Positions 1 through 64,000 of a DNA stretch of 64,000 bases are shown here, one piece after another (positions within the stretch are counted from its first letter, which is position 1; each line of letters begins with the position of its first letter). The notes beneath the pieces were generated by a model. It was not told the origin of the DNA. It saw nothing but the letters and a program-made list of their open reading frames with translations, and did no database searches. The stretch is from Brevundimonas naejangsanensis (GTDB lineage Bacteria; Pseudomonadota; Alphaproteobacteria; Caulobacterales; Caulobacteraceae). The stretch covers positions 483,501-547,500 of the forward strand of contig NZ_CP032707.1 of the NCBI RefSeq assembly GCF_003627995.1, written 5' to 3'. A program made the position numbers and the translations under genes.

Positions 1-345
1 AGGCGCCGGCATCCGGGCGGCGGCGCGCAGTTCGTCAGCGCGGGTCTCGATGCGGCTTTCGGCCGGGCGGGCGGGGGCGCGGGCGATCAGCACCTCCAGC
101 TCCTGCTTCACGGCGCGGGCCTTGATGATGCGGTCGTGCAGCAGGTCCGTCTCCTGGCCCGAGGCGCGCAGGGTGGCCAGGGCCTGTTCGGCGCGGCCGG
201 CGGCGCTGTTCAGCTCGGTCACGGCGGCGGCGAAGGCCAGCTGCCCCTCGCGCAGGGTCCTGAGCTTGCGCTCCAGCTTGATGCCGTAGCCGATGGCCGC
301 GACCAGCAGCAGCATGAGGATGGAGTCGAGGATGATGCCGGTCAT
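1..345 (-). CDS. DUF6468-type flagellar-cluster protein (3' part cut by window edge)
   Basis: The ATG at 345-343 lies one base after the fliM stop, so this is the third gene of the fliL-fliM operon. The visible 115 residues start with one membrane helix (about residues 4-20), followed by a charged, heptad-like segment rich in Leu, Ala, Glu and Arg that should form a coiled coil. This layout (short N-terminal anchor, then coiled coil, next to fliM) matches the DUF6468 proteins found in alphaproteobacterial flagellar clusters. Their molecular role is not established; a structural or assembly role near the basal body is inference. The reading frame runs off the left end, so the C-terminus is unknown. 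Confidence 0.7.
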   Translation of the reverse strand, partial: MTGIILDSILMLLLVAAIGYGIKLERKLRTLREGQLAFAAAVTELNSAAGRAEQALATLRASGQETDLLHDRIIKARAVKQELEVLIARAPARPAESRIETRADELRAAARMPAP

Positions 346-346
346 G

Positions 347-1402
347 TCAGCTGTTCCCTCTGGTGATGCGGGCGGCGGCGTCGGTGCTGATGGGGGCCTC
401 GACGCGGACGGCGATGTGCTGCCCCCGGCGGCCCATGCGGCCGGTGGTCAGCGGGATCGAGCCCGCGCGCACCGACACCTCGGAGTCCGGGGTGGCGTTC
501 AGCATCAGGGTGTCGCCGACCTTCAGGTCCAGCACCTTGGACAGGGGCATCTGCTGCTCGTCGAGCACGCAGCGCACCTCGGTCTCCGTGGTCCAGAGCT
601 CGGTGGCCAGGTGGCCTTCCCAGATGTTGTCGCGGCCGAACTTCTCGCCCATGAACTGCTGCAGCAGCATCTTGCGGATGGGCTCCAGCGTCGAATAGGG
701 CAGCAGCAGTTCGACCCGGCCGCCGCGATCTTCCATGTCGATGCGCAGCTTGACCAGGATGGCGGCGTTGGCCGGGCGCGCGATGGCGGCGAAGCGGGGG
801 TTGGTCTCCAGCCGGTCCAGATTGAAGTGGACGGGGGTCAGCGGCTCGAACGCCTGGCGCGCATCGTTCAGGATGACCTCGATCATGCGCTGCACCAGCA
901 CCCGTTCGATGGTGGTGTAGGGCCGGCCCTCGATCCGCAGGGCCGCCGTGCCGCGACGCCCGCCCAGCAAGACGTCGACGATGGAGTAGATCAGGTTGGA
1001 GTCGACCGTCAGCAGGCCGTAGTTGTCCAGTTCCTCGGCCCGGAACACCGCCAGGATGGCCGGCAGGGGGATGGAGTTCAGATAGTCGCCGAAGCGGATC
1101 GAGCTGATGGTGTCGAGGCTGACCTCGACGTTGTCGGAGGTGAAGTTGCGAAGGCTGGTCGTCATCAGCCGCACCAGGCGGTCGAAGACGATCTCGAGCA
1201 TCGGCAGGCGCTCGTAGGACACCAGGGCCGAGTTGATGATGGCGCGGATGCCGCTGCGCTCATTATCGTCGCCGTCGCCCATGTCGAAGCCCAGCAGGCT
1301 GTCGATCTCATCCTGGTTCAGCACGCGCTCGGCCAGGGCCGCCCCGGCGTCGGCCTCGCCAAAGGGGTCCAGAAGGGTGTCGGGCGCCAGGGAGTCGGTC
1401 AT
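347..1402 (-). CDS. fliM: flagellar motor switch protein FliM
   Basis: FliM forms, with FliG and FliN, the cytoplasmic C-ring switch that sets rotation direction in response to CheY-P. At 351 residues it has the family's usual length. The N-terminus carries the CheY-P binding element (LNQDEIDSLLGF, residues 28-39), a central CheC/FliM-like domain follows, and the C-terminal ~80 residues form the SpoA/FliN-like domain (KVGDTLMLN and similar). The ATG is two bases after the fliL stop and the stop is one base before the DUF6468 start, so translational coupling is likely. In Caulobacter, fliLM is an early class II flagellar operon; the CtrA-like box upstream of fliL fits this. Confidence 0.97.
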   Translation of the reverse strand: MTDSLAPDTLLDPFGEADAGAALAERVLNQDEIDSLLGFDMGDGDDNERSGIRAIINSALVSYERLPMLEIVFDRLVRLMTTSLRNFTSDNVEVSLDTISSIRFGDYLNSIPLPAILAVFRAEELDNYGLLTVDSNLIYSIVDVLLGGRRGTAALRIEGRPYTTIERVLVQRMIEVILNDARQAFEPLTPVHFNLDRLETNPRFAAIARPANAAILVKLRIDMEDRGGRVELLLPYSTLEPIRKMLLQQFMGEKFGRDNIWEGHLATELWTTETEVRCVLDEQQMPLSKVLDLKVGDTLMLNATPDSEVSVRAGSIPLTTGRMGRRGQHIAVRVEAPISTDAAARITRGNS

Positions 1403-1404
1403 GC

Positions 1405-2055
1405 CTACTGCACCAGCATCTCTTCGATCAGCACGGCGTCGACCTTGCCCGGCGCGGCGATCAGGTTGACCCGACGCAGGATCTCGGCGCGCAGCTGGAA
1501 CGACCCGGCCGATCCGGCCAGATCCTCGGGCCGCAGCTCGCGCAGGAAGCCCTGGAACATGTCCTGCAGACGCGGGGCCTCGGCCTGAAGGCGCGAGGCG
1601 ACCTCGGCGTCCTTCATCTCCAGCGTCAGGCGCAGCTTCAGATAGGTCGGACGGCCGTCGACCGACTGAATGTTCACGATCATGTCGGGCAGGGTGTAGA
1701 AGGTCACGCCGTCGGGACCGGCCGCGATCTTGCCCGCGCCCTCGGCCGCCTCGCCGCCTTCCTTGCCTCCGCCGCCGTGGCCGCCGCCTTCCTTCTTCTT
1801 CTCCGCCTTGGCCGGAGCCGCATGGCCGCCCGCCGCCTCGGCGGGCTTGGGCTTCATGATGAGGAAGGCCGCCGCCCCGCCCCCGCCCAGCACCACCAGG
1901 GCGGCCGGGATGATGATGAACAGCAGGGGGATCTTCTTCTTGCCGGACGCGGCTTCGCCCTCGGCCCCGGGCTCGCCCTCGCTCACGGCGGGCAGGTTGG
2001 CGTCGTCGCCGATCGGCGCCTCGCTCTTCTTCTTGCCCAGCTTCAGTTTCAGCAT
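1405..2055 (-). CDS. fliL: flagellar basal body-associated protein FliL
   Basis: FliL is a single-pass inner-membrane protein that surrounds the stator and supports torque. The 216-residue product has a basic cytoplasmic tail (LKLKLGKKK), a membrane helix at about 43-67, a His/Gly/Lys-rich periplasmic linker (about 74-115) and the conserved FliL domain (from FYTLPDMIVNIQS to the end). The Gly/His/Lys linker is longer than in enterobacterial FliL, as is common in Caulobacterales. It is the first gene of the leftward operon fliL-fliM-DUF6468, transcribed divergently from flgF. The ATG at 2055 is supported by the position of the CtrA-like box about 50 bases upstream. Confidence 0.95.
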   Translation of the reverse strand: MLKLKLGKKKSEAPIGDDANLPAVSEGEPGAEGEAASGKKKIPLLFIIIPAALVVLGGGGAAAFLIMKPKPAEAAGGHAAPAKAEKKKEGGGHGGGGKEGGEAAEGAGKIAAGPDGVTFYTLPDMIVNIQSVDGRPTYLKLRLTLEMKDAEVASRLQAEAPRLQDMFQGFLRELRPEDLAGSAGSFQLRAEILRRVNLIAAPGKVDAVLIEEMLVQ

Positions 2056-2103
2056 GCGTAAGCCGCCCCGATCCTCACCCTGCCGGGTGTGGGCCGATTT
2101 TGG

Positions 2104-2118
2104 TTAACGAGGCGTTTA
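2104..2118 (-). promoter_or_regulatory. Putative CtrA-binding box upstream of fliL
   Basis: On the minus strand the sequence reads TAAA-N7-TTAACC, seven of eight consensus bases of the CtrA site TTAA-N7-TTAA. It lies about 50 bases upstream of the fliL ATG, where a -35-overlapping CtrA box is expected for a Caulobacter class II flagellar promoter. The match is seen directly; CtrA control is inferred from the known regulation of fliLM in Caulobacter. Confidence 0.6.
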
Positions 2119-2122
2119 CGAT

Positions 2123-2137
2123 CGGCAATTCCTGCCG
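2123..2137 (+). promoter_or_regulatory. Inverted repeat CGGCA-N5-TGCCG, candidate FlbD (ftr) enhancer site
   Basis: A perfect 5-bp inverted repeat with a 5-base spacer sits 56-70 bases upstream of the sigma-54 promoter of flgF and just behind the CtrA-like box of fliL. Caulobacter sigma-54 flagellar promoters are activated by FlbD bound to upstream ftr sites, which contain CGGC/GCCG half-sites. The position fits an enhancer that activates flgF and represses fliL. This is inference from position and half-site sequence. Confidence 0.35.
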
Positions 2138-2192
2138 GGCGCCGCAGGGGTGAAAACCGCTCAAACCCCCATTCCACGGGCATTAACCCTGT

Positions 2193-2207
2193 TGGCACGG
2201 TCGTTGC
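2193..2207 (+). promoter_or_regulatory. Sigma-54 promoter of flgF operon
   Basis: TGGCACG-N4-TTGC is an exact match to the core -24/-12 sigma-54 consensus, with GG at 2194-2195 and GC at 2206-2207. It lies about 30 bases upstream of the flgF ribosome-binding site, so transcription should start near 2218. Rod and ring genes are sigma-54-dependent class III genes in Caulobacter. Confidence 0.85.
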
Positions 2208-2235
2208 GACGGAGAGCGGCGAAAGGAGCCCGCTC

Positions 2236-2973
2236 GTGGAAAACGCCGCCTACATCGGATTGTCGCGCCAGATGACGCTTCGCCGCGAGCTGGACATCGT
2301 GGCCAACAACGTCGCCAACGCCGACACCACCGGCTTCAAGGTCGAACAGCTGATGGTCGGGACCGAGATCGGCCCGCGCGCCCGCAATGACGCCATCCGT
2401 CCTTCGGCCAGCTTCGTACTGGACAAGGGCGTGGGCCGCGACTTCGGCCAGGGCGCGCTGAAGCAGACCGGCCGCGACCTGGACTTCGCCATCGAGGGCG
2501 AAGGCGCCTTCTTCACCGTGCAGACCCCGTCCGGCCCCGCCTATACCCGCGACGGCGCCTTCGTGACCGATCCCGAAGGACGGCTGACGACCAAGCAGGG
2601 CCTGCCGGTCCTGGCGGACGGCGCCGAGATCGTTCTGGATCCGCAGCGCGGCCCCGCCAGCGTCGGCCACGACGGCACGATCAGCCAGGAAGGCCAAGCC
2701 GTCGGCCGCCTGACCGTTGTGCGCTTCGACGCCCTGGGCGCCCTGCAGAAGAGCGGCGACGGCCTGTATCGCAACGCCTCGAACGCCCAGCCCATGGAGG
2801 CGACCGACGCCCAGGTCCGCCAGGGGATGCTGGAGGGGTCGAACGTCAATCCGCTTCTGGAAATCACCAATCTCATCGAGATCAACCGCGCCTATGAGCG
2901 CGTGACCAAGATGATCGAAAGCACCAACGACCTGTCGCGCCGCTCGGTCGAGCGGCTGGGCCGGGTCTCGTAA
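2236..2973 (+). CDS. flgF: flagellar basal-body rod protein FlgF
   Basis: FlgF is a proximal-rod protein exported by the flagellar type III system. The GTG at 2236 is chosen because an AGGAG ribosome-binding site lies at 2224-2228 and the protein then begins VENAAYIGLSRQMTLRRELD, the usual FlgF N-terminus; an ATG 147 bases upstream would place the sigma-54 promoter inside the gene. The 245-residue product has the rod N-motif (VANNVANADTTGFK), the central FlgE/F/G domain and the C-terminal rod domain (EGSNVNPLLEITNLIEINRAYE). It is first in the flgF-flgG-flgA-flgH operon, with 14 bases to flgG. Confidence 0.95.
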   Translation: MENAAYIGLSRQMTLRRELDIVANNVANADTTGFKVEQLMVGTEIGPRARNDAIRPSASFVLDKGVGRDFGQGALKQTGRDLDFAIEGEGAFFTVQTPSGPAYTRDGAFVTDPEGRLTTKQGLPVLADGAEIVLDPQRGPASVGHDGTISQEGQAVGRLTVVRFDALGALQKSGDGLYRNASNAQPMEATDAQVRQGMLEGSNVNPLLEITNLIEINRAYERVTKMIESTNDLSRRSVERLGRVS

Positions 2974-2987
2974 GGGAGAGCTGAGAC

Positions 2988-3776
2988 ATGCGCGCGCTTC
3001 GCACCGCCGCCACCGGCATGGCTGCCCAGCAGCTGAACGTGGAGGTCATCTCCAACAACATCGCCAACATGAACACGGTCGGCTACAAGCGCCAGCGGGC
3101 CGAGTTCCAGGACCTGCTGTACCAGAACGTCGAGCGCATGGGGGCCCAGTCCTCGTCGCAGGGCACCGTGGTTCCCACCGGCATCCAGATCGGTTCGGGC
3201 GTCAAGGCGGGCAGCGTCTATCGGATCACCGAACAGGGCAGCCCGAACCGCACCGGCAACACCTACGACATCGCCATCCAGGGCAAGGGCTATTTCCAGA
3301 TCACCATGCCCTCGGGCGAGCTGGCCTACACCCGCGCGGGCAACTTCACCGTCAACGGCGAAGGCCAGCTGGTGACGGACGACGGCTATGCGGTCGAGCC
3401 CGCCATCGCCATCCCGCAAGACGCCCTGGACGTCTCCATCTCCAAGTCGGGCCAGGTCCAGGTGACCACCGCCGGCCAGACCGAGCCGCAGGTCGTGGGC
3501 CAGCTGGAGCTGGCCACCTTCTTCAACGAGGCGGGCCTGGAAGCCATCGGCGACAACCTGCTGCTGGAGACGGCGGCCTCGGGCCCGGCCACGGTCGGCG
3601 CGCCCGGCGAGGTCGGCTACGGCACCCTGCTGCAGCACTACACCGAGGCCTCGAACGTCGACGCGGTCAGCGAGATCAGCGCCCTGATCGTGGCCCAGCG
3701 CGCCTATGAGATGAACTCCAAGGTCATCACCACCGCCGACGAGATGCTGTCCGTCTCGGCCCAGGTGAAGAGCTAA
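2988..3776 (+). CDS. flgG: flagellar distal rod protein FlgG
   Basis: FlgG builds the distal rod between the proximal rod and the hook. The 262-residue length is typical. N-terminal rod motif: SNNIANMNTVGYKRQ (about 23-37); central FlgE/F/G domain with YFQITMPSGELAYTRAGNF; C-terminal TEASNVDAVSEISALIVAQRAYEMNSKVI. The ATG follows a GGGAGAG ribosome-binding site 5 bases upstream. It follows flgF and precedes flgA (16-base gap), the class III rod/ring operon order seen in Caulobacter. Confidence 0.97.
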   Translation: MRALRTAATGMAAQQLNVEVISNNIANMNTVGYKRQRAEFQDLLYQNVERMGAQSSSQGTVVPTGIQIGSGVKAGSVYRITEQGSPNRTGNTYDIAIQGKGYFQITMPSGELAYTRAGNFTVNGEGQLVTDDGYAVEPAIAIPQDALDVSISKSGQVQVTTAGQTEPQVVGQLELATFFNEAGLEAIGDNLLLETAASGPATVGAPGEVGYGTLLQHYTEASNVDAVSEISALIVAQRAYEMNSKVITTADEMLSVSAQVKS

Positions 3777-3792
3777 AGGGAGAGGCTGAGCC

Positions 3793-4587
3793 ATGAAGCG
3801 CGCCCTGGTCCTCGCCGCTGTCCTGACCGCCCTCGCCGCCCCGGCGCTCGCCGGGCCGGTCACCCTGCTGGCCGATCCGGTCGACGACGACGGCCGCATC
3901 ACCCTGGGCGAGCTGTTCGACGGCGCGGGCGCCGCGTCCGGCGTGGTCGTCGGCCGCCGCACCGGGGCCACCGCCGTGCTGGAGGCCGCCCAGGTCCAGA
4001 TCGCCGCCCGCCGCGCCGGGTTGGAGTGGAGCAACCCCAGCGGCCTGCGCCGCATCGTGGTGCGCGAGGGCGGCGCCCTTCCCGGCGGGGCTTTGGCCGC
4101 CGAAGCCTCGGCCCGTCCCGCCGCCGCCAGCATCGGCGCCCCGGCGCGCATGGGCGCCAGCGTCGAGGTCCTGACCTACGCCCGCAGCCTGGCCGCCGGC
4201 GAGGTGGTCCAGCCCGAGGACGTGGTCTGGGCCCCCGTGCAGTCGCACCTGGCCCCCGCCGGCGCGCCCCAGGACGCCGAGGCCGTGATCGGCCTGCAGG
4301 CCAAGCGCGCCCTGCGCGCCGGATCGCCCGTGGGCCCGCGCGACCTGGCCTCGCCCCAGGTCATCGCCCGCAACGACATGGTCGAGGTGGCCTACCTCTC
4401 CGACGGGGTCGAGCTGACCGTCACCGGCAAGGCGACCCGCAACGCCTCGGCCGGCGAGGCCGTGCCGATCCTCAACGTCCAGTCCAACCGCACCATCGAC
4501 GCCGTGGCCGTGGCCCCCGGCCGGGCTGTCGCCGGCCCCGCCGCCCAGGCGGCCCGCCGCAACCCGCAACAGTTCGCCGCCCGTTGA
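3793..4587 (+). CDS. flgA: flagellar basal-body P-ring formation chaperone FlgA
   Basis: FlgA is a periplasmic chaperone for assembly of the P ring (FlgI). The 264-residue protein opens with a Sec signal peptide (MKRALVLAAVLTALAAPALA) and has the SAF domain in its C-terminal half, with the typical stretches VLTYARSLAAGEVVQPEDVV, ALRAGSPVGPRDL and DGVELTVTGKATRNASAGE. It is preceded by GGGAGAGGC and lies between flgG and flgH. flgI is not in the window. Confidence 0.92.
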   Translation: MKRALVLAAVLTALAAPALAGPVTLLADPVDDDGRITLGELFDGAGAASGVVVGRRTGATAVLEAAQVQIAARRAGLEWSNPSGLRRIVVREGGALPGGALAAEASARPAAASIGAPARMGASVEVLTYARSLAAGEVVQPEDVVWAPVQSHLAPAGAPQDAEAVIGLQAKRALRAGSPVGPRDLASPQVIARNDMVEVAYLSDGVELTVTGKATRNASAGEAVPILNVQSNRTIDAVAVAPGRAVAGPAAQAARRNPQQFAAR

Positions 4588-4601
4588 GCGAGAGAGTCAT
4601 C

Positions 4602-5324
4602 ATGCGCCCCATCACCGTCGCCGCCCTGTCGCTGTCCGCCCTCTCCCTGGCCGCCTGCTCCACCGCCATCGAGGCGGTGAAGGGGCCCGAACTGGCCCCC
4701 ATCGGCTATCCGGCCGCCCTGGTCCCGGTCGAGCAGGCCTATCTGCCCGAGCCGACCTCGGCCAGCGCCAACAGCCTGTGGCGCACCGGCGCGCGCAGCT
4801 TCTTCGGCGACCAGCGGGCGCGCCGCGTCGGCGACATCCTGACCGTGGCCATCGACATCAACGACCGCGCCCAAACCCAGAACGCGACCCAGCGCAGCCG
4901 CTCCAACAGCGCCTCGGGCGGGGTGACCCATTTCTTCGGCCTGGAGAACAGCCTGGGCCGCGCCTTCCCCGGCGGCTTCGACCCGGCCAACATGATCGGT
5001 ACGGAAGGCGAAGTCACCGCCAACGGCTCGGGCAGCGTCAACCGCTCGGAGCGGGTCAACCTGACGGTCGCCGCCGTCGTCACCGCCGTCATGCCCAACG
5101 GCAACCTGGTCATCCAGGGTCGGCAAGAAGTGCGCACCAACCGCGAGGTGCGCGAGCTGACCGTGGCCGGCATCGTCCGGCCCGAGGACATCTCCAGCGC
5201 CAACACCATCCGCCACAGCCAGATCGCCGAGGCGCGCATCAGCTACGGCGGACGCGGCGACATCAGCCGGATGCAGGCGACGCCCGCGGCCCAGTCCCTG
5301 GTCGAGCGCTTCAGCCCCTTCTGA
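4602..5324 (+). CDS. flgH: flagellar L-ring lipoprotein FlgH
   Basis: FlgH forms the L ring in the outer membrane. The ATG at 4602 is chosen because it gives a lipoprotein signal (MRPITVAALSLSALSLAAC, lipobox Cys19) and follows a GAGAGAG ribosome-binding site; the frame is open far upstream only as a shadow of flgA. The 240-residue product has the family core RVGDILTVAIDINDRAQ, a Gly/Ser-rich middle, MPNGNLVIQGRQEVRTNREVRELTVAGIVRPEDI and the C-terminal HSQIAEARISYGGRGDI. It is the last gene of the flgFGAH operon; no clear terminator follows. Confidence 0.96.
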   Translation: MRPITVAALSLSALSLAACSTAIEAVKGPELAPIGYPAALVPVEQAYLPEPTSASANSLWRTGARSFFGDQRARRVGDILTVAIDINDRAQTQNATQRSRSNSASGGVTHFFGLENSLGRAFPGGFDPANMIGTEGEVTANGSGSVNRSERVNLTVAAVVTAVMPNGNLVIQGRQEVRTNREVRELTVAGIVRPEDISSANTIRHSQIAEARISYGGRGDISRMQATPAAQSLVERFSPF

Positions 5325-5448
5325 TCGCTGTTCACCGAAACGTGTGATTCAGGTGTCTCCTCATCACGAATCGCACCTCGGCCCAGCGGAGCCGTGAACC
5401 GTTAACAAGCGACCCGCGTTTGCCCTGTCGAACGCGAGTGAACTTGTC

Positions 5449-5916
5449 ATGCGTAAAACCGTCTTCTCCGCCCTGGCGGCCGTGGGGCTAGCCGCCTTCG
5501 CCGCCCATGCGGCGACCTACGCCCCCGCCTCTTCCCAGAACGGCGCTGCCGGGTGGCACATGCTCCATGAGGGCGCGATGGCCAAACTGGCCTACGGCCT
5601 GCCGGATTCGGACCAGCTGGCCTTGATGCTGACCTGCGCGCCGGGCGACCGCGCCGCCGTGGTCTATGGCGACGTCCACCCCCGCAGCCCGGCCCTGGTC
5701 CTGGCCGCCCAGGGACCGCAGCCCATCGACCCCCTGTCGGACGGCGAGGCCTATGAGGCGCGGCTGCCGCTCAGCGACGCGGCCCTGACCGGCCTGGCGC
5801 GCGGCGGGCGGATGACCGTCCAGACCGAGGCCGGAGACCGCCAGCTGACCGCCACCCGCGCCGAGCGGCGCATGGTCCAGGGCTTTCTTAGCTATTGCGC
5901 TTCGGGACAGGCCTGA
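5449..5916 (+). CDS. Secreted protein of unknown function, paralogue 1 of 3
   Basis: This 155-residue protein has a Sec signal peptide (about residues 1-21, ending AFAAHAA). I do not recognise the family. It shares a pattern with the two genes that follow: a YGLPDSD-type stretch, then L-x-C-x-PG (LTCAPG), a variable beta-rich middle, and a C-terminal F-x-x-x-C (FLSYC). The two shared cysteines could form a disulfide in the periplasm. It starts 124 bases after flgH, and the gap holds GTTAAC but no convincing promoter or terminator. Whether it belongs to the flagellar regulon is unknown. Confidence 0.7.
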   Translation: MRKTVFSALAAVGLAAFAAHAATYAPASSQNGAAGWHMLHEGAMAKLAYGLPDSDQLALMLTCAPGDRAAVVYGDVHPRSPALVLAAQGPQPIDPLSDGEAYEARLPLSDAALTGLARGGRMTVQTEAGDRQLTATRAERRMVQGFLSYCASGQA

Positions 5917-5953
5917 TCACAGTCCCGCCGTCTTCCTCAGCGGGGGCTGAATC

Positions 5954-6433
5954 ATGACCGCAGTGCTCGGCCTGGCCCAGGCCCTGATGCTCGCCATGGC
6001 CGTGCAGACGGCGCCTCAGGCGGCCTCGCAGACCGCGCCGGCCGCCGCCGCGCGTCCGGCCGAGGCCTGGACCTGGACCCTCTACAACGGCGACGGCCCG
6101 CTGGTCCTGGCCAATGAGATTCCCGACACGCCGCGTCTGCGCACCACCCTGGAGTGCATGCCCGGCTCCAGCATCGCCCGCCTGACCTTCCATGAGACGC
6201 CCGGCGCCGACGGCTTCGCCACGGTCCGCTCCGGCGCCGCCTCGGCCGAGGTGGAGACGCGGTCGCGACGCGGACGGCTCGAGACCGCCCTGCGCGCCGA
6301 CCACCCCGTCTTCGCCGCCTTCCTGGCCTCGGGGCGGCTGAGCCTCGCCGTCGGCGACCAGACGCTTTCAATCGAGATCGATCGCGCGAATCTGCCCAAG
6401 CTTCGCCGGTTCGCCGAATTGTGCACCGGCTGA
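5954..6433 (+). CDS. Secreted protein of unknown function, paralogue 2 of 3
   Basis: This 159-residue protein has a hydrophobic N-terminus (VLGLAQALMLAMAVQ) followed by an Ala/Pro/Gln-rich stretch, consistent with a signal peptide ending near residue 30. It carries the family pattern of its neighbours: NEIPDTPRLRTTLECMPG (L-x-C-x-PG) and the C-terminal FAELCTG. It starts 37 bases after paralogue 1 and ends 8 bases before paralogue 3, so the three are probably one operon. Function unknown. Sequence identity among the three outside the two cysteine motifs is low, implying old tandem duplication. Confidence 0.7.
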   Translation: MTAVLGLAQALMLAMAVQTAPQAASQTAPAAAARPAEAWTWTLYNGDGPLVLANEIPDTPRLRTTLECMPGSSIARLTFHETPGADGFATVRSGAASAEVETRSRRGRLETALRADHPVFAAFLASGRLSLAVGDQTLSIEIDRANLPKLRRFAELCTG

Positions 6434-6441
6434 GGAGAAGG

Positions 6442-6939
6442 ATGCGCCCGACCGTCTGGCTGATCGCCGCCGCCGCCATCGCGGCCCTCGGAGCCTGCGC
6501 CCCGCGCATGGCCCCGCTGTCGCTCGTAGCCGCGGGCACGCCCCGCCCGGCCGAGGGCTACGACTGGTTCCTGAACGAGGACCCCGACGAGCCGCGCCTG
6601 TCCTACGGCCTGGCCCAGTCGGACGAGGTTCCCCTCAGCCTCATGTGCGCCCCCGGCTCTGGCAAGGTCGGCCTGGCCCTGGCCGGCGACCGCCGCTCGG
6701 GCGGCGCCATCACCCTGGAATCCGGCGGCGAGACAGAGACCTACCCCGCCCGGACCGAAGCGGCCGAGATGCACGACGGCGTCCAGCTGGTCGCCTCGGC
6801 CCCGACGTCGGACCCCGTCTTCCAGCGCTTTCGCCGCCTCGGCTGGCTGGCGCTGCTGGAGGGCGAGGCGCGCTGGATGATGGCCGCCCAGCCCGGCTCC
6901 GAAACGCGCGCCGCCCGCTTCCTGGACCTGTGCGCCTGA
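6442..6939 (+). CDS. Lipoprotein of unknown function, paralogue 3 of 3
   Basis: The ATG at 6442 is preferred over the GTG 21 bases upstream because GAGGAGAAGG lies just before it and the product then opens with a lipoprotein signal (MRPTVWLIAAAAIAALGAC, Cys19). The 165-residue protein repeats the family pattern: YDWFLNEDPDEPRLSYGLAQSD, LSLMCAPG and the C-terminal FLDLCA. Its lipidation separates it from paralogues 1 and 2, which appear soluble. It is the last gene before a 145-bp palindromic repeat element. Confidence 0.7.
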   Translation: MRPTVWLIAAAAIAALGACAPRMAPLSLVAAGTPRPAEGYDWFLNEDPDEPRLSYGLAQSDEVPLSLMCAPGSGKVGLALAGDRRSGGAITLESGGETETYPARTEAAEMHDGVQLVASAPTSDPVFQRFRRLGWLALLEGEARWMMAAQPGSETRAARFLDLCA

Positions 6940-7003
6940 GCAGGACGTTTGACCGCGTCGCCCGTTCCCTTCCCCATGTTTTGGCTGAGGTCACCCAATG
7001 GCC

Positions 7004-7148
7004 CCCTTCCCCCTCGATGGGGGAAGGGACGGGGATGCGGGTGTGAGCGCGACATTGCCGATAGAGCGCCTGAGGCGAGCGTCTCCTGAGACCTGCGGGA
7101 CCCGGCCTGCCTTCACCCCACCCAACCCTCCCCCATCGAGGGGGAGGG
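7004..7148. repeat. Palindromic intergenic element, family A, copy 1
   Basis: A 145-bp element with a strong hairpin at each end: 7004-7028 (CCCTTCCCCC-TCGA-TGGGGGAAGGG) and 7126-7148 (CCCTCCCCCATCGAGGGGGAGGG). The arms are extended inward by GGGGATGCGGGTG on the left and CACCCCACCC on the right, and the middle holds GCGCCTGAGGCG-AGCGTCTCC. A second complete copy of nearly the same length lies at 19247-19393 and a single arm at 44356-44378. It carries no gene, like a REP doublet or MITE. Confidence 0.8.
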
Positions 7149-7214
7149 CCTTGTTCTGACAATCACCAACACTCTAGGTGGACTCAGCCATCGTCCTTTG
7201 GGAGGGGTTTCATC

Positions 7215-9005
7215 ATGCGTCATCTTCTGTTCGCCGCCGGAGTGGGCCTGGCGGCCCTCGCCGGAGCCGCCGCACCCCTGCCGCTCCAGGCCGCGACGGT
7301 GCAGACCTCGCCGTCCGCCTCGGCCGCCCTCGACGCCGTCCTCAAGGACTATGAAGCCTATCTGCGCGACGCCGATCCCATCGGCTCGGGCCTGGACGGG
7401 GACCGGGCGGCCCTCTCCCGCCTGCCCGACGCCACGCGCGCGGGCGAACTGGCCCGCCGCGCGCCGCTGAACGCCCTGAAGGCGCGGCTGGACGCCATCG
7501 CCCCCGCCGCCCTCGACGAAGCGGGCCGCCTCGACCACGCCTTCGCCGGCTATCTGATCGGGCGGGAGCTGGAGCGCATCGCCCTGGATCCGTCGCGTCT
7601 GGGCTTCGATTCCGAAGGCGGCCCCGGCCAGCTTCTGGCCTATCTGGCCTCGGGGACGCGCATCGCCACCGCGGCTGACGCCGAGGCTTGGCTGTCGCGG
7701 ATGGAGGCGGCGCCCGCCTTCTACGACGCCGGCATCGCCAATACGCGCCGCGGCCTGGAGACCGGCCTGATCCAGACCCGATCGGTCGTCGACAGCGCCC
7801 TGGCCCAGGCCGAGCGCGACCTGACGCCGAGCGAGGCGGGCGACGTCCTGCTGCGCCCGTTCGACGCCCTGCCCGCCGTCATCCCCGCCGCGCAACAGGC
7901 GCAGCTTCGCGCCCGCGCCCGCGCCCTGGTCGAGGGGCCGATCACCGCCCGCCGCGCCGCCTGGCGCGACCTGCTGCGCGACGAATACGCACCGAAAGCC
8001 CCGCAGGAGCCCGGCCTGGTCCACCGCCCCGGCGGCCGCGACCTCTACGCCTTCCTGGTGCGCAGCCACACCACCACCGACCTGACGCCCGACCAGGTGC
8101 ACCAGATCGGCCTGGAGGAGGTCGCCCGCATCCGCGCCCGCATGGAGGTCGAGATGCGCGCCGCCGGCTGGACCGGCGACTTCGCCGGCTTCCTGACCTT
8201 CCTGCGCACCGACCCGCAATTCTACGCCGTCAGCCGCGAGCAGTTGCTGGAGAAGGCCTCCGAGATCGCCAAGCGCGCCGACGACCGCCTGCCGTCTCTG
8301 TTCGCCACCCTGCCGCGCCTGCCCTACGGCGTGCGTCCCGTGCCGCGCGAGATGGAGGAGACCTACACCACCGGCCGCTACAACCCCGGCTCGATGGCGA
8401 CGGGCGTGGCCGGGGGCTACATCGTCAACACCGGCAAGCTGGACCAGCGGCCGCTCTATGAACTGCCCGCCCTGACGGTGCACGAGGCCGTGCCGGGCCA
8501 CCACCTGCAGATCGCCCTGCAGCAGGAAGCCGCCGACCAGCCCTATTACCGCCGCGACGCCTCGGTCACCGCCTTCAGCGAAGGCTGGGGCCTGTATTCC
8601 GAATTCCTCGGCGAAGAGATGGGCATCTATCGCACGCCCTATGAGCGCTTCGGCCGCCTCAGCTACGAGATGTGGCGCGCCTGCCGCCTGGTGGCCGACA
8701 CCGGCCTGCACTGGCTGGGCTGGAGCGAGGAGCAGGCCCGCGCCTGCTTCCGCGACAACTCCGCCCTGTCGCCGCACAATATCGAGACCGAACTGCAGCG
8801 CTACATCGGCGACCCCGGCCAGGCCACGGCCTACAAGATCGGTGAGATCCGCCTGCGCGAAATCCGCAGCCGGGCCGAGCGCGAACTGGGCGACCGCTTC
8901 GACGTGCGCACCTTCCACGACGCCCTGCTGGTCGACGGCGCCCTGCCGCTGGCCCTGCTGGACACCCGCATGGACCGCTGGATCGCCGAGCAGAAGGCCA
9001 AGTAG
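7215..9005 (+). CDS. DUF885 family protein, probable secreted metallopeptidase
   Basis: The 596-residue protein starts with a Sec signal (LLFAAGVGLAALAGAAAPLPLQAA). The DUF885 hallmark HEAVPGHH (an HExxxGHH zinc-site variant) stands in LTVHEAVPGHHLQIALQQE, with the downstream acidic helix FSEGWGLYSEFLGEEMG supplying the likely third zinc ligand, and a C-terminal helical region (AYKIGEIRLREIRSRAERELG). These proteins resemble M32/M3-type peptidases, and exopeptidase activity in the periplasm is inferred from the fold. Length is normal. The ATG follows GGGAGGGG 5-8 bases upstream. The gene stands alone between two repeat elements. Confidence 0.88.
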   Translation: MRHLLFAAGVGLAALAGAAAPLPLQAATVQTSPSASAALDAVLKDYEAYLRDADPIGSGLDGDRAALSRLPDATRAGELARRAPLNALKARLDAIAPAALDEAGRLDHAFAGYLIGRELERIALDPSRLGFDSEGGPGQLLAYLASGTRIATAADAEAWLSRMEAAPAFYDAGIANTRRGLETGLIQTRSVVDSALAQAERDLTPSEAGDVLLRPFDALPAVIPAAQQAQLRARARALVEGPITARRAAWRDLLRDEYAPKAPQEPGLVHRPGGRDLYAFLVRSHTTTDLTPDQVHQIGLEEVARIRARMEVEMRAAGWTGDFAGFLTFLRTDPQFYAVSREQLLEKASEIAKRADDRLPSLFATLPRLPYGVRPVPREMEETYTTGRYNPGSMATGVAGGYIVNTGKLDQRPLYELPALTVHEAVPGHHLQIALQQEAADQPYYRRDASVTAFSEGWGLYSEFLGEEMGIYRTPYERFGRLSYEMWRACRLVADTGLHWLGWSEEQARACFRDNSALSPHNIETELQRYIGDPGQATAYKIGEIRLREIRSRAERELGDRFDVRTFHDALLVDGALPLALLDTRMDRWIAEQKAK

Positions 9006-9015
9006 CCGCGCCTCT

Positions 9016-9098
9016 CCTCCCCACTTCGTGGGGAGGGGGACCGCGTAGCGGTGGACGCCGCCTTGGGCGCCGCGCCACCTCCCCATTACATGGGGAGG
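9016..9098. repeat. Palindromic intergenic element, family B, copy 1
   Basis: Two hairpins, CCTCCCCAC-TTC-GTGGGGAGG (9016-9036) and CCTCCCCATTACATGGGGAGG (9078-9098), flank the motif GGGGGACCGCGTAGCGGTGG. A second copy in the opposite orientation is at 15956-16076. The right hairpin overlaps the 3' end of the mmcQ-like gene and supplies its stop codon. Confidence 0.75.
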
Positions 9099-9439
9099 AG
9101 AAGCCCCAGTTCAGCCCGCGCCTTCTTCGTCAGCTTGGCGGCGATCAGGGCGTGGGCCGACTTCAGGTGATCGGCCAGTTCCTCATCCGGCCAGTCCGCC
9201 GGATCGGCCAGATGCACCCATTTCGCCCGCGCCAGATACGGCGCCGGCGCCGCCCGCCCCGTCTCGATCAGCACCTCATAGGCGATGTCGGACACCTTGA
9301 ACGACAGCCCGCCCTCGCCGCCGACGATGGCGAACATCTTGCCGCCGACCTTGTAGGCGTCGTGATCATCCCCGAACGGATGCTCCAGCGTCACCCCCGG
9401 CATCGCCAGGCAGACCTTGCCCACCCCCGCACGATCCAT
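9086..9439 (-). CDS. MmcQ/YjbR family protein
   Basis: This 117-residue protein has the compact MmcQ/YjbR (CyaY-like) fold signature: a start near LAMPGVTLEHPFGDDHDAYKV, then GKMFAIVGGEGGLSFKVS, and a C-terminal helix LADHLKSAHALIAAKLTKKAR. The family is annotated as DNA-binding by fold; its physiological role is unknown. The last codons (Leu-Leu-Leu-Pro-Met-stop) lie inside the family B repeat hairpin, so repeat insertion has remodelled the C-terminus. It starts 4 bases downstream of the msrA stop, so the two are probably co-transcribed. Confidence 0.85.
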   Translation of the reverse strand: MDRAGVGKVCLAMPGVTLEHPFGDDHDAYKVGGKMFAIVGGEGGLSFKVSDIAYEVLIETGRAAPAPYLARAKWVHLADPADWPDEELADHLKSAHALIAAKLTKKARAELGLLLPM

Positions 9440-9443
9440 GGGT

Positions 9444-10094
9444 TCAGGCGCCGACGCCGAGGCCGATCGGGCAAACCACGCCCGTCCCGCCGATGCCGCA
9501 ATAGCCGGCCGGGTTCTTGGCCAGATAACCCTGGTGATAGTCCTCGGCGAAGTAGTAGGGGCCGGCCGGCGCGATCTCGGTCGTGATCGTCCCCCGCCCA
9601 GCCGCGCTCAGCGCCGCCTGATAGGCCTCGCGCGAGGCCTCGGCCTCTGCATGCTGCGCCTCATTCAAGGTATAGATCGCCGAGCGATACTGGGTGCCCT
9701 GGTCGTTGCCCTGGCGCATCCCCTGGGTCGGGTCGTGGTTCTCCCAGAAGGCCTTGAGCAGGTCGCCGTAGCTGATCCGGGCCGGATCGAACACCACCTG
9801 CACCACCTCCGTATGGCCGGTGCGGCCCGAGCAGACCTCTTCATAGGTCGGATTGGGCGTGATCCCGCCCGCATAGCCCGCCGAGGTCACCCAGACGCCC
9901 GGCAGCTGCCAGAACACCCGCTCGACGCCCCAGAAACAGCCCATGCCGAACACGGCCGTCTCCATGCCCGCCGGATGCGGCCCCTTCAGCGCATGACCCA
10001 GAACGAAGTGGGTCTCGTCGGTCGCCAGCGCCTCGGCCCGACCCGGCAGAGCCGTCTCGGCCGTGGGCAGTTCATCGGTCTTCTTCAACAACAT
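9444..10094 (-). CDS. msrA: Peptide-methionine (S)-S-oxide reductase MsrA
   Basis: MsrA reduces methionine-S-sulfoxide in proteins. The ATG at 10094 ([19 protein letters not shown]) is the usual start of the long MsrA form; the frame is open 48 bases further upstream but without family support. The 216-residue protein has the catalytic GCFWG motif (Cys53), [39 protein letters not shown] and a C-terminal resolving Cys region ([11 protein letters not shown]). There is no signal peptide, so it acts in the cytoplasm. The mmcQ-like gene follows after 4 bases. Confidence 0.95.
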
Positions 10095-10239
10095 GGGGCG
10101 AACTCCGGGAAAACACCTTCGCCGCCTATATGGAGGCTTCAAGGGCGCTTGCCCATGGGGGCGTCATGCTCTAATCAGCCCCTCCCGTCGGTCCGCTCCC
10201 GACGGCTCCGCCCCGGACGCATCCGGGCTCAGGTGGAAT

Positions 10240-10329
10240 GGACAGGTGGCCGAGTGGTTGAAGGCGCACGCCTGGAACGCGTGTATAGGGGCAACTCTAT
10301 CGAGGGTTCGAATCCCTCTCTGTCCGCCA
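10240..10329 (+). tRNA. tRNA-Ser (anticodon GGA)
   Basis: A 90-base class II tRNA with acceptor GGACAGG paired to TCTGTCC, a D-arm with GTGGCCGAGTGG, anticodon stem CACGC/GCGTG around loop CTGGAAC (anticodon GGA, Ser UCC/UCU), a long variable arm, T-arm GAGGGTTCGAATCCCTC and an encoded CCA end. Its 3' end faces the AT-richer island that begins immediately downstream. Confidence 0.97.
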
Positions 10330-10486
10330 CCACAGCGATCATTCTTACATCAAAACAATACGTTACGATGATCGCCAGCCATTTCGCCCCAAAACTCGCC
10401 CCAAATTCACTTCGCGTAGCGAGACGCTAGGCACTGGCCCCATTGCAAGCGTTGCAATAGCTTCACGCCATAGGGGAGAAGCAATC

Positions 10487-11263
10487 ATGGCAAAGCTAAA
10501 CCGCGCGCAAATTGGAGCAAAGGCCCGAGCTGTTCTGGAGCAGAATCCCAAAGGCATTCGCTGGATGGAACTGTTGCGGGCGGTCGAAAAGGACGAGCCT
10601 GAAACCCCACACAACTCAGTTCATGGAGGCGTACATCACTTCCTGAAAAGTGCTGACGACGTGGTGAAGGTTGCAAAGGGCACGTACGTTCTGGCGGCCT
10701 TCGCGGGAGCTATTGACGTCACTGGCGATCTCGAAACACTCTCGGCTGCCACCTCCCCCACCTCGCTGCCCGCTCACATTGAGCACCAATATTACGGCGC
10801 TTTCGCTGAGTGGCTGACGGAAGAGCTAGAAGAGGCAAACCATGCCGAGGCCGTGGGCGGAAACATTCTCAAAGGCAAATGGGGTACACCGGACGTTATC
10901 GGCGTCCTCAGGCCAAAATCATCCGACCTGATCAAATTCGAAACCCAGATCGTGTCTGCCGAAATCAAGACAGACGCGAACGCGCCAGTGGTCGCCTTCG
11001 GACAGGCCGTCGCCTACCGGCTCTTCTCCCACAAGTCCTACATGGTGATGCCGAACACGGTCTCTAAACCCGATATGGAACGGCTCGAGGCTCTAGCCAC
11101 GCTTTACGGAATCGGCCTCGTGACATTCGCTCTCGACCCTGAGAACCCCGATTTTTCGCTACGGGTACGCGCCCTGCCCTCCCAACCTGATAGATTCTAC
11201 GTCAACGAGATGGCACGTCGCGTCTTCGATCACAGCTCCAAGCTCTTCAACTCCCTGTTCTAA
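10487..11263 (+). CDS. Winged-helix plus PD-(D/E)XK nuclease-like protein
   Basis: 258 residues. The N-terminal third (about 5-70) resembles a HARE/winged-helix domain: AKARAVLEQNPKGIRWMELLRAV, HNSVHGGVHHFL, KVAKGTYVLA. The C-terminal half contains a PD-(D/E)XK-like pattern, TPDVIGV followed after about 20 residues by SAEIKTD, then a helix with QAVAYRL. Such HTH-nuclease fusions occur among restriction-like and unassigned defence-island genes; I know of no demonstrated function for this one. Codon use is clearly less G/C-rich than in the flanking chromosome, which fits horizontal transfer. GGGGAGAAG precedes the ATG. It is intact, unlike the defence remnants downstream, and the Excalibur gene follows 2 bases after its stop. 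Confidence 0.6.
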   Translation: MAKLNRAQIGAKARAVLEQNPKGIRWMELLRAVEKDEPETPHNSVHGGVHHFLKSADDVVKVAKGTYVLAAFAGAIDVTGDLETLSAATSPTSLPAHIEHQYYGAFAEWLTEELEEANHAEAVGGNILKGKWGTPDVIGVLRPKSSDLIKFETQIVSAEIKTDANAPVVAFGQAVAYRLFSHKSYMVMPNTVSKPDMERLEALATLYGIGLVTFALDPENPDFSLRVRALPSQPDRFYVNEMARRVFDHSSKLFNSLF

Positions 11264-11265
11264 GA

Positions 11266-11550
11266 ATGCAGCGGCACTTACGGCGAAATCTTTCCGTCGA
11301 AGCGACCCTCACGATTGCGCTTTGCATCGGCCTATTCGGCGCAGTGGTTCTATGGCCGTCAAAACCAGTCATGGAGCGCCCGTTCACCGCTGCGGAGCAA
11401 GTGAGACACACCCTCGCCAAGCCAAACTGCTCGGCTGCCAGGCTAATGCGTCTAGCGCCCGCCCGTAGAGGCGAACCCGGCTATCACCCTGAGCACGATA
11501 GAGACGGCGACGGCTGGGCCTGCGAACCTACCCCTCGTCGGAGAGGGTGA
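11266..11550 (+). CDS. Excalibur calcium-binding domain membrane-anchored protein
   Basis: 94 residues: a basic N-terminus, one membrane helix or uncleaved signal (about 13-30, TIALCIGLFGAVVLW), then a C-terminal Excalibur motif with paired cysteines (NCSAARLM ... HDRDGDGWACEP), whose DxDxDG loop resembles a calcium-binding EF-hand loop. The family often accompanies extracellular nucleases; no nuclease domain is present here. The ATG is 2 bases after the preceding stop, so the two genes are probably translated together. Base composition fits the island. Confidence 0.75.
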   Translation: MQRHLRRNLSVEATLTIALCIGLFGAVVLWPSKPVMERPFTAAEQVRHTLAKPNCSAARLMRLAPARRGEPGYHPEHDRDGDGWACEPTPRRRG

Positions 11551-11671
11551 AAGGCCAAAATGAAAAGCCGTCCCGAAGGCACCCAAAACCAACGTTGCGC
11601 AGCGGGACTATTGCTCCAACGCAGTGAATTTCGGTTGCCAAGCCTAAAGCCGCGCGACATATTACAGCCAA

Positions 11672-11792
11672 GCTTGCGGATAGATTTTGCTATCATGCTT
11701 CGTGATAGTTGAAAGCAATGTTGCAGACATTGCCCATACGCGACAATTCGCCCCTCAATGTAACCTTTGGTTGCCAACGAGTATCCGCAAGC
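11672..11792 (+). ncRNA. Candidate retron msr-msd RNA
   Basis: A perfect 11-base inverted repeat, GCTTGCGGATA (11672-11682) and TATCCGCAAGC (11782-11792), encloses about 100 bases and ends 22 bases upstream of a reverse-transcriptase start. This is the a1/a2 arrangement that defines retron non-coding RNAs. Inside are two hairpins: CTATCA/TGATAG (11690-11708) and GCAATGT/ACATTGC (11715-11733). A long msd hairpin is not obvious, perhaps because of decay, and the branching guanosine cannot be assigned. The inverted repeat and hairpins are seen directly; retron identity rests on position and the adjoining gene. Confidence 0.5.
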
Positions 11793-11814
11793 GTTCACTT
11801 AATTTTGAGTTATT

Positions 11815-12060
11815 ATGTCTCGACTAGACAATCTCAAGAAATGCAAATCTCTAACTGATTTAGCACTGGTTCTGGGCATATAACCGAAGATACTGGCTCA
11901 TAGAATTTATGGAATTCCGGATAGCCAAAAATACACTACATTTCAGATACCGAAGAAAAACGGCGGCACAAGAACCATTCACGCCCCCGTTGAACGGCGC
12001 AAGAAAATTGATTTCAGCGACTTCAAAATACTTCTGGACCGAATTGTCGCAGTACAGCCA
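11815..12060 (+). pseudogene. Retron-type reverse transcriptase, N-terminal remnant
   Basis: Translation from the ATG at 11815 gives MSRLDNLKKCKSLTDLALVLGI, then an in-frame TAA at 11881-11883, then residues continuing in the same frame: PKILAHRIYGIP, YTTFQIPKKNGGTRTIHAP, DFSDFKILLDRIVAVQ. The IPKK-GG-TRTI-AP core is the diagnostic N-terminal region of retron/group II-type reverse transcriptases (family knowledge). Similarity ends near 12060; the palm domain with the YxDD motif is gone. The gene is therefore broken twice: by a nonsense codon and by loss of about three quarters of its length. It meets the nucleotidyltransferase remnant tail to tail. Confidence 0.75.
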
Positions 12061-12100
12061 AGGGGGCTGGCCCATATAGGCGCCCCACTCGGCACCGGCG

Positions 12101-12469
12101 GCGCCGCCCCTCTCCCAAGGGTTTCACCATGTTCTGGGCCTTGCGGTACGCCTCGATCTCGGTTCCCAGCAGAATCTTCAGGCTCTTCTGCGAAACGGTG
12201 TGCTTTGCGATCGCCTTGAACTCGCAAACGGCATCGACGTCATATTCTTCTTCCAGGCTCAACGGCTTGATCACAGTCCCGAGGCCAAAGGACCCCTGGA
12301 TGTAGACCGCCGGTCCATAGGCTCCGATCGTGGAGGCTGGCCGGTTGAGCCAGCGCCCGAGCGAGAGGTAGCTGTCGTTCGCCTGTTCGTAGCGTCCTTC
12401 GCTGATGTCCAGTTCGTCGACCAGCGCCTCGATGAAGCGCTTCGATGATGTGCTCGCGATCGTAACCAA
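12101..12469 (-). pseudogene. CBASS-type (SMODS) nucleotidyltransferase, N-terminal remnant
   Basis: From a TTG at 12469 with a strong GGGGGA ribosome-binding site, the product has the CD-NTase order: KRFIEALVDELDIS, RYEQANDSYLSLGRWLNRP, the GS motif QGSFGLGT, and the catalytic acidic pair in EEYDVDAVCEF (DxD), then KSLKILLGTEIEAYRKAQNMVKPLGEGRR. Family members continue with a Cys-Trp core and a FHMDI-type third acidic motif; here the match stops at GEGRR (about 12101) and the frame runs on into unrelated G/C-rich sequence to 12023. The third catalytic carboxylate and the OAS-like C-terminal domain are missing, so it cannot be a working cyclase. The frame is open upstream to 12643 without family similarity. 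Confidence 0.72.
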
Positions 12470-12793
12470 GGCTCCCCCCAAGATTTGTTTCCCGTTTGTT
12501 CCTAATGTGCAGCTGGATTTGAGACGAGCCGTATCCTTAGGGAGACGTTCGAGGATGGCTCGGGAAAAGCCCTTAGAGGGATAGGCAACTGGCTTTGCTT
12601 GCTGCTCTCGCGGCGATGCCAAAGCTGACATCGCCCAACTCACCGCAATCCGAGCCCCAAAGCGAACCTTGCGAATCGCCGTTCTGAGTCAGAACCCGCC
12701 GAGACGAAACTAGAGGCTGAAGTTGCGATCAATTCTCATGTTGAGCCACTTTTAACTGGTTTTGAGCCAGTTCTAAGTGGTCCCGACAAGGAA
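12470..12793. other. 324-bp stretch without a supported gene, right end of the island
   Basis: The stretch between the nucleotidyltransferase remnant and tRNA-Arg holds no gene I can support. Part of it is an open extension of the remnant's frame that resembles no known family. Base composition is mixed and AT-richer than the chromosome. Its right end contains the imperfect palindrome at 12746-12780. No integrase gene or direct repeat of either tRNA 3' end is visible. Confidence 0.6.
12746..12780. repeat. Imperfect palindrome next to tRNA-Arg 3' end
   Basis: CCACTTTTAACTGG and CCAGTTCTAAGTGG form 14-base arms with two mismatches around a 7-base loop. It lies 14 bases beyond the 3' end of tRNA-Arg on the island side, so it may be a processing or termination hairpin for the tRNA transcript or a remnant of an integration site. 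No T-run follows on either strand. Confidence 0.45.
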
Positions 12794-12870
12794 TGGCGAC
12801 CCCGCCAGGACTCCAACCTGGGACCTCGGCTTTAGGAAAGCCTTGCTCTATGCAGCTGAGCTACGGGGCC
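12794..12870 (-). tRNA. tRNA-Arg (anticodon CCT)
   Basis: A 77-base tRNA on the minus strand: acceptor GGCCCCG paired with CGGGGTC, D-arm TAGCTCAGCTGCATAGAGCA, anticodon loop TTCCTAA (anticodon CCT, Arg AGG), T-arm CCAGGTTGGAGTCCTGG and encoded CCA. Its 3' end points toward lower coordinates, into the AT-richer island, opposite to tRNA-Ser. Confidence 0.95.
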
Positions 12871-13155
12871 ACGTGTGTCTGCCTAAAGGAGGTTGAGGTC
12901 GCAGGGAAGCCCCTGTGAAAACTGAACGCGCGACGGCGACCGCTCGATGGTTCGGCCTTGTGGTTAAGCTGCGTTAAGCTACTATCCCTAGTATGGAACA
13001 AAGCCTGAATCGGCGAGCGTCGCTGATTCGGTCATGATTCGTTTCGCCCGTGTTCCAGGGCGCGGTAAGGTTCCGCTTACCATTCCCCGCATCGTCGCTC
13101 CGCCCCCTCGGCGCCGCTTGTGCAAGCGGGCGCGGTTCGCCACCTTGGGCCGGTC

Positions 13156-15678
13156 ATGAGCGACCGTTCCGCAGGCATGGCCCCCTCGCGCGTCACGGCG
13201 ATCCTGGGCCCCACCAACACCGGCAAGACCCATCTGGCGGTCGAGCGCATGCTGGGCCACGCCTCGGGCATGATCGGCCTGCCGCTGCGCCTGCTGGCGC
13301 GCGAGATCTATGAGCGGATCGTCAAGCGGCGCGGGGCGGCCTCGGTCGCCCTGATCACCGGCGAGGAGAAGATCGTCCCGCCGCGCCCGGCCTTCTTCGT
13401 CTGCACGGTCGAGGCCATGCCGCTGGAGCGGTCGGTCGACTTCCTGGCGGTGGACGAGATCCAGCTGGTCGCCGATCCCGAGCGCGGCCACGTCTTCACC
13501 CAGAGGCTGCTGCATGCGCGCGGCCGGTTCGAGACCATGTTCCTGGGCGCCGGGACGATGGCGCCGCTGATGCGGTCGCTGGTCCCCGATGCGGAGATCG
13601 TCTCGCGCGAGCGGCTGTCGACGCTGAGCTACGCCGGGTCGAAGAAGCTGACCCGCCTGCCCCGCCGCAGCGCCGTGGTCGCCTTCTCGACCGAGCAGGT
13701 TTACGCCATCGCCGAACTGCTGCGTCGTCAGAGGGGCGGGGCGGCGGTGGTCATGGGCAGCCTCAGCCCCCGCACCCGCAACGCCCAGGTCGAGCTGTTC
13801 CAGTCGGGCGAGGTCGACTTCCTGGTCGCCACCGACGCCATCGGCATGGGGCTGAACATGGACGTGGACCATGTGGCCTTCGCGGGCCTGCGCAAGTTCG
13901 ACGGGCGGCGCACCCGCTGGCTGCACGCCGCCGAGATCGGCCAGATCGCCGGGCGCGCGGGGCGGCACCTGCGCGACGGGACCTTCGGCGTCACCGGCGA
14001 GGCGGAAGAGCTGGACGAGGACCTGGTCGAACAGGTGGTCGAGCATCGCTTCGATCCGGTTGAGGCGGCCGAATGGCGCAGCGGGCGGCTGGATTTCGAT
14101 GCGCTGCCCGACCTGCTGCGCTCGCTTACGGTGACGCCGGATCGGCATGGGCTGCGGCTGACGGCGCAGGCGCTGGACGAGACCCTGCTGCGGCGCTTTG
14201 CGGTCGATGAGGACGTGAAGAAGATCGCCCGCTCGCGCGGCGCCCTGATGCGTCTGTGGGAGGCGTGCCAGTTGCCGGACTTCCAGAAGACGACGCTGGA
14301 CGAGCACGCCCGTCTGTCGAAGGAGATCTTCACAGCCCTGACCAGTCGGCGCGGGCGGTTGACCGAGGACTGGGTGGCGCCGCGCTTCAACGACCTGGAC
14401 CGCGACGACGGCCAGATCGACCAGTTGTCGGCGCGGCTGTCGGGGGTGCGGACCCTGTCCTACATCGCCAACCGGCCCGACTGGATGGCGGGCGCGCAGG
14501 AGTGGCGCGACCGGACCAAGGCGCTCGAGGAGCGGCTCAGCGACGTGCTGCACGAACGGCTGACGGCGCGCTTCGTCGACCGGCGCACGGCGGCCCTGAT
14601 GCGGGCGCTGCATGTGCGCTCCGACGTGCTGGCGGGGGTGGCCAAGGACGGCGAGGTCACGGTCGAGGGCGAGGTGGTCGGCCATCTGGACGGGGTGCGC
14701 TTCACCGTCGACGCGGGCGGCTCGGCCCTGGCCGATCGGGCGCTGCGGCAAGCGGCGACGCGCGCAGTGGGGCCGGAGGTGGCGCGGCGGCTGGGGCGGC
14801 TGACGGCCGACGGCGACGACGCCTTCGCCGTCACGCCCGACGGCGGGGTGCTGTGGAGCGGCGCCCTGACCGGCCGCATCGTCAACGAAGACCCCTTCTC
14901 GCCGCGCGTGCGGCTGCTGGGCGAACTGGGGCCGGCGCCTGCGCGCGAGCGGGCCGAGCGGCGCATGGAGGCCTGGCTGGCGGGCGAGGCCGGACGCGCG
15001 CTGAAGCCGCTGAAGCGGCTGCGCCACGCGATCGAGAGCGGCGCCCTGACCGGCCTGCCGCGCGGCCTGGCTTTCCGCCTGGTCGAGGCGGGCGGCCTGA
15101 TTCCCCGGCGCGAGGTCGAGCGTGACCTAGCGGCCCTGAGCCAGCATGAGCGGCGCACGCTGAAGACCTTCGCCATCCGGGTCGGCGCCCATTCGGTCTG
15201 GCTGCCGGGCGTGATGAAGCCGCGCGCCGCCGCACTGGCCCAGGCCTTCCTGCCGCGCGAGGCGACGAACGGCCTGGCCGGCGAGGGCCTGCTGCCCCTG
15301 CCGGAGCCGGCGCCCCCAGCGCGCGCCCTGTCCGCCTTCGGCCGACGCGCGGTCGACCGCTGGACAGCGCCGGTCGAAGCGCTGGAGGCCTTCGCCGAGG
15401 CCCAACGCGCGGCAGGCAAGGCGCCGCCGTCGGATCAGGCGCTGGCCGGCCTCGGCTGGACGGCGGAGCAGGCGAAGGCGATCCAGGCCGCCCTGCGCAC
15501 GCCGCGCGCCGAACGGGCGCTGCATCCCGGCAAGCCGACGCCGCCGCCCAAGGACTCGCCCTTCGCCGCCCTGGCGCAGTTGACGCAGCCGCCGCGCCCC
15601 GCCCCCTCCGTCAAGCCCAAGGCGGCGCGCAGGCCCCGCCGCCGCCCGAGGCGGCCAGCCGCCAAAACCGCTGAATGA
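13156..15678 (+). CDS. SUV3-like ATP-dependent RNA helicase
   Basis: An 840-residue superfamily 2 helicase of the SUV3 group, which in mitochondria partners a degradosome nuclease; alphaproteobacteria keep a homologue of uncertain role in RNA turnover. Motif I: GPTNTGKTH (18-26). Motif II: DEIQ (100-103), replacing the commoner DExH. Motifs V and VI: ATDAIGMGLNMDVDHVAF and QIAGRAGRH. The C-terminus is a Lys/Arg/Pro-rich basic tail (KPKAARRPRRRPRRP), longer than in many homologues and probably RNA-binding. The ATG at 13156 is preferred to an in-frame codon 36 bases upstream because family members begin shortly before the Walker A motif. Its stop overlaps the next start (ATGA). Confidence 0.88.
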   Translation: MSDRSAGMAPSRVTAILGPTNTGKTHLAVERMLGHASGMIGLPLRLLAREIYERIVKRRGAASVALITGEEKIVPPRPAFFVCTVEAMPLERSVDFLAVDEIQLVADPERGHVFTQRLLHARGRFETMFLGAGTMAPLMRSLVPDAEIVSRERLSTLSYAGSKKLTRLPRRSAVVAFSTEQVYAIAELLRRQRGGAAVVMGSLSPRTRNAQVELFQSGEVDFLVATDAIGMGLNMDVDHVAFAGLRKFDGRRTRWLHAAEIGQIAGRAGRHLRDGTFGVTGEAEELDEDLVEQVVEHRFDPVEAAEWRSGRLDFDALPDLLRSLTVTPDRHGLRLTAQALDETLLRRFAVDEDVKKIARSRGALMRLWEACQLPDFQKTTLDEHARLSKEIFTALTSRRGRLTEDWVAPRFNDLDRDDGQIDQLSARLSGVRTLSYIANRPDWMAGAQEWRDRTKALEERLSDVLHERLTARFVDRRTAALMRALHVRSDVLAGVAKDGEVTVEGEVVGHLDGVRFTVDAGGSALADRALRQAATRAVGPEVARRLGRLTADGDDAFAVTPDGGVLWSGALTGRIVNEDPFSPRVRLLGELGPAPARERAERRMEAWLAGEAGRALKPLKRLRHAIESGALTGLPRGLAFRLVEAGGLIPRREVERDLAALSQHERRTLKTFAIRVGAHSVWLPGVMKPRAAALAQAFLPREATNGLAGEGLLPLPEPAPPARALSAFGRRAVDRWTAPVEALEAFAEAQRAAGKAPPSDQALAGLGWTAEQAKAIQAALRTPRAERALHPGKPTPPPKDSPFAALAQLTQPPRPAPSVKPKAARRPRRRPRRPAAKTAE

Positions 15679-15950
15679 GCGTCGAGAGCTGCCGTATCGA
15701 CGTCTGGCTGTGGCGGGCGCGCTTCGCCAAGACGCGCAGCCTGGCGGCCGCCCTGGTCGAGAAGGGCGCCATCCGACTGTCCCACAACGGCGTCCAGACC
15801 CGGCTCGACAAGCCCAGCCGCAGCGTCCACCCCGGCGACGAGGTGCTGTTCGCCCAGGGCGGGCGGCTGATCGCCGTGCGCGTGCTGCAGATGGGCGAAA
15901 GGCGCGGCCCGCCCGAGGAAGCCCGCGCCCTGTATGAGGCGCTGGACTGA
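15675..15950 (+). CDS. S4-domain RNA-binding protein (Hsp15-like)
   Basis: A 91-residue protein that is almost entirely an S4 domain: [38 protein letters not shown], then the [12 protein letters not shown] turn. This is the Hsp15/HslR type, which in E. coli binds stalled 50S subunits carrying peptidyl-tRNA. The start overlaps the helicase stop by 4 bases, so the two are translationally coupled; both products bind RNA. In many alphaproteobacteria this pair is followed by fdxA and carD, and the same order is seen here with the YceI gene and a repeat inserted between. Confidence 0.88.
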
Positions 15951-15955
15951 CGCCC

Positions 15956-16076
15956 CACCTCCCCGTGCAATGGGGAGGTGGATCGGCGGCGCAGCCGACG
16001 AGACGGAGGGGCCGCCTCCTCAAGCGCAGAAGCCCCTCCACCGCTACGCGGTCCCCCTCCCCATTCCATGGGGAGG
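15956..16076. repeat. Palindromic intergenic element, family B, copy 2 (inverted)
   Basis: Hairpins CACCTCCCC/GGGGAGGTG (15956-15980) and CCTCCCCATTCCATGGGGAGG (16056-16076) enclose about 75 bases that include CCACCGCTACGCGGTCCCC. That motif is the reverse complement of the one in copy 1 at 9016-9098, so the two elements are in opposite orientation. The repeat separates convergent genes and may also act as a bidirectional terminator. Confidence 0.75.
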
Positions 16077-16081
16077 AAAAC

Positions 16082-16720
16082 TCAGCCCTGCGGCTTCACG
16101 AACTCGCCTTCGATGTGCAGCGTCACCTCGTCGCCCAGGGCGGGCAGGCCGTAGGTGATGCCGAAGTCCGAGCGCTTGATGGTCGCCTCACCGTCGAAGC
16201 CGGCCTTGTAGCCGCCGCGCGTCGGGCCGGCCTGGTTGAACCTGACCTGCATGGTCACCGGCTTGGTCACCCCGCGCAGGGTCAGCTCGCCATGCACCAT
16301 GGCCCGGTTCGGCTGGGCCGGGTCCAGCATGATGTGGACCGAGCGGAAGGTCGCGGTCGGGTGGTTGGCCGTACCGAAGAAGTCCGCCGTCTGCAGGTGG
16401 CGGTTCAGCCCGTCCGAGTTGGAGGCGACGTCCGTCAGGGGGACGGTCGCCGTCAGGCGGCTGGCCGACGGATCGGCCGGGTCCAGCTTCAGCTGGGCCT
16501 GCACGTTCACGAACTGGCCCGTATAGGTCGAGAAGCCCAGATGATCGACCGACCAGGTGATCTTGCCGTGGGCGGAATCCAGCCTGTAGTCGCCCGCCTG
16601 CACCTCGGACGGGACCTTGGTCAGGGCCGCCTGGGCGACGACGGCGCCGCCGGCCAGAAGGCTGAGCGCGAGAGCTCCGGCGCCGATGCGGGCGACAGCG
16701 GATCGGGCGATGAGACGCAT
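16082..16720 (-). CDS. YceI family periplasmic protein
   Basis: 212 residues with a Sec signal peptide (about 1-31, ending VVAQA). The YceI lipocalin-like beta barrel is shown by [54 protein letters not shown] and [26 protein letters not shown]. Such barrels bind polyisoprenoid ligands; the cellular role in alphaproteobacteria is undefined. The stop lies just beyond the family B repeat. The 174-base gap upstream separates it from the divergent ferredoxin gene. Confidence 0.92.
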
Positions 16721-16894
16721 GGGCGAACCTCCTTCTGAACGACGATATGCCGACGCCTTGGATGTCGGCTGGCCGGGACGGCGTCAAGCGGGGGCGGCGC
16801 GCGACCGCGCCCTCGGTTGACAGTTGGGTCTCGCGGGGTCATTTCCCCGCCCTCGACCGTTTTTGTCCCTGCAACAGGCTGATCCCCGCCCGCC

Positions 16895-17236
16895 ATGACC
16901 TACATCGTCACCGACGCCTGCGTGAAATGTAAGTTCATGGACTGCGTCGAAGTGTGTCCGGTGGACTGCTTCTACGAGGGCGAGAACTTCCTGGTCATCG
17001 CCCCCGACGAATGCATCGACTGCGGCGTGTGCGAGCCGGAGTGCCCCGTCGACGCCATCGTCCCTGACACCGAGGATGAGCCGGACGGCAAGTGGCTGCA
17101 GGTCAACGCGGAATACGCCAAGGTCTGGCCGAACATCACGGTCAAGGGCACGCCCCCGGCGGATCGCGAGCAGTATGAGCGCGAAACCGGCAAGTTCGAG
17201 AAGTATTTCAGCCCCAAGCCGGGCAAGGGCTCCTAA
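16895..17236 (+). CDS. fdxA: 7Fe ferredoxin FdxA
   Basis: A 113-residue ferredoxin with two clusters: cysteines at 9, 12, 17, 21 and 25 near the N-terminus (C-x7-C-x3-CP type, 3Fe-4S ligands included) and [12 protein letters not shown] (40-51) for the 4Fe-4S cluster. The C-terminal extension ([18 protein letters not shown]) is typical of the alphaproteobacterial FdxA group. It is a cytoplasmic electron carrier; the partner is unknown. A TTGACA hexamer at 16817 followed 17 bases later by a weak -10 (CATTTC) may be its promoter. Confidence 0.93.
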
Positions 17237-17546
17237 GAACCCGCCACATTGCGGTCACATTGTGCCCGGCCACGCCGACCGCCCTGTGGATATTTTGAGA
17301 TTCCCTAATTTTATGATAGGTTCCTGCCTATTCGAAACGGGCGGTTCCGCAGTTCTGCGCGCCGCCCGCATTTGCGACAGAGCCCCGCCGCGAGGACGGG
17401 GTCGGCCAGAGGTTCGGTGATCCGTTTTCGCGTCTGACAGTGCGACCCTCCGCTCAACCGACGGGCCCGACGCCCGGCGGACGGGCGGTTTTTGCTTGGA
17501 AGACACGGCGGCGATCTCGCTTCCCCTGGTTCGGGAAAGGAATGAC
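17237..17546. other. 310-bp fdxA-carD spacer: possible hairpin and carD leader, no gene
   Basis: The gap begins with AT-richer DNA containing TATGAT at 17312-17317, a fair -10 element without a matching -35. At 17471-17487 the arms CGCCCG/CGGGCG enclose a 5-base loop and are followed by GTTTTTG, like a weak intrinsic terminator or attenuator. The hairpin is 54 bases upstream of the carD start, so it could end fdxA transcripts or sit in the carD leader. No coding sequence is supported. Confidence 0.5.
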
Positions 17547-18086
17547 ATGACGAGCAAGACCGGTCTGGAATTCAAGGTTGGCGATGCGGTGGTCTATCCA
17601 GCCCACGGCGTCGGCAAGGTCGCCGCGATCGAGACCCAGGAAGTCGCCGGCATGGCGCTGGAAGTCTATGTCGTGACCTTCGAGCACGAGAAGATGACGC
17701 TGCGCGTCCCGACCAAGAAGGCCAAGACTGCCGGCCTGCGCACCCTGGCCGCCGACGACACCGTGTCCAAGGCCCTGACCACGCTCAAGGGCCGCGCCCG
17801 CGTCAAGCGCACCATGTGGTCGCGCCGCGCCCAGGAATACGAAGCCAAGATCAACTCGGGCGACCTGATCTCGATCGCCGAGGTGGTGCGCGACCTGCAC
17901 CGCGCCGAGACCCAGCCGGAACAGTCCTATTCCGAGCGCCAGCTCTATGAATCGGCCCTGGACCGCATGGCCCGCGAAGTCGCCGCGGCCAACAAGATCG
18001 ACAAGGACGAGGCCATGGCCCTGCTGGGCAAGTCGCTCAGCGCCAAGAAGCCCGTCGCTCCGGCCGCCGAGGCCGAGGCCGCCTGA
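17547..18086 (+). CDS. carD: CarD family transcriptional regulator
   Basis: CarD binds the RNA polymerase beta lobe and stabilises open complexes at rRNA and other promoters; CdnL is the Caulobacter name. The ATG at 17547 follows GGAAAGGAA and gives MTSKTGLEFKVGDAVVYPAHGVGKV; an upstream in-frame codon has no family support. The 179-residue protein has the RNAP-interacting Tudor-like domain (about 7-62) and a helical C-terminal domain (ARVKRTMWSRRAQEYEAKINSGDLISIAEVVRDL) with the conserved Trp that contacts the transcription-bubble edge. A strong terminator follows. Confidence 0.95.
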   Translation: MTSKTGLEFKVGDAVVYPAHGVGKVAAIETQEVAGMALEVYVVTFEHEKMTLRVPTKKAKTAGLRTLAADDTVSKALTTLKGRARVKRTMWSRRAQEYEAKINSGDLISIAEVVRDLHRAETQPEQSYSERQLYESALDRMAREVAAANKIDKDEAMALLGKSLSAKKPVAPAAEAEAA

Positions 18087-18114
18087 CACCCGGCGCCCTT
18101 CGAAGACGACAAAA

Positions 18115-18142
18115 GGCCCGGCGGCGACGCCGGGCCTTTTTT
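18115..18142 (+). terminator. Intrinsic terminator of carD
   Basis: GGCCCGGCG-GCGA-CGCCGGGCC followed by six T: a perfect 9-bp G/C stem with a 4-base loop. It starts 28 bases after the carD stop. AAAA directly before the stem gives it partial activity on the opposite strand, which would serve the convergent DUF3617 gene. Confidence 0.95.
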
Positions 18143-18182
18143 GTGACGCGCGACCGGCGGCCGCCGCCCTTTTCAGCTTCCC

Positions 18183-18680
18183 TCAGAAATATTCAGCGCC
18201 GGCCGGACACTGGGCGGCCAGACGTCGCGCCGTGATGCTGGCGGGGATGTAGGGGGTCCCGCGCACCAACTGGGCGCCGCCGTTGAAGCGGAAGGCCTGC
18301 TGCTCATAGGTGCCGTTCAGGCGCACATTGATGCGGCGGCCCTTGCGGTCCTGGCAACTGCCTTCAAAGCGGGCCTTGCCGTCGCCGACCTCGCGCGTCG
18401 GATAGGTGCATTGCCATTTGCGCGTCGACAGGCCGCCGAAGAAGCGGTTGATCTCGCTGGGCCGCACGCATTTCTGTTCGGTGTCGCGCGCGCCCATGAC
18501 GCTGGTGGTGTATTCCCAGTAGCCTGGCAAGACCTCGCTCTGGGCCGCCGACTGCGCATGCGGGGCCGAAGCGGGCGCGGCCAGCATGACGGCGCCGGCG
18601 AGCACGGGAGCGGCCATGGCCGCGAGCTTGGCGAAGGGCGTCAGGGTCTTCATCGGCTTGGCGTTCATGGAACTGTTCAT
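18183..18680 (-). CDS. DUF3617 domain periplasmic protein
   Basis: 165 residues with a Sec signal peptide (hydrophobic core AKLAAMAAPVLAGAVMLAAPAS). The mature part begins LPGYWEYTTSV, the DUF3617 hallmark, and keeps three conserved cysteines (KCVRP, WQCTYP, GSCQDR). Function unknown. Three Met codons near the N-terminus (18680, 18668, 18653) are possible starts; the last (MKTLTPFAKLAAMAAP) gives the most compact signal peptide. It is convergent with carD. Confidence 0.75.
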   Translation of the reverse strand: MNSSMNAKPMKTLTPFAKLAAMAAPVLAGAVMLAAPASAPHAQSAAQSEVLPGYWEYTTSVMGARDTEQKCVRPSEINRFFGGLSTRKWQCTYPTREVGDGKARFEGSCQDRKGRRINVRLNGTYEQQAFRFNGGAQLVRGTPYIPASITARRLAAQCPAGAEYF

Positions 18681-18741
18681 GGATCTTTCTATATAGGCAC
18701 GGCTTGAACGGCTGCTGAACGACAGCGATCCGTCGCCTTCA

Positions 18742-18776
18742 GAATGACTCCAGCCTTGACGCCCGGCGAGTCATTC
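18742..18776. promoter_or_regulatory. Inverted repeat GAATGACTC-N17-GAGTCATTC across the rpmB -35 region
   Basis: A perfect 9-bp inverted repeat brackets the TTGACG -35 hexamer (18756-18761) of the putative rpmB promoter. Because it lies upstream of the expected transcription start it would act at the DNA level, as a candidate operator for a dimeric or dimer-of-dimers regulator. The regulator is not identified. Confidence 0.5.
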
Positions 18777-18785
18777 CTCTATACG
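18756..18785 (+). promoter_or_regulatory. Sigma-70-type promoter of rpmB
   Basis: TTGACG (18756-18761), an 18-base spacer and TATACG (18780-18785) form a good housekeeping promoter about 90 bases upstream of the rpmB ATG. Confidence 0.7.
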
Positions 18786-18873
18786 GCCCCCTCTCGCGCG
18801 GGCCCCTTTGCTCGCCGCGCCCCTGTTTCATGCGTCCGCATCGGTCCGCGGATGTGACCTTGAGGATCTTAAG

Positions 18874-19170
18874 ATGTCGCGTCGCTGCGAACTCACCGGT
18901 ATCGGCCCCATGGTCGGCCATCACGTGAGCCACTCCAACATCAAGACCAAGCGCCGTTTCCTGCCGTCGCTGAAGACGGTCAAGGTTCAGTCGGAATCGC
19001 TGGGCCAGACCTTCTCGCTGCGGATCTCGAACGCCGCCCTGCGCACCCTGGACTTCAAGGGCGGCCTGGACGCCTTCATCGTCAAGGCCCGCGACGAGCA
19101 GCTGTCGACCGCCGCCCTGCGCATCAAGCGTCAGGTCCGCGCCAAGCTGGCCGAGCAAGCCGCCGCCTGA
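18874..19170 (+). CDS. rpmB: 50S ribosomal protein L28
   Basis: A 98-residue L28 with [22 protein letters not shown] and [21 protein letters not shown], typical of the alphaproteobacterial form, which has a longer C-terminal helix ([29 protein letters not shown]). The ATG at 18874 follows TGAGGA at 18861-18866. Only one of the Cys residues of zinc-ribbon L28 forms is present. It stands as a single-gene unit between its own promoter and a strong terminator. Confidence 0.97.
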
Positions 19171-19197
19171 TCGGCGTCGACTGACGGATTTTGAAGA

Positions 19198-19222
19198 GGC
19201 CGGCGGAAACGCCGGCCTTTTT
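19198..19222 (+). terminator. Intrinsic terminator of rpmB
   Basis: GGCCGGCG-GAAA-CGCCGGCC followed by TTTTT, an 8-bp stem with a GNRA-type loop, beginning 27 bases after the rpmB stop. Confidence 0.93.
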
Positions 19223-19246
19223 GTTTGGCGCGCTTCCAGAGCGTCT

Positions 19247-19393
19247 CCCTTCCCCCTCGATGGGGAAAGGGCGGGGATGGGGGTGCCCGCGAGGCATTAA
19301 ATGCAAAGGCGCGTGAGGCGCCGGCGTCTCCGAGCTTGGCGATCCAGCTCCTGCCTCCACCCCCACCCAACCCTCCCCCATCGAGGGGGAGGG
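19247..19393. repeat. Palindromic intergenic element, family A, copy 2
   Basis: A 147-bp copy of the element at 7004-7148: left hairpin CCCTTCCCC-TCGA-TGGGGAAAGGG (19247-19271) and right hairpin CCCTCCCCCATCGAGGGGGAGGG (19371-19393). Shared interior includes a GCGC-TGAGGCG block followed by GCGTCTCC. Same orientation as copy 1. It fills most of the 325-base gap between rpmB and the aminopeptidase gene. Confidence 0.8.
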
Positions 19394-19495
19394 CTTCACC
19401 TGTGGGACGCCGGCAAGGGCAATGACGCAAAGCAAAGGGTTGCCGCACGGCGCTCCCCCGCTACCCTCTCGGCTCATCTCGCCGGAGCCCTCGTC

Positions 19496-21214
19496 TTGCG
19501 CCCTCTCGCCGCCCTCTGCCTGACCACGGCCCTGCTGTCGTCGCCCGCCCTCGCGCAGGAGAAGCAATCAGTCGCCCAGTTGCGCGACTCCACCGCCTTC
19601 ACCCTATCCAGCGGCACAGCCCGCAGAGGTTCGCAAAAGGTAGTGCGGTTCGACAAGGCGGACCTGTCTTTCACTGTATTGCCCGACGAGCAGGCTTTGC
19701 GGGGTGAAGCCACCCTGACTTTCGCCCCGCTAGCTCCGATAGAGTTCATCGATTTGGACTTGGACGCTGTGTTCGACATCATCGAGATTCAGCTGAACGG
19801 TCAGTCCTTACCACCCGGAGCTTGGAGCAATCCCGAAGGTCGGCTGAGCATTGCTCTACCCCGGACCTTCGCTGTGGATGAAGTCGTTAATGTCCGCATC
19901 GCCTACGCCGGCCGCCCGCATCAGGCCAAGCGGGCGCCCTGGGACGGCGGCTTCGTCTGGACCACCACGCCCGACGGCCAGCCGTGGGTCGCCAGCGCGG
20001 TGCAGGGCGAGGGCTGCGACCTGTTCTGGCCCTGCATCGACCATCCGCAGGGCGAGCCCGACCGGGTGGACCTGCACATCACCGTGCCGTCGGACCTCAG
20101 CGCCCCCGCCAACGGCCGCTTTCTCGGCAAGACAGACAACGGCGACGGCACGACGACCTGGAACTGGACCGCGCGCCAGCCGGACACCTACGCCATCAGC
20201 CTGAACGTCGGCTCCTATATGGAGATGTCCGCCGACTACCCCAGCCGGTTCGGCAAAGTGATCCCCCTGCGCTTCTGGCGCCTGGCCTCCGACGATCCGG
20301 CCAAGGCCCAGGCCCTGTTCGACGAATTCCCCAAGATGATGGACTTCTTCGAGGCGACGATCGGCCCCTTCCCCTTCGGCGACGAGAAGATGGGCGTGGT
20401 GGAGACCCCGCACCTGGGCATGGAGCACCAGACCATCAACGCCTACGGCAACGGCTACAAGCTGGACGGCAAGGGCTACGACTGGCTGCTGCAGCACGAA
20501 CTGGCGCACGAGTGGTTCGGCAACCAGATGACCAACGCCGACTGGGACGACATGTGGCTGCACGAGGGGTTCGGCACCTATATGCAGCCCCTCTACGCCC
20601 GCTGGCTGAACGGCGAGCGGGCCATGCAGGCCGAACTGCAGACCATGCGGCTGACGCTCGCCAACCGGTTCCCCGTCGTCTCGGGCCGGCCGCAGGACGC
20701 CGGGACCGTCTATAACGCCGAGACCGGACCGGCGCTGGACCTCTATTACAAGGGCGCCCTGATCGCCCACACCCTGCGCCTCTACATCGGCGACGACGCC
20801 TTCTACGAATCCCTGCGCCGCCTGGTGTACGGCCGCCCCGATCCCAAGCCGGGGAACTTCCAGCCGCGCTACGCCACGACGCCGGAGTATGTGGCCATCG
20901 TCAACGAGGTGACCGGCCGTGATCTGGGCTGGTTCTTCGACGCCTACCTCTACCAAGCCGCCCTGCCCGATCTGGTCATGACCCGCGACGGCGAGCGCGT
21001 GAGCCTGGAATGGAAGACCGGCAACGCCCGCCCCTTCCCCCTGCCGGTCGAGATCGAGGTGGACGGCAAGCGGCGCGTCCTGCCCATGGCCGACGGCCGC
21101 GCGACGTTCAGTGCGCCCGCGAGCGCGCACATCCTTCTGGATCCCGGCTCCAAGGTGCTGCGCCGCCTGGAATATCTGGAGCGGTGGAAGGCGTCGCAGA
21201 CGCCGAAGACCTGA
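19496..21214 (+). CDS. M1 family metallopeptidase, secreted
   Basis: No ATG fits the signal peptide; a TTG at 19496 with GGAG at 19484-19487 gives an N-terminus MRPLAALCLTTALLSSPALAQ, a clean Sec signal, so it is preferred. The 572-residue protein has the M1 N-terminal beta domain, the substrate-binding region GMEHQTINAYG and the zinc site HELAH-x18-E (His334, His338, Glu357) in QHELAHEWFGNQ ... LHEGFGTY. It lacks the long C-terminal HEAT domain of PepN, as in short periplasmic M1 enzymes. Codon use in the first ~130 codons (to about 19900) is plainly less G/C-rich than in the rest, suggesting a mosaic gene. It ends 3 bases from the convergent HNH gene. Confidence 0.88.
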   Translation: MRPLAALCLTTALLSSPALAQEKQSVAQLRDSTAFTLSSGTARRGSQKVVRFDKADLSFTVLPDEQALRGEATLTFAPLAPIEFIDLDLDAVFDIIEIQLNGQSLPPGAWSNPEGRLSIALPRTFAVDEVVNVRIAYAGRPHQAKRAPWDGGFVWTTTPDGQPWVASAVQGEGCDLFWPCIDHPQGEPDRVDLHITVPSDLSAPANGRFLGKTDNGDGTTTWNWTARQPDTYAISLNVGSYMEMSADYPSRFGKVIPLRFWRLASDDPAKAQALFDEFPKMMDFFEATIGPFPFGDEKMGVVETPHLGMEHQTINAYGNGYKLDGKGYDWLLQHELAHEWFGNQMTNADWDDMWLHEGFGTYMQPLYARWLNGERAMQAELQTMRLTLANRFPVVSGRPQDAGTVYNAETGPALDLYYKGALIAHTLRLYIGDDAFYESLRRLVYGRPDPKPGNFQPRYATTPEYVAIVNEVTGRDLGWFFDAYLYQAALPDLVMTRDGERVSLEWKTGNARPFPLPVEIEVDGKRRVLPMADGRATFSAPASAHILLDPGSKVLRRLEYLERWKASQTPKT

Positions 21215-21217
21215 CGT

Positions 21218-21787
21218 CTAAGGCTCCAATTCGATGTCCCAGTAGAGGTAATCCAGCCAGCTCTGATGCAGGAAGTGCGGCGGGAAACGGCGGCCCGCCT
21301 GCTGTAGCTGCCAGGCGCTGGGCTGGTGGGCGGTGCGGCGCAGGGGCATCTGGGCCTGGCCGGGGGTGCGCCCGCCCTTGCGCAGATTGCAGGGGCCGCA
21401 GGCGGCGACGATGTTCTGCCAGGTGGTGCGGCCACCGCGCGAGCGGGGGATGACGTGGTCGAAGGTCAGGTCCTGGGCCGTGCCCGGCTCGCCGCAATAC
21501 TGGCAGGCGAAACCGTCGCGCAGGAAGACGTTGAAGCGGGTGAAGGCGGGGCTGCGGTCCTGATCGACGTAGGACTTGAGGCAGACCACGCTGGGCAGCT
21601 GCATCTCCAGCGAGGGGCTGCGGACGATCTTGTCATAGGTGGCGACCACGTCGACGCGGTCCTGCCATACAGCCTTGACCACCTCTTCCCAGGGCCACAG
21701 CGACAAGGGGAAGTAGGACAAGGGCCGGAAGTCGGCGTTCAGCACCAGGGCTGGAAAACCGGACGGCGGACGGGTCAGGACCTGCAT
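21218..21787 (-). CDS. HNH endonuclease family protein
   Basis: 189 residues. The C-terminal half has the HNH/zinc core: FACQYCGEPGTAQDLTFDHVIPRSRGGRTTWQNIVAACGPCNLRKGGRTP, with two CxxC zinc pairs, the catalytic FDH and the N of the motif. The N-terminal region (ALVLNADFRPLSYFPLSLWPWEEVVKAVW) is conserved in a chromosomal family widespread in alphaproteobacteria and cyanobacteria, not tied to mobile elements. The substrate in the cell is unknown; a repair role is possible. It overlaps nothing upstream, and its 3' end abuts the M1 gene. Confidence 0.9.
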   Translation of the reverse strand: MQVLTRPPSGFPALVLNADFRPLSYFPLSLWPWEEVVKAVWQDRVDVVATYDKIVRSPSLEMQLPSVVCLKSYVDQDRSPAFTRFNVFLRDGFACQYCGEPGTAQDLTFDHVIPRSRGGRTTWQNIVAACGPCNLRKGGRTPGQAQMPLRRTAHQPSAWQLQQAGRRFPPHFLHQSWLDYLYWDIELEP

Positions 21788-21949
21788 CAGGCCCTCCCGT
21801 CCATGCGGGGGGATATCGACGCTACAGGACTGAAGACACGTCTCCTTCCTTGGTCTGCTGACGAAAATCCTACGCCTGATTCCCGCGCATCGCCATGACC
21901 GGCATGAGGAGTTTTCGTGACGACCCGCGCCAGGCTCCGGGCCGCGGGC

Positions 21950-22612
21950 TCAGTAGCGGCTGGCCGCGCTGGGGAAGGCCGGCAGGCTCCAGCCCCACAT
22001 CAAGGCGCCGGCGCGCAGCAGGAGGCCCGCCGCCAGGCCCGCGCCGACCGCCGGCCAGATAGGGACCGACGCCGCCTTCAGCCCGACGAACAGGCCCGCC
22101 GACACCAGGGCCGCGGTGATGTTCAGCTCGCGCCGTAGCAGGATGGAGGGCTGGCCCGCCAGGACGTCGCGCACGATCCCGCCGAAACAGGCCGTCAGCA
22201 CCCCCATGACGATGCAGATCAGGGGCGCGACCCCATAGCTGGCGGACTTGGCCGCCCCCATCACCCCGTAGGCCGCCAGGCCGACGGCATCGAGCCACAG
22301 CAGGGCCCGGAAGCGCCATGACCGCGCCCCCAGCGTCCAGAAGGCGACCGCCACGGCCACGCAGACGGCGATGTAGCGCCAGTCCTGCACCCAGAAGACG
22401 GGGGCGCCGATCAGCAGGTCCCGCAACGTCCCGCCCCCGACCCCGGTGACGGCGGCGAAGAAGGCCAGGGTCAGGACGTCGTGCTTCTGGCGCGCGGCGG
22501 CCAGGGCCCCGGTGGCCGCGAACACGGCCACGCCCGCGAAGTCCAGCAACGGCAGGACGGCCGCCGGTCGGGCCAGGTCTGCGCCGGCGATCGGCTCCAA
22601 CATCGTCATCAT
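21950..22612 (-). CDS. TRIC cation channel family protein (YadS/UPF0126)
   Basis: 220 residues with seven predicted membrane helices. Two GxxG-type repeats mark the family: FAATGALAAARQKHDVLTLAFFAAVTGVGGGTLRDLLIG and VMGVLTACFGGIVRDVLAGQPSILL, each with the conserved GG..RD signature. Bacterial TRIC homologues are trimeric monovalent-cation channels of the inner membrane. The ATG at 22612 is followed by a second Met; either may be used. Confidence 0.9.
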   Translation of the reverse strand: MMTMLEPIAGADLARPAAVLPLLDFAGVAVFAATGALAAARQKHDVLTLAFFAAVTGVGGGTLRDLLIGAPVFWVQDWRYIAVCVAVAVAFWTLGARSWRFRALLWLDAVGLAAYGVMGAAKSASYGVAPLICIVMGVLTACFGGIVRDVLAGQPSILLRRELNITAALVSAGLFVGLKAASVPIWPAVGAGLAAGLLLRAGALMWGWSLPAFPSAASRY

Positions 22613-22677
22613 CCCCAGGGCGCCGCTCAGGGGCGCCGTCTTCGGGGTCGCCCCCGGTCGTCAATGGAAAACGGGGC

Positions 22678-23331
22678 TCAGGCCCCTTCGTCCAGCGCGA
22701 TCTCGCCGCGCCGAACGCCTCCATACCACCCCCAGAGCAAATGCGCCGCCACCCCGCGATGCGGCCGCCAGATCTCGGCCCTGGCGTAGGCTTGCTTCTC
22801 GTTCGGACGGGCTTCGGCGCGGTCGGCCCAGCGCATCGCCTCCTGCAGGGCCACGTCGCCGCCGGGAAAGACGTCCAGCCGCCCCTCGCAGAACATCAGG
22901 AAGGTCTCGGCCGTCCATCGGCCCACCCCCTTGATGGCGACAAGGGCGGCGACGGCCTCGGCGTCGTCCAGTCGTTCCAGGTGGTCGAAGTCGATGCACC
23001 CCTCGACCTGGGCGCGAGCGATTTCCTGGCCGTATTTCGCCTTCTGACCGGACAGGCCGAAGGTCCGCAACGCTTCGACGTCCAGCGCCAGCACGGCGTC
23101 CGGCGTCACCTGGCCGTCCAGCCCCTCGACCACCCGCTTCCAGATGGAGGCCGCCGCCGCGACCGAGACCTGCTGCTCCACGATCATGCGGAACAGCCCC
23201 TCAAAGCCGCCGGGCCGCAGTCGCCATTCGAACACCGGCGTCGAGGCATGGGCCCGCGCCAGGGCCGGATCGGCCACGGCGAGCGCGTCGCGGGCGGCGG
23301 CGATGGAGGAAGCAGACGGAGCAAGGGCCAT
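22678..23331 (-). CDS. alkA: DNA-3-methyladenine glycosylase II
   Basis: AlkA-type base-excision enzymes remove alkylated purines. The ATG at 23331 (MALAPSASSIAAARDALAV) gives 217 residues, the normal short length without the E. coli N-terminal domain; the frame is open further upstream only as a shadow of the divergent cupin gene. The helix-hairpin-helix is VAIKGVGRWTAETFL (131-145) and the catalytic Asp lies in FPGGDVALQ (Asp159). VEQQVSVAAAASIWKR is the usual DNA-intercalation region. Divergent from the cupin gene with 45 bases between starts. Confidence 0.93.
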   Translation of the reverse strand: MALAPSASSIAAARDALAVADPALARAHASTPVFEWRLRPGGFEGLFRMIVEQQVSVAAAASIWKRVVEGLDGQVTPDAVLALDVEALRTFGLSGQKAKYGQEIARAQVEGCIDFDHLERLDDAEAVAALVAIKGVGRWTAETFLMFCEGRLDVFPGGDVALQEAMRWADRAEARPNEKQAYARAEIWRPHRGVAAHLLWGWYGGVRRGEIALDEGA

Positions 23332-23376
23332 GAGGTCGTATCGACAGGAAAACAGCGCCGCTCTAGCATCGCGCCC

Positions 23377-24510
23377 ATGCGTACTCTGGACGATCTTCTT
23401 CACCCGATCACCCCTGATCGCTTCTTCGCTGAGTTCCACGGCCGAAAACCGCTGCACATCCCGGCTGACGAAGGCGCGCCGAAGCGGGCGCTTCTGGATT
23501 GGCGCACGTTCAACAGCCTGCTGAACCAGCCCTCGATCTGGACCGCCCAGAGCCTGAAGCTGGTGCGCGACACTCAGCCCGTGCCGCCCGAGCAATATTG
23601 TCGTTCGGTGCAGACGCAGTCCGGCGCGGCGTTCCGCCCCGATCCCGCCAAGGTCGCGCTTTTCCTGACGGGAGGCGCCAGCCTGATTGCAGGCGACGTG
23701 CAGGATCTGACGCCCCCCATAGCCGCCCTCTCAGCCGCGCTGGGACGCCCGTTCGCCGCCGCCGTGGGCGCGAACATCTACTGTTCGTTCAAGGGCGTTC
23801 AGGCCTTTGGAACCCACTTTGACCTGACCGACGTCTTCGCCGTGCAGACCGAAGGCGAGAAGCTGTGGCGCCTCTACGAGAGTTGCGCGGACGCCCCCGT
23901 GGAAATGCCCTCGGGCGTGGGCGATGTGCGGCGATGGTTCGAGCAGACGAGAGGCCGCCTCCAGGCCGAGATCGTGATGAAGCCGGGAGACGTCCTGTAT
24001 CTGCCGCGCGGCTGGTATCATGACGCCCTGGCCCAGGACACGGCCTCGCTTCACGTGACCTTTTCGCTGGCCTCCCTTCATGGCCGGATCATCTTCAACC
24101 TGCTCGAGCAGGCCGCCATGCAGGATTCCGCTTTTCGCGCCTATCTGCCGGCCGCCGAAAAGGACGGCGGCCGGGCGCTGCAGCAGCACCTCGCCGACCT
24201 GGGCCGACGGCTGGCGCAATTGACCGCCTCTCCAACCTTCCGCGACGAGGTGGCCATGACTCAGGAACGCCTGACGCCGCGCACGCACAGCTTCGCCCTG
24301 CCGGCCCGCGCACCGCTGACGCAATACAAGACCAACGGACTTCTGGGCCCCGCCTATGAGGGACCTGTCGCCCATGCCATGCACTGGGCGCTGTCCCAGC
24401 CCGCCTTCGCCCTAGAGGAGGTCATCGCCCAGTTCGACTTCGTGCCGGAAGCCGACATCCGCGCCGCCGTCGATCAGGCCGAAAAGACGGGAGTGTTGAA
24501 GCGGGTCTGA
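23377..24510 (+). CDS. JmjC-type cupin (ribosomal-oxygenase-like) protein
   Basis: 377 residues. N-terminal PITPDRFFAEFHGRKPLHIP is the usual opening of Fe(II)/2-oxoglutarate JmjC cupins of the YcfD/MINA/NO66 group; E. coli YcfD (RoxA) hydroxylates an arginine of ribosomal protein L16. The iron ligands are visible as His147-x-Asp149 (GTHFDLTDVF) and His215 (YLPRGWYHDAL). The C-terminal ~120 residues form a winged-helix-like dimerisation region (EEVIAQFDFVPEADIRAAVDQAEK). Substrate is not known for this homologue. It is followed after 16 bases by gluQ, another translation-related gene. Confidence 0.85.
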   Translation: MRTLDDLLHPITPDRFFAEFHGRKPLHIPADEGAPKRALLDWRTFNSLLNQPSIWTAQSLKLVRDTQPVPPEQYCRSVQTQSGAAFRPDPAKVALFLTGGASLIAGDVQDLTPPIAALSAALGRPFAAAVGANIYCSFKGVQAFGTHFDLTDVFAVQTEGEKLWRLYESCADAPVEMPSGVGDVRRWFEQTRGRLQAEIVMKPGDVLYLPRGWYHDALAQDTASLHVTFSLASLHGRIIFNLLEQAAMQDSAFRAYLPAAEKDGGRALQQHLADLGRRLAQLTASPTFRDEVAMTQERLTPRTHSFALPARAPLTQYKTNGLLGPAYEGPVAHAMHWALSQPAFALEEVIAQFDFVPEADIRAAVDQAEKTGVLKRV

Positions 24511-24526
24511 CCCGCTCGGACGCGCC

Positions 24527-25375
24527 ATGTTCGCCACCCGCTTCGCCCCCTCGCCCACAGGCCGCCTGCACAAGGGCCACGCCTTTTCGGCCCTGACGGC
24601 GTGGAGCGCAGCCAAGGCGGAAGACGGCCGCTTCGTACTGCGGATCGAGGACATCGACCCGACGCGGTGCAGGCCGGAGTTCGAGGCGGGAATTTATGAA
24701 GACCTGGCCTGGCTCGGCCTCGACTGGGAGACGCCGGTGCGGCGGCAATCCGAGCACCTGGCCGACTACGCCGCCGTGGGCGAGGCGTTGAGGGCGCGCG
24801 GCCTGCTCTACCGCTGTTTCCGCACGCGCAAGGAGATCCTCGACGCCATCGGCGACGCCCCCCACGGCCCCGCCGAGGCGGCCCGGCCCGGCCCGCACCC
24901 GGCGGAAGAAGAAGCACGCCTTCTGGCCGAGGAGCGGCCCTTCGCCTGGCGCCTGTCGCTGGACCGGGCCAAGGCGGCGCTGGGCGGGGCGGCATGGGAG
25001 GCGCTGAGCTTCGTCGAGGAAGGCGCAGGACCGAACGGCGAGACCGGCCTGGTCAAGGCGCGGCCCGAGACGGCGGGCGACGTGGTGCTGGCGCGCAAGG
25101 ACGCCGGGGCCGCCTATCACCTGGCGGTGACGCACGACGACGCCCTGCAGGGGATCAGCCATGTGATCCGCGGCCAGGACCTGTTCGAGGCGACGAACAT
25201 CCAGCGGCTGATCCAGGCCCTGATGGGCTGGCCGGCGCCCGTCTATCGCCACCACCGCTTGCTGACCGGGCCGGACGGCCGCCGCTACGCCAAGCGCGAC
25301 CGCTCGGCGACCCTGTCCGAACTGCGCGCAGACGGCCTGACGCCCGAGGCGCTGAAAGCCGAACTGGGATTCTGA
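24527..25375 (+). CDS. gluQ: Glutamyl-Q tRNA(Asp) synthetase
   Basis: GluQRS is a shortened glutamyl-tRNA synthetase that attaches glutamate to queuosine-34 of tRNA(Asp). The 282-residue protein keeps the class I catalytic domain: RFAPSPTGRLHKGHAF (HIGH-like), RIEDIDPTRC, a KMSKS-like RYAKRDRS, and no anticodon-binding domain, which distinguishes it from GltX. The zinc site of E. coli YadB (CxC ... Y ... C) is not preserved: here it reads RCFRTRKEI and later cysteines are missing. It overlaps nothing and is followed by a G/C-rich region. Confidence 0.93.
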   Translation: MFATRFAPSPTGRLHKGHAFSALTAWSAAKAEDGRFVLRIEDIDPTRCRPEFEAGIYEDLAWLGLDWETPVRRQSEHLADYAAVGEALRARGLLYRCFRTRKEILDAIGDAPHGPAEAARPGPHPAEEEARLLAEERPFAWRLSLDRAKAALGGAAWEALSFVEEGAGPNGETGLVKARPETAGDVVLARKDAGAAYHLAVTHDDALQGISHVIRGQDLFEATNIQRLIQALMGWPAPVYRHHRLLTGPDGRRYAKRDRSATLSELRADGLTPEALKAELGF

Positions 25376-25484
25376 AGGGCCAGGACGGGCGCGCGTCGCG
25401 CGGCGAGCGGCGAGCGGCAGGACAACCGCGCTCAAGCAGCGAGCCGCCGCGCGGCGAGCGATAGCGCGCTGAAAGCCGTCCAAC

Positions 25485-25514
25485 AAAAAAGACGCGGAGG
25501 TCGCCCTCCGCGTC
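25485..25514 (-). terminator. Intrinsic terminator of the cold-shock gene
   Basis: On the minus strand GACGCGGAGG-GCGA-CCTCCGCGTC is followed by six T. The perfect 10-bp stem lies 35 bases beyond the cspA stop. It may also slow rightward transcription from gluQ. Confidence 0.93.
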
Positions 25515-25549
25515 TTCATTCGTCTGACGAACCTGAAGGTCCGTCGGCC

Positions 25550-25753
25550 TTAGAGGAGCTTGAGTTCCACGGCCGAGGTCTTGCCGCGCTGGGTTTCCAG
25601 CTCGTATTCGACCTTGGCGTTGTCATCGAGACCCGCCAGACCCGCCTTCTGAACGGCGGTGATGTGGACGAAAACGTCCGAGCCGCCGGTGTCGGGTTGG
25701 ATGAAGCCGTAGCCCTTGGTGGGGTTGAACCACTTGACCGTGCCGGTCGCCAT
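25550..25753 (-). CDS. cspA: Cold-shock domain protein
   Basis: A 67-residue single cold-shock domain with RNP1 (KGYGFIQ, residues 13-19) and RNP2 (VFVHITAV, about 27-34), starting [12 protein letters not shown]. Such proteins bind single-stranded RNA/DNA and melt mRNA structure. ACGGAGA lies 6 bases before the ATG. About 200 bases upstream contain no gene and probably hold the promoter and the leader typical of csp genes. A strong terminator follows. The symbol cspA is a family name; paralogues elsewhere are likely. Confidence 0.95.
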
Positions 25754-25952
25754 ATTGCGTCTCCGTAAACGCGCTTTGCCAGTCGGACGTCCACGCGGGA
25801 GCGCCCGTCAGCCCATCTGGACAAGCTCGTTCAGGCGAAGGAGCGAGACGCGGGTTTGGACCCCACGTGAAATCCGGACTGCGGCGATGTTGTCACCCGA
25901 CTATCCACAGCGGTCAACTGTAAAGCGAACGGCGGCCCCCCAGCTTTACAGT

Positions 25953-27080
25953 TTAATTTCCGGCTCCCGACGCGGCCGCGATCAGTCCCCTGGCCAGGGC
26001 CTGGCAAGCCGGGCCGCCACGCTCGCCGTCGTTGGACAGGCCGATGAAGGCCCGCCCGCCCCGGACGTCCACCAGAGCGAGGGCGCGCCACAGGGTGTTC
26101 GACCCCTCGTGCGCCACGACCGGCCCCCCGGCCCAGGCTTGCGGCGGAAGCGCGATCCAGCCCAGGGCGTAGCTCCGGCCCGCGCTCGGCGTCGTCAGAC
26201 GGCGCACCGTCTCCGCCGACAGCCAGCCGCCGCCGTCCGTCAGGAACACCGCGAGGAAGCGGGCGTAGTCGGCCAGGCTCATGTGCGCCGTCCCCGCCGG
26301 CCCCAGGGCCAGGGGATTGTCCGCCCCCGGATCGGCGGGGTTCATCGGGACAGCCTCGCCGCCCGTGCGGCGATGGCCCCAGGCGTAGTCGCCCCCTGCC
26401 CCTTTGGCCCCGGGCGCGCCGAAGCCGCCGCTGGCGAGGTCCAGGGGGGCGAAGACCTCGGCCCGCATGGCGTCCTCCCACGACCCGCCCGTGATCGCCT
26501 CGATCGCCGCCCCGACCAGGACGTAGTTGGCGTTGCCGTATTGAAAGAGGCCCGGCGTTCCCGCCGGCGGCGCCTTGAGCGCCTGCTCGACGAGGGCGCG
26601 GCGCTGCTCCGGCAGGGACCTGGGATCGGCCCGGGCCGTCATCAGCCAGGGCCGCCCCATGACGGAGGCGTCGGCCAGTCCGGCCGCATGGCTCATGAAA
26701 TCGTCGATCGTCGCCGCTCCCCATGCGGGGTCGATGCGCAGGCCCGGAAAGACGTCGGCCAGGGGCATGGCCCAACGCGCGCGGCCCTGCTCGACCAGCC
26801 GTCCCCATAGGGCCGCCGTCATGGCCTTGGTGTTGGAGCCCAGATGCCAGCGGTCGTCCGCCGTCGCCAGAGCTTCGTGATCCGCCCGACGCACACCGCG
26901 CGCGCCGGACCACGCCAGCCCCTGGGGCGTGACCAGACCCCCGGCGAGGGCGACCGGCCCGACCGCGTCAAAAGCCGCGCTGAGCGCCGCATCCAGGGCC
27001 TCTGCCGATCCCGCGCTCGCGATGGACGGCAGGGCGACAGCGGCCGCGCCGGCGGCCAGGGCATGACGACGGGTGATCAT
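25953..27080 (-). CDS. Serine hydrolase, class C beta-lactamase fold, Tat-exported
   Basis: The ATG at 27080 gives MITRRHALAAGAAAVALPSIASA, with the RR pair and hydrophobic core of a Tat signal; the frame is open 72 bases further upstream without support. The 375-residue protein has the catalytic SxxK as Ser82-N-T-Lys85 (HLGSNTKAMT) and YGN (181-183, FQYGNANY). The third motif (HxG-like) is probably VAHEGSN. It belongs to the broad family of periplasmic esterases, D-aminopeptidases and class C beta-lactamases; the substrate cannot be told. It diverges from ppk2 with about 100 bases between starts. Confidence 0.85.
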   Translation of the reverse strand: MITRRHALAAGAAAVALPSIASAGSAEALDAALSAAFDAVGPVALAGGLVTPQGLAWSGARGVRRADHEALATADDRWHLGSNTKAMTAALWGRLVEQGRARWAMPLADVFPGLRIDPAWGAATIDDFMSHAAGLADASVMGRPWLMTARADPRSLPEQRRALVEQALKAPPAGTPGLFQYGNANYVLVGAAIEAITGGSWEDAMRAEVFAPLDLASGGFGAPGAKGAGGDYAWGHRRTGGEAVPMNPADPGADNPLALGPAGTAHMSLADYARFLAVFLTDGGGWLSAETVRRLTTPSAGRSYALGWIALPPQAWAGGPVVAHEGSNTLWRALALVDVRGGRAFIGLSNDGERGGPACQALARGLIAAASGAGN

Positions 27081-27182
27081 ATGGCGGCTCCGAGGGCGAT
27101 GACGGCGCCATGCTGACGCCCGCCTCTGGCGCGTCCAGTTAAAAGGTCGCAAGGTTCTCCCTCAGCGACGAAAGGACTCCCC

Positions 27183-27926
27183 ATGGCCAAGGACGACTAC
27201 GACGCCACCCTGGAGATGCTGCAGATTCAACTGGTCGAGACCCAGGCCTGGGCCATCGACCAGGGGCTGAAGATCGTCATCGTCTTCGAAGGCCGCGACG
27301 CCGCCGGCAAGGACGGGGCGATCAAGCGGATGACGGAATACATGGCCCCGCGCCAGACCCGCGTGGTCGCCCTGCCCAAGCCGAGCGACCGCGAACTGAC
27401 CCAGTGGTATTTCCAGCGCTACGCCAGCCACCTGCCGGCGGCGGGCGAGACGGTCTTCTTCAACCGCTCCTGGTACAACCGGGCGGGAGTCGAGCCGGTC
27501 ATGGGCTTCTGCACGCCCGAGCAGCACGAGCGCTTCCTTCACGACGCGCCCCATTTCGAGCGGATGCTGACCCAGTCCGGCACCATTCTCATCAAGCTGT
27601 GGCTCGACATCTCGCGTGCCGAGCAGGACCGGCGGCTGGAGGAGCGCGTCAGCCATCCGCTGAAACGCTTCAAGGTCTCGCCGCTGGACGCCGAGGCCCA
27701 GAAACGCTGGGACGCCTATTCCGCCGCCCGCAACGAGATGCTGGAGCGCACCCACGTCGACTATGCGCCGTGGACGGTCGTCGCCACCGACGACAAGAAG
27801 AAGGCGCGGCTGAACATCATCCGCCACGTCCTGCACCGGTTGGCCGCCCCTGGGCTGGAGTGCCAGAAGCCGGATTCCGAGATCGTCTTCTCCGCCGAAA
27901 AGACCAAGGGGCGGCTGGCGAAGTAG
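27183..27926 (+). CDS. ppk2: Polyphosphate kinase 2
   Basis: PPK2 moves phosphate between polyphosphate and nucleotides. The 247-residue single-domain form has Walker A GRDAAGKDG (37-45), the lid region RQTRVVALPKPSDRELTQWYFQRY and a Walker B region with FFNRSWYNRAGVEPVMGFC. The single-domain length and the lid residues fit the class I enzymes that phosphorylate nucleoside diphosphates, but class assignment from sequence alone is tentative. AAAGGA precedes the ATG. It is monocistronic and convergent with the acyltransferase gene. Confidence 0.93.
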   Translation: MAKDDYDATLEMLQIQLVETQAWAIDQGLKIVIVFEGRDAAGKDGAIKRMTEYMAPRQTRVVALPKPSDRELTQWYFQRYASHLPAAGETVFFNRSWYNRAGVEPVMGFCTPEQHERFLHDAPHFERMLTQSGTILIKLWLDISRAEQDRRLEERVSHPLKRFKVSPLDAEAQKRWDAYSAARNEMLERTHVDYAPWTVVATDDKKKARLNIIRHVLHRLAAPGLECQKPDSEIVFSAEKTKGRLAK

Positions 27927-27949
27927 GCCTGCGCCGCCCTCGCCGACGA

Positions 27950-29203
27950 TCAGCGCTCGGCGGCCAGAGGCTCGAGGCGCCGCGCCCGCCTGGCCCTCGG
28001 TTGAGGCCGCACGCCCAGCAGCAGGCCCAGCCAGCCCAGGCGACGCGCCGCCTCATAGGTCGCGAAACAGCCCAGGAAGGTGGCGGCGATCAGCAGCCCC
28101 GCCTCCAGCAGCAAGGGCAGGCCCAGCGGCGCCAGATGGTGCGCCGTCACCACGGTGATCGTCTGGTGCATGATGTAGAAGGGGAAGACCCCGACCGTCA
28201 GATAGCGCAGCACCGGCCCGCCCCGATTCAGATAGCGCGCGCCATAGCCCAGGACGGCGACGATGAAGGCCCACTGGTCGACGGCATAGACTAGGCGCAT
28301 GGCCGCCTGCAGCGCCTCGGGCGGCACGGCGTCCTCGGCGCGCCAGGTCCAGGCGTAGGCCGCCCACCCGGCCCAGGCCACCAGGGCCAGGATCAGGGCC
28401 GGGCGGCGCAAGCGCTCATAGCCCGCCTTCAGCGCCTCGGAGCGCGCGCTGGCGAAGCCGAACAGGAAGACGCTGAACGACAGGGCGTGGTTGTACCAGT
28501 CGTCGACCAGGGCGTGGGTGACGGGAAAGATCGGGGCCAGGGCCAGGCGGATCAGCGCCAGCCAGACGATCGGCCAGACCAGCAGGCCCCAGCCCTTGAG
28601 GACGCGCTCCAGCCCCGCCTGGATCGGCGTCAGGAAGCGACGCCCGGCCGCCAGCAGCCCCGCCAGGATCAGGCTGTAGGCCAGCAGATAGGCCACGAAC
28701 CACATATGATTCCAGGTCGGGGTGATCAGGCAGCCGTCGGCGTCGCACCAGCCGCCCGAGGCGGTCGCGTACTTCACCCAGAAGTCGGTCAGCCAGGGCG
28801 AATGCGCCGGGTCGGCGACGCCCAGCCCCCGCGCCGCCTCGACCACCTCGTAATAGGTCTGCGGCGGCACGATCACGAACATGGCGAACAGCAGCGGCGG
28901 CGCCAGGCGCAGCAGGCGCGATCCGGCGAAGCGGCGGGCGCCGCCCTCCCCTTGCCGCGCGAAGCCGTCGAACAGGAAGCGCGTCGCCGCCCCCGACACC
29001 AGGAACAGCAGCGTCAGCCGCCAGGGGCTGGTCAGTTGCATCACCGGCTCCAGCGCCTCGACGGGGCGCGGACTGTTCACATGCCAGTCCCAGGGCACGT
29101 AGAACATGCCGACGTGATAAAGGATGAGCAGCATGAAGGCGCCGACGCGGATCCAGTCCAGATCATGGCGGCGCGTCGGCGGGGCGAGAGGTTCGGCGGG
29201 CAT
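27950..29203 (-). CDS. Acyltransferase family membrane protein
   Basis: 417 residues with about ten membrane helices. RRHDLDWIRVGAFMLLILYHVGMFY carries the N-terminal Arg/Asp and the catalytic-type His of acyltransferase-3 proteins, the group that includes OpgC and O-acetyltransferases of glycans. TWNHMWFVAYLLAYSLILAG and FPFYIMHQTITV (His) are further family blocks. The ATG at 29203 (MPAEPLAPPTRRHD) is preferred over one 45 bases upstream, which would overlap the divergent regulator. The C-terminus is basic and cytoplasmic. The acceptor glycan is unknown. It is paired head to head with the LytTR gene. Confidence 0.88.
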   Translation of the reverse strand: MPAEPLAPPTRRHDLDWIRVGAFMLLILYHVGMFYVPWDWHVNSPRPVEALEPVMQLTSPWRLTLLFLVSGAATRFLFDGFARQGEGGARRFAGSRLLRLAPPLLFAMFVIVPPQTYYEVVEAARGLGVADPAHSPWLTDFWVKYATASGGWCDADGCLITPTWNHMWFVAYLLAYSLILAGLLAAGRRFLTPIQAGLERVLKGWGLLVWPIVWLALIRLALAPIFPVTHALVDDWYNHALSFSVFLFGFASARSEALKAGYERLRRPALILALVAWAGWAAYAWTWRAEDAVPPEALQAAMRLVYAVDQWAFIVAVLGYGARYLNRGGPVLRYLTVGVFPFYIMHQTITVVTAHHLAPLGLPLLLEAGLLIAATFLGCFATYEAARRLGWLGLLLGVRPQPRARRARRLEPLAAER

Positions 29204-29214
29204 GGGGGCGACCT

Positions 29215-30153
29215 GTGAGGAATGACGAAGCGAGGCCTGGGCTCTCATTTCGGCGCGGCGGGCCGCAACCGGCCGGGGCCGGGCGGAGGCCCGGCGGGGC
29301 CGATCCGAAGACGCCGGGGACGAGCGGCGACGCTCAGGGGGCGAACGGGGCGCGGCGCGACCTCGTGCAGGGCTGGACGGTCGCGGTCGGCGTCATCGCA
29401 GCCTTCATGGTGGTCAACGCCCTGACGGAGCTGACCGACTCACCGTCGCTGCGGCTCTGGGCGCCTTGGGTGTGGGAGGCCACCAGCGCCCTGGCCCTGG
29501 CCCTGGTGGTCTGGCTGCCCTGGCTGGCGGGCCGCATCGCCCCGCCCGCCCGGCTGAACGACGGCTGGGGCGCGTGCACCCGCTTCTTCGCCCTGCATCT
29601 GGCGACGGCGGTCTTCTACAGCCTGCTGCACGTGCTGGTGATGGGGGCCATGCGCCACGGCGTCTACGCCGCCCTGGGCGAGGTCTATGACTACGGCCCG
29701 CCGGTCGAGCGCTTCATCTATGAGTTCCGCAAGGATCTGCTCAGCTACGGCCTGTTCGTCGGCGTCTTCTGGGCGGTGCGAAGCCTGCGCGAGGCGCGCG
29801 AGACGCCGCTGCGGCCGGTCAGCTTCGACATCCGCGACGGGGCCCGGCTGATCCGCGCGCCGCTGGACGACATCCTGGCCGCGACCTCGGCGGGCAACTA
29901 CGTCGAATTCGTGCTGGCCGACGGCCGTCGCCCGCTGATGCGCGCCACCTTGGCGGCGGTGGAGGCGGAGCTGGAGCGCTGCGGCTTCGTCCGCACCCAT
30001 CGCGGCTGGCTGGTCAACGCCGCGCGGATGAGCGGCCTGCGGCCCGAAGGCTCGGGCGACTGGACCGTCGAACTGGGATCACTGGAGGCGCCGCTGTCGC
30101 GCCGCTATCCCGAGGCGCTGGAGAGGCTCAGGGCCGAGCGCTCCGGCGCCTAG
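29215..30153 (+). CDS. LytTR DNA-binding membrane regulator
   Basis: 312 residues. The C-terminal ~100 residues form a LytTR domain (IRAPLDDILAATSAGNYVEFVLADGRRPLMRATLAAVEAEL ... FVRTHRGWLVNAARMSGLR). The N-terminal half has four membrane helices (TVAVGVIAAFMVVNAL; ALALALVVWLPWLAG; TRFFALHLATAVFYSLLHVLVM; LLSYGLFVGVFWAV), so it is a membrane-bound regulator without a receiver domain. The GTG at 29215 leaves only 11 bases to the divergent acyltransferase start; a second in-frame GTG at 29365 would leave room for promoters and may be the real start. It probably controls the acyltransferase gene; this is inferred from adjacency. Confidence 0.82.
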   Translation: MRNDEARPGLSFRRGGPQPAGAGRRPGGADPKTPGTSGDAQGANGARRDLVQGWTVAVGVIAAFMVVNALTELTDSPSLRLWAPWVWEATSALALALVVWLPWLAGRIAPPARLNDGWGACTRFFALHLATAVFYSLLHVLVMGAMRHGVYAALGEVYDYGPPVERFIYEFRKDLLSYGLFVGVFWAVRSLREARETPLRPVSFDIRDGARLIRAPLDDILAATSAGNYVEFVLADGRRPLMRATLAAVEAELERCGFVRTHRGWLVNAARMSGLRPEGSGDWTVELGSLEAPLSRRYPEALERLRAERSGA

Positions 30154-30155
30154 GC

Positions 30156-30371
30156 CTACTTCAAGCCATCTTCCGCCAGCGTGTGCGCCACGATGGCATT
30201 GGCGTGGCCATGGCCCAGGTCGTGCTCGTCCTTGAGCAGGGTCACCAGCTCCATGTGCTTGGCGGGATAGCGGGCGCGGACCTCCGCCTTCCACTCGGCG
30301 ATGGGTCGCCCGTACTTCTTCTCGATAGAGGGGAAATAGGACGCAGGGCCCTTGATCGGCGCTTCAGTCAT
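30156..30371 (-). CDS. DUF4287 family small protein
   Basis: 71 residues: ASYFPSIEKKYGRPIAEWKAEVRA and HMELVTLLKDEHDLGHGHANAIVAHTL, the complete DUF4287 domain. The family is found alone or fused to DUF5655; the function is unknown. The stop lies 2 bases from the end of the LytTR gene in convergent orientation. The protein is probably a small helical cytoplasmic protein. Confidence 0.85.
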   Translation of the reverse strand: MTEAPIKGPASYFPSIEKKYGRPIAEWKAEVRARYPAKHMELVTLLKDEHDLGHGHANAIVAHTLAEDGLK

Positions 30372-30496
30372 CGGCGGCTTCCTCGCGTTTGCGAGCCACT
30401 AGACGCGCGACCGCCGCGCTGCGCAATGGGCCTCGCATGACGCGGATCGGACGCGCCCCCTTCACCCGCGACGGCCTCAGGGTCTAAGACCCCTGC

Positions 30497-31519
30497 ATGA
30501 ACACCACCGCCCCGCTTCCCGACGCCGCCGGCCAGAACTGGGTGGACCGCCACGCCCCCGAGGGCCTCAAGCCGTGGCTGAAGCTGGGCCGCTTCGACCG
30601 CCCGATCGGCACCTGGCTGCTGCTGCTGCCCGGCTGGCAGGGGATCATGCTGGCGCTGAACCAGTACGACCGGCCGTTCGGCGGCTATGAGCTGTGGCTG
30701 CTGGGCGGCTTCGCCGTCGGCGCCGCCCTGATGCGCGGGGCGGGCTGCGCGGTGAACGACATCGCCGACCGAAACTTCGACGCCCAGGTGGCGCGCACCG
30801 CCCTGCGCCCCATCCCGGCGGGCCAGATCAGCGTCAAGCAGGCCTGGCTGTTCGTGGCGGGCCTGTGCCTGGTCAGCCTGTGCATCCTGCTGACCATGAA
30901 CCTGATGTCCGTCCTGCTGGGCGCCCTGTCTCTGGGCCTGGTGGCGGCCTATCCCTTCATGAAGCGCATCACCTGGTGGCCCCAGGCCTGGCTGGGCCTG
31001 ACCTTCAACTGGGGCGCCCTGCTGGGCTTCGCGGCGGCGACGGGGGGGCTGTTCGCCCTGGGCTGGCTCTATGTGCTGAGGGTCAAGGCCAGCGGCGACG
31101 GCTACTGGATGGCCGAGGGACTGGACCGGATGGGTCACCTCGCCCTGTCGGCGGGCCTGCTCTACGCGGGCGGGCTGTTCTGGACCCTGGGCTATGACAC
31201 CATCTACGCCCTTCAGGACATCGAGGACGACGTCATGGCCGGGGTGAAGTCCTCGGCCCGCGCCCTGGGCGGCAAGGTCAAGGAAGGCGTGGCCGTCTTC
31301 TACGTCCTGGCCGTGGTCCTGGCCGGGGCGGCCGGTTTCGCCGCCGGTCTGGGGCCGGTCTTCTATGTCGGCCTGGCGCTCTACGCCCTACATCTGGCGT
31401 GGCAGGCGCGGCGGCTGGACCCGCAGGACACGGTCTTGTGTCTGCGGCTTTTCAAGTCAAATCGCGATGCGGGGTTGATCCTTCTGGCCGCGATCGCGTT
31501 CAACGGCCTAGCTTTCTGA
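30497..31519 (+). CDS. ubiA: 4-hydroxybenzoate polyprenyltransferase
   Basis: UbiA attaches the polyprenyl tail to 4-hydroxybenzoate in ubiquinone synthesis, in the inner membrane. 340 residues, about nine membrane helices. Both prenyl-diphosphate/Mg sites are visible: NDIADRNFD (87-95) and YDTIYALQDIEDD near residue 235-247. RFDRPIGTWLLLLPGWQG is the conserved N-terminal block. The length is slightly above that of E. coli UbiA because of an N-terminal extension. It is followed by a lipoprotein gene 25 bases downstream. Confidence 0.95.
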   Translation: MNTTAPLPDAAGQNWVDRHAPEGLKPWLKLGRFDRPIGTWLLLLPGWQGIMLALNQYDRPFGGYELWLLGGFAVGAALMRGAGCAVNDIADRNFDAQVARTALRPIPAGQISVKQAWLFVAGLCLVSLCILLTMNLMSVLLGALSLGLVAAYPFMKRITWWPQAWLGLTFNWGALLGFAAATGGLFALGWLYVLRVKASGDGYWMAEGLDRMGHLALSAGLLYAGGLFWTLGYDTIYALQDIEDDVMAGVKSSARALGGKVKEGVAVFYVLAVVLAGAAGFAAGLGPVFYVGLALYALHLAWQARRLDPQDTVLCLRLFKSNRDAGLILLAAIAFNGLAF

Positions 31520-31544
31520 TCGAACCGTTCCCAAGGAGCCCGGC

Positions 31545-32381
31545 ATGATCCCTTCGCGCCCCGTTCGCGCCCTTCTCGTCACCGTCGCCGTCGCGGCCTC
31601 GCTCGCTGCCTGCCAGCGCCAAGAGAAGAAGGCGGCACCGACCGCGCCGGAGGCGACCGCCCAGGCCGTCGCCGAGGGGCCGCTGAAGTATGAAAGCGCC
31701 ACCCCCTACGCCAAGGTCAGCCTGAGCCTGCCGGAGGCCGTCCTGGCCTACCCCGCCCTCTATGCGCCGCTGTACCGCGACGAGGTGGCCAGGCTGAAGG
31801 AATACGCCGAGGGCGCCCAGGCCGACCGCACCGAGGCGGGCTCGCCCGAGGGCATGCCCCCTTATGAGAAGACCATCGTCTTCGGCGCCCCGGTCGAGAC
31901 CGGCCGCCTGTTCAGCCTGATGCGGACCGACTTCGACTATTCCGGCGGCGCCCATCCGAACACCGTCGCCACCGGCCTGCTGTGGGACAAGGCCGAGGGC
32001 CGTCGCATCGCCGCCGCCGACCTGTTCGCTAAGGGCGCCGACCGCGCGGGCGTGGAGCGCGCCCTGTGCCAGGCGGTGAACACGGCCAAGAAGGCCCGCC
32101 CCGGCGCCCAGCCCGTCGCCGCGACCGGCGACATCTGGACCTGCCCCAAGCTGGACAAGGTGGCCGTGACCCTGGCCCCCGGCGCGGTTCCGGGCAAGGC
32201 GGGGGGCCTGACCTTCCTGATCGACGCCTATGCGGTCGGCCCCTATGTCGAGGGCGCCTACTATCTGACCCTGCCGCTCTCGGCCTTCCAGAGCGCCCTG
32301 TCGCCGACCTATGCGGGCGAGTTCGAGGGCGCCCCGGCCAAGGCGGGCGACGTCACCGAGGACCTGCGGCCGAAGGGCTAA
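31545..32381 (+). CDS. DUF4163/DUF3298 (RsiV-like) lipoprotein
   Basis: 278 residues with a lipoprotein signal (VTVAVAASLAAC, Cys23) and an Ala/Pro/Thr linker. The body shows the DUF4163-DUF3298 pair: ESATPYAKVSLSLPEAVLAYPALYAPLYRDEV and the strongly conserved FDYSGGAHPNT with GLLWDKAEGRRIAAADLF, ending with IDAYAVGPYVEGAYYLTLP. The same domain pair forms the lysozyme-sensing extracellular part of Bacillus RsiV, but here there is no anti-sigma segment. AAGGAGC precedes the ATG. A hairpin repeat follows the stop. Confidence 0.85.
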   Translation: MIPSRPVRALLVTVAVAASLAACQRQEKKAAPTAPEATAQAVAEGPLKYESATPYAKVSLSLPEAVLAYPALYAPLYRDEVARLKEYAEGAQADRTEAGSPEGMPPYEKTIVFGAPVETGRLFSLMRTDFDYSGGAHPNTVATGLLWDKAEGRRIAAADLFAKGADRAGVERALCQAVNTAKKARPGAQPVAATGDIWTCPKLDKVAVTLAPGAVPGKAGGLTFLIDAYAVGPYVEGAYYLTLPLSAFQSALSPTYAGEFEGAPAKAGDVTEDLRPKG

Positions 32382-32389
32382 CCCTTCTA

Positions 32390-32421
32390 CCGCTCATCCC
32401 TGCGGAGGCGGGGATGAGCGG
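32390..32421. repeat. Hairpin repeat, family E, copy 1
   Basis: CCGCTCATCCC (32390-32400) and GGGATGAGCGG (32411-32421) form an 11-bp stem between convergent genes. A longer copy is at 41170-41201. It may end transcription on both strands, although no T-run is present. Confidence 0.7.
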
Positions 32422-32429
32422 TGTGTTTC

Positions 32430-33353
32430 TCAGTCCGCCAGAAAGGCGTCGACCAGGACGTCCAGCCGTTCGGGCTGGTCGATCATGATGAAGTGCCGGG
32501 CGTCGTCGACGCGCGTCAGCGTCACGCCCGGCAGGGCGGCGTATTCGCGGCTCCACAGGGCGTCGGCCAGGGCGGCGGGCGCCCCGCCGTCGGCGTCCGA
32601 GGCATAGACGGCCCAGACCGGCGTGGTCATGGCGGCCAGGCCCGGACGGGCGTCGGTGGTCATCACCTCGCGGATGGCGCTGGCCATGGCCTGGCGGTCG
32701 GAGGCCATCGACCAGTCGACCATGGCGGCGCGCCCGGCCGCGTTGCGCATCATGCCCACGGCCGTCTGTTCCTGCTGGCGGCGGAAGCTCGCGGCGTCCG
32801 CGCTCAGGAGGGCGGCGGCGGCCTGATCGGCGAAGGGGCGCGCCGTTTCCGGCGTGGCCTGCGGGCCGAACATGGCGCTGAAGAAGGGCAGGCTGTCGAC
32901 GCTCATCACCCGACCGACCGCCTCGGGATGTTGCTGGGCCAGCAGCAGGCCAGCCAGACCGCCCATGGAGTGGCCGATGATCGCGGGCCGGTTCAGCGTC
33001 ACGGCGTAGCGGGCGAGGTCGTCGACGGCGGGCTGGACGAAGGCGCCGTCGCCGTGCGTCCAGGCCTCTCCGGCGAAGCCCGCCAGCTGGACCAGATGAA
33101 CGCGATGGGTCGCCGACAGCCGCTCGGCCAGCGGCCGCCACACCTCGCGCGAGGAGGCGAAGCCGGGGATCAGGATGACGTCCGGCCCCTGCCCCATGAC
33201 CTCGACCGACAGGCGGTCGGAGACGAAGGCGGGCGCCGCGACGCGCGCCGGTTCGGCCTGGGCGGGGAAGACGATGCTGGCGGCCGCGAAGCCGACGGCG
33301 GCGGCCAGGAGGAAGGCGCGCAGGGTCCTGGCGGGAGCGGAGATCGTGGTCAT
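32430..33353 (-). CDS. Alpha/beta hydrolase, exported
   Basis: 307 residues with a signal peptide (LRAFLLAAAVGFAAASIVFPAQA). The fold is shown by the oxyanion region LIPGFASSREVWRPL, the nucleophile elbow GHSMGG (Ser129) and a C-terminal catalytic His in VDDARHFIMIDQPERL. The acid is probably the Asp in YASDADG. The substrate is not predictable. The cap region (about 150-230) is helical. It is convergent with the RsiV-like lipoprotein gene and has a palindromic repeat upstream. Confidence 0.88.
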   Translation of the reverse strand: MTTISAPARTLRAFLLAAAVGFAAASIVFPAQAEPARVAAPAFVSDRLSVEVMGQGPDVILIPGFASSREVWRPLAERLSATHRVHLVQLAGFAGEAWTHGDGAFVQPAVDDLARYAVTLNRPAIIGHSMGGLAGLLLAQQHPEAVGRVMSVDSLPFFSAMFGPQATPETARPFADQAAAALLSADAASFRRQQEQTAVGMMRNAAGRAAMVDWSMASDRQAMASAIREVMTTDARPGLAAMTTPVWAVYASDADGGAPAALADALWSREYAALPGVTLTRVDDARHFIMIDQPERLDVLVDAFLAD

Positions 33354-33385
33354 GGCGGTTCCTTTGTTCGGCGCCCTCCCCGGCC

Positions 33386-33489
33386 GTCATCCTCGGGCCT
33401 GACCCGAGGATCGGGTGATCCGCTGGCGCATCGCCGGATCAGACGAGCGCGCGGCCGGCCTCGATCCTCGGGTCAAGCCCGAGGATGGC
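33386..33489. repeat. Palindromic intergenic element, family D, copy 1
   Basis: Two arms that are each hairpins and are also inverted relative to each other: GTCATCCTCGGGCCTGACCCGAGGATC (27 bases at 33386-33412) and its near reverse complement at 33463-33489, separated by 50 bases. Copy 2 is at 35491-35593 and a diverged copy 3 at 44467-44578. The unit length of 103-112 bp is well conserved. Confidence 0.8.
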
Positions 33490-33515
33490 GGAGGTGGGGG
33501 GGCCTGTGTGAAGGG

Positions 33516-33713
33516 TCAGGCGTGAGGGTTTTCGAAGATGTCCTCGACCGGCCGCTCGAACAGGGCGGCGATGCGGTAGGCCAGATCCAGGGAGGGGTCG
33601 TGCTTTTCGGTTTCGAGCGCGTTGACCGCCTGGCGCGAGACGCCCAGCGCCTGCCCCAACTGCTCCTGGGTCCAGTTGCGTTCGACGCGCAGCAGTTTCA
33701 GCTTGTTCTTCAT
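33516..33713 (-). CDS. XRE-family small transcriptional regulator
   Basis: A 65-residue helix-turn-helix protein: LKLLRVERNWTQEQLGQALGVSRQAVNALETEKHDPSLDLAYRIAALF, with recognition helix near SRQAVNALE. It is the YozG/HipB-like minimal type with a short tail (PVEDIFENP). The ATG at 33713 overlaps the stop of the membrane-protein gene (TGATG), so the two are translationally coupled. The direct repeats CCTGAC upstream of the pair are a candidate operator, implying autoregulation. Confidence 0.92.
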   Translation of the reverse strand: MKNKLKLLRVERNWTQEQLGQALGVSRQAVNALETEKHDPSLDLAYRIAALFERPVEDIFENPHA

Positions 33714-34120
33714 CAATTCGACGACCGGATGAAGGGCGCCGTCGCGCCGAACGCCGCCCAGAACAGCGGGATGATCAGCCAGCCAGGCAGATGCGGCGCG
33801 CCCGCGAAATTCTCGCCAAAGCCCCAGGCGGCGAACACGGCCATGGCGACCCCCGAAGCGACGATGAACTGCTTGGCCATAATCGCGCGCACGAACTCGT
33901 CCGAGTCGCGCATGAAGCTGAGCAGCGCCCAGATCTGGCAGGCGATGGGGGCGGCGGCGGCCAAGGCCAGGAGCCAGGCGACAGGCTTGCCCTGAACCGC
34001 GTCGAAGACGCCGCCGATCACCGCGACCATCAGAACGACATAGCCGCCCATGAAGGCGAAGGTGCGCCGGGCGTAACGGCGCGAAGCCGGGGTGAGAACG
34101 CTGGAAGTTAAGGACAACAT
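33713..34120 (-). CDS. Four-helix membrane protein coupled to an XRE regulator
   Basis: With the ATG at 34120 (MLSLTSSVLTPASRRYARR) the product has 135 residues and four membrane helices (about 23-43, 50-70, 83-103 and 110-128). I do not recognise a characterised family, but two-gene cassettes of a small XRE regulator plus a four-helix membrane protein are common in bacteria and their role is unclear. An upstream in-frame codon at 34159 would place the protein start inside the repeated CCTGAC region, so it is rejected. Start overlap with the regulator indicates one operon. Confidence 0.75.
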   Translation of the reverse strand: MLSLTSSVLTPASRRYARRTFAFMGGYVVLMVAVIGGVFDAVQGKPVAWLLALAAAAPIACQIWALLSFMRDSDEFVRAIMAKQFIVASGVAMAVFAAWGFGENFAGAPHLPGWLIIPLFWAAFGATAPFIRSSN

Positions 34121-34130
34121 GACAGGCGCT

Positions 34131-34205
34131 CCTGACTTTGTGTAAGGGTAACCTGACACGCCCGAAATGTCATGTCAACCTGACTTTTCGTCAGCACATC
34201 CTGAC
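34131..34205. promoter_or_regulatory. Four direct repeats of CCTGAC, candidate operator of the XRE regulator
   Basis: CCTGAC occurs at 34131, 34152, 34179 and 34200, on one strand, with spacings of 21, 27 and 21 bases. Two copies are part of near-palindromes (GTAACCTGACAC; GTCAACCTGAC). The array lies between the start of the regulated operon (34120) and the divergent gene (34245), so it could repress both directions. The repeats are seen directly; regulator identity is inferred. Confidence 0.55.
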
Positions 34206-34244
34206 TTTCTTGCCAGCCGCCCCGGCGCCCCCTAGCCTGTCGCC

Positions 34245-34793
34245 ATGCGTAGTGTTTTCGCCCTCGCCGGCGCGTTCCTGACGGCCGCCCTCTCCGCCCC
34301 GAGTTTCGCGCAGGATGTCCGGGGCGCACGGGACTTCGCCGACCTGCCGCGCGTCGAGGGCGCCCACGTCCGCGCCTGGCGCCAGCTGGCGGTGGCCGAG
34401 ATCACCTTGCCGACCGGGCCGGTGGCCGAGGGGAGCGCGCCCGACAAGGCGGTGCGCCTGCAGGGCCAGATCAGCCATACCGACTATGTGATCCGCCCGG
34501 CGATCAGCCCGCTGGACATCGACCGCCACTATGAGGAGGCCCTGCGCTCAGCGGGCTATGAGACGGTCTTCGCCTGCACCGGCATCAGCCGCTGCGGCGC
34601 GGGCATGGGCGCGCTGATCCTGCTGGGCGACGCGGTGTCGCCGCCGGGCTTCGCCGACGGCGTCTTCAACGACCAGTTGCGCGTGACCGTGGCGCGCAAG
34701 GGGGCGACCTGGGTGCTACTGCACATGACGCGGGGACCGGACCGGTCGCTGGTCTATCAGGCCGTGGTCGAGGGCGCCCGTGACGTCGACTAG
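34245..34793 (+). CDS. DUF4892-like exported protein
   Basis: 182 residues with a Sec signal (VFALAGAFLTAALSAPSFAQ). The mature region DVRGARDFADLPRVEGAHVRAWRQL ... YVIRPAISPLDIDRHYEEALRSAGYETVFACTGISRCG resembles DUF4892 proteins: an R.PG.. start, a central paired-strand region and a Cys-x-x-x-x-x-Cys. The assignment is tentative. The function is unknown. Its last 14 bases overlap the methyltransferase gene in another frame. Confidence 0.6.
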   Translation: MRSVFALAGAFLTAALSAPSFAQDVRGARDFADLPRVEGAHVRAWRQLAVAEITLPTGPVAEGSAPDKAVRLQGQISHTDYVIRPAISPLDIDRHYEEALRSAGYETVFACTGISRCGAGMGALILLGDAVSPPGFADGVFNDQLRVTVARKGATWVLLHMTRGPDRSLVYQAVVEGARDVD

Positions 34794-35445
34794 ACGGATC
34801 GCCGATCCGGCCCGTTTCATCCGCGACAACACCCGCCTTCAGCCCGTCTCGCACACGCCCGAGATTTCGCTGTGGCTGGCCGACGAAGTCACGCCCATCT
34901 GGCGGCTGACGGAAGAGGAGCTGGGCGAGATGGGCCTGCCGCCGCCGTTCTGGGCCTTCGCCTGGGCGGGCGGGCAGGCGCTGGCGCGCTGGCTGCTGGA
35001 CCATCCCGAGAGCGTCAGGGGCCGCCGCGTGCTGGACCTGGCGACGGGGTCGGGCCTGGTGGCGATCGCGGCGATGAAGGCGGGCGCGGCCTCGGTGCTG
35101 GCGGCCGACATCGACCCCTTCTGCGCCGCCGCCGTGGCCGCCAATGCCCTGGCGAACGGGGTCGAGATCGCCTTCACCGCCGAGAACCTGCTGGAGAACC
35201 CGCCCCCGCCGTTCGACCTGATCTGCGCCGGGGACGTCTTCTACGAAGGGCCGATGGCCGAGGCGGTGCTGGCCTGGCTGAAGGCGGCGCGGGCGCAAGG
35301 GGCCGAGGTGCTGGTCGGCGATCCGGGGCGCACCTATTTCCCCACATCGGGCCTGACCCGGCTAGCGGAATACCGCGTGCCGACCACGCGCGAGCTGGAG
35401 GACCAGGAGGTCAAGCGCACCCGCGTCTGGTCGCTGGACGGCTAG
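34780..35445 (+). CDS. Class I SAM methyltransferase, ETFB-lysine methyltransferase-like
   Basis: 221 residues. RFIRDNTRLQPVSHTPEISLWLADEVTPIW and PPPFWAFAWAGGQALARWLLDHP are typical of the ETFB lysine methyltransferase group, as is the SAM-binding motif VLDLATGSG (84-92) followed by the acidic loop VLAADIDP. The post-I/IV region is CAGDVFYE. Alphaproteobacterial homologues methylate lysines of the electron-transfer flavoprotein beta subunit; that substrate is inferred here. It overlaps the preceding gene by 14 bases. Confidence 0.85.
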   Translation: MTSTRRIADPARFIRDNTRLQPVSHTPEISLWLADEVTPIWRLTEEELGEMGLPPPFWAFAWAGGQALARWLLDHPESVRGRRVLDLATGSGLVAIAAMKAGAASVLAADIDPFCAAAVAANALANGVEIAFTAENLLENPPPPFDLICAGDVFYEGPMAEAVLAWLKAARAQGAEVLVGDPGRTYFPTSGLTRLAEYRVPTTRELEDQEVKRTRVWSLDG

Positions 35446-35490
35446 GGGCCACCGCCTTCCCTTCGCACGCCGCCCTTCCTCCCCCACGCC

Positions 35491-35593
35491 GTCATCCTCG
35501 GGCTTGACCCGAGGATCGGGGGCGATGGCGCGATCGGCCTCGTTGCCCCCAGCGGGCGGACGGCTCGATCCTCGGGTCAAGCCCGAGGATGAC
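35491..35593. repeat. Palindromic intergenic element, family D, copy 2
   Basis: GTCATCCTCGGGCTTGACCCGAGGATC type arm at 35491-35517 and its exact reverse complement at 35567-35593 (27 bases each), 49 bases apart. It lies between convergent genes. The arms match copy 1 (33386-33489) at nearly every base; the interior does not, which suggests that pairing of the arms, not interior sequence, is selected. Confidence 0.82.
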
Positions 35594-35619
35594 GACGGGG
35601 GAATGAAGCGGAGCCCCCC

Positions 35620-36201
35620 TCAGGCGTCGCGCGGCAGGACGGTCAGCACCCGCGCCATGAACTGGTGGAAGGCTTCCATGTAGTCGCGCAGGAATTGTTC
35701 GGTGTCGGACGCCGACACATTGCCGTCGTCGTCGACCAGGCCGGGCTTGAACTGGATATAGGCCTCGGGCGCGTTCATCTGCGGCGCCTGGAGGAAGCTC
35801 AGCACCGAGCGGAGGCTTTGCTGGCTCACGGCCGTGCCGATGGCGCCGGGCGAGGTCCCGATCACCGCCGTCGGCTTGTTGGCGAAGGCGTTGGTTCCAT
35901 AGGGACGGCTGGCCCAGTCGATGGCGTTCTTGAGCCCGCCGGGGATCGAACGGTTGTATTCGGGCGTGACGATCAGAATGGCGTCCGAGCCCTTGATCGC
36001 CGCCTTGAAGTCCGTGGCCACGGCCGGATAGGCGGCGTCGTAGTCATAGGAATAGAGCGGCAGACCGGAAAAGCCGATCTCGTGCATCTTCAGCTTCTCG
36101 GGCGCCAGCTTGACCAGGGCCTTGGCCAGCTTGCGGTTGATCGAGTCCTTGGCCAGGCTGCCGATGATGTAGCCCACATTGTAGCTGGTCATGACGCGCA
36201 T
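35620..36201 (-). CDS. NADPH-dependent FMN reductase family oxidoreductase
   Basis: 193 residues with the flavodoxin-like fold: VGYIIGSLAKDSINRKLAKAL (FMN phosphate loop GSLxxxSxNRK), LPLYSYDYD, ILIVTPEYNRSIPGGLKNAIDWASRP and VIGTSPGAIGTAVSQQSLRSVL. This is the ChrR/YieF quinone and azo reductase group, soluble and FMN-binding. Two Met codons (36201 and 36192) are possible starts; the second begins nearer to the family consensus. It is convergent with the methyltransferase gene and divergent from nothing close by. Confidence 0.92.
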   Translation of the reverse strand: MRVMTSYNVGYIIGSLAKDSINRKLAKALVKLAPEKLKMHEIGFSGLPLYSYDYDAAYPAVATDFKAAIKGSDAILIVTPEYNRSIPGGLKNAIDWASRPYGTNAFANKPTAVIGTSPGAIGTAVSQQSLRSVLSFLQAPQMNAPEAYIQFKPGLVDDDGNVSASDTEQFLRDYMEAFHQFMARVLTVLPRDA

Positions 36202-36270
36202 CTCGCTGGTGAAGGCAGCGCCGACCGCCGCCGTCTATGAAATGTCCGGCGAAACGGCGGGGTTCCGCCC

Positions 36271-37581
36271 TCAGACGCGCACGGCCCGCCGTCCTCGCCC
36301 CGCCTCGCCGAAGACGCGCAGATAGCGGTCGATTTCGGCCCGGTCGCCGGTGGCCTTCTCGACGTTGTCGGACAACTTGACCGCCGGGCGGCCCGCCGCC
36401 TTCGTGACCTTGCACACCAGGGACAGCGGGATCAGTTCGGGCGCCGGAACCGGGGCGCAGTCGCGGAAGTCGTTGGTCAGGTTGGTGCCCCAGCCGAAGC
36501 TGGTGCGCACCCGCCCCTTGAAGTGGGCGTGGGCCGCCTCGATGCCGTCGACGTCCAGGCCGTCGGCCAGCACCAGCAGCCGCTCGCGCGGGTCGCGGCC
36601 CTTGGACGCCCACCAGGCCATGATCTCCTCGCCGCCCTCGATCGGCGGGGCGGAATCGGGGCGGAAGCCCTTCCAGTCGGCCAGCCAGTCGGGCGCGTCG
36701 GCCAGGAAGGCGCGGGTGCCGAAGGCGTCCGGCAGGGCCACCAGCAGATTGCCGTCATAGGCCGCGCGCCATTCCTCCAGCACGCGATAGGGCGCGGCGC
36801 GCAGGGCCGCATCGTCCTCGCCCGCCATGGCCGCCAGCACCATGGGCAGCTCGTGGCCGTTGGTGCCGATGGCCTCTAGGTCGTTGTTCATGGCCAGCAG
36901 CACGTTGGAGGTGCCGATGAAGGCGACGCCCAGTCCCTCCTTGAGCGCCTCGACGCACCAGCCCTGCCACAGGAAGCCGTGGCGGCGCCGCGTGCCGAAG
37001 TCCGACAGGGCCAGGCCGTCCAGCGCCCTCAGCCGTTCAATCTTGCTCCACAGCTTGGTCTTGGCGCGCGAATAGAGGATGTCGAGCTCGAACCGGCCCA
37101 TGCGGCGCAGGGCGCGGCGGCTGCGCAGCTCGTTGAGGATCGAAAGGGCCGGAATCTCCCACAGGGTGACATCGGCCCAGCTCCCGGAAAACTCCAGCCG
37201 GAACTGGCCGTCGGCCCCGCGCGACAGGTCGTATTCCGGCAGGCGATAGTCGGCCAGCCAGGCCAGGAAGTCGGGGCTGAAGATCGACTTCACCCCGTAG
37301 AAGGTGTTGCCCCCCAGCCAAATCAGCTCGCGGTTGGTGAAGCGCAGCGACCGGGCGTGGTCCAGCTGGGCGCGCAGCTCGGCCTCGTCCACCTCCGCGG
37401 CCAGGCGCACGGAGGCGGTGCGGTTGATGACCGAGAAGGTCACCGGCACGTCGCGGAACCGCCGCCAGATCAGCTGCAGCATCAGCAGCTTGTAGAAGTC
37501 GGTGTCCAGGAGACTGCGGACGATAGGGTCCAGCCGCCAGCCGTGATCATAGGCCCGCTTGGCCAGGTCGACGCTCGCCAT
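36271..37581 (-). CDS. pncB: Nicotinate phosphoribosyltransferase
   Basis: PncB makes nicotinate mononucleotide for NAD salvage. 436 residues with family blocks [34 protein letters not shown], the catalytic-loop region [23 protein letters not shown] and [10 protein letters not shown], and C-terminal [12 protein letters not shown] with [18 protein letters not shown]. The phosphorylated catalytic His is that of RRHGF. Cytoplasmic enzyme. The gene follows the antiporter gene with a 4-base gap, so the two are likely co-transcribed. Confidence 0.96.
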
Positions 37582-37585
37582 GTCC

Positions 37586-39436
37586 TCAGTCGTTCTCCTG
37601 CGCCGCCCCGGCCGGGGCCTCGTCTTCGTTCAGCAGCCGCCCTTCGCGGCTGGGCGTGATATAGGGCGCCGGCTGCGGCGTGGGCAGGTTGCCGCGCATC
37701 AGGGATTGGCCCGCCTGGAGCCCGCCGGTCACTTGCAGATCCAGACGCGCCGCGTCGCGGCGGCGCACCTCGGCGATGACATCGGCCGCCTCCTCGTCGG
37801 GAAAGCCCAGGCCGGCCAGCACGGCCTCGCCGAACTTCAGCGCCGATTCGAAGGTCTCGCGGATCTGATAGTCGACCCCGGCCTCGATCAGGCGAAGCGT
37901 GTGGCCCCGGTCATAGGCGCGGACGAACAGCTTGGCGGCCGGGAACTCGGACTTGACCAACTGGACGATGCGGTCGGCCGTCTCGGGCTTGTCGACGCAG
38001 ACCAGCACCGCCTCGGCCTTGCCCGCCCCCGAAGCGCGCAGCGTGTCCAGCCGTGCGCCGTCGCCGTAATAGACCTTGAAGCCGAACCGACCCGCCGCCT
38101 GGATCATCTCCACGTCGATCTCGATGATGGAAACGTCGACGTCGCGCGCCAGCAGGGGCTGGGACACGACCTGGGCGAAGCGGCCGAAGCCGATGATCAG
38201 CACTCGCCCGCCCAGGCCCTCGGCGGAATCCACCCCCTCGGCGTCCTCGGGCGAGAGGCCGCGCTCCTTGGGCATCAGTCGCTTCAGCGCCAGGGTGGTC
38301 AGGGGCGTCAGCGCCATCGACAGGATGACGATGGCCGTCAGGGCCGCGCTGACCCTCGCGTCGATCACCCCGCCGGCGGCCGCCGCCCCATAGAGAACGA
38401 AGGCGAACTCGCCCCCTTGGGCGAACAGGGCCGCGCGCTCGACCGCCTCGCGCCGCCGCGCCCCGAACAGCCGCGCCACGCCGTAGATGACGCCCGCCTT
38501 GACCAGCATGAAGGCGGCCAGGCCCGCCAGCACCATGCGCCAGTCCGCCAGCACCACCCCCAGGTCCAGGGCCATGCCCACCGACAGGAAGAACAGGCCC
38601 AAGAGGATGGCGCGGAACGGCTCCACGTCGGCCTCCAGCTGATGACGGAAGGCGGAGTCGGACAGCAGCACCCCGGCTAGGAAGGCGCCCATGGCCATGG
38701 ACAGCCCCGCCTGGTCCATCAGGAAGGCCGTGCCCGCCACCACCAGCAGGGCCGCCGCCGTCATCACCTCGCGCCCGCCGTAGCGCGCCAGGAAGCGGAA
38801 GGCCGGATTGAGGCCGTAGCGGCCGATGGCCAGGACCGCTGCCACCGCCGCCACGGCCAGGCCGACGGTGCGCCACAGGGGCGGCGCGGCCTCGTCCCCG
38901 CCGCCCACGGCCGCCGACAGCACCGCGACGATGGCCAGAAGCGGCACGATGGCCAGGTCCTCGAACAGCAGGATGGAGACCGCCCTCTGGCCCGAGGGGG
39001 CGGGCAGTTCGCCGCGCTCCTCAAGCATCTGGACGATCACGGCGGTCGAGGACATGACGAAGCCCATGGCCCCGACGAAGGCCGCCGCCGGCGGCGCCCC
39101 GGCCGCCATGGCCGTCAGCGTCAGGGCCAGGCCGCTGAGCCCCACCTGGGCCGAGCCGAGGCCGAAGATCTCGCGCCGCAGGCCCCACAGGCGCGACGGC
39201 CGCATCTCAAGGCCGATGATGAACAGGAAGATGACCACGCCGAACTCGGCGACGTGCAGGATGGTGTCCGGCTCGCGGAACAGGGCCAGGCCGAACGGGC
39301 CGATCGCCGCCCCCGCCGCCAGGTAGCCCAGCACCGATCCCAGGCCGAGCTTGCGGAACACCGGCACGGCGACCACCCCGGCCGCCAGCAGGGCGGCGAC
39401 ATGGCCGATATCCAGTCCCGTCGTCGCCTCGGCCAT
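37586..39436 (-). CDS. CPA2 monovalent cation:proton antiporter with RCK domain (KefB/KefC-like)
   Basis: 616 residues. The N-terminal ~385 residues form twelve or so membrane helices of the Na/H-exchanger fold ([69 protein letters not shown]). The C-terminal part is an RCK/TrkA-N Rossmann domain ([18 protein letters not shown], ... [15 protein letters not shown]). Such proteins are KefB/C-type potassium efflux systems; whether a Kef-like glutathione gating site is conserved cannot be judged. The short tail is Pro/Glu-rich. It precedes pncB in one operon. Confidence 0.92.
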
Positions 39437-39502
39437 GGTGCGCCCTTATGGTTTCCAGCCTGATAGTGGGATCGAAGCCGCGCGATTGCGAGAGGGTGCG
39501 CC

Positions 39503-40597
39503 CTACTTCTGGCGCGGCCCGCCCAGCCCTTCGTCGGTGCGGACCAGCCGTCCCTCGCGGCGCGCCGTCGCCGCCTGGGCCAGTTCCTGGGCCGCCAGGC
39601 GGACCTCGGCCTGGACGCCCCCGTCGCGGTCCAGGGCTTCATGGCTGGTGGCGTAGGGCTCCCAATAGCCGATGTAGCGGTCGAGCTCGGCGTCGGGACC
39701 GGCCGGGGTCAGCTTCATCGACGTGAGCCAGTCCGAGACCGACCGGCGCACGTTCTCGGCGCCTTCGACGTCGCCGTGGACCACGACCGAAAAGACCCGC
39801 CCCGCCAGATGGCGCGGATAGCCCCAGCCCGCCAGCTCGACCGCCTTGGCCGCCTTCGGGTCCTTGCCGCGGGTCAGGGTCGGATCGGGATTGCCGCCAT
39901 CGGCGCAGACCAGCCGATCCATCATCAGCTTCATCGGGCTGGAGACCTGATACCAGTTGACCGGGGTGACGATGAAGATCGCGTGCGCCTCGACCCACAG
40001 GGGGTAGATGTCGTTCATCCAGTCCTGGACCTGGCCCAGGGAATAGTTGGGGTAGCAACTGCACGGCCAGTGGCACAGCGCCGCCGCCGTCGAGAAGCAG
40101 GCCTTGCACGGATGGATGTCGCGGCCGAACTCCGAGGCCAGGCGCGACAGGTCCAGCACCGTCGTCGCCAGCCCGGCCTCCTGCAGCGCCGCCTCGGCGA
40201 TCTGGGTCAGGCGCCAGCTCTTGGACATCTCGCCGGGGCAGGTGTGCTCCGAGCGCGAGGAGCCGTTGATCAGCAGGGCGCGCAGCGGCCCGGCCGGGTC
40301 GGCATGGCGCGCCTCGGCCGCGTCCAGCGCCGCCCGGGCGTTCAGCCAGTCGACGGCCAGATCATAGGTCGGATCGGCGTAGCCCGGCCCGGCCTTGCGC
40401 GTCACCGGGCTCTTGCGGCCCTGGATGTAGCCGTCCCAGGCGACCGCCGCGACGCGGTCCAGTTCGGCCTTGAGCGGGGCGAAGGCCGGGTCGGCGAAGC
40501 GGCTCAGGAACCGCGCGGTGAACGCGGCCCGGCTCAGCTCCGGCGAGGGCATGCCGCGCCGCGGCTCGGGGGCGCCGGGGGAAGAGCCTTCGGTCAT
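39503..40597 (-). CDS. Flavodoxin-like NAD(P)H-dependent reductase with Cys-rich insert
   Basis: The ATG at 40597 follows a consensus AGGAGG; 364 residues. The core is flavodoxin-like: ALLINGSSRSEHTCPGEMSKSWRL (FMN loop), AIFIVTPVNWYQVSSPMKLMMDRLVC, VFSVVVHGDVEGAENVRR. An unusual Cys-rich insert, HPCKACFSTAAALCHWPCSCYPN, follows DLSRLASEFGRDI and may bind a metal or an Fe-S cluster. An N-terminal helical extension (~90 residues) is not in simple reductases. The physiological substrate is unknown. Divergent from the CBS-domain gene by about 150 bases. Confidence 0.85.
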   Translation of the reverse strand: MTEGSSPGAPEPRRGMPSPELSRAAFTARFLSRFADPAFAPLKAELDRVAAVAWDGYIQGRKSPVTRKAGPGYADPTYDLAVDWLNARAALDAAEARHADPAGPLRALLINGSSRSEHTCPGEMSKSWRLTQIAEAALQEAGLATTVLDLSRLASEFGRDIHPCKACFSTAAALCHWPCSCYPNYSLGQVQDWMNDIYPLWVEAHAIFIVTPVNWYQVSSPMKLMMDRLVCADGGNPDPTLTRGKDPKAAKAVELAGWGYPRHLAGRVFSVVVHGDVEGAENVRRSVSDWLTSMKLTPAGPDAELDRYIGYWEPYATSHEALDRDGGVQAEVRLAAQELAQAATARREGRLVRTDEGLGGPRQK

Positions 40598-40745
40598 GCT
40601 CGCCTCCTGTCGGTTCATCGGGCTAACGACGGCCCCGCTCCCGCCGTTCCGCCTCCATCGTTCCGCTGCGGGGGCGGCCGGAACCGTCACCGGCCGGGCG
40701 GGTTCCCTAGGCCGAGCCGCTGGGGCTCCGCCGAGGGAGAAGAGC

Positions 40746-41156
40746 ATGAAGATTCGCGATGTGATGACCACGGACGTCCAGGTCGCCCGCCCCGACGACA
40801 CCCTGCACAACGTCGCCGGGCGCATGGCCTCGGGCGACTTCGGCTTCATCCCCGTGGCCGACGGAGACCGGTTGATCGGCGCTGTGACCGATCGCGACAT
40901 CGTGGTGCGCGGCGTGGCCTCGGGCGCCGGCCCCGACGCCCGCGTCATGGACGTTCTGTCGCGCGATGCCCTGGTGGTGCGCGCCGACGACGACCTGAAG
41001 ATCGCCCTGGACCTGATGTCCTCGCGCCAGATCCGCCGCCTGCCGGTGGTCGACAAGGACGGCCGGCTGGTCGGGGTGGTCTCGCTGGGCGACCTGTCGA
41101 CGCGGGTGAAGGAACGCTACGCCGGCGAAGCGCTGGAGGAGATTTCGCGGCCCTAG
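40746..41156 (+). CDS. Tandem CBS-domain protein
   Basis: 136 residues made of two CBS motifs (about 7-60 and 70-125): MKIRDVMTTDVQVARPDDTL, FGFIPVADGDRLIGAVTDRDIVVRG, then VMDVLSRDALVVRADDDLK and RRLPVVDKDGRLVGVVSLGDL. Stand-alone CBS pairs bind adenine nucleotides and modulate partner enzymes or channels; the partner is not known. The ATG at 40746 is preceded by GAGGGAGAAG; the frame extends far upstream only as an antisense shadow. Confidence 0.93.
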   Translation: MKIRDVMTTDVQVARPDDTLHNVAGRMASGDFGFIPVADGDRLIGAVTDRDIVVRGVASGAGPDARVMDVLSRDALVVRADDDLKIALDLMSSRQIRRLPVVDKDGRLVGVVSLGDLSTRVKERYAGEALEEISRP

Positions 41157-41169
41157 GCTCCTGCCTTCA

Positions 41170-41201
41170 CCGCTCATCCCGGCGTCCGCCGGGATGAGCG
41201 G
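41170..41201. repeat. Hairpin repeat, family E, copy 2
   Basis: CCGCTCATCCCGGCG and CGCCGGGATGAGCGG form a perfect inverted repeat of 15-base arms around TC, 13 bases after the CBS gene. Shorter related hairpin at 32390-32421. It may act as a terminator without a T-run. Confidence 0.75.
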
Positions 41202-41297
41202 AAGGGGAAAGGTTAACCGCCGCTAACCACGTCGCGGAACCCGACGATAACGGCCGACGGCGCATGATCCCCCTCTTTCATCGCAATGAGGTCGGGC

Positions 41298-41882
41298 ATG
41301 GCGCGCGCCCAGTTCCAGAAAGGCCAGAAGGTCTGGGTCGAGAGCGTGGGCGTCTGGGCCCAGGTCGAGAAGGTCCTGCCCGTCTGGGCCAAGGGCTTCG
41401 ACGAGCCGGTGCGCATCACCTACGACGTGGGCCTGGGGCGTGAATTCGCGGCCGCCGAACTGCAGGTCCCAGCCGAGGACCCGACCGCCGGCGCCCTCGG
41501 CGACTGGCGCATCCTGCGGGCGCGCAACAAGTGGCAGGATCAGGCCGACTGCGCCCATCACCCCTTCCCCGGCAGCTATCCGGTCGTGGTCACCGACAAG
41601 GCCGACTGGGGCGGCTGGCGCGTGCCCGGCGCAGAATACGACCGCGACCCGCAGCGCATCGAATTCCAGTCCAGACTGATCGCGGCGGCGCCCGAACTGC
41701 TGGATCTGGCCCGTGAACTGATCACCTCCGTGGCCGAGGCGCCCGACGACGCCCCGCCGGAGACCCAGCGGCTGGCCCGCAAGGCGCAAACCATCCTGCG
41801 CCGTCTGACCGAGATCGCCGCCCCGCCTTCGGCCGCCCGGCCAGGCGAAGCCGCCGAACCGGACTTCGCCGCCGAGGCCTAG
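41298..41882 (+). CDS. Conserved hypothetical protein (Caulobacterales type)
   Basis: 194 residues from the ATG at 41298 (MARAQFQKGQKVWVESVGVWAQVEKVLPVWAKGFDEPVRITYDVGLGREF); a second in-frame ATG 12 bases upstream is possible. The N-terminal half is beta-rich with an SH3-like look, the middle (WRILRARNKWQD, YPVVVTDKADWGGWRVPGAEYDRDP) is rich in Trp, and the C-terminal third is a helix followed by an Ala/Pro/Glu tail. There is no signal or membrane segment. I do not know a named family. It is followed by the PleC-like kinase gene after 74 bases. Confidence 0.75.
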   Translation: MARAQFQKGQKVWVESVGVWAQVEKVLPVWAKGFDEPVRITYDVGLGREFAAAELQVPAEDPTAGALGDWRILRARNKWQDQADCAHHPFPGSYPVVVTDKADWGGWRVPGAEYDRDPQRIEFQSRLIAAAPELLDLARELITSVAEAPDDAPPETQRLARKAQTILRRLTEIAAPPSAARPGEAAEPDFAAEA

Positions 41883-41956
41883 GTCGCCCTCCCCCCCTCG
41901 ACGGACTCCGCGACACAGCCTAGATTCCCGGCTGAATCGTCACAGGAGGGTCGCCC

Positions 41957-44344
41957 TTGCGGGGCACCGAGCGCCGTCGTTACGGGCCCGGCCGTCGGGC
42001 CACGGACCATCAGGACGCGCGCTCCGCGCCCTGGGTCCGCATCCTGGCGCTCGCCGTGGCCCTGGCGCTGGCCGCCTATGTCCTGCTGATCGCGCGCGAG
42101 ACTGAACGTCCCCGGCGCGAGGTCGAGGCCGCCCGGCTGGAAGCCCTGGCGCTGGAGGCTAGCCTGGCCGCCGCCCGGATCGAGGCTCGCCTAGCCCGCA
42201 CCGACCGCGCCCTGGACGCCGCCGCCCGCATCCTCGCCCAGACGCCCGCGCGCCCGGTCCAGGCCCTGGACAGCGCCCGCCTGGAGGACCCCGAGGCCGC
42301 CTTCCTGGTCGCGGCCCCGAACGGCCGGGTCCTGGCCGCCAGCGGCGCGCGCCTGAACGAGCCTCAAGGCGCCGCCGGCTTCACGGTCGGCGACGACGGC
42401 CTGACCACGCGTCGCGAAACCGAAACCGGCCACGTCCTGGTCGCGCGCACGCCCCTGCCGCCGCTGGAGCCCGCCCTTAAGCAGGCCGGCCTGATCGTCC
42501 TGCCCTCGGGCCAGGCGCCGGCCGCGCCCGACCTGGCGGTCAAGGGGCCGGACGGGCGCGCCCAGACCGCCGCCGTGGCCCCGATCGGCGAAACGGGATT
42601 GTCGGCCGTCGCCGTCCTCCCCCGGCCCGACCGGCTGTCGGCCTGGCTGGACGACGCCTGGATGCTGGCCGTCCCCCTGCTGCTGGTGGTGCTGATGCTG
42701 GCGGTGATCGCCGTGCAGAACTGGCGTCAGATGCGGGTCGGCCGGCGCTGGGCCGACACGGAGCGCCGCTTCCGCGTCGCGGTCGAGGCCGCCCGCTGCG
42801 GCGTCTGGGAATGGGACCTGGCCAAGGGCGAGGCGGTGCTGTCCGACTATATGGCCGCCCTGCTGGAGGTGGAGACAGGCACGATCCTGACCACCCAGGC
42901 CATGATCGAGCGGGTCCATCCCCGCTATCGCCAGCTGATGGTCCAGGCGCTGGACGAGGCCATGGCCGGCGGCGTGTTCGAGGCCGCCTTCCCCGTGCCG
43001 CTGCGGAACGGCGGCGTGCGCTGGATCGACGCGCGCGGCCAATCGCGCCAGCCGCGCCGCGACGGCGGCTATGACAGCCTGATGGGGGTGGCGCTGGACA
43101 TCACCGAGGCGCGCCGCACCAAGGCCCAGGCCCAGGCCGCCGAAAGCCGCCTGCGCGACGCCATCGAGAGCGTCTCCGACGCCTTCGTCCTGTTCGACCG
43201 GCGCGGGCGGCTGATCCTGTGGAACCAGGGCTTCCAGGACGCCTTCGCCTTCCCCGAGGGGGTGGTGCGCCGCGGCGCGCTCAAGGACGAGCTGAACCGC
43301 ATCGCCGCCCAAGCCATCAAGGCCGAGCACCCCTCGGCCGGCGGCCGCGCCGGGGTGCGCGAGGTCGAGCTGAAGGACGGCCGCTGGCTGCAGATGGCCG
43401 AACGCTTCACCGGCGACGGCGGCGTGGTGGTGATCTGTGCCGACATCACCGTCATCCGCCGCCAGGAGGCCGAACGCCGCCGCGCCGCCGACGAGCTGCG
43501 GGCCATGGTCCAGGAACTGGAGGCCAGCCAGACGAACCTGGCCCTGCTGGCGCGCAAATACGAGGTCGCCATGACCCGGGCCGAGGCCGCCAACCAGGCC
43601 AAGTCCGAGTTCCTGGCCAATATGAGCCATGAGCTGCGCACCCCGCTGAACGCCATCAACGGCTTTTCGGAGATCATGGCCGGGGAGATGTTCGGCCCGC
43701 TGGGCGATCCCCGCTACAAGGGCTACGCCGCCGACATCCACGGCTCGGGCCAGCACCTGCTCAGCCTGATCAACGACATCCTGGACATGGCCAAGATCGA
43801 GGCCGGCAAGCTGACCCTGCACTACGAACCCCTGGCGCTGGATGTCCTGTGCGCCGAGGCGGTGCGGTTGATGCGCGGCAAGGCCCAGGAGGCGCGTCTG
43901 GCGCTGACGCTCGCGTGCCCTGAGGCCCTGCACATCGAGGCCGACCAGCGCGGCCTGAAGCAGGTGCTGCTGAACCTGATCTCCAACGCGGTGAAGTTCA
44001 CGCCCGAGGGCGGCGCCGTGGCGGTTACGGTCTCGCCGCGCGATGCGGACACGGTGCGCGTCTCGGTCTCCGACACCGGCATCGGCATCGCCGCCACGGA
44101 CCTGGAGCGGCTGGCCCAGCCGTTTGAACAGGTCGAGGGGCAGCACTCCAAGTCGACGCAGGGGACCGGCCTCGGCCTGGCCCTGACCCGATCGCTGGTC
44201 GAGCTGCACGGCGGCCGCCTGACCATCGACAGCGAACCGGGCCACGGCACCACCGTCTGGTTCGACCTGCCGATGCGCGCGCCCGAGGGGGCCGTCGCCC
44301 CGATCGGCGCCCCGGCCCGGCGGGTTCAGTCGCGCGCGGCGTGA
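41957..44344 (+). CDS. pleC: PleC-like sensor histidine kinase/phosphatase with PAS domains
   Basis: The TTG at 41957 has AGGAGGG just upstream and no ATG gives a better start. 795 residues: a basic N-terminus, helix 1 (about 29-46), a periplasmic region, helix 2 (about 237-256), PAS domain 1 (WADTERRFRVAVEAARCGVWEWDLAKGE), PAS domain 2 (LRDAIESVSDAFVLFDRRGRLILWNQGF), then the DHp domain with the H-box FLANMSHELRTPLNAINGFSEIM (His558) and the ATPase domain (NLISNAVKFTPEGG, DTGIGI, GTGLGLALTRSLVELHGG). The H-box and following residues match Caulobacter PleC closely. PleC switches between DivK/PleD phosphatase and kinase at the flagellated pole. A homologous kinase of another name cannot be excluded. 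Confidence 0.75.
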   Translation: MRGTERRRYGPGRRATDHQDARSAPWVRILALAVALALAAYVLLIARETERPRREVEAARLEALALEASLAAARIEARLARTDRALDAAARILAQTPARPVQALDSARLEDPEAAFLVAAPNGRVLAASGARLNEPQGAAGFTVGDDGLTTRRETETGHVLVARTPLPPLEPALKQAGLIVLPSGQAPAAPDLAVKGPDGRAQTAAVAPIGETGLSAVAVLPRPDRLSAWLDDAWMLAVPLLLVVLMLAVIAVQNWRQMRVGRRWADTERRFRVAVEAARCGVWEWDLAKGEAVLSDYMAALLEVETGTILTTQAMIERVHPRYRQLMVQALDEAMAGGVFEAAFPVPLRNGGVRWIDARGQSRQPRRDGGYDSLMGVALDITEARRTKAQAQAAESRLRDAIESVSDAFVLFDRRGRLILWNQGFQDAFAFPEGVVRRGALKDELNRIAAQAIKAEHPSAGGRAGVREVELKDGRWLQMAERFTGDGGVVVICADITVIRRQEAERRRAADELRAMVQELEASQTNLALLARKYEVAMTRAEAANQAKSEFLANMSHELRTPLNAINGFSEIMAGEMFGPLGDPRYKGYAADIHGSGQHLLSLINDILDMAKIEAGKLTLHYEPLALDVLCAEAVRLMRGKAQEARLALTLACPEALHIEADQRGLKQVLLNLISNAVKFTPEGGAVAVTVSPRDADTVRVSVSDTGIGIAATDLERLAQPFEQVEGQHSKSTQGTGLGLALTRSLVELHGGRLTIDSEPGHGTTVWFDLPMRAPEGAVAPIGAPARRVQSRAA

Positions 44345-44355
44345 GGCGGTAAGAG

Positions 44356-44378
44356 CCCTCCCCCTCGATGGGGGAGGG
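44356..44378. repeat. Family A hairpin, single arm
   Basis: CCCTCCCCC-TCG-ATGGGGGAGGG type hairpin followed by the GGGCGGGGATGCGGGCAGG extension of family A, but with no second arm. It begins 12 bases after the PleC-like gene and may serve as its transcription end. Confidence 0.7.
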
Positions 44379-44466
44379 TTGGGCGGGGATGCGGGCAGGC
44401 CGCTTCCATGCTGGTCTCCAGAGACGCCTCGGTAGAAGGCCTCATATTCCGTGGTTCCTCTTGCGC

Positions 44467-44578
44467 GTCATCCTCGGCCTTGTGCCGGGGATCCATAGAC
44501 TCAAGCTTTCGTGGGTTCGCGCCCCGCCTTGATGTCCGCCGTCGTGTTTATGGATTCTCGGGACAAGCCCGAGAATGA
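44467..44578. repeat. Palindromic intergenic element, family D, diverged copy 3
   Basis: GTCATCCTCGGCCTTGTGCCGGGGATCCATAGA on the left and TTTATGGATTCTCGGGACAAGCCCGAGAATGAC on the right form a 112-bp inverted repeat with mismatches. The arms differ from copies 1 and 2 by several substitutions. It separates the PleC-like gene from the convergent stress operon. Confidence 0.75.
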
Positions 44579-44614
44579 CGAAAGAAATAGACGTCTTGGA
44601 CGAAGTCTCTCCGT

Positions 44615-45153
44615 CTAGGCCGCCGGGCTCGCCTCGGCGGGACTTCCGGTCGAAGCCGCGCTCGGCGCCGTCGACGCCGCGCCGTGCGACGCATCCTTCG
44701 ACTTGGAGCGGTGGCGCGACAGGATGGTCGCCAGGGCCGCGCGGTCCGCGGGCTTCAGGCGGCTCAGCGTCTCCACCGCCCCCGCCTCCAGCCGCGCCCG
44801 GCCGCGCATTTCCGAGGCGCGGGAACGCTCTAACAGGGCCGCGACGGCCACCGGGTCGAACTGGGCCGAGCGGGTCAGGGCGATGGCCTCGCGACGGGCG
44901 GCGCGGGCTTCCTCGAAGTCGGGCCGGGCCTCCAGGGCCGTGGCGCGCAACTCGCGCTTGACCTGGTCGCGCACGGCGGGCGGGCGCGCCTCGACCACCG
45001 ACCAGACCGGCTCGCTGCGGCCAGGCGTCCGGCCCGCGACCGTCGCCTCCTCGACCCGCTTGGCCATCAGCCAGGCGGTCCCCCGCCGACCAGGGCGAAG
45101 ATGTTGAGGGCGACCGACGCCGCCAGGGCGATCTTCAGGCCTTTCACGCTCAT
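44615..45153 (-). pseudogene. CpxP/ZraP-like periplasmic protein gene with one-base frameshift
   Basis: From the ATG at 45153 the frame reads MSVKGLKIALAASVALNIFALVGGG, a membrane or signal segment, then runs into a stop. One base fewer than expected in the C5 run at 45080-45084 explains this: with one more base the frame continues as TAWLMAKRVEEATVAGRTPG and on to the stop at 44615, giving 179 residues. The body (VRDQVKRELRATALEARPDFEEARAARREAIALTRS ... FDPVAVAALLERSRASEMRGRARLEAG) is the all-helical CpxP/ZraP-like heavy-metal-sensor fold. It starts 11 bases after the anti-sigma gene, so it is the third gene of the ECF operon. Sequencing error is as likely as true inactivation. Confidence 0.75.
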
Positions 45154-45164
45154 CCCCCCAAGTT

Positions 45165-45596
45165 TCATCCGCCCAGAACCTCCGTGTCGTCCGCCCCCGA
45201 CAGGGCGGCCTGGTAAAGCACCGTGTCGGCGCGGATGTCAGCCGTCATCTGGCCGGTCAGGACGACGCCGAAGGCGACGCCCGCGCAGGCCGCCGCCGCC
45301 CATCCGGCGCCCGACAACCAGGTCAGGACGCCGATGGCCCCGCGCCGACGACGGCCCAGCCCCGCCCCCGCCGCATCAGCGATGACCTGCTCGCGCAGGG
45401 CGTGGGAGGCCGCCAGGCGCGGCGCGGCGTCCAACAGGGCGTCCAGGGCGTCCGCCTCAAACAGGACGGTGGCGGCGCTCGGGTCCGCCGCCGCCAGGGC
45501 GCGCCCGGCCTCGCGCTCGGCCTCGGGCCAGCGCCGCAGGTCGCCGCCATAGGCGTCGGCCAGGTGTTCAAAGCGCTCTCGGGTCATCGTCATCAT
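45165..45596 (-). CDS. Anti-sigma factor, membrane-anchored
   Basis: 143 residues: a cytoplasmic helical region starting MMTMTRERFEHLADAYGGDLRRWPEAERE, the usual opening of small alphaproteobacterial anti-sigma factors, one membrane helix (about 88-114, LTWLSGAGWAAAACAGVAFGVVL) and a short periplasmic tail. No zinc-binding HxxxCxxC motif is seen. The start overlaps the sigma-factor stop (ATGA), the usual coupling of sigma/anti-sigma pairs. The frame runs upstream through the sigma gene only as a shadow. Confidence 0.82.
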   Translation of the reverse strand: MMTMTRERFEHLADAYGGDLRRWPEAEREAGRALAAADPSAATVLFEADALDALLDAAPRLAASHALREQVIADAAGAGLGRRRRGAIGVLTWLSGAGWAAAACAGVAFGVVLTGQMTADIRADTVLYQAALSGADDTEVLGG

Positions 45597-46201
45597 CTCG
45601 TCCCCCGCCACAGCCGTTCGGCCCGTCGTCTGGCGCTCTGTCCGGCGCCCGCCTGCGGCGCGATGTCCGCAAGGGCCGTCCGCAGGGCGCGCCGTCCCCG
45701 CGACAGCAGGCTTTCCAGCGCCTCGACGCTGGTCTCCATCAGGGCCGCGGCTTCGATGTTGCCCAGTTCCTGATAGTGGCACAGGACGACGGCCTCGCGC
45801 TGGCGTTCGGGCAGACGCGCCAGCGCCGCCTCGACCCGCGCGCCCGTCTCGGCGGCCAGCAGGCCCCGGTCCGGCGCCGGGCCATCGTCGATCCGGTCGG
45901 GCACGGCGTCCGTCGCGATCTCGCGCCGGCGCCGCAGCCGGTCGTAGCAAAGGTTCAGTCCCACCCGGTGCAGCCAGGTGTCGAACCGGGCCTGGCCGGG
46001 GGTCCATCGCGGCGCTTGCCGCCAGGCCCTGAGCATCGCTTCCTGGGCCACGTCCTCAGCCTCCGCCGCGTCGCCCAGCATGCGCTGGGCGAGCGACAGC
46101 ATGCGCGGCAGCTTGCGCGCGACCATGGCCTGGATCGCCGCCGGGTCGCCTTCGCCCACGCGCCGCACCAGATCCTCGTCGGGGTCGACGGTCGTCGCCA
46201 A
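45593..46201 (-). CDS. ECF RNA polymerase sigma factor
   Basis: 202 residues. Region 2: QAMVARKLPRMLSLAQRMLGDAAEAEDVAQEAMLRAWRQAPRW, with the DAED-type core-binding helix; region 4: ARLPERQREAVVLCHYQELGNIEAAALMETSVEALESLLSRGRRALR. The linker is typical of group 4 sigma factors. It heads an operon with the anti-sigma gene (4-base overlap) and the CpxP/ZraP-like gene, implying a response to envelope or metal stress; the signal itself is inferred. The C-terminus after region 4 is a basic tail. Confidence 0.93.
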   Translation of the reverse strand: MATTVDPDEDLVRRVGEGDPAAIQAMVARKLPRMLSLAQRMLGDAAEAEDVAQEAMLRAWRQAPRWTPGQARFDTWLHRVGLNLCYDRLRRRREIATDAVPDRIDDGPAPDRGLLAAETGARVEAALARLPERQREAVVLCHYQELGNIEAAALMETSVEALESLLSRGRRALRTALADIAPQAGAGQSARRRAERLWRGTR

Positions 46202-46263
46202 TCCTGCCTCTTCGGCTCATCCAAGAAAGGGCGGGCGGACGCGCCGCCTTCCCCGACATCACC

Positions 46264-46851
46264 CTACTCCGAAGCAGGCGCCGAAGGCGACGCCGGACGA
46301 CGCTCGATGCGGCGCTCGATGCGCTTGACGCGAGGCATGGCGGCGCGGCGCTCTTCGACCGTCAGGACGCCGTCGTGGTCGGCGTCCATCCGCGCGAAGG
46401 CCAAGGCCGCCTTGCGCTCGGCCTCGGCGACGACGATGGGAAAACGGCGCTCGCCCTGCTCCATGGCCCTAGAGCCCATGCGGCCGTGCCCCATGCGCGG
46501 GCCGCGGACCATGCGGCCGTCGCGCGCCTGGGGCGCCTCGAACTCGGCGCGGCTGAGGGCGCCGTCCTTGTTCGCATCCAGCCGGTCGAACCGGGCCGCG
46601 CGGGCCTCCGCGCGGCGCGTCTGGATACGGGCGCGCATCTCCTCGGCCGTCACCCGGCCGTCCCCGTCGGCGTCGGCAGCGCGCAGGCGCTCGATGCGGC
46701 GCTGAATGAAGTCCGCCTGGCTGACGGGCTGGGCGGTCCGTGCCCGATGCGGCGCGGCGGGGGCCGGGGTCTGAGCATGAGCCTGGGCGATCGCGGTCCC
46801 GCCGACAGCGAGGGCCAAGGCCAAGGCGGCGGCGCTGAACGTCGTCTTCAT
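46264..46851 (-). CDS. EF-hand calcium-binding exported protein
   Basis: The ATG at 46851 has GGAG 8-11 bases upstream; 195 residues. A signal peptide (MKTTFSAAALALALAVGGTAIAQA) precedes three EF-hand loops, DADGDGRVTAEE, DANKDGALSRAEF and DADHDGVLTVEE, within Arg/Glu-rich helices and with a Met/Gly/Arg-rich linker (RMVRGPRMGHGRMGSR). Periplasmic calcium binding is inferred. It lies upstream of the sigma-factor gene on the same strand with a 62-base gap, so read-through into the ECF operon is possible. Confidence 0.88.
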   Translation of the reverse strand: MKTTFSAAALALALAVGGTAIAQAHAQTPAPAAPHRARTAQPVSQADFIQRRIERLRAADADGDGRVTAEEMRARIQTRRAEARAARFDRLDANKDGALSRAEFEAPQARDGRMVRGPRMGHGRMGSRAMEQGERRFPIVVAEAERKAALAFARMDADHDGVLTVEERRAAMPRVKRIERRIERRPASPSAPASE

Positions 46852-46918
46852 CTCGATGATCTCCACCGGGCCGAACGGCCCCGAAGCGTTCCTGTCGAGA
46901 GTTTGAACGGCGCCCCGG

Positions 46919-49803
46919 TCAGAATCCGTCGCGTCTCGACGGCAGGGCCGCCTCGAAGGCCCGCCGCGCGCGCAGCCGCACGTCGATCAGCGTCGCCTTC
47001 AGCGTATCGAAATCGGGCTCCCCCGCCGCCTGGGCCAGCCGCTTCTTGAAGCCCGAGGGCTCCTGGTCCGGGTCGCCCCCGCCCTCGAAGGCGCAGGCCA
47101 TGAGCTGGCCCAGCTGCTGATGCAGGCGCCAGCTCTCCGCCAGGATGGGATCGTCGCCCAGCGCCTCCAGCGTCGAGACGGTCAGGACCGCTCCGGCCTG
47201 GGCCGCCGTCAGCTGGCGATACTGGGCCACGAACTCGGCGTCGACCTGGCCGCCCGCCGACAGCTTCAGGTCCCAGAAGCCCTTAGGTCGGCGCTCGCGG
47301 TCCATCAGGTCGCGCATGGCCCGCACGTCCTCGGCGATGTCGACGCCGGGGCGCGGCCGCCGCAACGCGGCCTCCAGGGTCGCCGCGACCCGCGCGCCGA
47401 AGATCGGGTCGCTGGCCCAGACCACCCGGCCGCGCGTCAGGGCCATGAACTCCCAGGTGTCGGCCTCCTCGGCGTAATAGGCGTCCAACGCCTCCAGCCG
47501 CACCGACACCGGCCCCTTGGACCCCGTGGGCCGCAGCCGCATGTCGACCTCATAGAGGCCGCCCTCGGCCGTGTGGGCCGACAGGGCGGCGATCAGGCGC
47601 TGGGTGAAGCGGCCGTAGAAGACCTCGGCGCTCCAGCCCCGCCCGGCCGAGACGGCCTCGGGCGGCGCCGCATAGACGGTCATCAGATCCAGGTCCGACC
47701 CGGCCGTCATCTCGCGCGAGCCGGCCTTGCCCAGGGCGACGACGGCGACCGCCCCCTCGAAGGCCCCGCCCATGCGCTCGGCTTCCTTGAGGGCTGCGGG
47801 GCCAGGGCGCGCATGCAGGCGTCCGCCAGGGCGGTGTTGGCGCGGCCCGCCTCCTCCGGCCCGGCGCGGCCGGTGACGGTGTGCATGCCGATGCGGAAGA
47901 CCTGCTCGCGGTGGTGGCGGCGCACCACGTTCATCGCCTCCTCGAAATCGGGCGCGGCGGCGGCCTCGGCCAGCATCTGGGCGACCACGCCGGTGTCGGC
48001 ATCGAGGTCGGTCAGGAAGCGGGCGTCCAGCACCCCGTCGAGCGCCTGGGGCCGACGGCCCAGCATCCGCGCCAGCCGGGGCGCGAAGGCCATGACCTCG
48101 ACCACCAGGTCGAACAGGCGCGGCTGGTTCAGGAACAGGGCCTGGACCTGCACCCCGGCGCTCAGGCCCGAGAAGAAGACGGCGAAGCGGCGAAAGGCCG
48201 CGTCGGGCGCCCCGGTCCTGGCCACCGCCGTCAGCAGGCGCGGCGCCAGGCGGGTGAACAGCTCGCGCCCCCGCGCCGTGCGCGTGGCGGGGATGCGGCC
48301 GTGATGCCAGCTGCGGATCATGTCCGACACGCTGGCCGGTTCGGAAAAGCCCATGCGCGCCAGGGTTTCCAGCGTGCCGGGGTCGTTCTCCACCCCCGTG
48401 AAGACCAGGCTGCCGTAGGGCGAGGACAGGTCCTCGCCGCCCTCGAACAGCTCGCCGTAGAGGGCGTTGACCCGCTGGAGCAGGCGCTCGACGCCTGCGT
48501 CGAAGGCGGCCAGATCCGCCTCTCCCGCCAGGGCGGCCACGTCGGCGCGGCGCGCGGGGTCGACCGGCAGCAGGTGGGTCTGCTCGTCGGCCAGCATCTG
48601 CGCCCGATGCTCAAGCTCGCGCAGCTCGACATAGGCGGCGCGCAGCTCGTCGCGCGCCTCGGGCCTGACGTGGCCCGCCGCCGTCAGGGCGTCCAGCGCC
48701 TCGAGCGTGCGCGGCGAGCGCAGGGCCGGATCGCGCCCGCCCAGGATCAGTTGCTGGGTCTGGACGTAGAATTCGATCTCGCGGATGCCGCCCCGGCCCA
48801 GCTTCAGATTGGCGCCCGCCGCCTCCAACCCCTCGCCGGTCTTGTGGACATGGATCTGCTTCTTGATCGACTGGATGTCGAGCACGGCCTGATAATCCAG
48901 GCTTCGGCGCCAGACATAGGGGACCAGGGCCTTCAGGAAGGCCGCGCCCTCGGCTTGGTCCCCGGCGCAGACGCGGGCCTTGATGAAGGCCGCCCGCTCC
49001 CAATTCTGGCCGACGGATTCGTAATAGGCCAGGGCCATGGGCGCCGCGACCACCGGCGGGGTCGAGGACGGGTCGGGCCGCAGCCGCAGGTCGACGCGGA
49101 AGACGTAGCCGTCGGCCGTCCGCTCGGTCAGCAGGGTGGCCAGCCCCTGGGCCAGGCGGTTGACGAAGCCCTGCGCCTCCACACCGTCGGCCAGGGCGCT
49201 TTCCAGCGCCTCGGGCTCGTAGAAGAGGGACAGGTCGATGTCCGAGGAGTAGTTCAGCTCGAACGCCCCGCCCTTGCCCATGGCCAGGGCGAACAGGCCC
49301 GGAACCGGCCCGCGCGGATCGTCAGGCGCCGAGATCAGCCGCCCGCGACGGCGCCAGTCGTCGGCCGTGATCCTGAGCGCTGTCCGCGCCGCCGCGTCGG
49401 CGAAGCGCGACAGGGCGGCCGTCACCTGGTCCAGGTCCCAGACCCCGCCGAGGTCGCAGAGCGCCGTGAGCAGATGCAGTTCGGCCTTCAGATGCCGCAA
49501 GGGCGCCTTGGCCTCGTCCGGCGACCCGGCCAGGGCGTCCGTCGCGGCCAAGATCTCCGCCAGCCGCGCCTCGGGATCGCTTTCCAACGTCCGCCGCAGC
49601 CGGTCCGGCCAGCGCCGCGCCAGACCCGACAGATAGGGCGAGGCGGCGAAGACGGGCGTCAGAGCATCCCAGGCCGCGTCCAGCGTCACGCGCCAGCCGT
49701 CGCCGTCCGCCGCCTCGGCCAGCCGTTCATGCAGGCGCGCGGCCGCCTCGGCGTCGCGCACGGGGCCGCACGGCTTCAGCCGCGTCGCCAGGGCTGCGCT
49801 CAC
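46919..49803 (-). pseudogene. glnE: Bifunctional glutamine synthetase adenylyltransferase/adenylyl-removing enzyme, one-base frameshift
   Basis: GlnE controls glutamine synthetase by adenylylation and deadenylylation. The GTG at 49803 opens a frame that covers the whole N-terminal removase half (active site GKGGAFELNYSSDIDLS) and the linker, then loses the frame at the GGGG run 47798-47801. The C-terminal adenylylation site (GKAGSREMTAGSDLDLMTVY) continues in another frame to 46919. The span is 2885 bases; one added base makes 962 codons, the normal GlnE length, so exactly one base is missing. As written, the adenylylation domain is severed. The start overlaps the kinase stop (GTGA). Position after a degP and kinase/regulator block is conserved in alphaproteobacteria. 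Confidence 0.88.
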
Positions 49804-51233
49804 GCGCCTGCTCCGCCGTCCGGCGCCCGCGTCGCGGCGGGCAGGATCAGGGCCACGCGCAGGCCCGGCCCGCGCCCGTCAAAGGCGCCCGGCCCCTCGT
49901 CCAGCTGGATGCGGCCGCCGTGCGCCTCGGCCACCGCCGTGACCAGGGACAGGCCCAGGCCCGAGCCCGGCTCGGTGCGGCTGTTGTCCAGGCGCACGAA
50001 GCGCTGCAGCACCCGCTCGCGGTCCTCGTCCGGCACGCCCGGCCCGTTGTCGGTGACGGAAAACTCCACATCGCCCGACGAGCGCCGCCGCGCGCGGAAC
50101 ATCACCGCCCCGCCTTCGGGCGTATATTTGATGGCGTTGTCGATCAGATTGGCCAGGGCCTGGGCCAGGAAGGGCTGATTGCCCTCGATCATCAGCCCCT
50201 TCTCGATCTCGGCCGCGAACTCCAGCCCCTTGTCCTCGCCCGCCGGTTCGTAGAGTTCGGCCATGTCGGCGGCCAGGTCGGCGGCGTCGAACACCCTGGG
50301 CTCGGGCGCGCCGCCCGCCTGCAGCCGGGCGATGGCCAGGACGGTGTTGAAGGTCTTCAGCAGGGCGTCCGCCTCGTCCAGGGCTACGCCCAGGGCCTCG
50401 ACGCCCGAGGTCCGCCCCGCCTCGGCGTCGATCAGGGCGACCTCCATCTTGGCCTTCATCCGGTTCAGCGGCGTGCGCAGGTCGTGGGCGATAGCATCGC
50501 CCGCATGGCGGATCGAGGCCATGGAGCCCTCCAGCCGATCCAGCATGCCGTTCAGCCCCTGGGCCAGCTCGTCCAGTTCATCGCCCGAATGGCGGATCGG
50601 CGCGCGCGCCTTCAGGTCGCCCTCCTGCACCGCCGCGACCACGCGGTTCAGCCCGCCCATGGCCCGCTCGACGCCCCGGCTGATCCACAGCCCGCCGCCG
50701 ACCCCCAGCACCAACACCATGACCATCGCCCCCCACAGGGCCTGGGTCAGGCGCGCCAGGTAGGCCTCGATGTCGCCGATGTCCTCGCCGACGAAGAGCT
50801 GTTCTCCGCCCGACAGGGGCATCTCCACGCCGAGGGCCTGGCGGCGCCTCACCCGACCTTCCTCGTCGGTGTCGGTCAGGCGGAAGTCCTGCCAGCGGCC
50901 CCCCTGGACGGGCGCCCCCGGGTCCAGCGGCGAGGTCGAGATGTTGCCGGTGATGGTTTTCCGCTCGGCGTCCATCAGCAGGTAGAGATAGGGCCCCCCT
51001 CTCAGGGCGCGGTCGATCAGCGCCTGGTTCAGGGCGTCGCGTCCGCGCGTGCGATAGACGGCGGTCAAGGCGTCGACCTCGGCGGTGATGCTGGCCTCGG
51101 CCCGCGCCCGCGCCTCGGACGCCGAGGCGAAATAGACATAGGCCAGAACCGCGCTGGCCGTCGCCACGAACAGGGCCAGGAACAGCAGCGTCAGCCGGAA
51201 GGGCGTGCGTCGGAAGAGGGAGGGCAGTTTCAT
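49800..51233 (-). CDS. Sensor histidine kinase (FeuQ-like), degP-glnE block
   Basis: The ATG at 51233 gives 477 residues: helix 1 (about 13-34), a periplasmic sensor of ~130 residues, helix 2 (about 166-184), a HAMP domain (VERAMGGLNRVVAAVQEGDLKAR), DHp with the H-box AGDAIAHDLRTPLNRMK (His250) and an ATPase domain (NLIDNAIKYTPEGG, DNGPGVP, GSGLGLSLVTAVAEAHGG). The H-box has the HDLRTPL form. Its partner is the OmpR-type regulator at 51716-52387, from which it is separated by a DUF559 gene. It overlaps glnE by 4 bases, so glnE is translationally coupled. The position between degP and glnE is like rhizobial feuPQ. Confidence 0.92.
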   Translation of the reverse strand: MKLPSLFRRTPFRLTLLFLALFVATASAVLAYVYFASASEARARAEASITAEVDALTAVYRTRGRDALNQALIDRALRGGPYLYLLMDAERKTITGNISTSPLDPGAPVQGGRWQDFRLTDTDEEGRVRRRQALGVEMPLSGGEQLFVGEDIGDIEAYLARLTQALWGAMVMVLVLGVGGGLWISRGVERAMGGLNRVVAAVQEGDLKARAPIRHSGDELDELAQGLNGMLDRLEGSMASIRHAGDAIAHDLRTPLNRMKAKMEVALIDAEAGRTSGVEALGVALDEADALLKTFNTVLAIARLQAGGAPEPRVFDAADLAADMAELYEPAGEDKGLEFAAEIEKGLMIEGNQPFLAQALANLIDNAIKYTPEGGAVMFRARRRSSGDVEFSVTDNGPGVPDEDRERVLQRFVRLDNSRTEPGSGLGLSLVTAVAEAHGGRIQLDEGPGAFDGRGPGLRVALILPAATRAPDGGAGA

Positions 51234-51637
51234 CAGAGGGACGCCTCTCCCTCCCCGTCCCGGGGAGGGTGGCCGGCGCATCGCGCCGGCCGGGTGGGGC
51301 GGGCAAGGCAGTACAGCCGCACCTCAGCCACGATGTCCTCTAGGTCGTCCCGCACGGCCAGATTCGTATATCGCAGCGTCCGCCATCCCTGCCTCGCCAA
51401 TACAGCGTCCCGCACCCTGTCCTTGCGCGCCCGATCTTCGTCGTCATGGGAAGCGCCGTCCACCTCATCAGCGACGAGGCGATCAATGCAGGCGAAATCG
51501 AGAAAGTAGCCTCGCAACAGCGCCTGTCGTCGGAAGTGAAGGCCGTCGGTTCTGAGACCGCGCAAGGCGGACCACAGCCGCGCCTCCGACGGCGTTAGCG
51601 CCTTCCGCATGGCGCGGGCTCTGGCGATGATCGCCAT
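51233..51637 (-). CDS. DUF559 family endonuclease-like protein
   Basis: 134 residues. ARAMRKALTPSEARLWSALRGLRTDGLHFRRQALLRGYFLDFACIDRLVADEVDGASHDDEDRARKDRVRDAVLARQGWRTLRY is a full DUF559 domain, related to the Vsr/PD-(D/E)XK fold (conserved D, E-V-D and R/K residues). The function is unknown. The last ~23 residues (ARPTRPARCAGHPPRDGEGEASL) are encoded by the palindromic repeat at 51244-51309, and the stop overlaps the kinase start. The start may be either Met at 51637 or 51610. An inverted repeat copy lies just upstream (51641-51700), so the gene looks like an inserted cassette. Confidence 0.85.
   Translation of the reverse strand: MAIIARARAMRKALTPSEARLWSALRGLRTDGLHFRRQALLRGYFLDFACIDRLVADEVDGASHDDEDRARKDRVRDAVLARQGWRTLRYTNLAVRDDLEDIVAEVRLYCLARPTRPARCAGHPPRDGEGEASL
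51244..51309. repeat. Palindromic repeat, family C, copy 1
   Basis: Hairpin CCCTCCCCGTCCCGGGGAGGG (51249-51269), then GGCCGGCG-CATC-GCGCCGGCC (51271-51291), then GGGTGGGGCGGGCAAGGC. The whole ~65 bases are the reverse complement of 51641-51700 with few changes. It is inside the DUF559 coding region and ends close to the kinase start. Confidence 0.82.
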
Positions 51638-51640
51638 ATC

Positions 51641-51700
51641 GCCTTGCCCTCCCCACCCGGTCGCTGCGCGACCATCCTCCCCGGGACGGGGAGGGAAAGG
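51641..51700. repeat. Palindromic repeat, family C, copy 2 (inverted)
   Basis: GCCTTGCCCTCCCCACCCGG, then GGTCGCTGCGCGACC (51659-51673), then CCTCCCCGGGACGGGGAGG (51676-51694). Relative to copy 1 it is inverted, so the DUF559 gene lies between outward-facing copies. It starts 4 bases upstream of the DUF559 start and ends 16 bases from the response-regulator stop. Confidence 0.82.
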
Positions 51701-51715
51701 TTTCGCCCGAATCCC

Positions 51716-52387
51716 CTACGCCTCCAGCCGGTATCCCGCGCCGCGCACGGTCTGCAGCATGGCCTTGTCGAAGCCCTTGTCGATCTTGGAGCGCAGGCGG
51801 CTGATGTGGACGTCGATGACGTTGGTCTGGGGGTCGAAATGGTATTCCCAGACCTTCTCCAGCAGCATGGTGCGCGTCACCGACTGGCCGGCGTGGCGCA
51901 TCAGGAACTCCAGCAGCTGGAACTCGCGCGGCTGCAGGTCGATCTCCTGGCCCGCGCGGTGGACGGTGCGGGCGATCAGGTTCATCTCCAGGTCGCCGAC
52001 CTTGAGCACCGTCTGCACCCCGCCCGTCTCGCGGCGGCGCGACAGGGCCTCGACCCGGGCGACCAGTTCGGCCAGGGCGTAGGGCTTGACCAGGTAGTCG
52101 TCGGCGCCCGCCTTCAGGCCGGTGACCCGGTCCTCGACCTCGCCCAGGGCCGACAGGAACAGGACCGGCGTCTGGTCGCCGCCCTTGCGCACCGTCTCGA
52201 CCATGCCGACGCCGTCTAGGCGAGGCATCATCCGGTCGACGACATAGACGTCGTAGCCGCCCTTCTGCGACTCGAGCAGGCCGAAGGCGCCGTCGACGGC
52301 GTGGGTCACTTCATGCCCGGCTTCGGTCAGGCCGCGCACCATGGCGGTCGCGGCTTCAGCATCGTCCTCAACCACCAGAATACGCAT
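51716..52387 (-). CDS. OmpR-family response regulator (FeuP-like)
   Basis: 223 residues: receiver domain with acidic pocket Glu7-Asp8-Asp9, phospho-acceptor Asp51 (VVDRMMP), Thr/Ser and Lys103 region (DYLVKPY), then a winged helix (LQPREFQLLEFLMRHAGQSVTRTMLLEKVWEYHFDPQTNVIDVHISRLRSKID). It is downstream of degP by 66 bases and upstream of the DUF559 gene. Its cognate kinase is the gene at 49800-51233. Rhizobial FeuP, at the same place in the cyc-degP-glnE block, regulates cyclic-glucan export; the targets here are unknown. Confidence 0.94.
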   Translation of the reverse strand: MRILVVEDDAEAATAMVRGLTEAGHEVTHAVDGAFGLLESQKGGYDVYVVDRMMPRLDGVGMVETVRKGGDQTPVLFLSALGEVEDRVTGLKAGADDYLVKPYALAELVARVEALSRRRETGGVQTVLKVGDLEMNLIARTVHRAGQEIDLQPREFQLLEFLMRHAGQSVTRTMLLEKVWEYHFDPQTNVIDVHISRLRSKIDKGFDKAMLQTVRGAGYRLEA

Positions 52388-52453
52388 GGGCCCCTCCAGA
52401 TAAAGATTCGGCGGCGATGTTAGCGCATCGCCGCCGATCCCGTCAGTTACGCC

Positions 52454-54004
52454 TTATTCAGACTTGGCGAAGGGCACCACGATGGGCACGTTGCCGTTCG
52501 GCGTCTTCACCAGCAGCAGGACGCCGGGGCGGCCCGCCGCGCGCGTCGCCTCGACCGCATCGCGGAAGTCCTTGACCGAGGACACCGGGCGGCCGTTGGC
52601 CTGGACCACAACGAAGCCCGGCCGGAAGCCAAGACGGCCGGCGCGCGACTGGGCCTCGACGGCGGTGATGACCACGCCGCGCGTCTCGGCCGACAGGTCA
52701 TAGCGGCTGCGCAGGGCGGCGCTGATCGGGGCCACGGTCAGGCCTTCGACCTTCTCGCCGGCGACGGCCTCGGGCGCGCCGGGCGCGGTCGAATCCTCGC
52801 CCTCCTCGCCCTGGGTTGCGCCCAGGTTGGACGGACGCGTGCCCGCGCGGACGGTGACGGTCTGGCGACGACCTTCGCGCAGCAGCTCAAGGCGCAGCGT
52901 ATCGCCCGGCTTGGCGGCGCCGACGGCGCGGGTCAGCTCATTGCTGCCCTCAATCGGACGGCCGTTCAGAGAGACGACGACATCGCCCGGCTGAAGACCT
53001 GCCCGGTCACCCGGCGCACCCGCCGTTACATTGGTGACATAGGCGCCTTTGGTGCCCTCGGGCAGGCCCAGGCTCTCGCGGTATTCGGCGGTCAGATTGC
53101 CGATTTCCACGCCCAGATAGCCGCGCTCGATCTTCTCGCCGCGCATCAGGCGATCGACCGTCTCCTTGGCGATCCCCGCGGGGATGGCGAAGCCGATGCC
53201 GACCGAACCGCCGGTCGGCGAGACGATCGCCGTGTTCACGCCGATGACCCGGCCGTAGATGTCGAAGGTCGGGCCGCCCGAGTTGCCCCGGTTGATGGCC
53301 GCGTCGATCTGGATGAAGTCGGTGTAGGGGTTCTCATTGCCGCCGATGGCGCGCGCCTTGGCCGAGACGATGCCCGCCGTCGCCGTGCCGCCCAGGCCGA
53401 AGGGGTTGCCCACGGCGATGACCCAGTCGCCGACGCGCGGCTCGGCCTTATCCTCGAAGGAGACGAAGGGGAAGGCGGCGCCCTCGACCTTGATGACGGC
53501 CAGGTCGGTCAACGGGTCGCGACCGATCAGGCGCGCCTTCAGCTCGCGCTCGTCGTTCAGGCGGACCGTGATCTCCTCGGCGTTCTCGACCACGTGATTG
53601 TTGGTGACGATGAAGCCGTCGGCCGAGATGAAGAAGCCCGAACCGGCGCCGGCGGCCAGCTGGGTGTCAGCCTCCTCGCCCGAGCCCCCCGGCGCGCCGG
53701 GAATCGGCACAGCGCCGAAGCCGGGGATCTGGATCAGGTTGCGCGGGCGCTGGACGCGGGTCTTCACATCGATCTGCACCACGGCGGGGGCGACCTGCTG
53801 GAAGATGTCGGCGAAGCTGAGCGGCGCGCCTTGCGGCGGGGCGAAGGCCAGGCCCGCGGCCCCGGCCGAGGGAACCAGCTGTCCGACCTGGGCGGCCGGG
53901 GCGGCGGTGGCGCCCGGCCAGGTGATGACCCCGCCCGCCGTCGCGGCGGCGGCGAAGGTCAGGCCGACGGCGGCCCCCAGAATGAACTCCTTGCGTTTCA
54001 GCAT
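52454..54004 (-). CDS. degP: DegP/HtrA-family periplasmic serine protease
   Basis: The ATG at 54004 gives 516 residues with a signal or anchor (MLKRKEFILGAAVGLTFAAAATAGG). The catalytic triad is His137 (TNNHVV), Asp167 (DPLTDLAV) and Ser242 (GNSGGP). Two PDZ domains follow: RGYLGVEIGNLTAEYRESLGLPEGTKGAYVTNV and the second around GVVITAVEAQSRAGRLGFRPGFVVVQANG. It degrades misfolded envelope proteins. It follows ccmH with a ~170-base gap, and precedes the regulator/kinase genes: the cycHJKL-degP-feuPQ-glnE order of rhizobia. Confidence 0.94.
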   Translation of the reverse strand: MLKRKEFILGAAVGLTFAAAATAGGVITWPGATAAPAAQVGQLVPSAGAAGLAFAPPQGAPLSFADIFQQVAPAVVQIDVKTRVQRPRNLIQIPGFGAVPIPGAPGGSGEEADTQLAAGAGSGFFISADGFIVTNNHVVENAEEITVRLNDERELKARLIGRDPLTDLAVIKVEGAAFPFVSFEDKAEPRVGDWVIAVGNPFGLGGTATAGIVSAKARAIGGNENPYTDFIQIDAAINRGNSGGPTFDIYGRVIGVNTAIVSPTGGSVGIGFAIPAGIAKETVDRLMRGEKIERGYLGVEIGNLTAEYRESLGLPEGTKGAYVTNVTAGAPGDRAGLQPGDVVVSLNGRPIEGSNELTRAVGAAKPGDTLRLELLREGRRQTVTVRAGTRPSNLGATQGEEGEDSTAPGAPEAVAGEKVEGLTVAPISAALRSRYDLSAETRGVVITAVEAQSRAGRLGFRPGFVVVQANGRPVSSVKDFRDAVEATRAAGRPGVLLLVKTPNGNVPIVVPFAKSE

Positions 54005-54176
54005 CGTCGTCCTTGCAGTCCTTACTGGCGGATACGGAAAGCTCCGTTCGCCCATGGATATAGGGCGTCAGGGCTCAAGCCAATGCACGCCGTCGCGATG
54101 ATTGTTCGTCAGGATCGTTCGCCGTAAGGCGCGTCTGCGTCAGGAAGGCGGCGAAGGCTGTCCGGACGGACAGGCT

Positions 54177-54683
54177 TCAGGACCTGGAGAAGGCGTCCTC
54201 GTCGCCTTCCGTGAGCTCGGCCAAGGCGCGCTCCTCCTCGGCCGTCAGGGGCGCAGCCTCCCCCGCCCGGCGCCGCCGCGCGCGCAGGACCAGCACCACG
54301 CCCGCCCCCGCCGCCAGCGCAAAGGGGCCGAACCACAGGACCCAGGTGCCGATCCGCACCGGCGGCTGGAACAGCACATAGTCGCCGTAGCGGCGGATCA
54401 GGTCGGCCTTGATCTCTTCGTCGGTCCTGCCGGCGGCGATCTGCTCGCGCACCAGGCGGCGCAGGTCGGCGGCGATGCCGGCGGGGCTGTCGGCGATGGA
54501 TTCGTGCTGGCAGACGACGCAGCGGATGTCGCCAAACAGGGCGCGGGCGCGGGCCTCCTGGGCCGGGTCGGCCAGGGCCTGGTCGGGCGCGGGCGGCGGC
54601 TCGGCCCAAGCGCTGGACACGACGGCGGGCGCGGCGGCGCTCGCCAGCGCCACGGCGGCGAAAAGGGCGGCGACGCGCTTCAC
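54177..54683 (-). CDS. ccmH: Cytochrome c maturation protein CcmH/CycL
   Basis: CcmH is the periplasmic thioredoxin-like reductant for apocytochrome c. The GTG at 54683 overlaps the ccmF stop (GTGA); 168 residues. Signal peptide (about 1-27), then the family-defining RCVVCQ motif (Cys55, Cys58), a helix bundle (AADLRRLVREQIAAGRTDEEIKADLIRRYGDYVLFQPP) and a membrane helix (about 108-130). The basic cytoplasmic tail has an Arg-rich stretch and a Glu-rich end. Last gene of the ccmI-ccmE-ccmF-ccmH operon. Confidence 0.95.
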   Translation of the reverse strand: MKRVAALFAAVALASAAAPAVVSSAWAEPPPAPDQALADPAQEARARALFGDIRCVVCQHESIADSPAGIAADLRRLVREQIAAGRTDEEIKADLIRRYGDYVLFQPPVRIGTWVLWFGPFALAAGAGVVLVLRARRRRAGEAAPLTAEEERALAELTEGDEDAFSRS

Positions 54684-56680
54684 GCCTTCGTCTCGATGGG
54701 TTGACCCGCCTTCTTGGCGCGCGCGCCCGCGCCGACGCGCAGGCGACGATCCAGCAGGGAGATCAGTCCCCCCAGCGCCATCAGCGCCGGTCCCAGGAAG
54801 ATCAGCCGCGCCCAGGGGTTGTAGTAGAGGCGCACGATCCAGGCGCGCTCGCCCGTATCGGTGGCGGCCCGGTCGCCCATGACGGCATAGACATCGTCCA
54901 GCCCACGGAAATCCAGGCCGACCTCGGTCGTCGTCTGGCCGCCCGCCGGGAAGAAGCGGCGCTCGGCGGTGATGACGCGCTTGGGCGCGCGGCCGTCGAC
55001 CGGCATGATGGTCAGGCGGCCCTGCTCGGCCAGGTAGTTCGGTCCCTCGATGACCTGGACCGCGTCCAGCCGCGCCTTCCACGGCCCGGCGGCGACCTCG
55101 CCGCCCAGCGGCAGGGCGGCGGCCGTCTCGGCCTTGAAGCTGGTCTCGACCACGGCGCCCAGGATGAAGACGCCCAGGCCAGCGTGGGCCAGGGCCATGC
55201 CCCAGGCGCCCAGCGGCAAGCCCTTGGCCCGGCGCAATGTCTCGGCCACGGGCGCCCGGAAGGCCTTGGTTCGCACGCCGAGTTCCGCCAGAGCGCCGCC
55301 GATCAGCCAGGCGCCGACGCCGAGGCCTGCGGCGGCCAGCGCCTTCTTCGGCTCGAACAGGAAGAAGGCGGCGAAGGCGGCCAGAACGGCCAGGCCGGCG
55401 GCCAGCCACAGGCGCTGCAAGGCGCCTTTCAGATCGCCGCGTTTCCACGCCAGCAGCGGCCCGGCGGGCAGGATCAGGCAGGCGACGATCATCAGCGGGT
55501 TGAAGACGGCGTTGAAATAGGGCGGGCCGACCGAGATGGTCGCCCCCGTCACGCCTTCCAGAATAAGCGGATAGAGGGTGCCCAGCAGCACCGTCGCCGC
55601 CGCCGCCGTCAGGAACAGGTTGTTCAGCACCAGCGCGCCTTCGCGGCTGATCGGCGCGAACGCCGCGCCCGAGCGGATGGCCGGGGCGCGCAGGGCGAAC
55701 AGGATGAAGGCCGCGCCCGCCGCCACGCCCAGGATGGCCAGCAGCATCATCCCCCGCTGCGGGTCGACGGCGAAGGCGTGGACGCTAGTCAGCACGCCCG
55801 AGCGCACCAGGAAGGCGCCCAGCATGGAGAAGGTGAAGGCCAGGATGGCCAGGAAGACGGTCCAGCCCGCCAGCGCCCCGCGCCGTTCCGTGACGATGGC
55901 CGAGTGCAGCAGGGCCGCGCCCGCCAGCCAGGGCATGAAGGAGGCGTTCTCGACCGGATCCCAGAACCACCAGCCGCCCCACCCCAGCTCGTAATAGGCC
56001 CAGAAGGCGCCGAGCGTGATGCCGACGGTCAGCAGGGCCCAGGACGCCAGGGCCCAGGGCCGCACCCAGCGCCCCCAGGCCGGATCGACCCGCTTCTCGA
56101 TCAGGGCGGCGACCGCCAGCGAGAAACAGACCGAAAACCCGACATAGCCGCCGTAGAGCAGCGGCGGATGCACCGCCAGCGCCGGGTCCTGCAGCAGGGG
56201 GTTCAGCGACGCGCCCTGCACCGGCGCCGGGTCCAGCCGGAAGAAGGGGTTGGAGGTGAAGGCGGCGAAGGCCAGAAACAGGCTCGACAGGGCCGCCTGC
56301 ACGGCCACGGCCGAGGTCTTCAGCCCGAACGGCAAGCCGCGCGCCAGGGCCAGCGCCCCGCCGAAGACCGTCATCACCAGGCACCACAGCAGCAGCGAAC
56401 CTTCATGGCTGCCCCAGGCCCCGGCGACCTTGTAGAGCATCGGCTTGTCGGTGTGGCTGTTCATGGCCACGTTCGAGACCGAGAAGTCGGAGACCACGAA
56501 GGCGTAGATCAGGGCGCCGAAGGCCAGGACGATGGCCCCGGCCGAGGCCAGCAGGGCCCCGCCGCCCGCGCCCGCCAGGACGGGGCTGAGCCGCAGCCGT
56601 CCCGCCGTGGTCAGGGCCAGGCTGAGGACCGACAGCGACAGGGCCAGGATCAGGGCGAAGGCGCCCAGTTCGACGATCAC
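54680..56680 (-). CDS. ccmF: Heme lyase CcmF/CycK
   Basis: CcmF, with CcmH, attaches heme to apocytochrome c. 666 residues, about fifteen membrane helices. The WWD domain is GWGGWWFWDPVENASFMPWL, with conserved His residues in flanking loops (SHEGSLLLWC; HPPLLYGGYVG; AHAGLG). A large periplasmic domain lies near the C-terminus. It starts 4 bases after the ccmE stop and overlaps ccmH. Length is normal. Confidence 0.96.
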   Translation of the reverse strand: MIVELGAFALILALSLSVLSLALTTAGRLRLSPVLAGAGGGALLASAGAIVLAFGALIYAFVVSDFSVSNVAMNSHTDKPMLYKVAGAWGSHEGSLLLWCLVMTVFGGALALARGLPFGLKTSAVAVQAALSSLFLAFAAFTSNPFFRLDPAPVQGASLNPLLQDPALAVHPPLLYGGYVGFSVCFSLAVAALIEKRVDPAWGRWVRPWALASWALLTVGITLGAFWAYYELGWGGWWFWDPVENASFMPWLAGAALLHSAIVTERRGALAGWTVFLAILAFTFSMLGAFLVRSGVLTSVHAFAVDPQRGMMLLAILGVAAGAAFILFALRAPAIRSGAAFAPISREGALVLNNLFLTAAAATVLLGTLYPLILEGVTGATISVGPPYFNAVFNPLMIVACLILPAGPLLAWKRGDLKGALQRLWLAAGLAVLAAFAAFFLFEPKKALAAAGLGVGAWLIGGALAELGVRTKAFRAPVAETLRRAKGLPLGAWGMALAHAGLGVFILGAVVETSFKAETAAALPLGGEVAAGPWKARLDAVQVIEGPNYLAEQGRLTIMPVDGRAPKRVITAERRFFPAGGQTTTEVGLDFRGLDDVYAVMGDRAATDTGERAWIVRLYYNPWARLIFLGPALMALGGLISLLDRRLRVGAGARAKKAGQPIETKA

Positions 56681-56683
56681 GCC

Positions 56684-57175
56684 TTACGCCCCCTGCGTCG
56701 CGGCGGCGGGCGCGGCTTCGCCCGCCTCGGGCCGCCACTCGCCCTTTTCCTTCAGCCGGTCGGCGACTTCGCGCGGCATATAGGTCTCGTCGTGCTTGGC
56801 CAGCACCTGGCTGGCCTCGAAGGTGCGGTCGGGGCGGAAGGCCCCCTGCGCCACTATGCCCTGCCCCTCGCGGAACAGGTCGGGCAGGTCGCCGTGATAG
56901 ACGACGCGCGCCGTCCCGGCGTTGTCGGTGACCACGAAGGCGACCGAGCCGTCGGCGGCCTTGTGCACGCTGCCCGCCTCGACCAGGCCGCCCAGGCGGA
57001 TCATCTGGCCGGCGGGAACCTTCTGCGGCGTCACTTCCGAGGGGGAGTAGAAGAAGGTGACGTTGTCCTTCATCGCCCACAGCGACAGGCCCACGGCCAG
57101 GGCCAGCACCGGCGCCGCGGCGATCACGACCCACAGGCGACGGCGCGCCTTGGGCGATTTGGGCAACCAGCTCAT
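56684..57175 (-). CDS. ccmE: Periplasmic heme chaperone CcmE/CycJ
   Basis: The ATG at 57175 (MSWLPKSPKARRRL) gives 163 residues, the usual length. Single N-terminal membrane helix (about 14-34), OB-fold body (VTFFYSPSEVTP, GQMIRLGGLVEAGSV, VVYHGDLPDLFREGQGIVAQG) and the covalent heme-binding His128 in LAKHDETYMP with Tyr132. The Ala/Pro tail after the heme site is flexible. It hands heme to CcmF. Confidence 0.96.
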   Translation of the reverse strand: MSWLPKSPKARRRLWVVIAAAPVLALAVGLSLWAMKDNVTFFYSPSEVTPQKVPAGQMIRLGGLVEAGSVHKAADGSVAFVVTDNAGTARVVYHGDLPDLFREGQGIVAQGAFRPDRTFEASQVLAKHDETYMPREVADRLKEKGEWRPEAGEAAPAAATQGA

Positions 57176-57247
57176 GTCAGTAGATCGGTCCGAAGGCGGC
57201 GAGGAAGGCCGCCGCATATAAGGGGTGGGACGGGCGCGGCCAAAGGG

Positions 57248-58066
57248 TCATCGCGCGGCCTCGGCCAGGCGGCGCTGCAGGTCGGCGCGCCGCGGGTCGG
57301 CCGGGTCCAGGACGGCGATCAGCGGCGCCCACATGGCCTCGGCCTCGGTCCGGTCGCCCCGCGCCAGGGCGGCGTCGCCCAGGTAGAAGCGCGCGCCCAG
57401 TTGATCGGGGTCCAGCTTGACCGCCTGGCGGAAGGCCGCCTCGGCGTCGCCGTCGACCGCCCCGCCGTTGGCCCGCACCAGGCTTTCGCCCAGCCGCGCC
57501 CAGCTCTGGGCGTCGTCGGGCTGGAGAGCCAGGGCGCGGCGGAAGGCCGAGGCCGCGCCGATAGGATCGCCCGCCTCGAACCGGGCGGCGCCCAGCATGG
57601 TCAGGGCCAGCCGGTCGTCGGGCCGGTCCTTGACCACCTGCCCCAGCACGGCCGCGACCTGCGCGGGCTCCAGCGCCTCGGGCGTCGCGGCCCATTCGCG
57701 CACGCGCGTCTCATAGGCCTGATCCTTCAGGCCCGGCGCACAGAGGGCGACATAGAGGCCCAGCGTCGCCGCCGCCGTCAGCCCCAGGCCGCCCAGAACC
57801 CAATAGCGGTCAGCCGGACGCGCGACCGGGCGACGGTCGGCGCGGCGGGCGGCCAGCAGGCGACGCCCGGCCTCGGCCCGGGCGGCGGTCCATCCCGCCT
57901 CGTCCAGCAGGCCGCGCGCCTTCAGCCGGTCCAGCTCGGCCAGTTCGCGCGCGCCCGCCTCGCGGTCGACGGCGCCCTCGGCCTCCGCGCCGCGCCGGGC
58001 GCCGGACAGCACCACCAGCCCCGCCAGGGCGGTCGCCATGGCCGTCATGATCCAGAAGATCGTCAT
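57248..58066 (-). CDS. ccmI: Cytochrome c biogenesis protein CcmI/CycH
   Basis: CcmI binds apocytochrome c and delivers it to CcmF-CcmH. 272 residues: helix 1 (about 2-21), a cytoplasmic loop with a Leu-rich stretch (ARELAELDRLKARGLLDEAGW), helix 2 (about 90-108) and a periplasmic TPR domain (LTMLGAARFEAGDPIGAASAFRRALALQPDDAQSWARLGESL ... AFRQAVKLDPDQLGARFYLGDAAL). First gene of the ccm operon; 72 bases to ccmE. Confidence 0.93.
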   Translation of the reverse strand: MTIFWIMTAMATALAGLVVLSGARRGAEAEGAVDREAGARELAELDRLKARGLLDEAGWTAARAEAGRRLLAARRADRRPVARPADRYWVLGGLGLTAAATLGLYVALCAPGLKDQAYETRVREWAATPEALEPAQVAAVLGQVVKDRPDDRLALTMLGAARFEAGDPIGAASAFRRALALQPDDAQSWARLGESLVRANGGAVDGDAEAAFRQAVKLDPDQLGARFYLGDAALARGDRTEAEAMWAPLIAVLDPADPRRADLQRRLAEAAR

Positions 58067-58084
58067 GCCCGCCGCTGTAGCGGA

Positions 58085-59434
58085 TCAGGCGGCGGGAGGC
58101 GAGACGCGCGACGCCGCACCCGCGGCCATCAGGCGGCGTCGGACCGTGCGCGAGGCCTCGCGCGCCCCGATCAGGCCCAGCAGTTCGGCAGTCAGGGCGA
58201 TGCGCTTGCGCGCCCCAGGCCCGTCGGCCATCTGGTCGTCGTTGAGCCGCTCCATGGCCTCGTCGGCCCAGGCGGCCAGGCGGCCGGTCAGAGCCTCGGC
58301 CGTCTGGCGGCGCTCGGCCTCGCAGCCGAACACGGCCGCCGGCCCGCGCACGATTCCGACCAGAGCCGACAGGACGCGGGCGCGCGCGGCGGCGACCGCC
58401 TCGACCGCGCCGTCCAGCCGGGGCGTCGGCCGCGTCATCCGTCCGACCAGGGCGGCGCGCTCGACCGGCAACACCGCATCGACCGCCCTTTCGGCGGCGC
58501 TGAAGCGTTCGGACAGGCCGACCGCGACCTTGAGCCGCGCCTGCCGCACCGCCTTGCCCCAGGCGCTGTCCGGCTTGAGCGGCAGGACCATGTCGATCTC
58601 GGCCAGGGTCTCGGCGCACCAGTCCAGGTCGGCCTTGAAGGCGTCCAGGTCAGCATCGGCCGCCGTCGGGTCGAAGGCGGCCGCGTCCGACGCGCGCCGC
58701 GCCAGGGCGAACAGGACGCGATCGACGAAGACGCGCAGCTCGCTTTCGCCCAGGGCGGTCTCGGGGCTCAGGTCGCGGCCCGAGCCCGGCGCGGCCAAGC
58801 CGGCCACGCGCAGGATCAGCCGCGCATCCGCCAGATGGGCGAAGACGACCTCAAGCAGGCGAGCGGCCCCGTCCGGGGCGATGGCGGCCGCCTGGCGCAG
58901 AGCCAGCTTCAGCTCGGCGGCGGCTTCGGGGGTTGAGCGGCCGACCCAGTCGGGCAGATGCGGCAGGGCCCGCCGCGCCACGGCCGCCAGGTCGAGACAG
59001 GCGGCCAGGTCGTTCGCCTGGGACGGGTCGGCGTCGGCCCAGACCTCCTCGGGCCGGTCGCGCAGGGCGACCGCGGCGCTGAGGCACAGGCGGTCGGCGA
59101 CCATGCGCGACAGATCGTCGTCGCGGTCCAGCTGGGGCAGAAGTTCAGGCTCGCTGCGGGTGGCCGCGCGCCACAGCCGACCCAGCACGGCCGGCGGAAA
59201 ACCCAGTCCCGGCAGGCCGTCGGCGCGCGGCCGAAACAGAGGCAGAAGCGGGGCGAACGCAATGGAGCGGCGCCGCCGATCCAGCGCCTCGACCGCGATC
59301 ATGTCGCGCAGAGCCGCCGCCCGGTCGCCCGCCATCGTCCCCGCCAGCCCCGACAGCTGCGACAGGATCCGGTCGGGGCACCGTTCGATCAGCCGGGCCA
59401 GGGCGGCCCTCTGCGCGACCGACAGGTCCGCCAT
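58085..59434 (-). CDS. DUF2336 domain protein
   Basis: 449 residues, all helical. The opening MADLSVAQRAALARLIERCPDRILSQLSGLAG and middle ELLPQLDRDDDLSRMVADRL with repeated short helices match the DUF2336 repeats of alphaproteobacteria. In Caulobacter, a DUF2336 protein has been linked to cell-cycle or stress pathways, but no biochemical function is clear. The gene starts upstream of ccmI on the same strand with an 18-base gap. No signal or membrane segment is seen. Confidence 0.82.
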   Translation of the reverse strand: MADLSVAQRAALARLIERCPDRILSQLSGLAGTMAGDRAAALRDMIAVEALDRRRRSIAFAPLLPLFRPRADGLPGLGFPPAVLGRLWRAATRSEPELLPQLDRDDDLSRMVADRLCLSAAVALRDRPEEVWADADPSQANDLAACLDLAAVARRALPHLPDWVGRSTPEAAAELKLALRQAAAIAPDGAARLLEVVFAHLADARLILRVAGLAAPGSGRDLSPETALGESELRVFVDRVLFALARRASDAAAFDPTAADADLDAFKADLDWCAETLAEIDMVLPLKPDSAWGKAVRQARLKVAVGLSERFSAAERAVDAVLPVERAALVGRMTRPTPRLDGAVEAVAAARARVLSALVGIVRGPAAVFGCEAERRQTAEALTGRLAAWADEAMERLNDDQMADGPGARKRIALTAELLGLIGAREASRTVRRRLMAAGAASRVSPPAA

Positions 59435-59653
59435 TCACGCTCCTCCGACCGAACCGAATCCCGGCCACGGGGCCGAGGGTGCGCCCTTCGGGTTAACAGG
59501 AGCTTTGGGCGACGAGCTCTACCCTCGCCGTCACTCCAAGGCACACAGCGAAGGCGGCGCCCCGCCCTCCGGCGCTTGCGGCAACTTGTCGACCTTTGCA
59601 GTAGGCGACGGGACGGGTCTAGATGTGCTGCGCAAGGAGAAGGGGAGGGCTTC

Positions 59654-60559
59654 TTGGATCTAGAACGGCGCCTGGTAGCAATCGGTTTGCCGTTGATGGT
59701 CGCGGGCTGTTCAACCACGCCACTGGTCGGCGACGCTGGCCTTGTGCAGCCCTTCTCGAATGAGCGCCAAACTACCCTGCTCCCGCATGATCCGCCGCTG
59801 ACCGCAGCCTACCAGCGGCGCTTCAAGCGCCTGACCTTTGTGGGGATCGAGCACACGACCAACCCCCAGAGTGCGAGCTTTGCGGCCATAGAGAAGGCCT
59901 TCGACACGCTCCAGCCTCGGGCGGTGATTGTCGAGGGCTTCGCGACGCTATGGGGGCCGAGCCCCTCCTTCTTGCTCAAGTCGCTGGACAAGCCCTGGGA
60001 GCAGCGGAACTCCTATGAGCGGGGCGAAGCCTTCCACGCCGTCACCCTGGCGGCCGGACGCCAGGTTCCCTTTTGGGGCGGCGAGCCCACAGACTCGGAA
60101 TTGGTCGATCGGTTGTTAGCCATGGGCTCCGCCTCGGCCGACGTCTTCGCTGCGCTGATGTTTGGTCCGCTGAATCAGGACTGGCGGAGCGGCGCGTTTC
60201 TGGCGCCGACGGGCCCTGATTTCGAAGTGTCCTACGCGCGCTGGGCTGCCGACATTGAACAGGCCTTCGCCAATCCTCCGCCGACCGATCTCGCCAGTTT
60301 CCAAGCTTGGTACCTAGCTCGCTTCGGAAAGCCGATTGAGGCCGATCCGGAGTGGGCGACGCGCGGCGGCCCGGACGGCGATAGCATCTCCGAGCGCATC
60401 GGCGGGCAATCGAACCTGCTGCGTGATCGCCACCTGTTCGAATTGATGCTGAAGCTTACCAATGAGCGGGAGCGGGTATTGACGGTGTTCGGCAGCAGCC
60501 ATTTGGCAAATCAGTGGGACGCCCTCAAGGCCAGCTTTGGAGCCCCTATCCTGCGCTAA
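59654..60559 (+). CDS. TraB/GumN-like lipoprotein
   Basis: No ATG fits; a TTG at 59654 with GGGGAGGG just upstream gives a lipoprotein signal (LVAIGLPLMVAGC, Cys19). 301 residues. LTFVGIEHTTNPQSASFAAIEKAFDTLQPRAVIVEGFAT and RNSYERGEAFHAVTLA and VLTVFGSSHLANQW follow the TraB/PrgY/GumN pattern (a TxH motif, an E-R motif and a late G-x-x-H), though distant. The function is unknown. The codon use is less G/C-rich than that of neighbours, as in the next two genes. Confidence 0.65.
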   Translation: MDLERRLVAIGLPLMVAGCSTTPLVGDAGLVQPFSNERQTTLLPHDPPLTAAYQRRFKRLTFVGIEHTTNPQSASFAAIEKAFDTLQPRAVIVEGFATLWGPSPSFLLKSLDKPWEQRNSYERGEAFHAVTLAAGRQVPFWGGEPTDSELVDRLLAMGSASADVFAALMFGPLNQDWRSGAFLAPTGPDFEVSYARWAADIEQAFANPPPTDLASFQAWYLARFGKPIEADPEWATRGGPDGDSISERIGGQSNLLRDRHLFELMLKLTNERERVLTVFGSSHLANQWDALKASFGAPILR

Positions 60560-60631
60560 GCCTACCCTGGCGGAGCTCGCCGTGGTGTCCTGCCCCCTAG
60601 CCGACGTCGACGGCTCTCCAGCCTTGGCCAA

Positions 60632-60687
60632 GGTCCGTTATCGGCGCCCATGCCCAAGACTGAAATCGCCCCATTGCGGACATTCAG
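60632..60687 (+). repeat. 56-nt direct repeat, unit 1
   Basis: GGTCCGTTATCGGCGCCC ... GACTGAAATCGCCCCATTGCGGACATTCAG. Unit 2 at 61169-61224 has the same length and shares about three quarters of its bases. Each unit lies just upstream of one of the small orphan genes at 60716 and 61254. Confidence 0.7.
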
Positions 60688-60715
60688 CACGACGGGCAGG
60701 GTTCGGCGTCTGGGA

Positions 60716-61111
60716 ATGCGCGAGAGGCTTTCGACCGTGGGACACCAAGAGGTTTTAGTCCGCGCGCCCGGCTCGTTCATATTGGTTGGGGGTAGCGTGG
60801 AAGTCGATGCTCCCCCGTTTGGGGACGGTCCAGCCCGGCTTTGGGCAGATGAGCGTTGCGTCTGTATCGGAACCCTCTCTGAGGTCGATGGGCACACGCG
60901 CGTGATTGTCGGATCGAATGTTGATCACTCCAACCTCGCGCTGGCCTTCAGCGGCGAAATCGCCACTCCAGCCCGGCGACTGGTGGTCAGCGACGCAGAG
61001 TTGAACACGTTGATCGAAGTCGCCGTTCCCGCTCACTTGACCAACCTGTCGGTCTGGACGAACGACGCACGCGAACCGACCATGATCGCAATCGACGTCA
61101 CTGGTCGTTAG
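60716..61111 (+). CDS. Orphan hypothetical protein 1 of the repeat-bounded modules
   Basis: 131 residues from the ATG at 60716 (MRERLSTVGHQEVLVRAPGSFILVGGSVEVDAPPF); an upstream in-frame ATG at 60650 lies inside the repeat and is less likely. The predicted structure is mainly beta strands with no signal or membrane segment. I do not recognise a family. The stop is followed at once by a 21-nt hairpin (61113-61133). Composition is less G/C-rich than the chromosome. Confidence 0.5.
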   Translation: MRERLSTVGHQEVLVRAPGSFILVGGSVEVDAPPFGDGPARLWADERCVCIGTLSEVDGHTRVIVGSNVDHSNLALAFSGEIATPARRLVVSDAELNTLIEVAVPAHLTNLSVWTNDAREPTMIAIDVTGR

Positions 61112-61112
61112 G

Positions 61113-61133
61113 CCGCTTTCCACCCCTAGCGGA
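61113..61133. repeat. 21-nt hairpin after orphan gene 1
   Basis: CCGCTTTCCACCCCTAGCGGA: CCGC/GCGG arms around a 12-base loop. The same 21-nt sequence with two changes follows the next orphan gene at 61549-61569. Confidence 0.65.
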
Positions 61134-61168
61134 AGTCCAAGCGGGCCGCTTTCCGGCCTGGCGGCCAA

Positions 61169-61224
61169 CGTCCGCTTTCGGCCCGACGCCCAGGACCGAA
61201 ATCGACCCATTGCGGATATTGCAG
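61169..61224 (+). repeat. 56-nt direct repeat, unit 2
   Basis: CGTCCGCTTTCGGCCCGACG ... ACCGAAATCGACCCATTGCGGATATTGCAG. Partner of 60632-60687. It is followed 29 bases later by the start of orphan gene 2. Confidence 0.7.
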
Positions 61225-61253
61225 TCCGGCGATTTAAGGACCAAGGTTCGGTG

Positions 61254-61544
61254 ATGACGACCAAGACCGGTTACGATGCGCTGTTGGACGTGGTCTGCGT
61301 AACGTGGGGATTCTGCGGATGCGTGAAGGACGACAAGCCGCTCCACGTGGACGACTTCATCCCGTCGTTTGGGCCTGTAACAGCGGATCAGTTCGTGGAG
61401 TGGGTGTTCCTAGCGGACGATCAGAACCCAAACTCGGAACCAGAGAAGTGGCAAAGGCATAAGGACGCGCTTAGGGCCGCATTCATAGAGCATATGGGCG
61501 GAGAAGTCGTCGACGCTGAATGCTTGCGTTGGAGCGATGCCTAG
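61254..61544 (+). CDS. Orphan small acidic protein 2 of the repeat-bounded modules
   Basis: 96 residues, acidic: MTTKTGYDALLDVVCVTWGFCGCVKDDKPLHVDDFIPSFGPVTADQFVEWVFLADDQNP. No signal or membrane segment. The look is that of a small single-domain immunity or inhibitor-type protein, but I do not recognise the family and make no functional claim. It has the same gene-plus-hairpin arrangement as orphan gene 1. The ATG follows AAGG 9 bases upstream. Confidence 0.55.
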   Translation: MTTKTGYDALLDVVCVTWGFCGCVKDDKPLHVDDFIPSFGPVTADQFVEWVFLADDQNPNSEPEKWQRHKDALRAAFIEHMGGEVVDAECLRWSDA

Positions 61545-61548
61545 CGTC

Positions 61549-61569
61549 CGCTTTCCACCCTTGGCGGAC
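61549..61569. repeat. 21-nt hairpin after orphan gene 2
   Basis: CCGCTTTCCACCCTTGGCGGA, four bases after the stop of orphan gene 2; the near-copy is at 61113-61133. Another CCGCTTCCGACC block follows immediately. Confidence 0.65.
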
Positions 61570-61603
61570 GAACGCGACATCCGCTTCCGACCGACCTCCG
61601 CCC

Positions 61604-63052
61604 TCACCCCTCCGCCGCGGGCAACTCCAGCACCACCTTCAGACCGCCCATGTCGCTGTCGCCCAGGGTGACGCGGCCGCCGTAGGCGCGGGTCAGTTCG
61701 TCGACGATCGACAGGCCCAGGCCGGTGCCGGGGGTGTCCTCGTCCATGCGGGTGCCGCGCTTCAGGGCCGTGTCGCGCTGGTCGGCGGGCAGGCCGGGGC
61801 CGTCGTCCTCGACCACGGCGATCATCTGACCCGTCGTGGACGGACCGGCCGAGATGCGCACCCGGCGCTTGCACCACTTGGCCGCGTTCTCGATCAGGTT
61901 GCCGAAGATCTCCTGCAGGTCCTGGCGCTCGCCCAGGAAGGCCAGGTCGTCGGGCGCGCGCCAGTCGATCTCGACGCCCTTGGCCTCGAACACCCGCTCC
62001 AGCATGACGGCCATCTCGTCCAGAACCTCGCCCACCGGGGTGCGTTCGCCCAGGCCGTGGGCGGCGCGGGCGGCGGCGCGGGCGCGGCGCAGGTGGTGGT
62101 CGACCTGGTCCTGCATCACCTTGGCCTGGCGCCGGATCAGGTCCGGCAGGAAGCCTTCGCGCGTCCCCGCCTCGGCCAACATCACCGCCAGCGGCGTCTT
62201 CAGGGCATGGGCCAGGTTGCCGACGTGGGTGCGCTGGCGCTCCACCGTCTCCTGATTGTGGGCCAGCAGGCGGTTGACCTGTTGGGCCAGGGGCTGGATC
62301 TCGACCGGATAGACGCCCTCTATCCGGTGCGAGCGCCCCTTGCGCACGTCGGAAATCTCGTCGCGCAGATCGTAGAGGGGACGCAGGCCCACCTGGACCT
62401 GGATGAAGACCGCCGACACCAGGCCCGCGCCGAGCAGCAGCATGGCGACCCAGGTCACGGTGGCGAACTGGCGCGCGTCGGCGTCCACGTCGGACCGGTC
62501 CACCCCGGCGAAGAAGACCACCGGCGCGGCCCGGTTCGGCAAGGACTTCATGCTGGCGGCGATGCGCAGGGGCTCGCCCTTGGGGCCGTCGGCGGCGTTG
62601 TAGCTGATGGTCTGGCCGAACGCCGCCTTCAGCCTGGCGGCCAGGTCGGGGGCGTAGTCCAGGTCAGCCCGCCCCAGGGAGGCCGAGCGCGCCACGACCC
62701 GCAGCCGCCCGTCCGACGTCGGTTCGGCCACCATCCAGTATTTGCCGGACAGCAGCCGCTCTGTGCGCGCGTCGCGGATCTCGCCGATGAGGACCTCGCC
62801 CTCATGGGTGATGGTCGCGGCGACCACCGCCTCGTCGATGGTCTCGCTCAGGGTGTTGCCGAGGCGGCGCAGGGCCGATTCCTGGAACACCGAGGTCAGC
62901 ACCACCCCGGTCACCAGAAGGGCCACCAGGATCCAGGCCGAGGCCAGCCAGATCAGCCGCCGAGTCAGCGACTTGCCAGGGCGGCCGAACCAGCGGCCCC
63001 ATTCGTTCTTCTGCGGCTTGGCGGGCGGCTCGATCGCCCCGGCGTCGCTCAT
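61604..63052 (-). CDS. PhoQ-like sensor histidine kinase
   Basis: 482 residues: cytoplasmic N-terminus, helix 1 (about 33-54), a periplasmic sensor domain of ~140 residues, helix 2 (about 198-220), HAMP-like linker (GLRPLYDLRDEISDVRKGRSHRIEGVYPVEI), DHp with VGNLAHALKTPLAVM (His282; HALKTPL form as in PhoQ) and an ATPase domain (NLIENAAKWCKRRV, DDGPGLP, GTGLGLSIVDELTRAYGG). It is downstream of its response regulator by 22 bases. The signal is unknown. The final Glu-Gly follow the ATPase domain. Confidence 0.92.
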   Translation of the reverse strand: MSDAGAIEPPAKPQKNEWGRWFGRPGKSLTRRLIWLASAWILVALLVTGVVLTSVFQESALRRLGNTLSETIDEAVVAATITHEGEVLIGEIRDARTERLLSGKYWMVAEPTSDGRLRVVARSASLGRADLDYAPDLAARLKAAFGQTISYNAADGPKGEPLRIAASMKSLPNRAAPVVFFAGVDRSDVDADARQFATVTWVAMLLLGAGLVSAVFIQVQVGLRPLYDLRDEISDVRKGRSHRIEGVYPVEIQPLAQQVNRLLAHNQETVERQRTHVGNLAHALKTPLAVMLAEAGTREGFLPDLIRRQAKVMQDQVDHHLRRARAAARAAHGLGERTPVGEVLDEMAVMLERVFEAKGVEIDWRAPDDLAFLGERQDLQEIFGNLIENAAKWCKRRVRISAGPSTTGQMIAVVEDDGPGLPADQRDTALKRGTRMDEDTPGTGLGLSIVDELTRAYGGRVTLGDSDMGGLKVVLELPAAEG

Positions 63053-63074
63053 GCCCGCGCTCTCCCGGCCGGTC

Positions 63075-63755
63075 TCAGGCCGCGTCGCTCTCGCCGGCCA
63101 GCGGCGACAGGCGATAGCCCAGGCCGCGCACGGTCTCGATACGGTCGGCGCCGATCTTCTTTCTCAGGCGGCCGACGAAGACCTCGATGGTGTTGGAGTC
63201 GCGGTCGAAGTCCTGATCGTAAAGGTGTTCGACCAGTTCGGTGCGGCTGATGACCCGGCCCTGGTGCATCATCAGATAGTGCAGCAGCCGGTATTCCAGG
63301 CTGGTCAGGCGCAGCGGTTCGCCGTTGACCGTCGCGCGCGCCGCGCGCGGGTCCAGCCGCAGGCCGCCGCAGGCCAGGGTCGCCGCCGCATGGCCGGCCG
63401 AGCGGCGCAGCAGGGCGCGCAGGCGGGCCAGCAATTCTTCCGTGTGGAAGGGCTTGGTCAGATAGTCGTCGGCCCCGGCGTCGAAGCCCGCCACCTTGTC
63501 CGACCAGGCGCCACGCGCCGTCAGGATCAGCACGGGCGTGGCCTTGCCCTCGCGGCGCCAGCGCTCCAGCACCGAGACGCCGTCGATCTTGGGAAGCCCC
63601 AGGTCCAGCACCACCACGTCATAGGGTTCGGTGTCGCCCAGGAACCAGGCCTCCTCGCCGTCGGGCGCGTGGTCGACAGCGTAGCCGGCGTCGGTCAGGG
63701 CGGTCTTCAGCTGGCGCGACAGATCGACGTCGTCCTCGACAAGCAGAACCCGCAT
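63075..63755 (-). CDS. OmpR-family response regulator (PhoP-like)
   Basis: 226 residues: receiver with Glu7-Asp8-Asp9, phospho-acceptor Asp51 (VVLDLGLPKIDG) and DYLTKPF; winged helix LTSLEYRLLHYLMMHQGRVISRTELVEHLYDQDFDRDSNTIEVFVGRLRKKIGADRIETVRGLGYRL. It lies between the PepSY-like gene and the kinase gene. The ATG is immediately after the PepSY stop, indicating one transcript PepSY-regulator-kinase. PepSY proteins often accompany such pairs and may modulate the kinase. Confidence 0.94.
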   Translation of the reverse strand: MRVLLVEDDVDLSRQLKTALTDAGYAVDHAPDGEEAWFLGDTEPYDVVVLDLGLPKIDGVSVLERWRREGKATPVLILTARGAWSDKVAGFDAGADDYLTKPFHTEELLARLRALLRRSAGHAAATLACGGLRLDPRAARATVNGEPLRLTSLEYRLLHYLMMHQGRVISRTELVEHLYDQDFDRDSNTIEVFVGRLRKKIGADRIETVRGLGYRLSPLAGESDAA

Positions 63756-64000
63756 TCAGTCGTCCCCGCGAACCCGGCCCGAACGGCCGTCAACCTGGAT
63801 GTCCGAGACACGGCCGCCCGGATATTCCCAGCGCACCACATAGTCGCCGTCGCGTTCGCGCACGCCCAGCATGCGGCCGGGACGACCCGACTGGACGCGG
63901 CGGGCGATGTCGCCAGGATCGACTCGCGGCCCCGGCCGGGGCGCATCGCGCAGCCCCATGCCCGGATAGCCTCTGGGTTGCTCCCGGCGATCCTCGTCGC
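63756..64000 (-). CDS. PepSY-like domain protein, 5' part beyond window edge
   Basis: The frame is open to the right edge; the visible 81 residues end DIARRVQSGRPGRMLGVRERDGDYVVRWEYPGGRVSDIQVDGRSGRVRGDD. VRERDGDYVVRWEYPGGRVSDIQVDGRSG is a small beta-alpha PepSY-like domain. The visible residues N-terminal to it are Arg/Pro-rich. A Met at 63959 is possible, but a signal peptide is expected further upstream. The stop touches the response-regulator ATG. Confidence 0.65.
   Translation of the reverse strand, partial: DEDRREQPRGYPGMGLRDAPRPGPRVDPGDIARRVQSGRPGRMLGVRERDGDYVVRWEYPGGRVSDIQVDGRSGRVRGDD

Follow-up and report, generated by a model that had tools for sequence, protein, structure and literature searches.

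The closest known system to the locus described here is Retron-Eco2 (Ec67), a type I-C retron, represented by NF038237 in NCBIfam and PDLC02963-02968 in PADLOC. In PMC12405507 the Retron-Eco2 layout is given as an inverted repeat, a branching G directly after it (rG15), a short single strand, and a stem-loop; the RT half of the protein makes msDNA, and the Toprim RNase stays harmless until a phage trigger. The locus lies in a 64,000-nt stretch of Brevundimonas naejangsanensis (GCF_003627995.1, NZ_CP032707.1, 483,501-547,500, forward strand), which as a whole we call the window. It agrees with that layout, and its presumed branching guanosine at 11683 sits, by alignment, at the same place as rG15. 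With Retron-Eco2 and type I-C it shares the a1-AGAUU-stem-loop msr, the ncRNA just 5' of the RT start, the N-terminal RT sequence, and a C-terminal Toprim tail in one frame; unlike them it is without the RT catalytic core, the Toprim core and the last codons, and has a stop at codon 23. The intact I-C retrons of Brevundimonas (L001/L096, L002/L097, L003) are of the same genus and ncRNA layout, and their frames are open whereas that of the window is not. A further likeness is to the CBASS of two relatives, L091 (G058) and L092 (G103), with which the window shares the N-terminal part of the cyclase, although it keeps only the 5' third and has no E1-E2 or effector gene beside it.

Sequence comparison makes it very probable that the locus is a retron of type I-C (Retron-Eco2/Ec67-like), now dead, with an in-frame deletion of its core, a nonsense codon at position 23, and a scar that it has in common with a CBASS cyclase gene. 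That it is a relic of a known retron type is well supported; new are the specific damage and the presence of a second broken system next to it. Among open-licence papers we found no report of this relic, and the portions of PMC7285500 and PMC6053426 available to us do not deal with relic ncRNAs. Coordinates are collected in Table 1.

Table 1. Features of the locus and its surroundings, in window positions
Feature	Position	Strand	Basis or remark
tRNA-Ser(GGA)	10240..10329	+	left edge of variable stretch
msr-msd ncRNA, structurally intact	11671..11793	+	covariance model R1 and fold
a1 arm of retron ncRNA	11672..11682	+	11/11 complementary to a2
presumed branching (priming) guanosine	11683	+	directly after a1; alignment only
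msr stem-loop 1, 9 pairs, CTT loop	11689..11709	+	fold; equals covarying second helix of model
second hairpin, GCAATGTT...GACATTGC	11715..11733	+	fold
a2 arm	11782..11792	+	inverted repeat; aligned with relatives
N-terminal ~60 codons of RT, TAA at codon 23 (11881-11883)	11815..11994	+	homology
~20 codons of Toprim end, in frame of RT	11995..12054	+	C-terminal profile, blastp, full-length profile
scar separating the two gene stumps, ~46 bases, G+C-rich	12055..12100	.	no clear homology in comparisons
5' stump of CBASS CD-NTase cyclase gene, ~123 of ~400 codons	12101..12469	-	PADLOC, BLASTP
tRNA-Arg(CCT)	12794..12870	-	right edge of variable stretch

The retron ncRNA

A first-pass annotation of the DNA had called the locus a decayed retron, pointing to a perfect 11-nt inverted repeat around two hairpins and, 22 bases after it, a frame with an RT core and an in-frame TAA at codon 23. 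Each of these is there, the ATG standing at 11815 and the frame carrying IPKKNGGTRTIHAP. The 121 nt from 11672 to 11792 fold at -46.8 kcal/mol (z = -6.2), which none of 200 shuffles equals. The repeat by itself is weak evidence for a retron, because 29 of 2000 simulated stretches, each 500 nt long, contain a perfect 11-nt inverted repeat, and perfect 11-mer pairs of such spacing number 41 in the window, overlapping ones counted.

What settles the ncRNA is the match to R1, a covariance model that we built from 15 aligned relative ncRNAs, with the window left out and two helices assigned by hand from folds. Up to E = 10, R1 has a single match in the window, which covers 11671-11793 and model positions 1-133 with 61.6 bits (E = 3.7e-11) and is also its only match at E ≤ 0.1 in the window's own genome. 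The A-G-A at the branching position is invariant in 15 relatives. The second hairpin aligns with an AATGT..TTGC segment of the relatives, and the GAG at 11779-11781 together with the first a2 base gives a GAGT that is conserved among them. A search with Rfam of 10200-13100 at E ≤ 1 gives no retron family.

Covariation of the inverted repeat in relatives with an RT downstream had been set beforehand as a test of the retron reading. With the window added to make 16 sequences, the a1/a2 helix has 12 pairs, of which 9 are changed on both sides, and 100% of its cells are paired. Over the whole structure 95.3% of the cells pair and both-side changes occur in 15 of 20 pairs. The covariation score is 0.603 versus a shuffled mean of 0.253, with none of 500 shuffles as high, and shifting the partner columns abolishes the signal. 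The number of further pair types does not exceed the shuffles (30 versus 27.2, reached by 61 of 500), and stem 1 lacks its outermost pair in 11 of the 16 sequences. Fitting 25 sequences to R1 gives a like result, with 93.8% of the cells paired and both-side changes in 15 pairs, in an alignment that is biased towards the structure.

Of the full-length I-C loci, 17 were examined and 15 have the same ncRNA layout, including those on the L001 and L002 contigs; a differing one is seen in two Streptococcus loci (L106, L107). R1 matched 25 of the 30 sources scanned, the unmatched ones being L106, L107, L112, L113 and L114. It finds the ncRNA in all 5 I-C loci taken from plasmid records, at 37.1-66.5 bits; 3 alphaproteobacterial records and 1 from E. 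coli among these 5 carry the name 'retron Ec67 family'. By R1 the ncRNA of the window scores 61.6 bits versus 55.9 for the annotated E. coli 'retron Ec67 family' record.

The RT fragment and the Toprim tail

The RT gene lies directly downstream of the ncRNA on the same strand, and it is broken. From 11815 the frame reads MSRLDNLKKCKSLTDLALVLGI*PKILAHRIYGIPDSQKYTTFQIPKKNGGTRTIHAPVERRKKIDFSDFKILLDRIVAVQP. A retron RT profile match after the stop was the other test fixed in advance, and for the residues past the TAA the best among the 24 PADLOC retron RT models listed is RT-Toprim_I-C (E = 2.9e-13, in two stretches), with retron_Ec67_fus as the top NCBIfam model (E = 2.6e-12, 46 bits). The 46 bits are far below the whole-protein cut-off of 450 for retron_Ec67_fus, as expected because only a fragment is present. 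Identity of the RT fragment to type I-C proteins is 36-58% over all 27 compared, and the surviving fragment is 39-48% identical to the intact Brevundimonas I-C retrons (L001/L096, L002/L097, L003). Pfam has no match in the RT fragment, and RVT_1 matches nowhere in the whole genome. The ncRNA covariance model picks out this dead retron clearly, in a genome without any match to the general RT model, although the RT fragment is detected by the specific type I-C profile.

The first-pass annotation had RT similarity fading near 12060, before the palm. The palm (YADD) is indeed absent, the frame jumping from residue ~60-65 to the C-terminus; the recognizable RT sequence ends sooner than had been stated, at ~11994-12009, and what comes after it, up to ~12054, matches the very end of the fused Toprim effector; the junction of the internal deletion lies near 11989-12009.

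How this tail is to be read bears on the kind of damage. The retron might have been merely truncated at ~12060 by joining to the CBASS gene, with the residues after 60 being diverged RT and the likeness to Toprim a product of chance. We consider this unlikely, short as the tail is. When the fragment is left unsplit, 9 of 17 first pairwise BLAST alignments do continue to residue 72-77 in the RT register, and an N-terminal profile (110 residues), given the whole fragment and nothing else, extends to residue 76. Since the pairwise alignments run on in this way, we depend on profiles to decide. A C-terminal profile made from the last 60 residues of 18 relatives, and run with filters off on six frames of the window, has as its sole match at E ≤ 10 the sequence RRKKIDFSDFKILLDRIVAV in the frame of the remnant (E = 6.7e-5). 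A full-length profile of 27 relatives, unconstrained, divides the fragment into two domains, residues 1-65 falling on model positions 1-65 and residues 61-80 on model positions 538-557 of 565. Scored by itself, the tail has 25.3 bits with the C-terminal profile versus -1.4 with the N-terminal RT profile.

We also split the fragment at residue 60 and compared the two parts separately with 27 full-length proteins. The N part aligns to the N-terminus of all 27. The 24-residue C part at E ≤ 1 matches 20 of the 27, with 19 at the C-terminal end and 1 (L110) elsewhere, and the 7 proteins without a match include the nearest Brevundimonas proteins, L096 and L097. Its best blastp score is 29.5 bits versus a maximum of 22.7 in 500 shuffles; at a looser E of 100, 2 of 500 shuffles match at least 10 proteins near the C-terminus. 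By these comparisons the gene is very probably gutted, not merely cut off within the RT, although the Toprim tail has only ~20 residues. Depending on the relative, ~475-530 codons are missing in frame, and with them both the RT catalytic core with its palm and the Toprim core.

It had also been claimed that no effector gene is next to the retron. No separate one is seen, and the reason is that in type I-C the RT gene itself encodes the effector in its C-terminal half; what the claim overlooked is the piece of it that survives here. The Toprim effector domain fused to the RT is not whole, having only ~20 recognizable residues near its end.

The cyclase stump, the scar and the site

About 46 bases beyond the retron remnant, on the other strand, is a broken CBASS cyclase gene that the first-pass annotation missed. 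A minus-strand open frame (12023-12643) matches the PADLOC Cyclase model with E = 5.1e-37 and Pfam DncV-like with E = 1.7e-5. Cyclase homology runs from 12445 down to 12101, with a TTG start inferred at 12467-12469, and DNA similarity to the intact cyclase ends, by eye, at 12101. Over 115 residues the stump shares 58% identity with residues 9-123 of the intact 397-residue cyclase of L091 (G058). A whole CD-NTase cyclase is not present; only the N-terminal third is found, the remainder being absent at the locus. An alignment by MAFFT had raised the candidate that the end of the cyclase frame is the cyclase C-terminus, which we rejected as the main BLASTP alignment ends at residue 181.

In the intact relatives an E1-E2 gene lies beside the cyclase (L091/G058, L092/G103), an arrangement that we take to be type II-like, and in G058 the cyclase is followed by the E1-E2 gene and a 2TM-SAVED effector. 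Among the four frames scanned at 10.4-12.7 kb with PADLOC, Pfam and NCBIfam, none is an E1-E2 (Cap2) or effector gene next to the stump. A cyclase relative occurs in 6 of 131 genus genomes, the window's own included. A six-frame translation of the scar, set against the six CBASS proteins of L091/L092 and the fetched loci, gave a good match in the known cyclase part only.

A 10-nt direct repeat, TACAGCCAAG, is present at 11663-11672, the start of the ncRNA, and at 12053-12062, the end of the retron remnant. It may be chance or the trace of an insertion or deletion, and a target-site duplication was considered; by a rough, uncomputed estimate a 10-nt repeat within 921 bases is near the chance level.

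The tRNA-Ser and tRNA-Arg genes are 2.5 kb apart in the window, and the retron relic lies between the two. We fetched 20 genus loci, all upstream of the gene that follows tRNA-Arg in the window. In 14 of them tRNA-Arg adjoins the same downstream gene and the DNA inside differs, similarity to the window stopping at tRNA-Arg or at most ~115 bases from the tRNA; in L080 (from G032) similarity resumes at the tRNA-Ser block, and L072 and L073 each have one stray match farther off. In the other 6, tRNA-Arg is apart from the downstream gene or was not seen. G032 has its tRNA-Ser and tRNA-Arg 12 kb apart with other contents between them, including 11 ORFs of at least 120 aa. Ten of these were run against Pfam, which gave no defence gene and assigned families to 2, pilus-usher-like and FMN reductase. 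The two flanks are far apart in the single-contig G036, and several near relatives have theirs at distant places or on separate contigs. Because the contents differ at the 12 kb spacing of G032, the flanks are far apart in G036, and the inner DNA of the genus loci differs, we call the tRNA-Ser/tRNA-Arg interval, as judged from these comparisons, a variable, rearranging site. No attachment-site repeat of the tRNA-Arg end was found in the whole window or in 8800-13200.

In its whole state the locus would have made an a1-msr-msd-a2 ncRNA and one RT-Toprim protein, whose RT half reverse-transcribed the ncRNA to msDNA and whose Toprim half, to judge from Eco2, would have been an RNase harmless until a phage trigger. 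The simplest history would be that a defence cluster, in which retron and CBASS operon were convergent, was acquired between two tRNA genes and that deletions eroding it killed both. As the retron is on the plus strand and CBASS on the minus strand, the systems would have faced each other, and a deletion of the middle would explain both losses; the last RT-Toprim codons would have gone at the scar in common with the oppositely directed cyclase gene. We found no ancestor in which a retron faces CBASS, so we infer the order and number of the deletions, and since the ~46 bases of the scar are unexplained, there may have been several events or an insertion. The damage is separable into the nonsense codon, the in-frame core deletion and the common scar, and the locus exemplifies the loss of two neighbouring anti-phage systems.

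Just left of the relic there is a 258-residue open frame (10487-11263, plus strand), whose PDVIGV...AEIKTD, by eye, resembles what we take to be a PD-(D/E)xK nuclease motif. Pfam, NCBIfam and PADLOC assign it to no family convincingly, and it has no relative in the fetched loci at E ≤ 0.05. After it, 11266-11550 (plus strand) encodes a small protein that ends in an Excalibur calcium-binding domain (PF05901, E = 3.2e-12). Elsewhere in the window, identical inverted-repeat arms (TCCCCCTCGATGG...) occur near 7008-7145 and 19251-19390, 12 kb apart, which suggests a small dispersed repeat element.

Relatives and the frequency of decay

The I-C model at E ≤ 0.001 matches 25 of 131 genus genomes, the window's own included. 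Only 3 of the genus matches (L001, L002, L003) span nearly the full model, the rest being partial. L001/L096, L002/L097 and L003 have open RT-Toprim proteins of 580-588 residues, and in L001, L002 and L003 an ncRNA of the same layout is just 5' of the RT. A DNA search of 101 genomes with 11600-12640 finds the retron part in the window's own genome only; 3 other genomes match elsewhere in the query, one of them in the cyclase, and one plasmid record matches in the cyclase part only. Scans with R1 find the ncRNA in 4 of 131 genomes of the genus, 5 of 385 of the class, and 6 of 398 of the phylum, samples that overlap and each contain the window's own genome, which in sum makes 12 distinct genomes. 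The class and phylum scans scored only 8 candidates per genome, strictly filtered, and therefore miss weak or eroded ncRNAs.

These searches bear on whether the ncRNA persists as still functional alone, for instance as a regulatory RNA or with an RT in trans. Its perfectly paired a1/a2 and full-length model match, next to a ruined protein gene, would fit such a role, yet the genome has no RVT_1 match, the same relic is found in no other genome by the 101-genome DNA search or by R1 in the 131 genus genomes, and recent decay accounts for the same facts, so that we hold this to be highly unlikely. Very improbable too is the stronger form, in which the ncRNA has a use that needs no reverse transcription and was selectively kept by a host that discarded two self-harming defences at one deletion scar. 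On the reading as a dead retron, the ncRNA may still be transcribed, and its own enzyme could no longer turn it into msDNA. There is next to no chance that the remnant still yields a small protein, in spite of the 111 open codons after the TAA, for the TAA parts the start codon from the remainder, no ORF of at least 40 aa from ATG, GTG or TTG is listed in frame after it, and both catalytic cores are absent.

Among the 12 ncRNA genomes the RT-Toprim gene is open in 9, interrupted in 2 and, in the window, gutted; the three other ncRNA-bearing genomes of the genus all have an open RT gene. Both interrupted genes have a well-scoring ncRNA. The gene of G547 (L182/L188) is stopped at codon 67 and changes frame after ~residue 436, and that of G410 (L181/L189) changes frame at ~141; sequencing error may lie behind these interruptions. 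Decay of type I-C retrons thus does not appear to be unique to the window. The locus is a tidy example of defence-gene decay and reveals no new system or mechanism. Scoring ncRNA-bearing loci for dead enzymes would give the rate at which self-harming defences vanish.

Two plasmid records, relatives that were each matched in several pieces, are possibly further broken I-C retrons. The record L198 has 2 features in all, so missing annotation there says little. This plasmid of Caballeronia sp. SBC2 is matched in 2 pieces and has an ncRNA of 66.5 bits, and H26, an E. coli plasmid record, is matched in 4 pieces.
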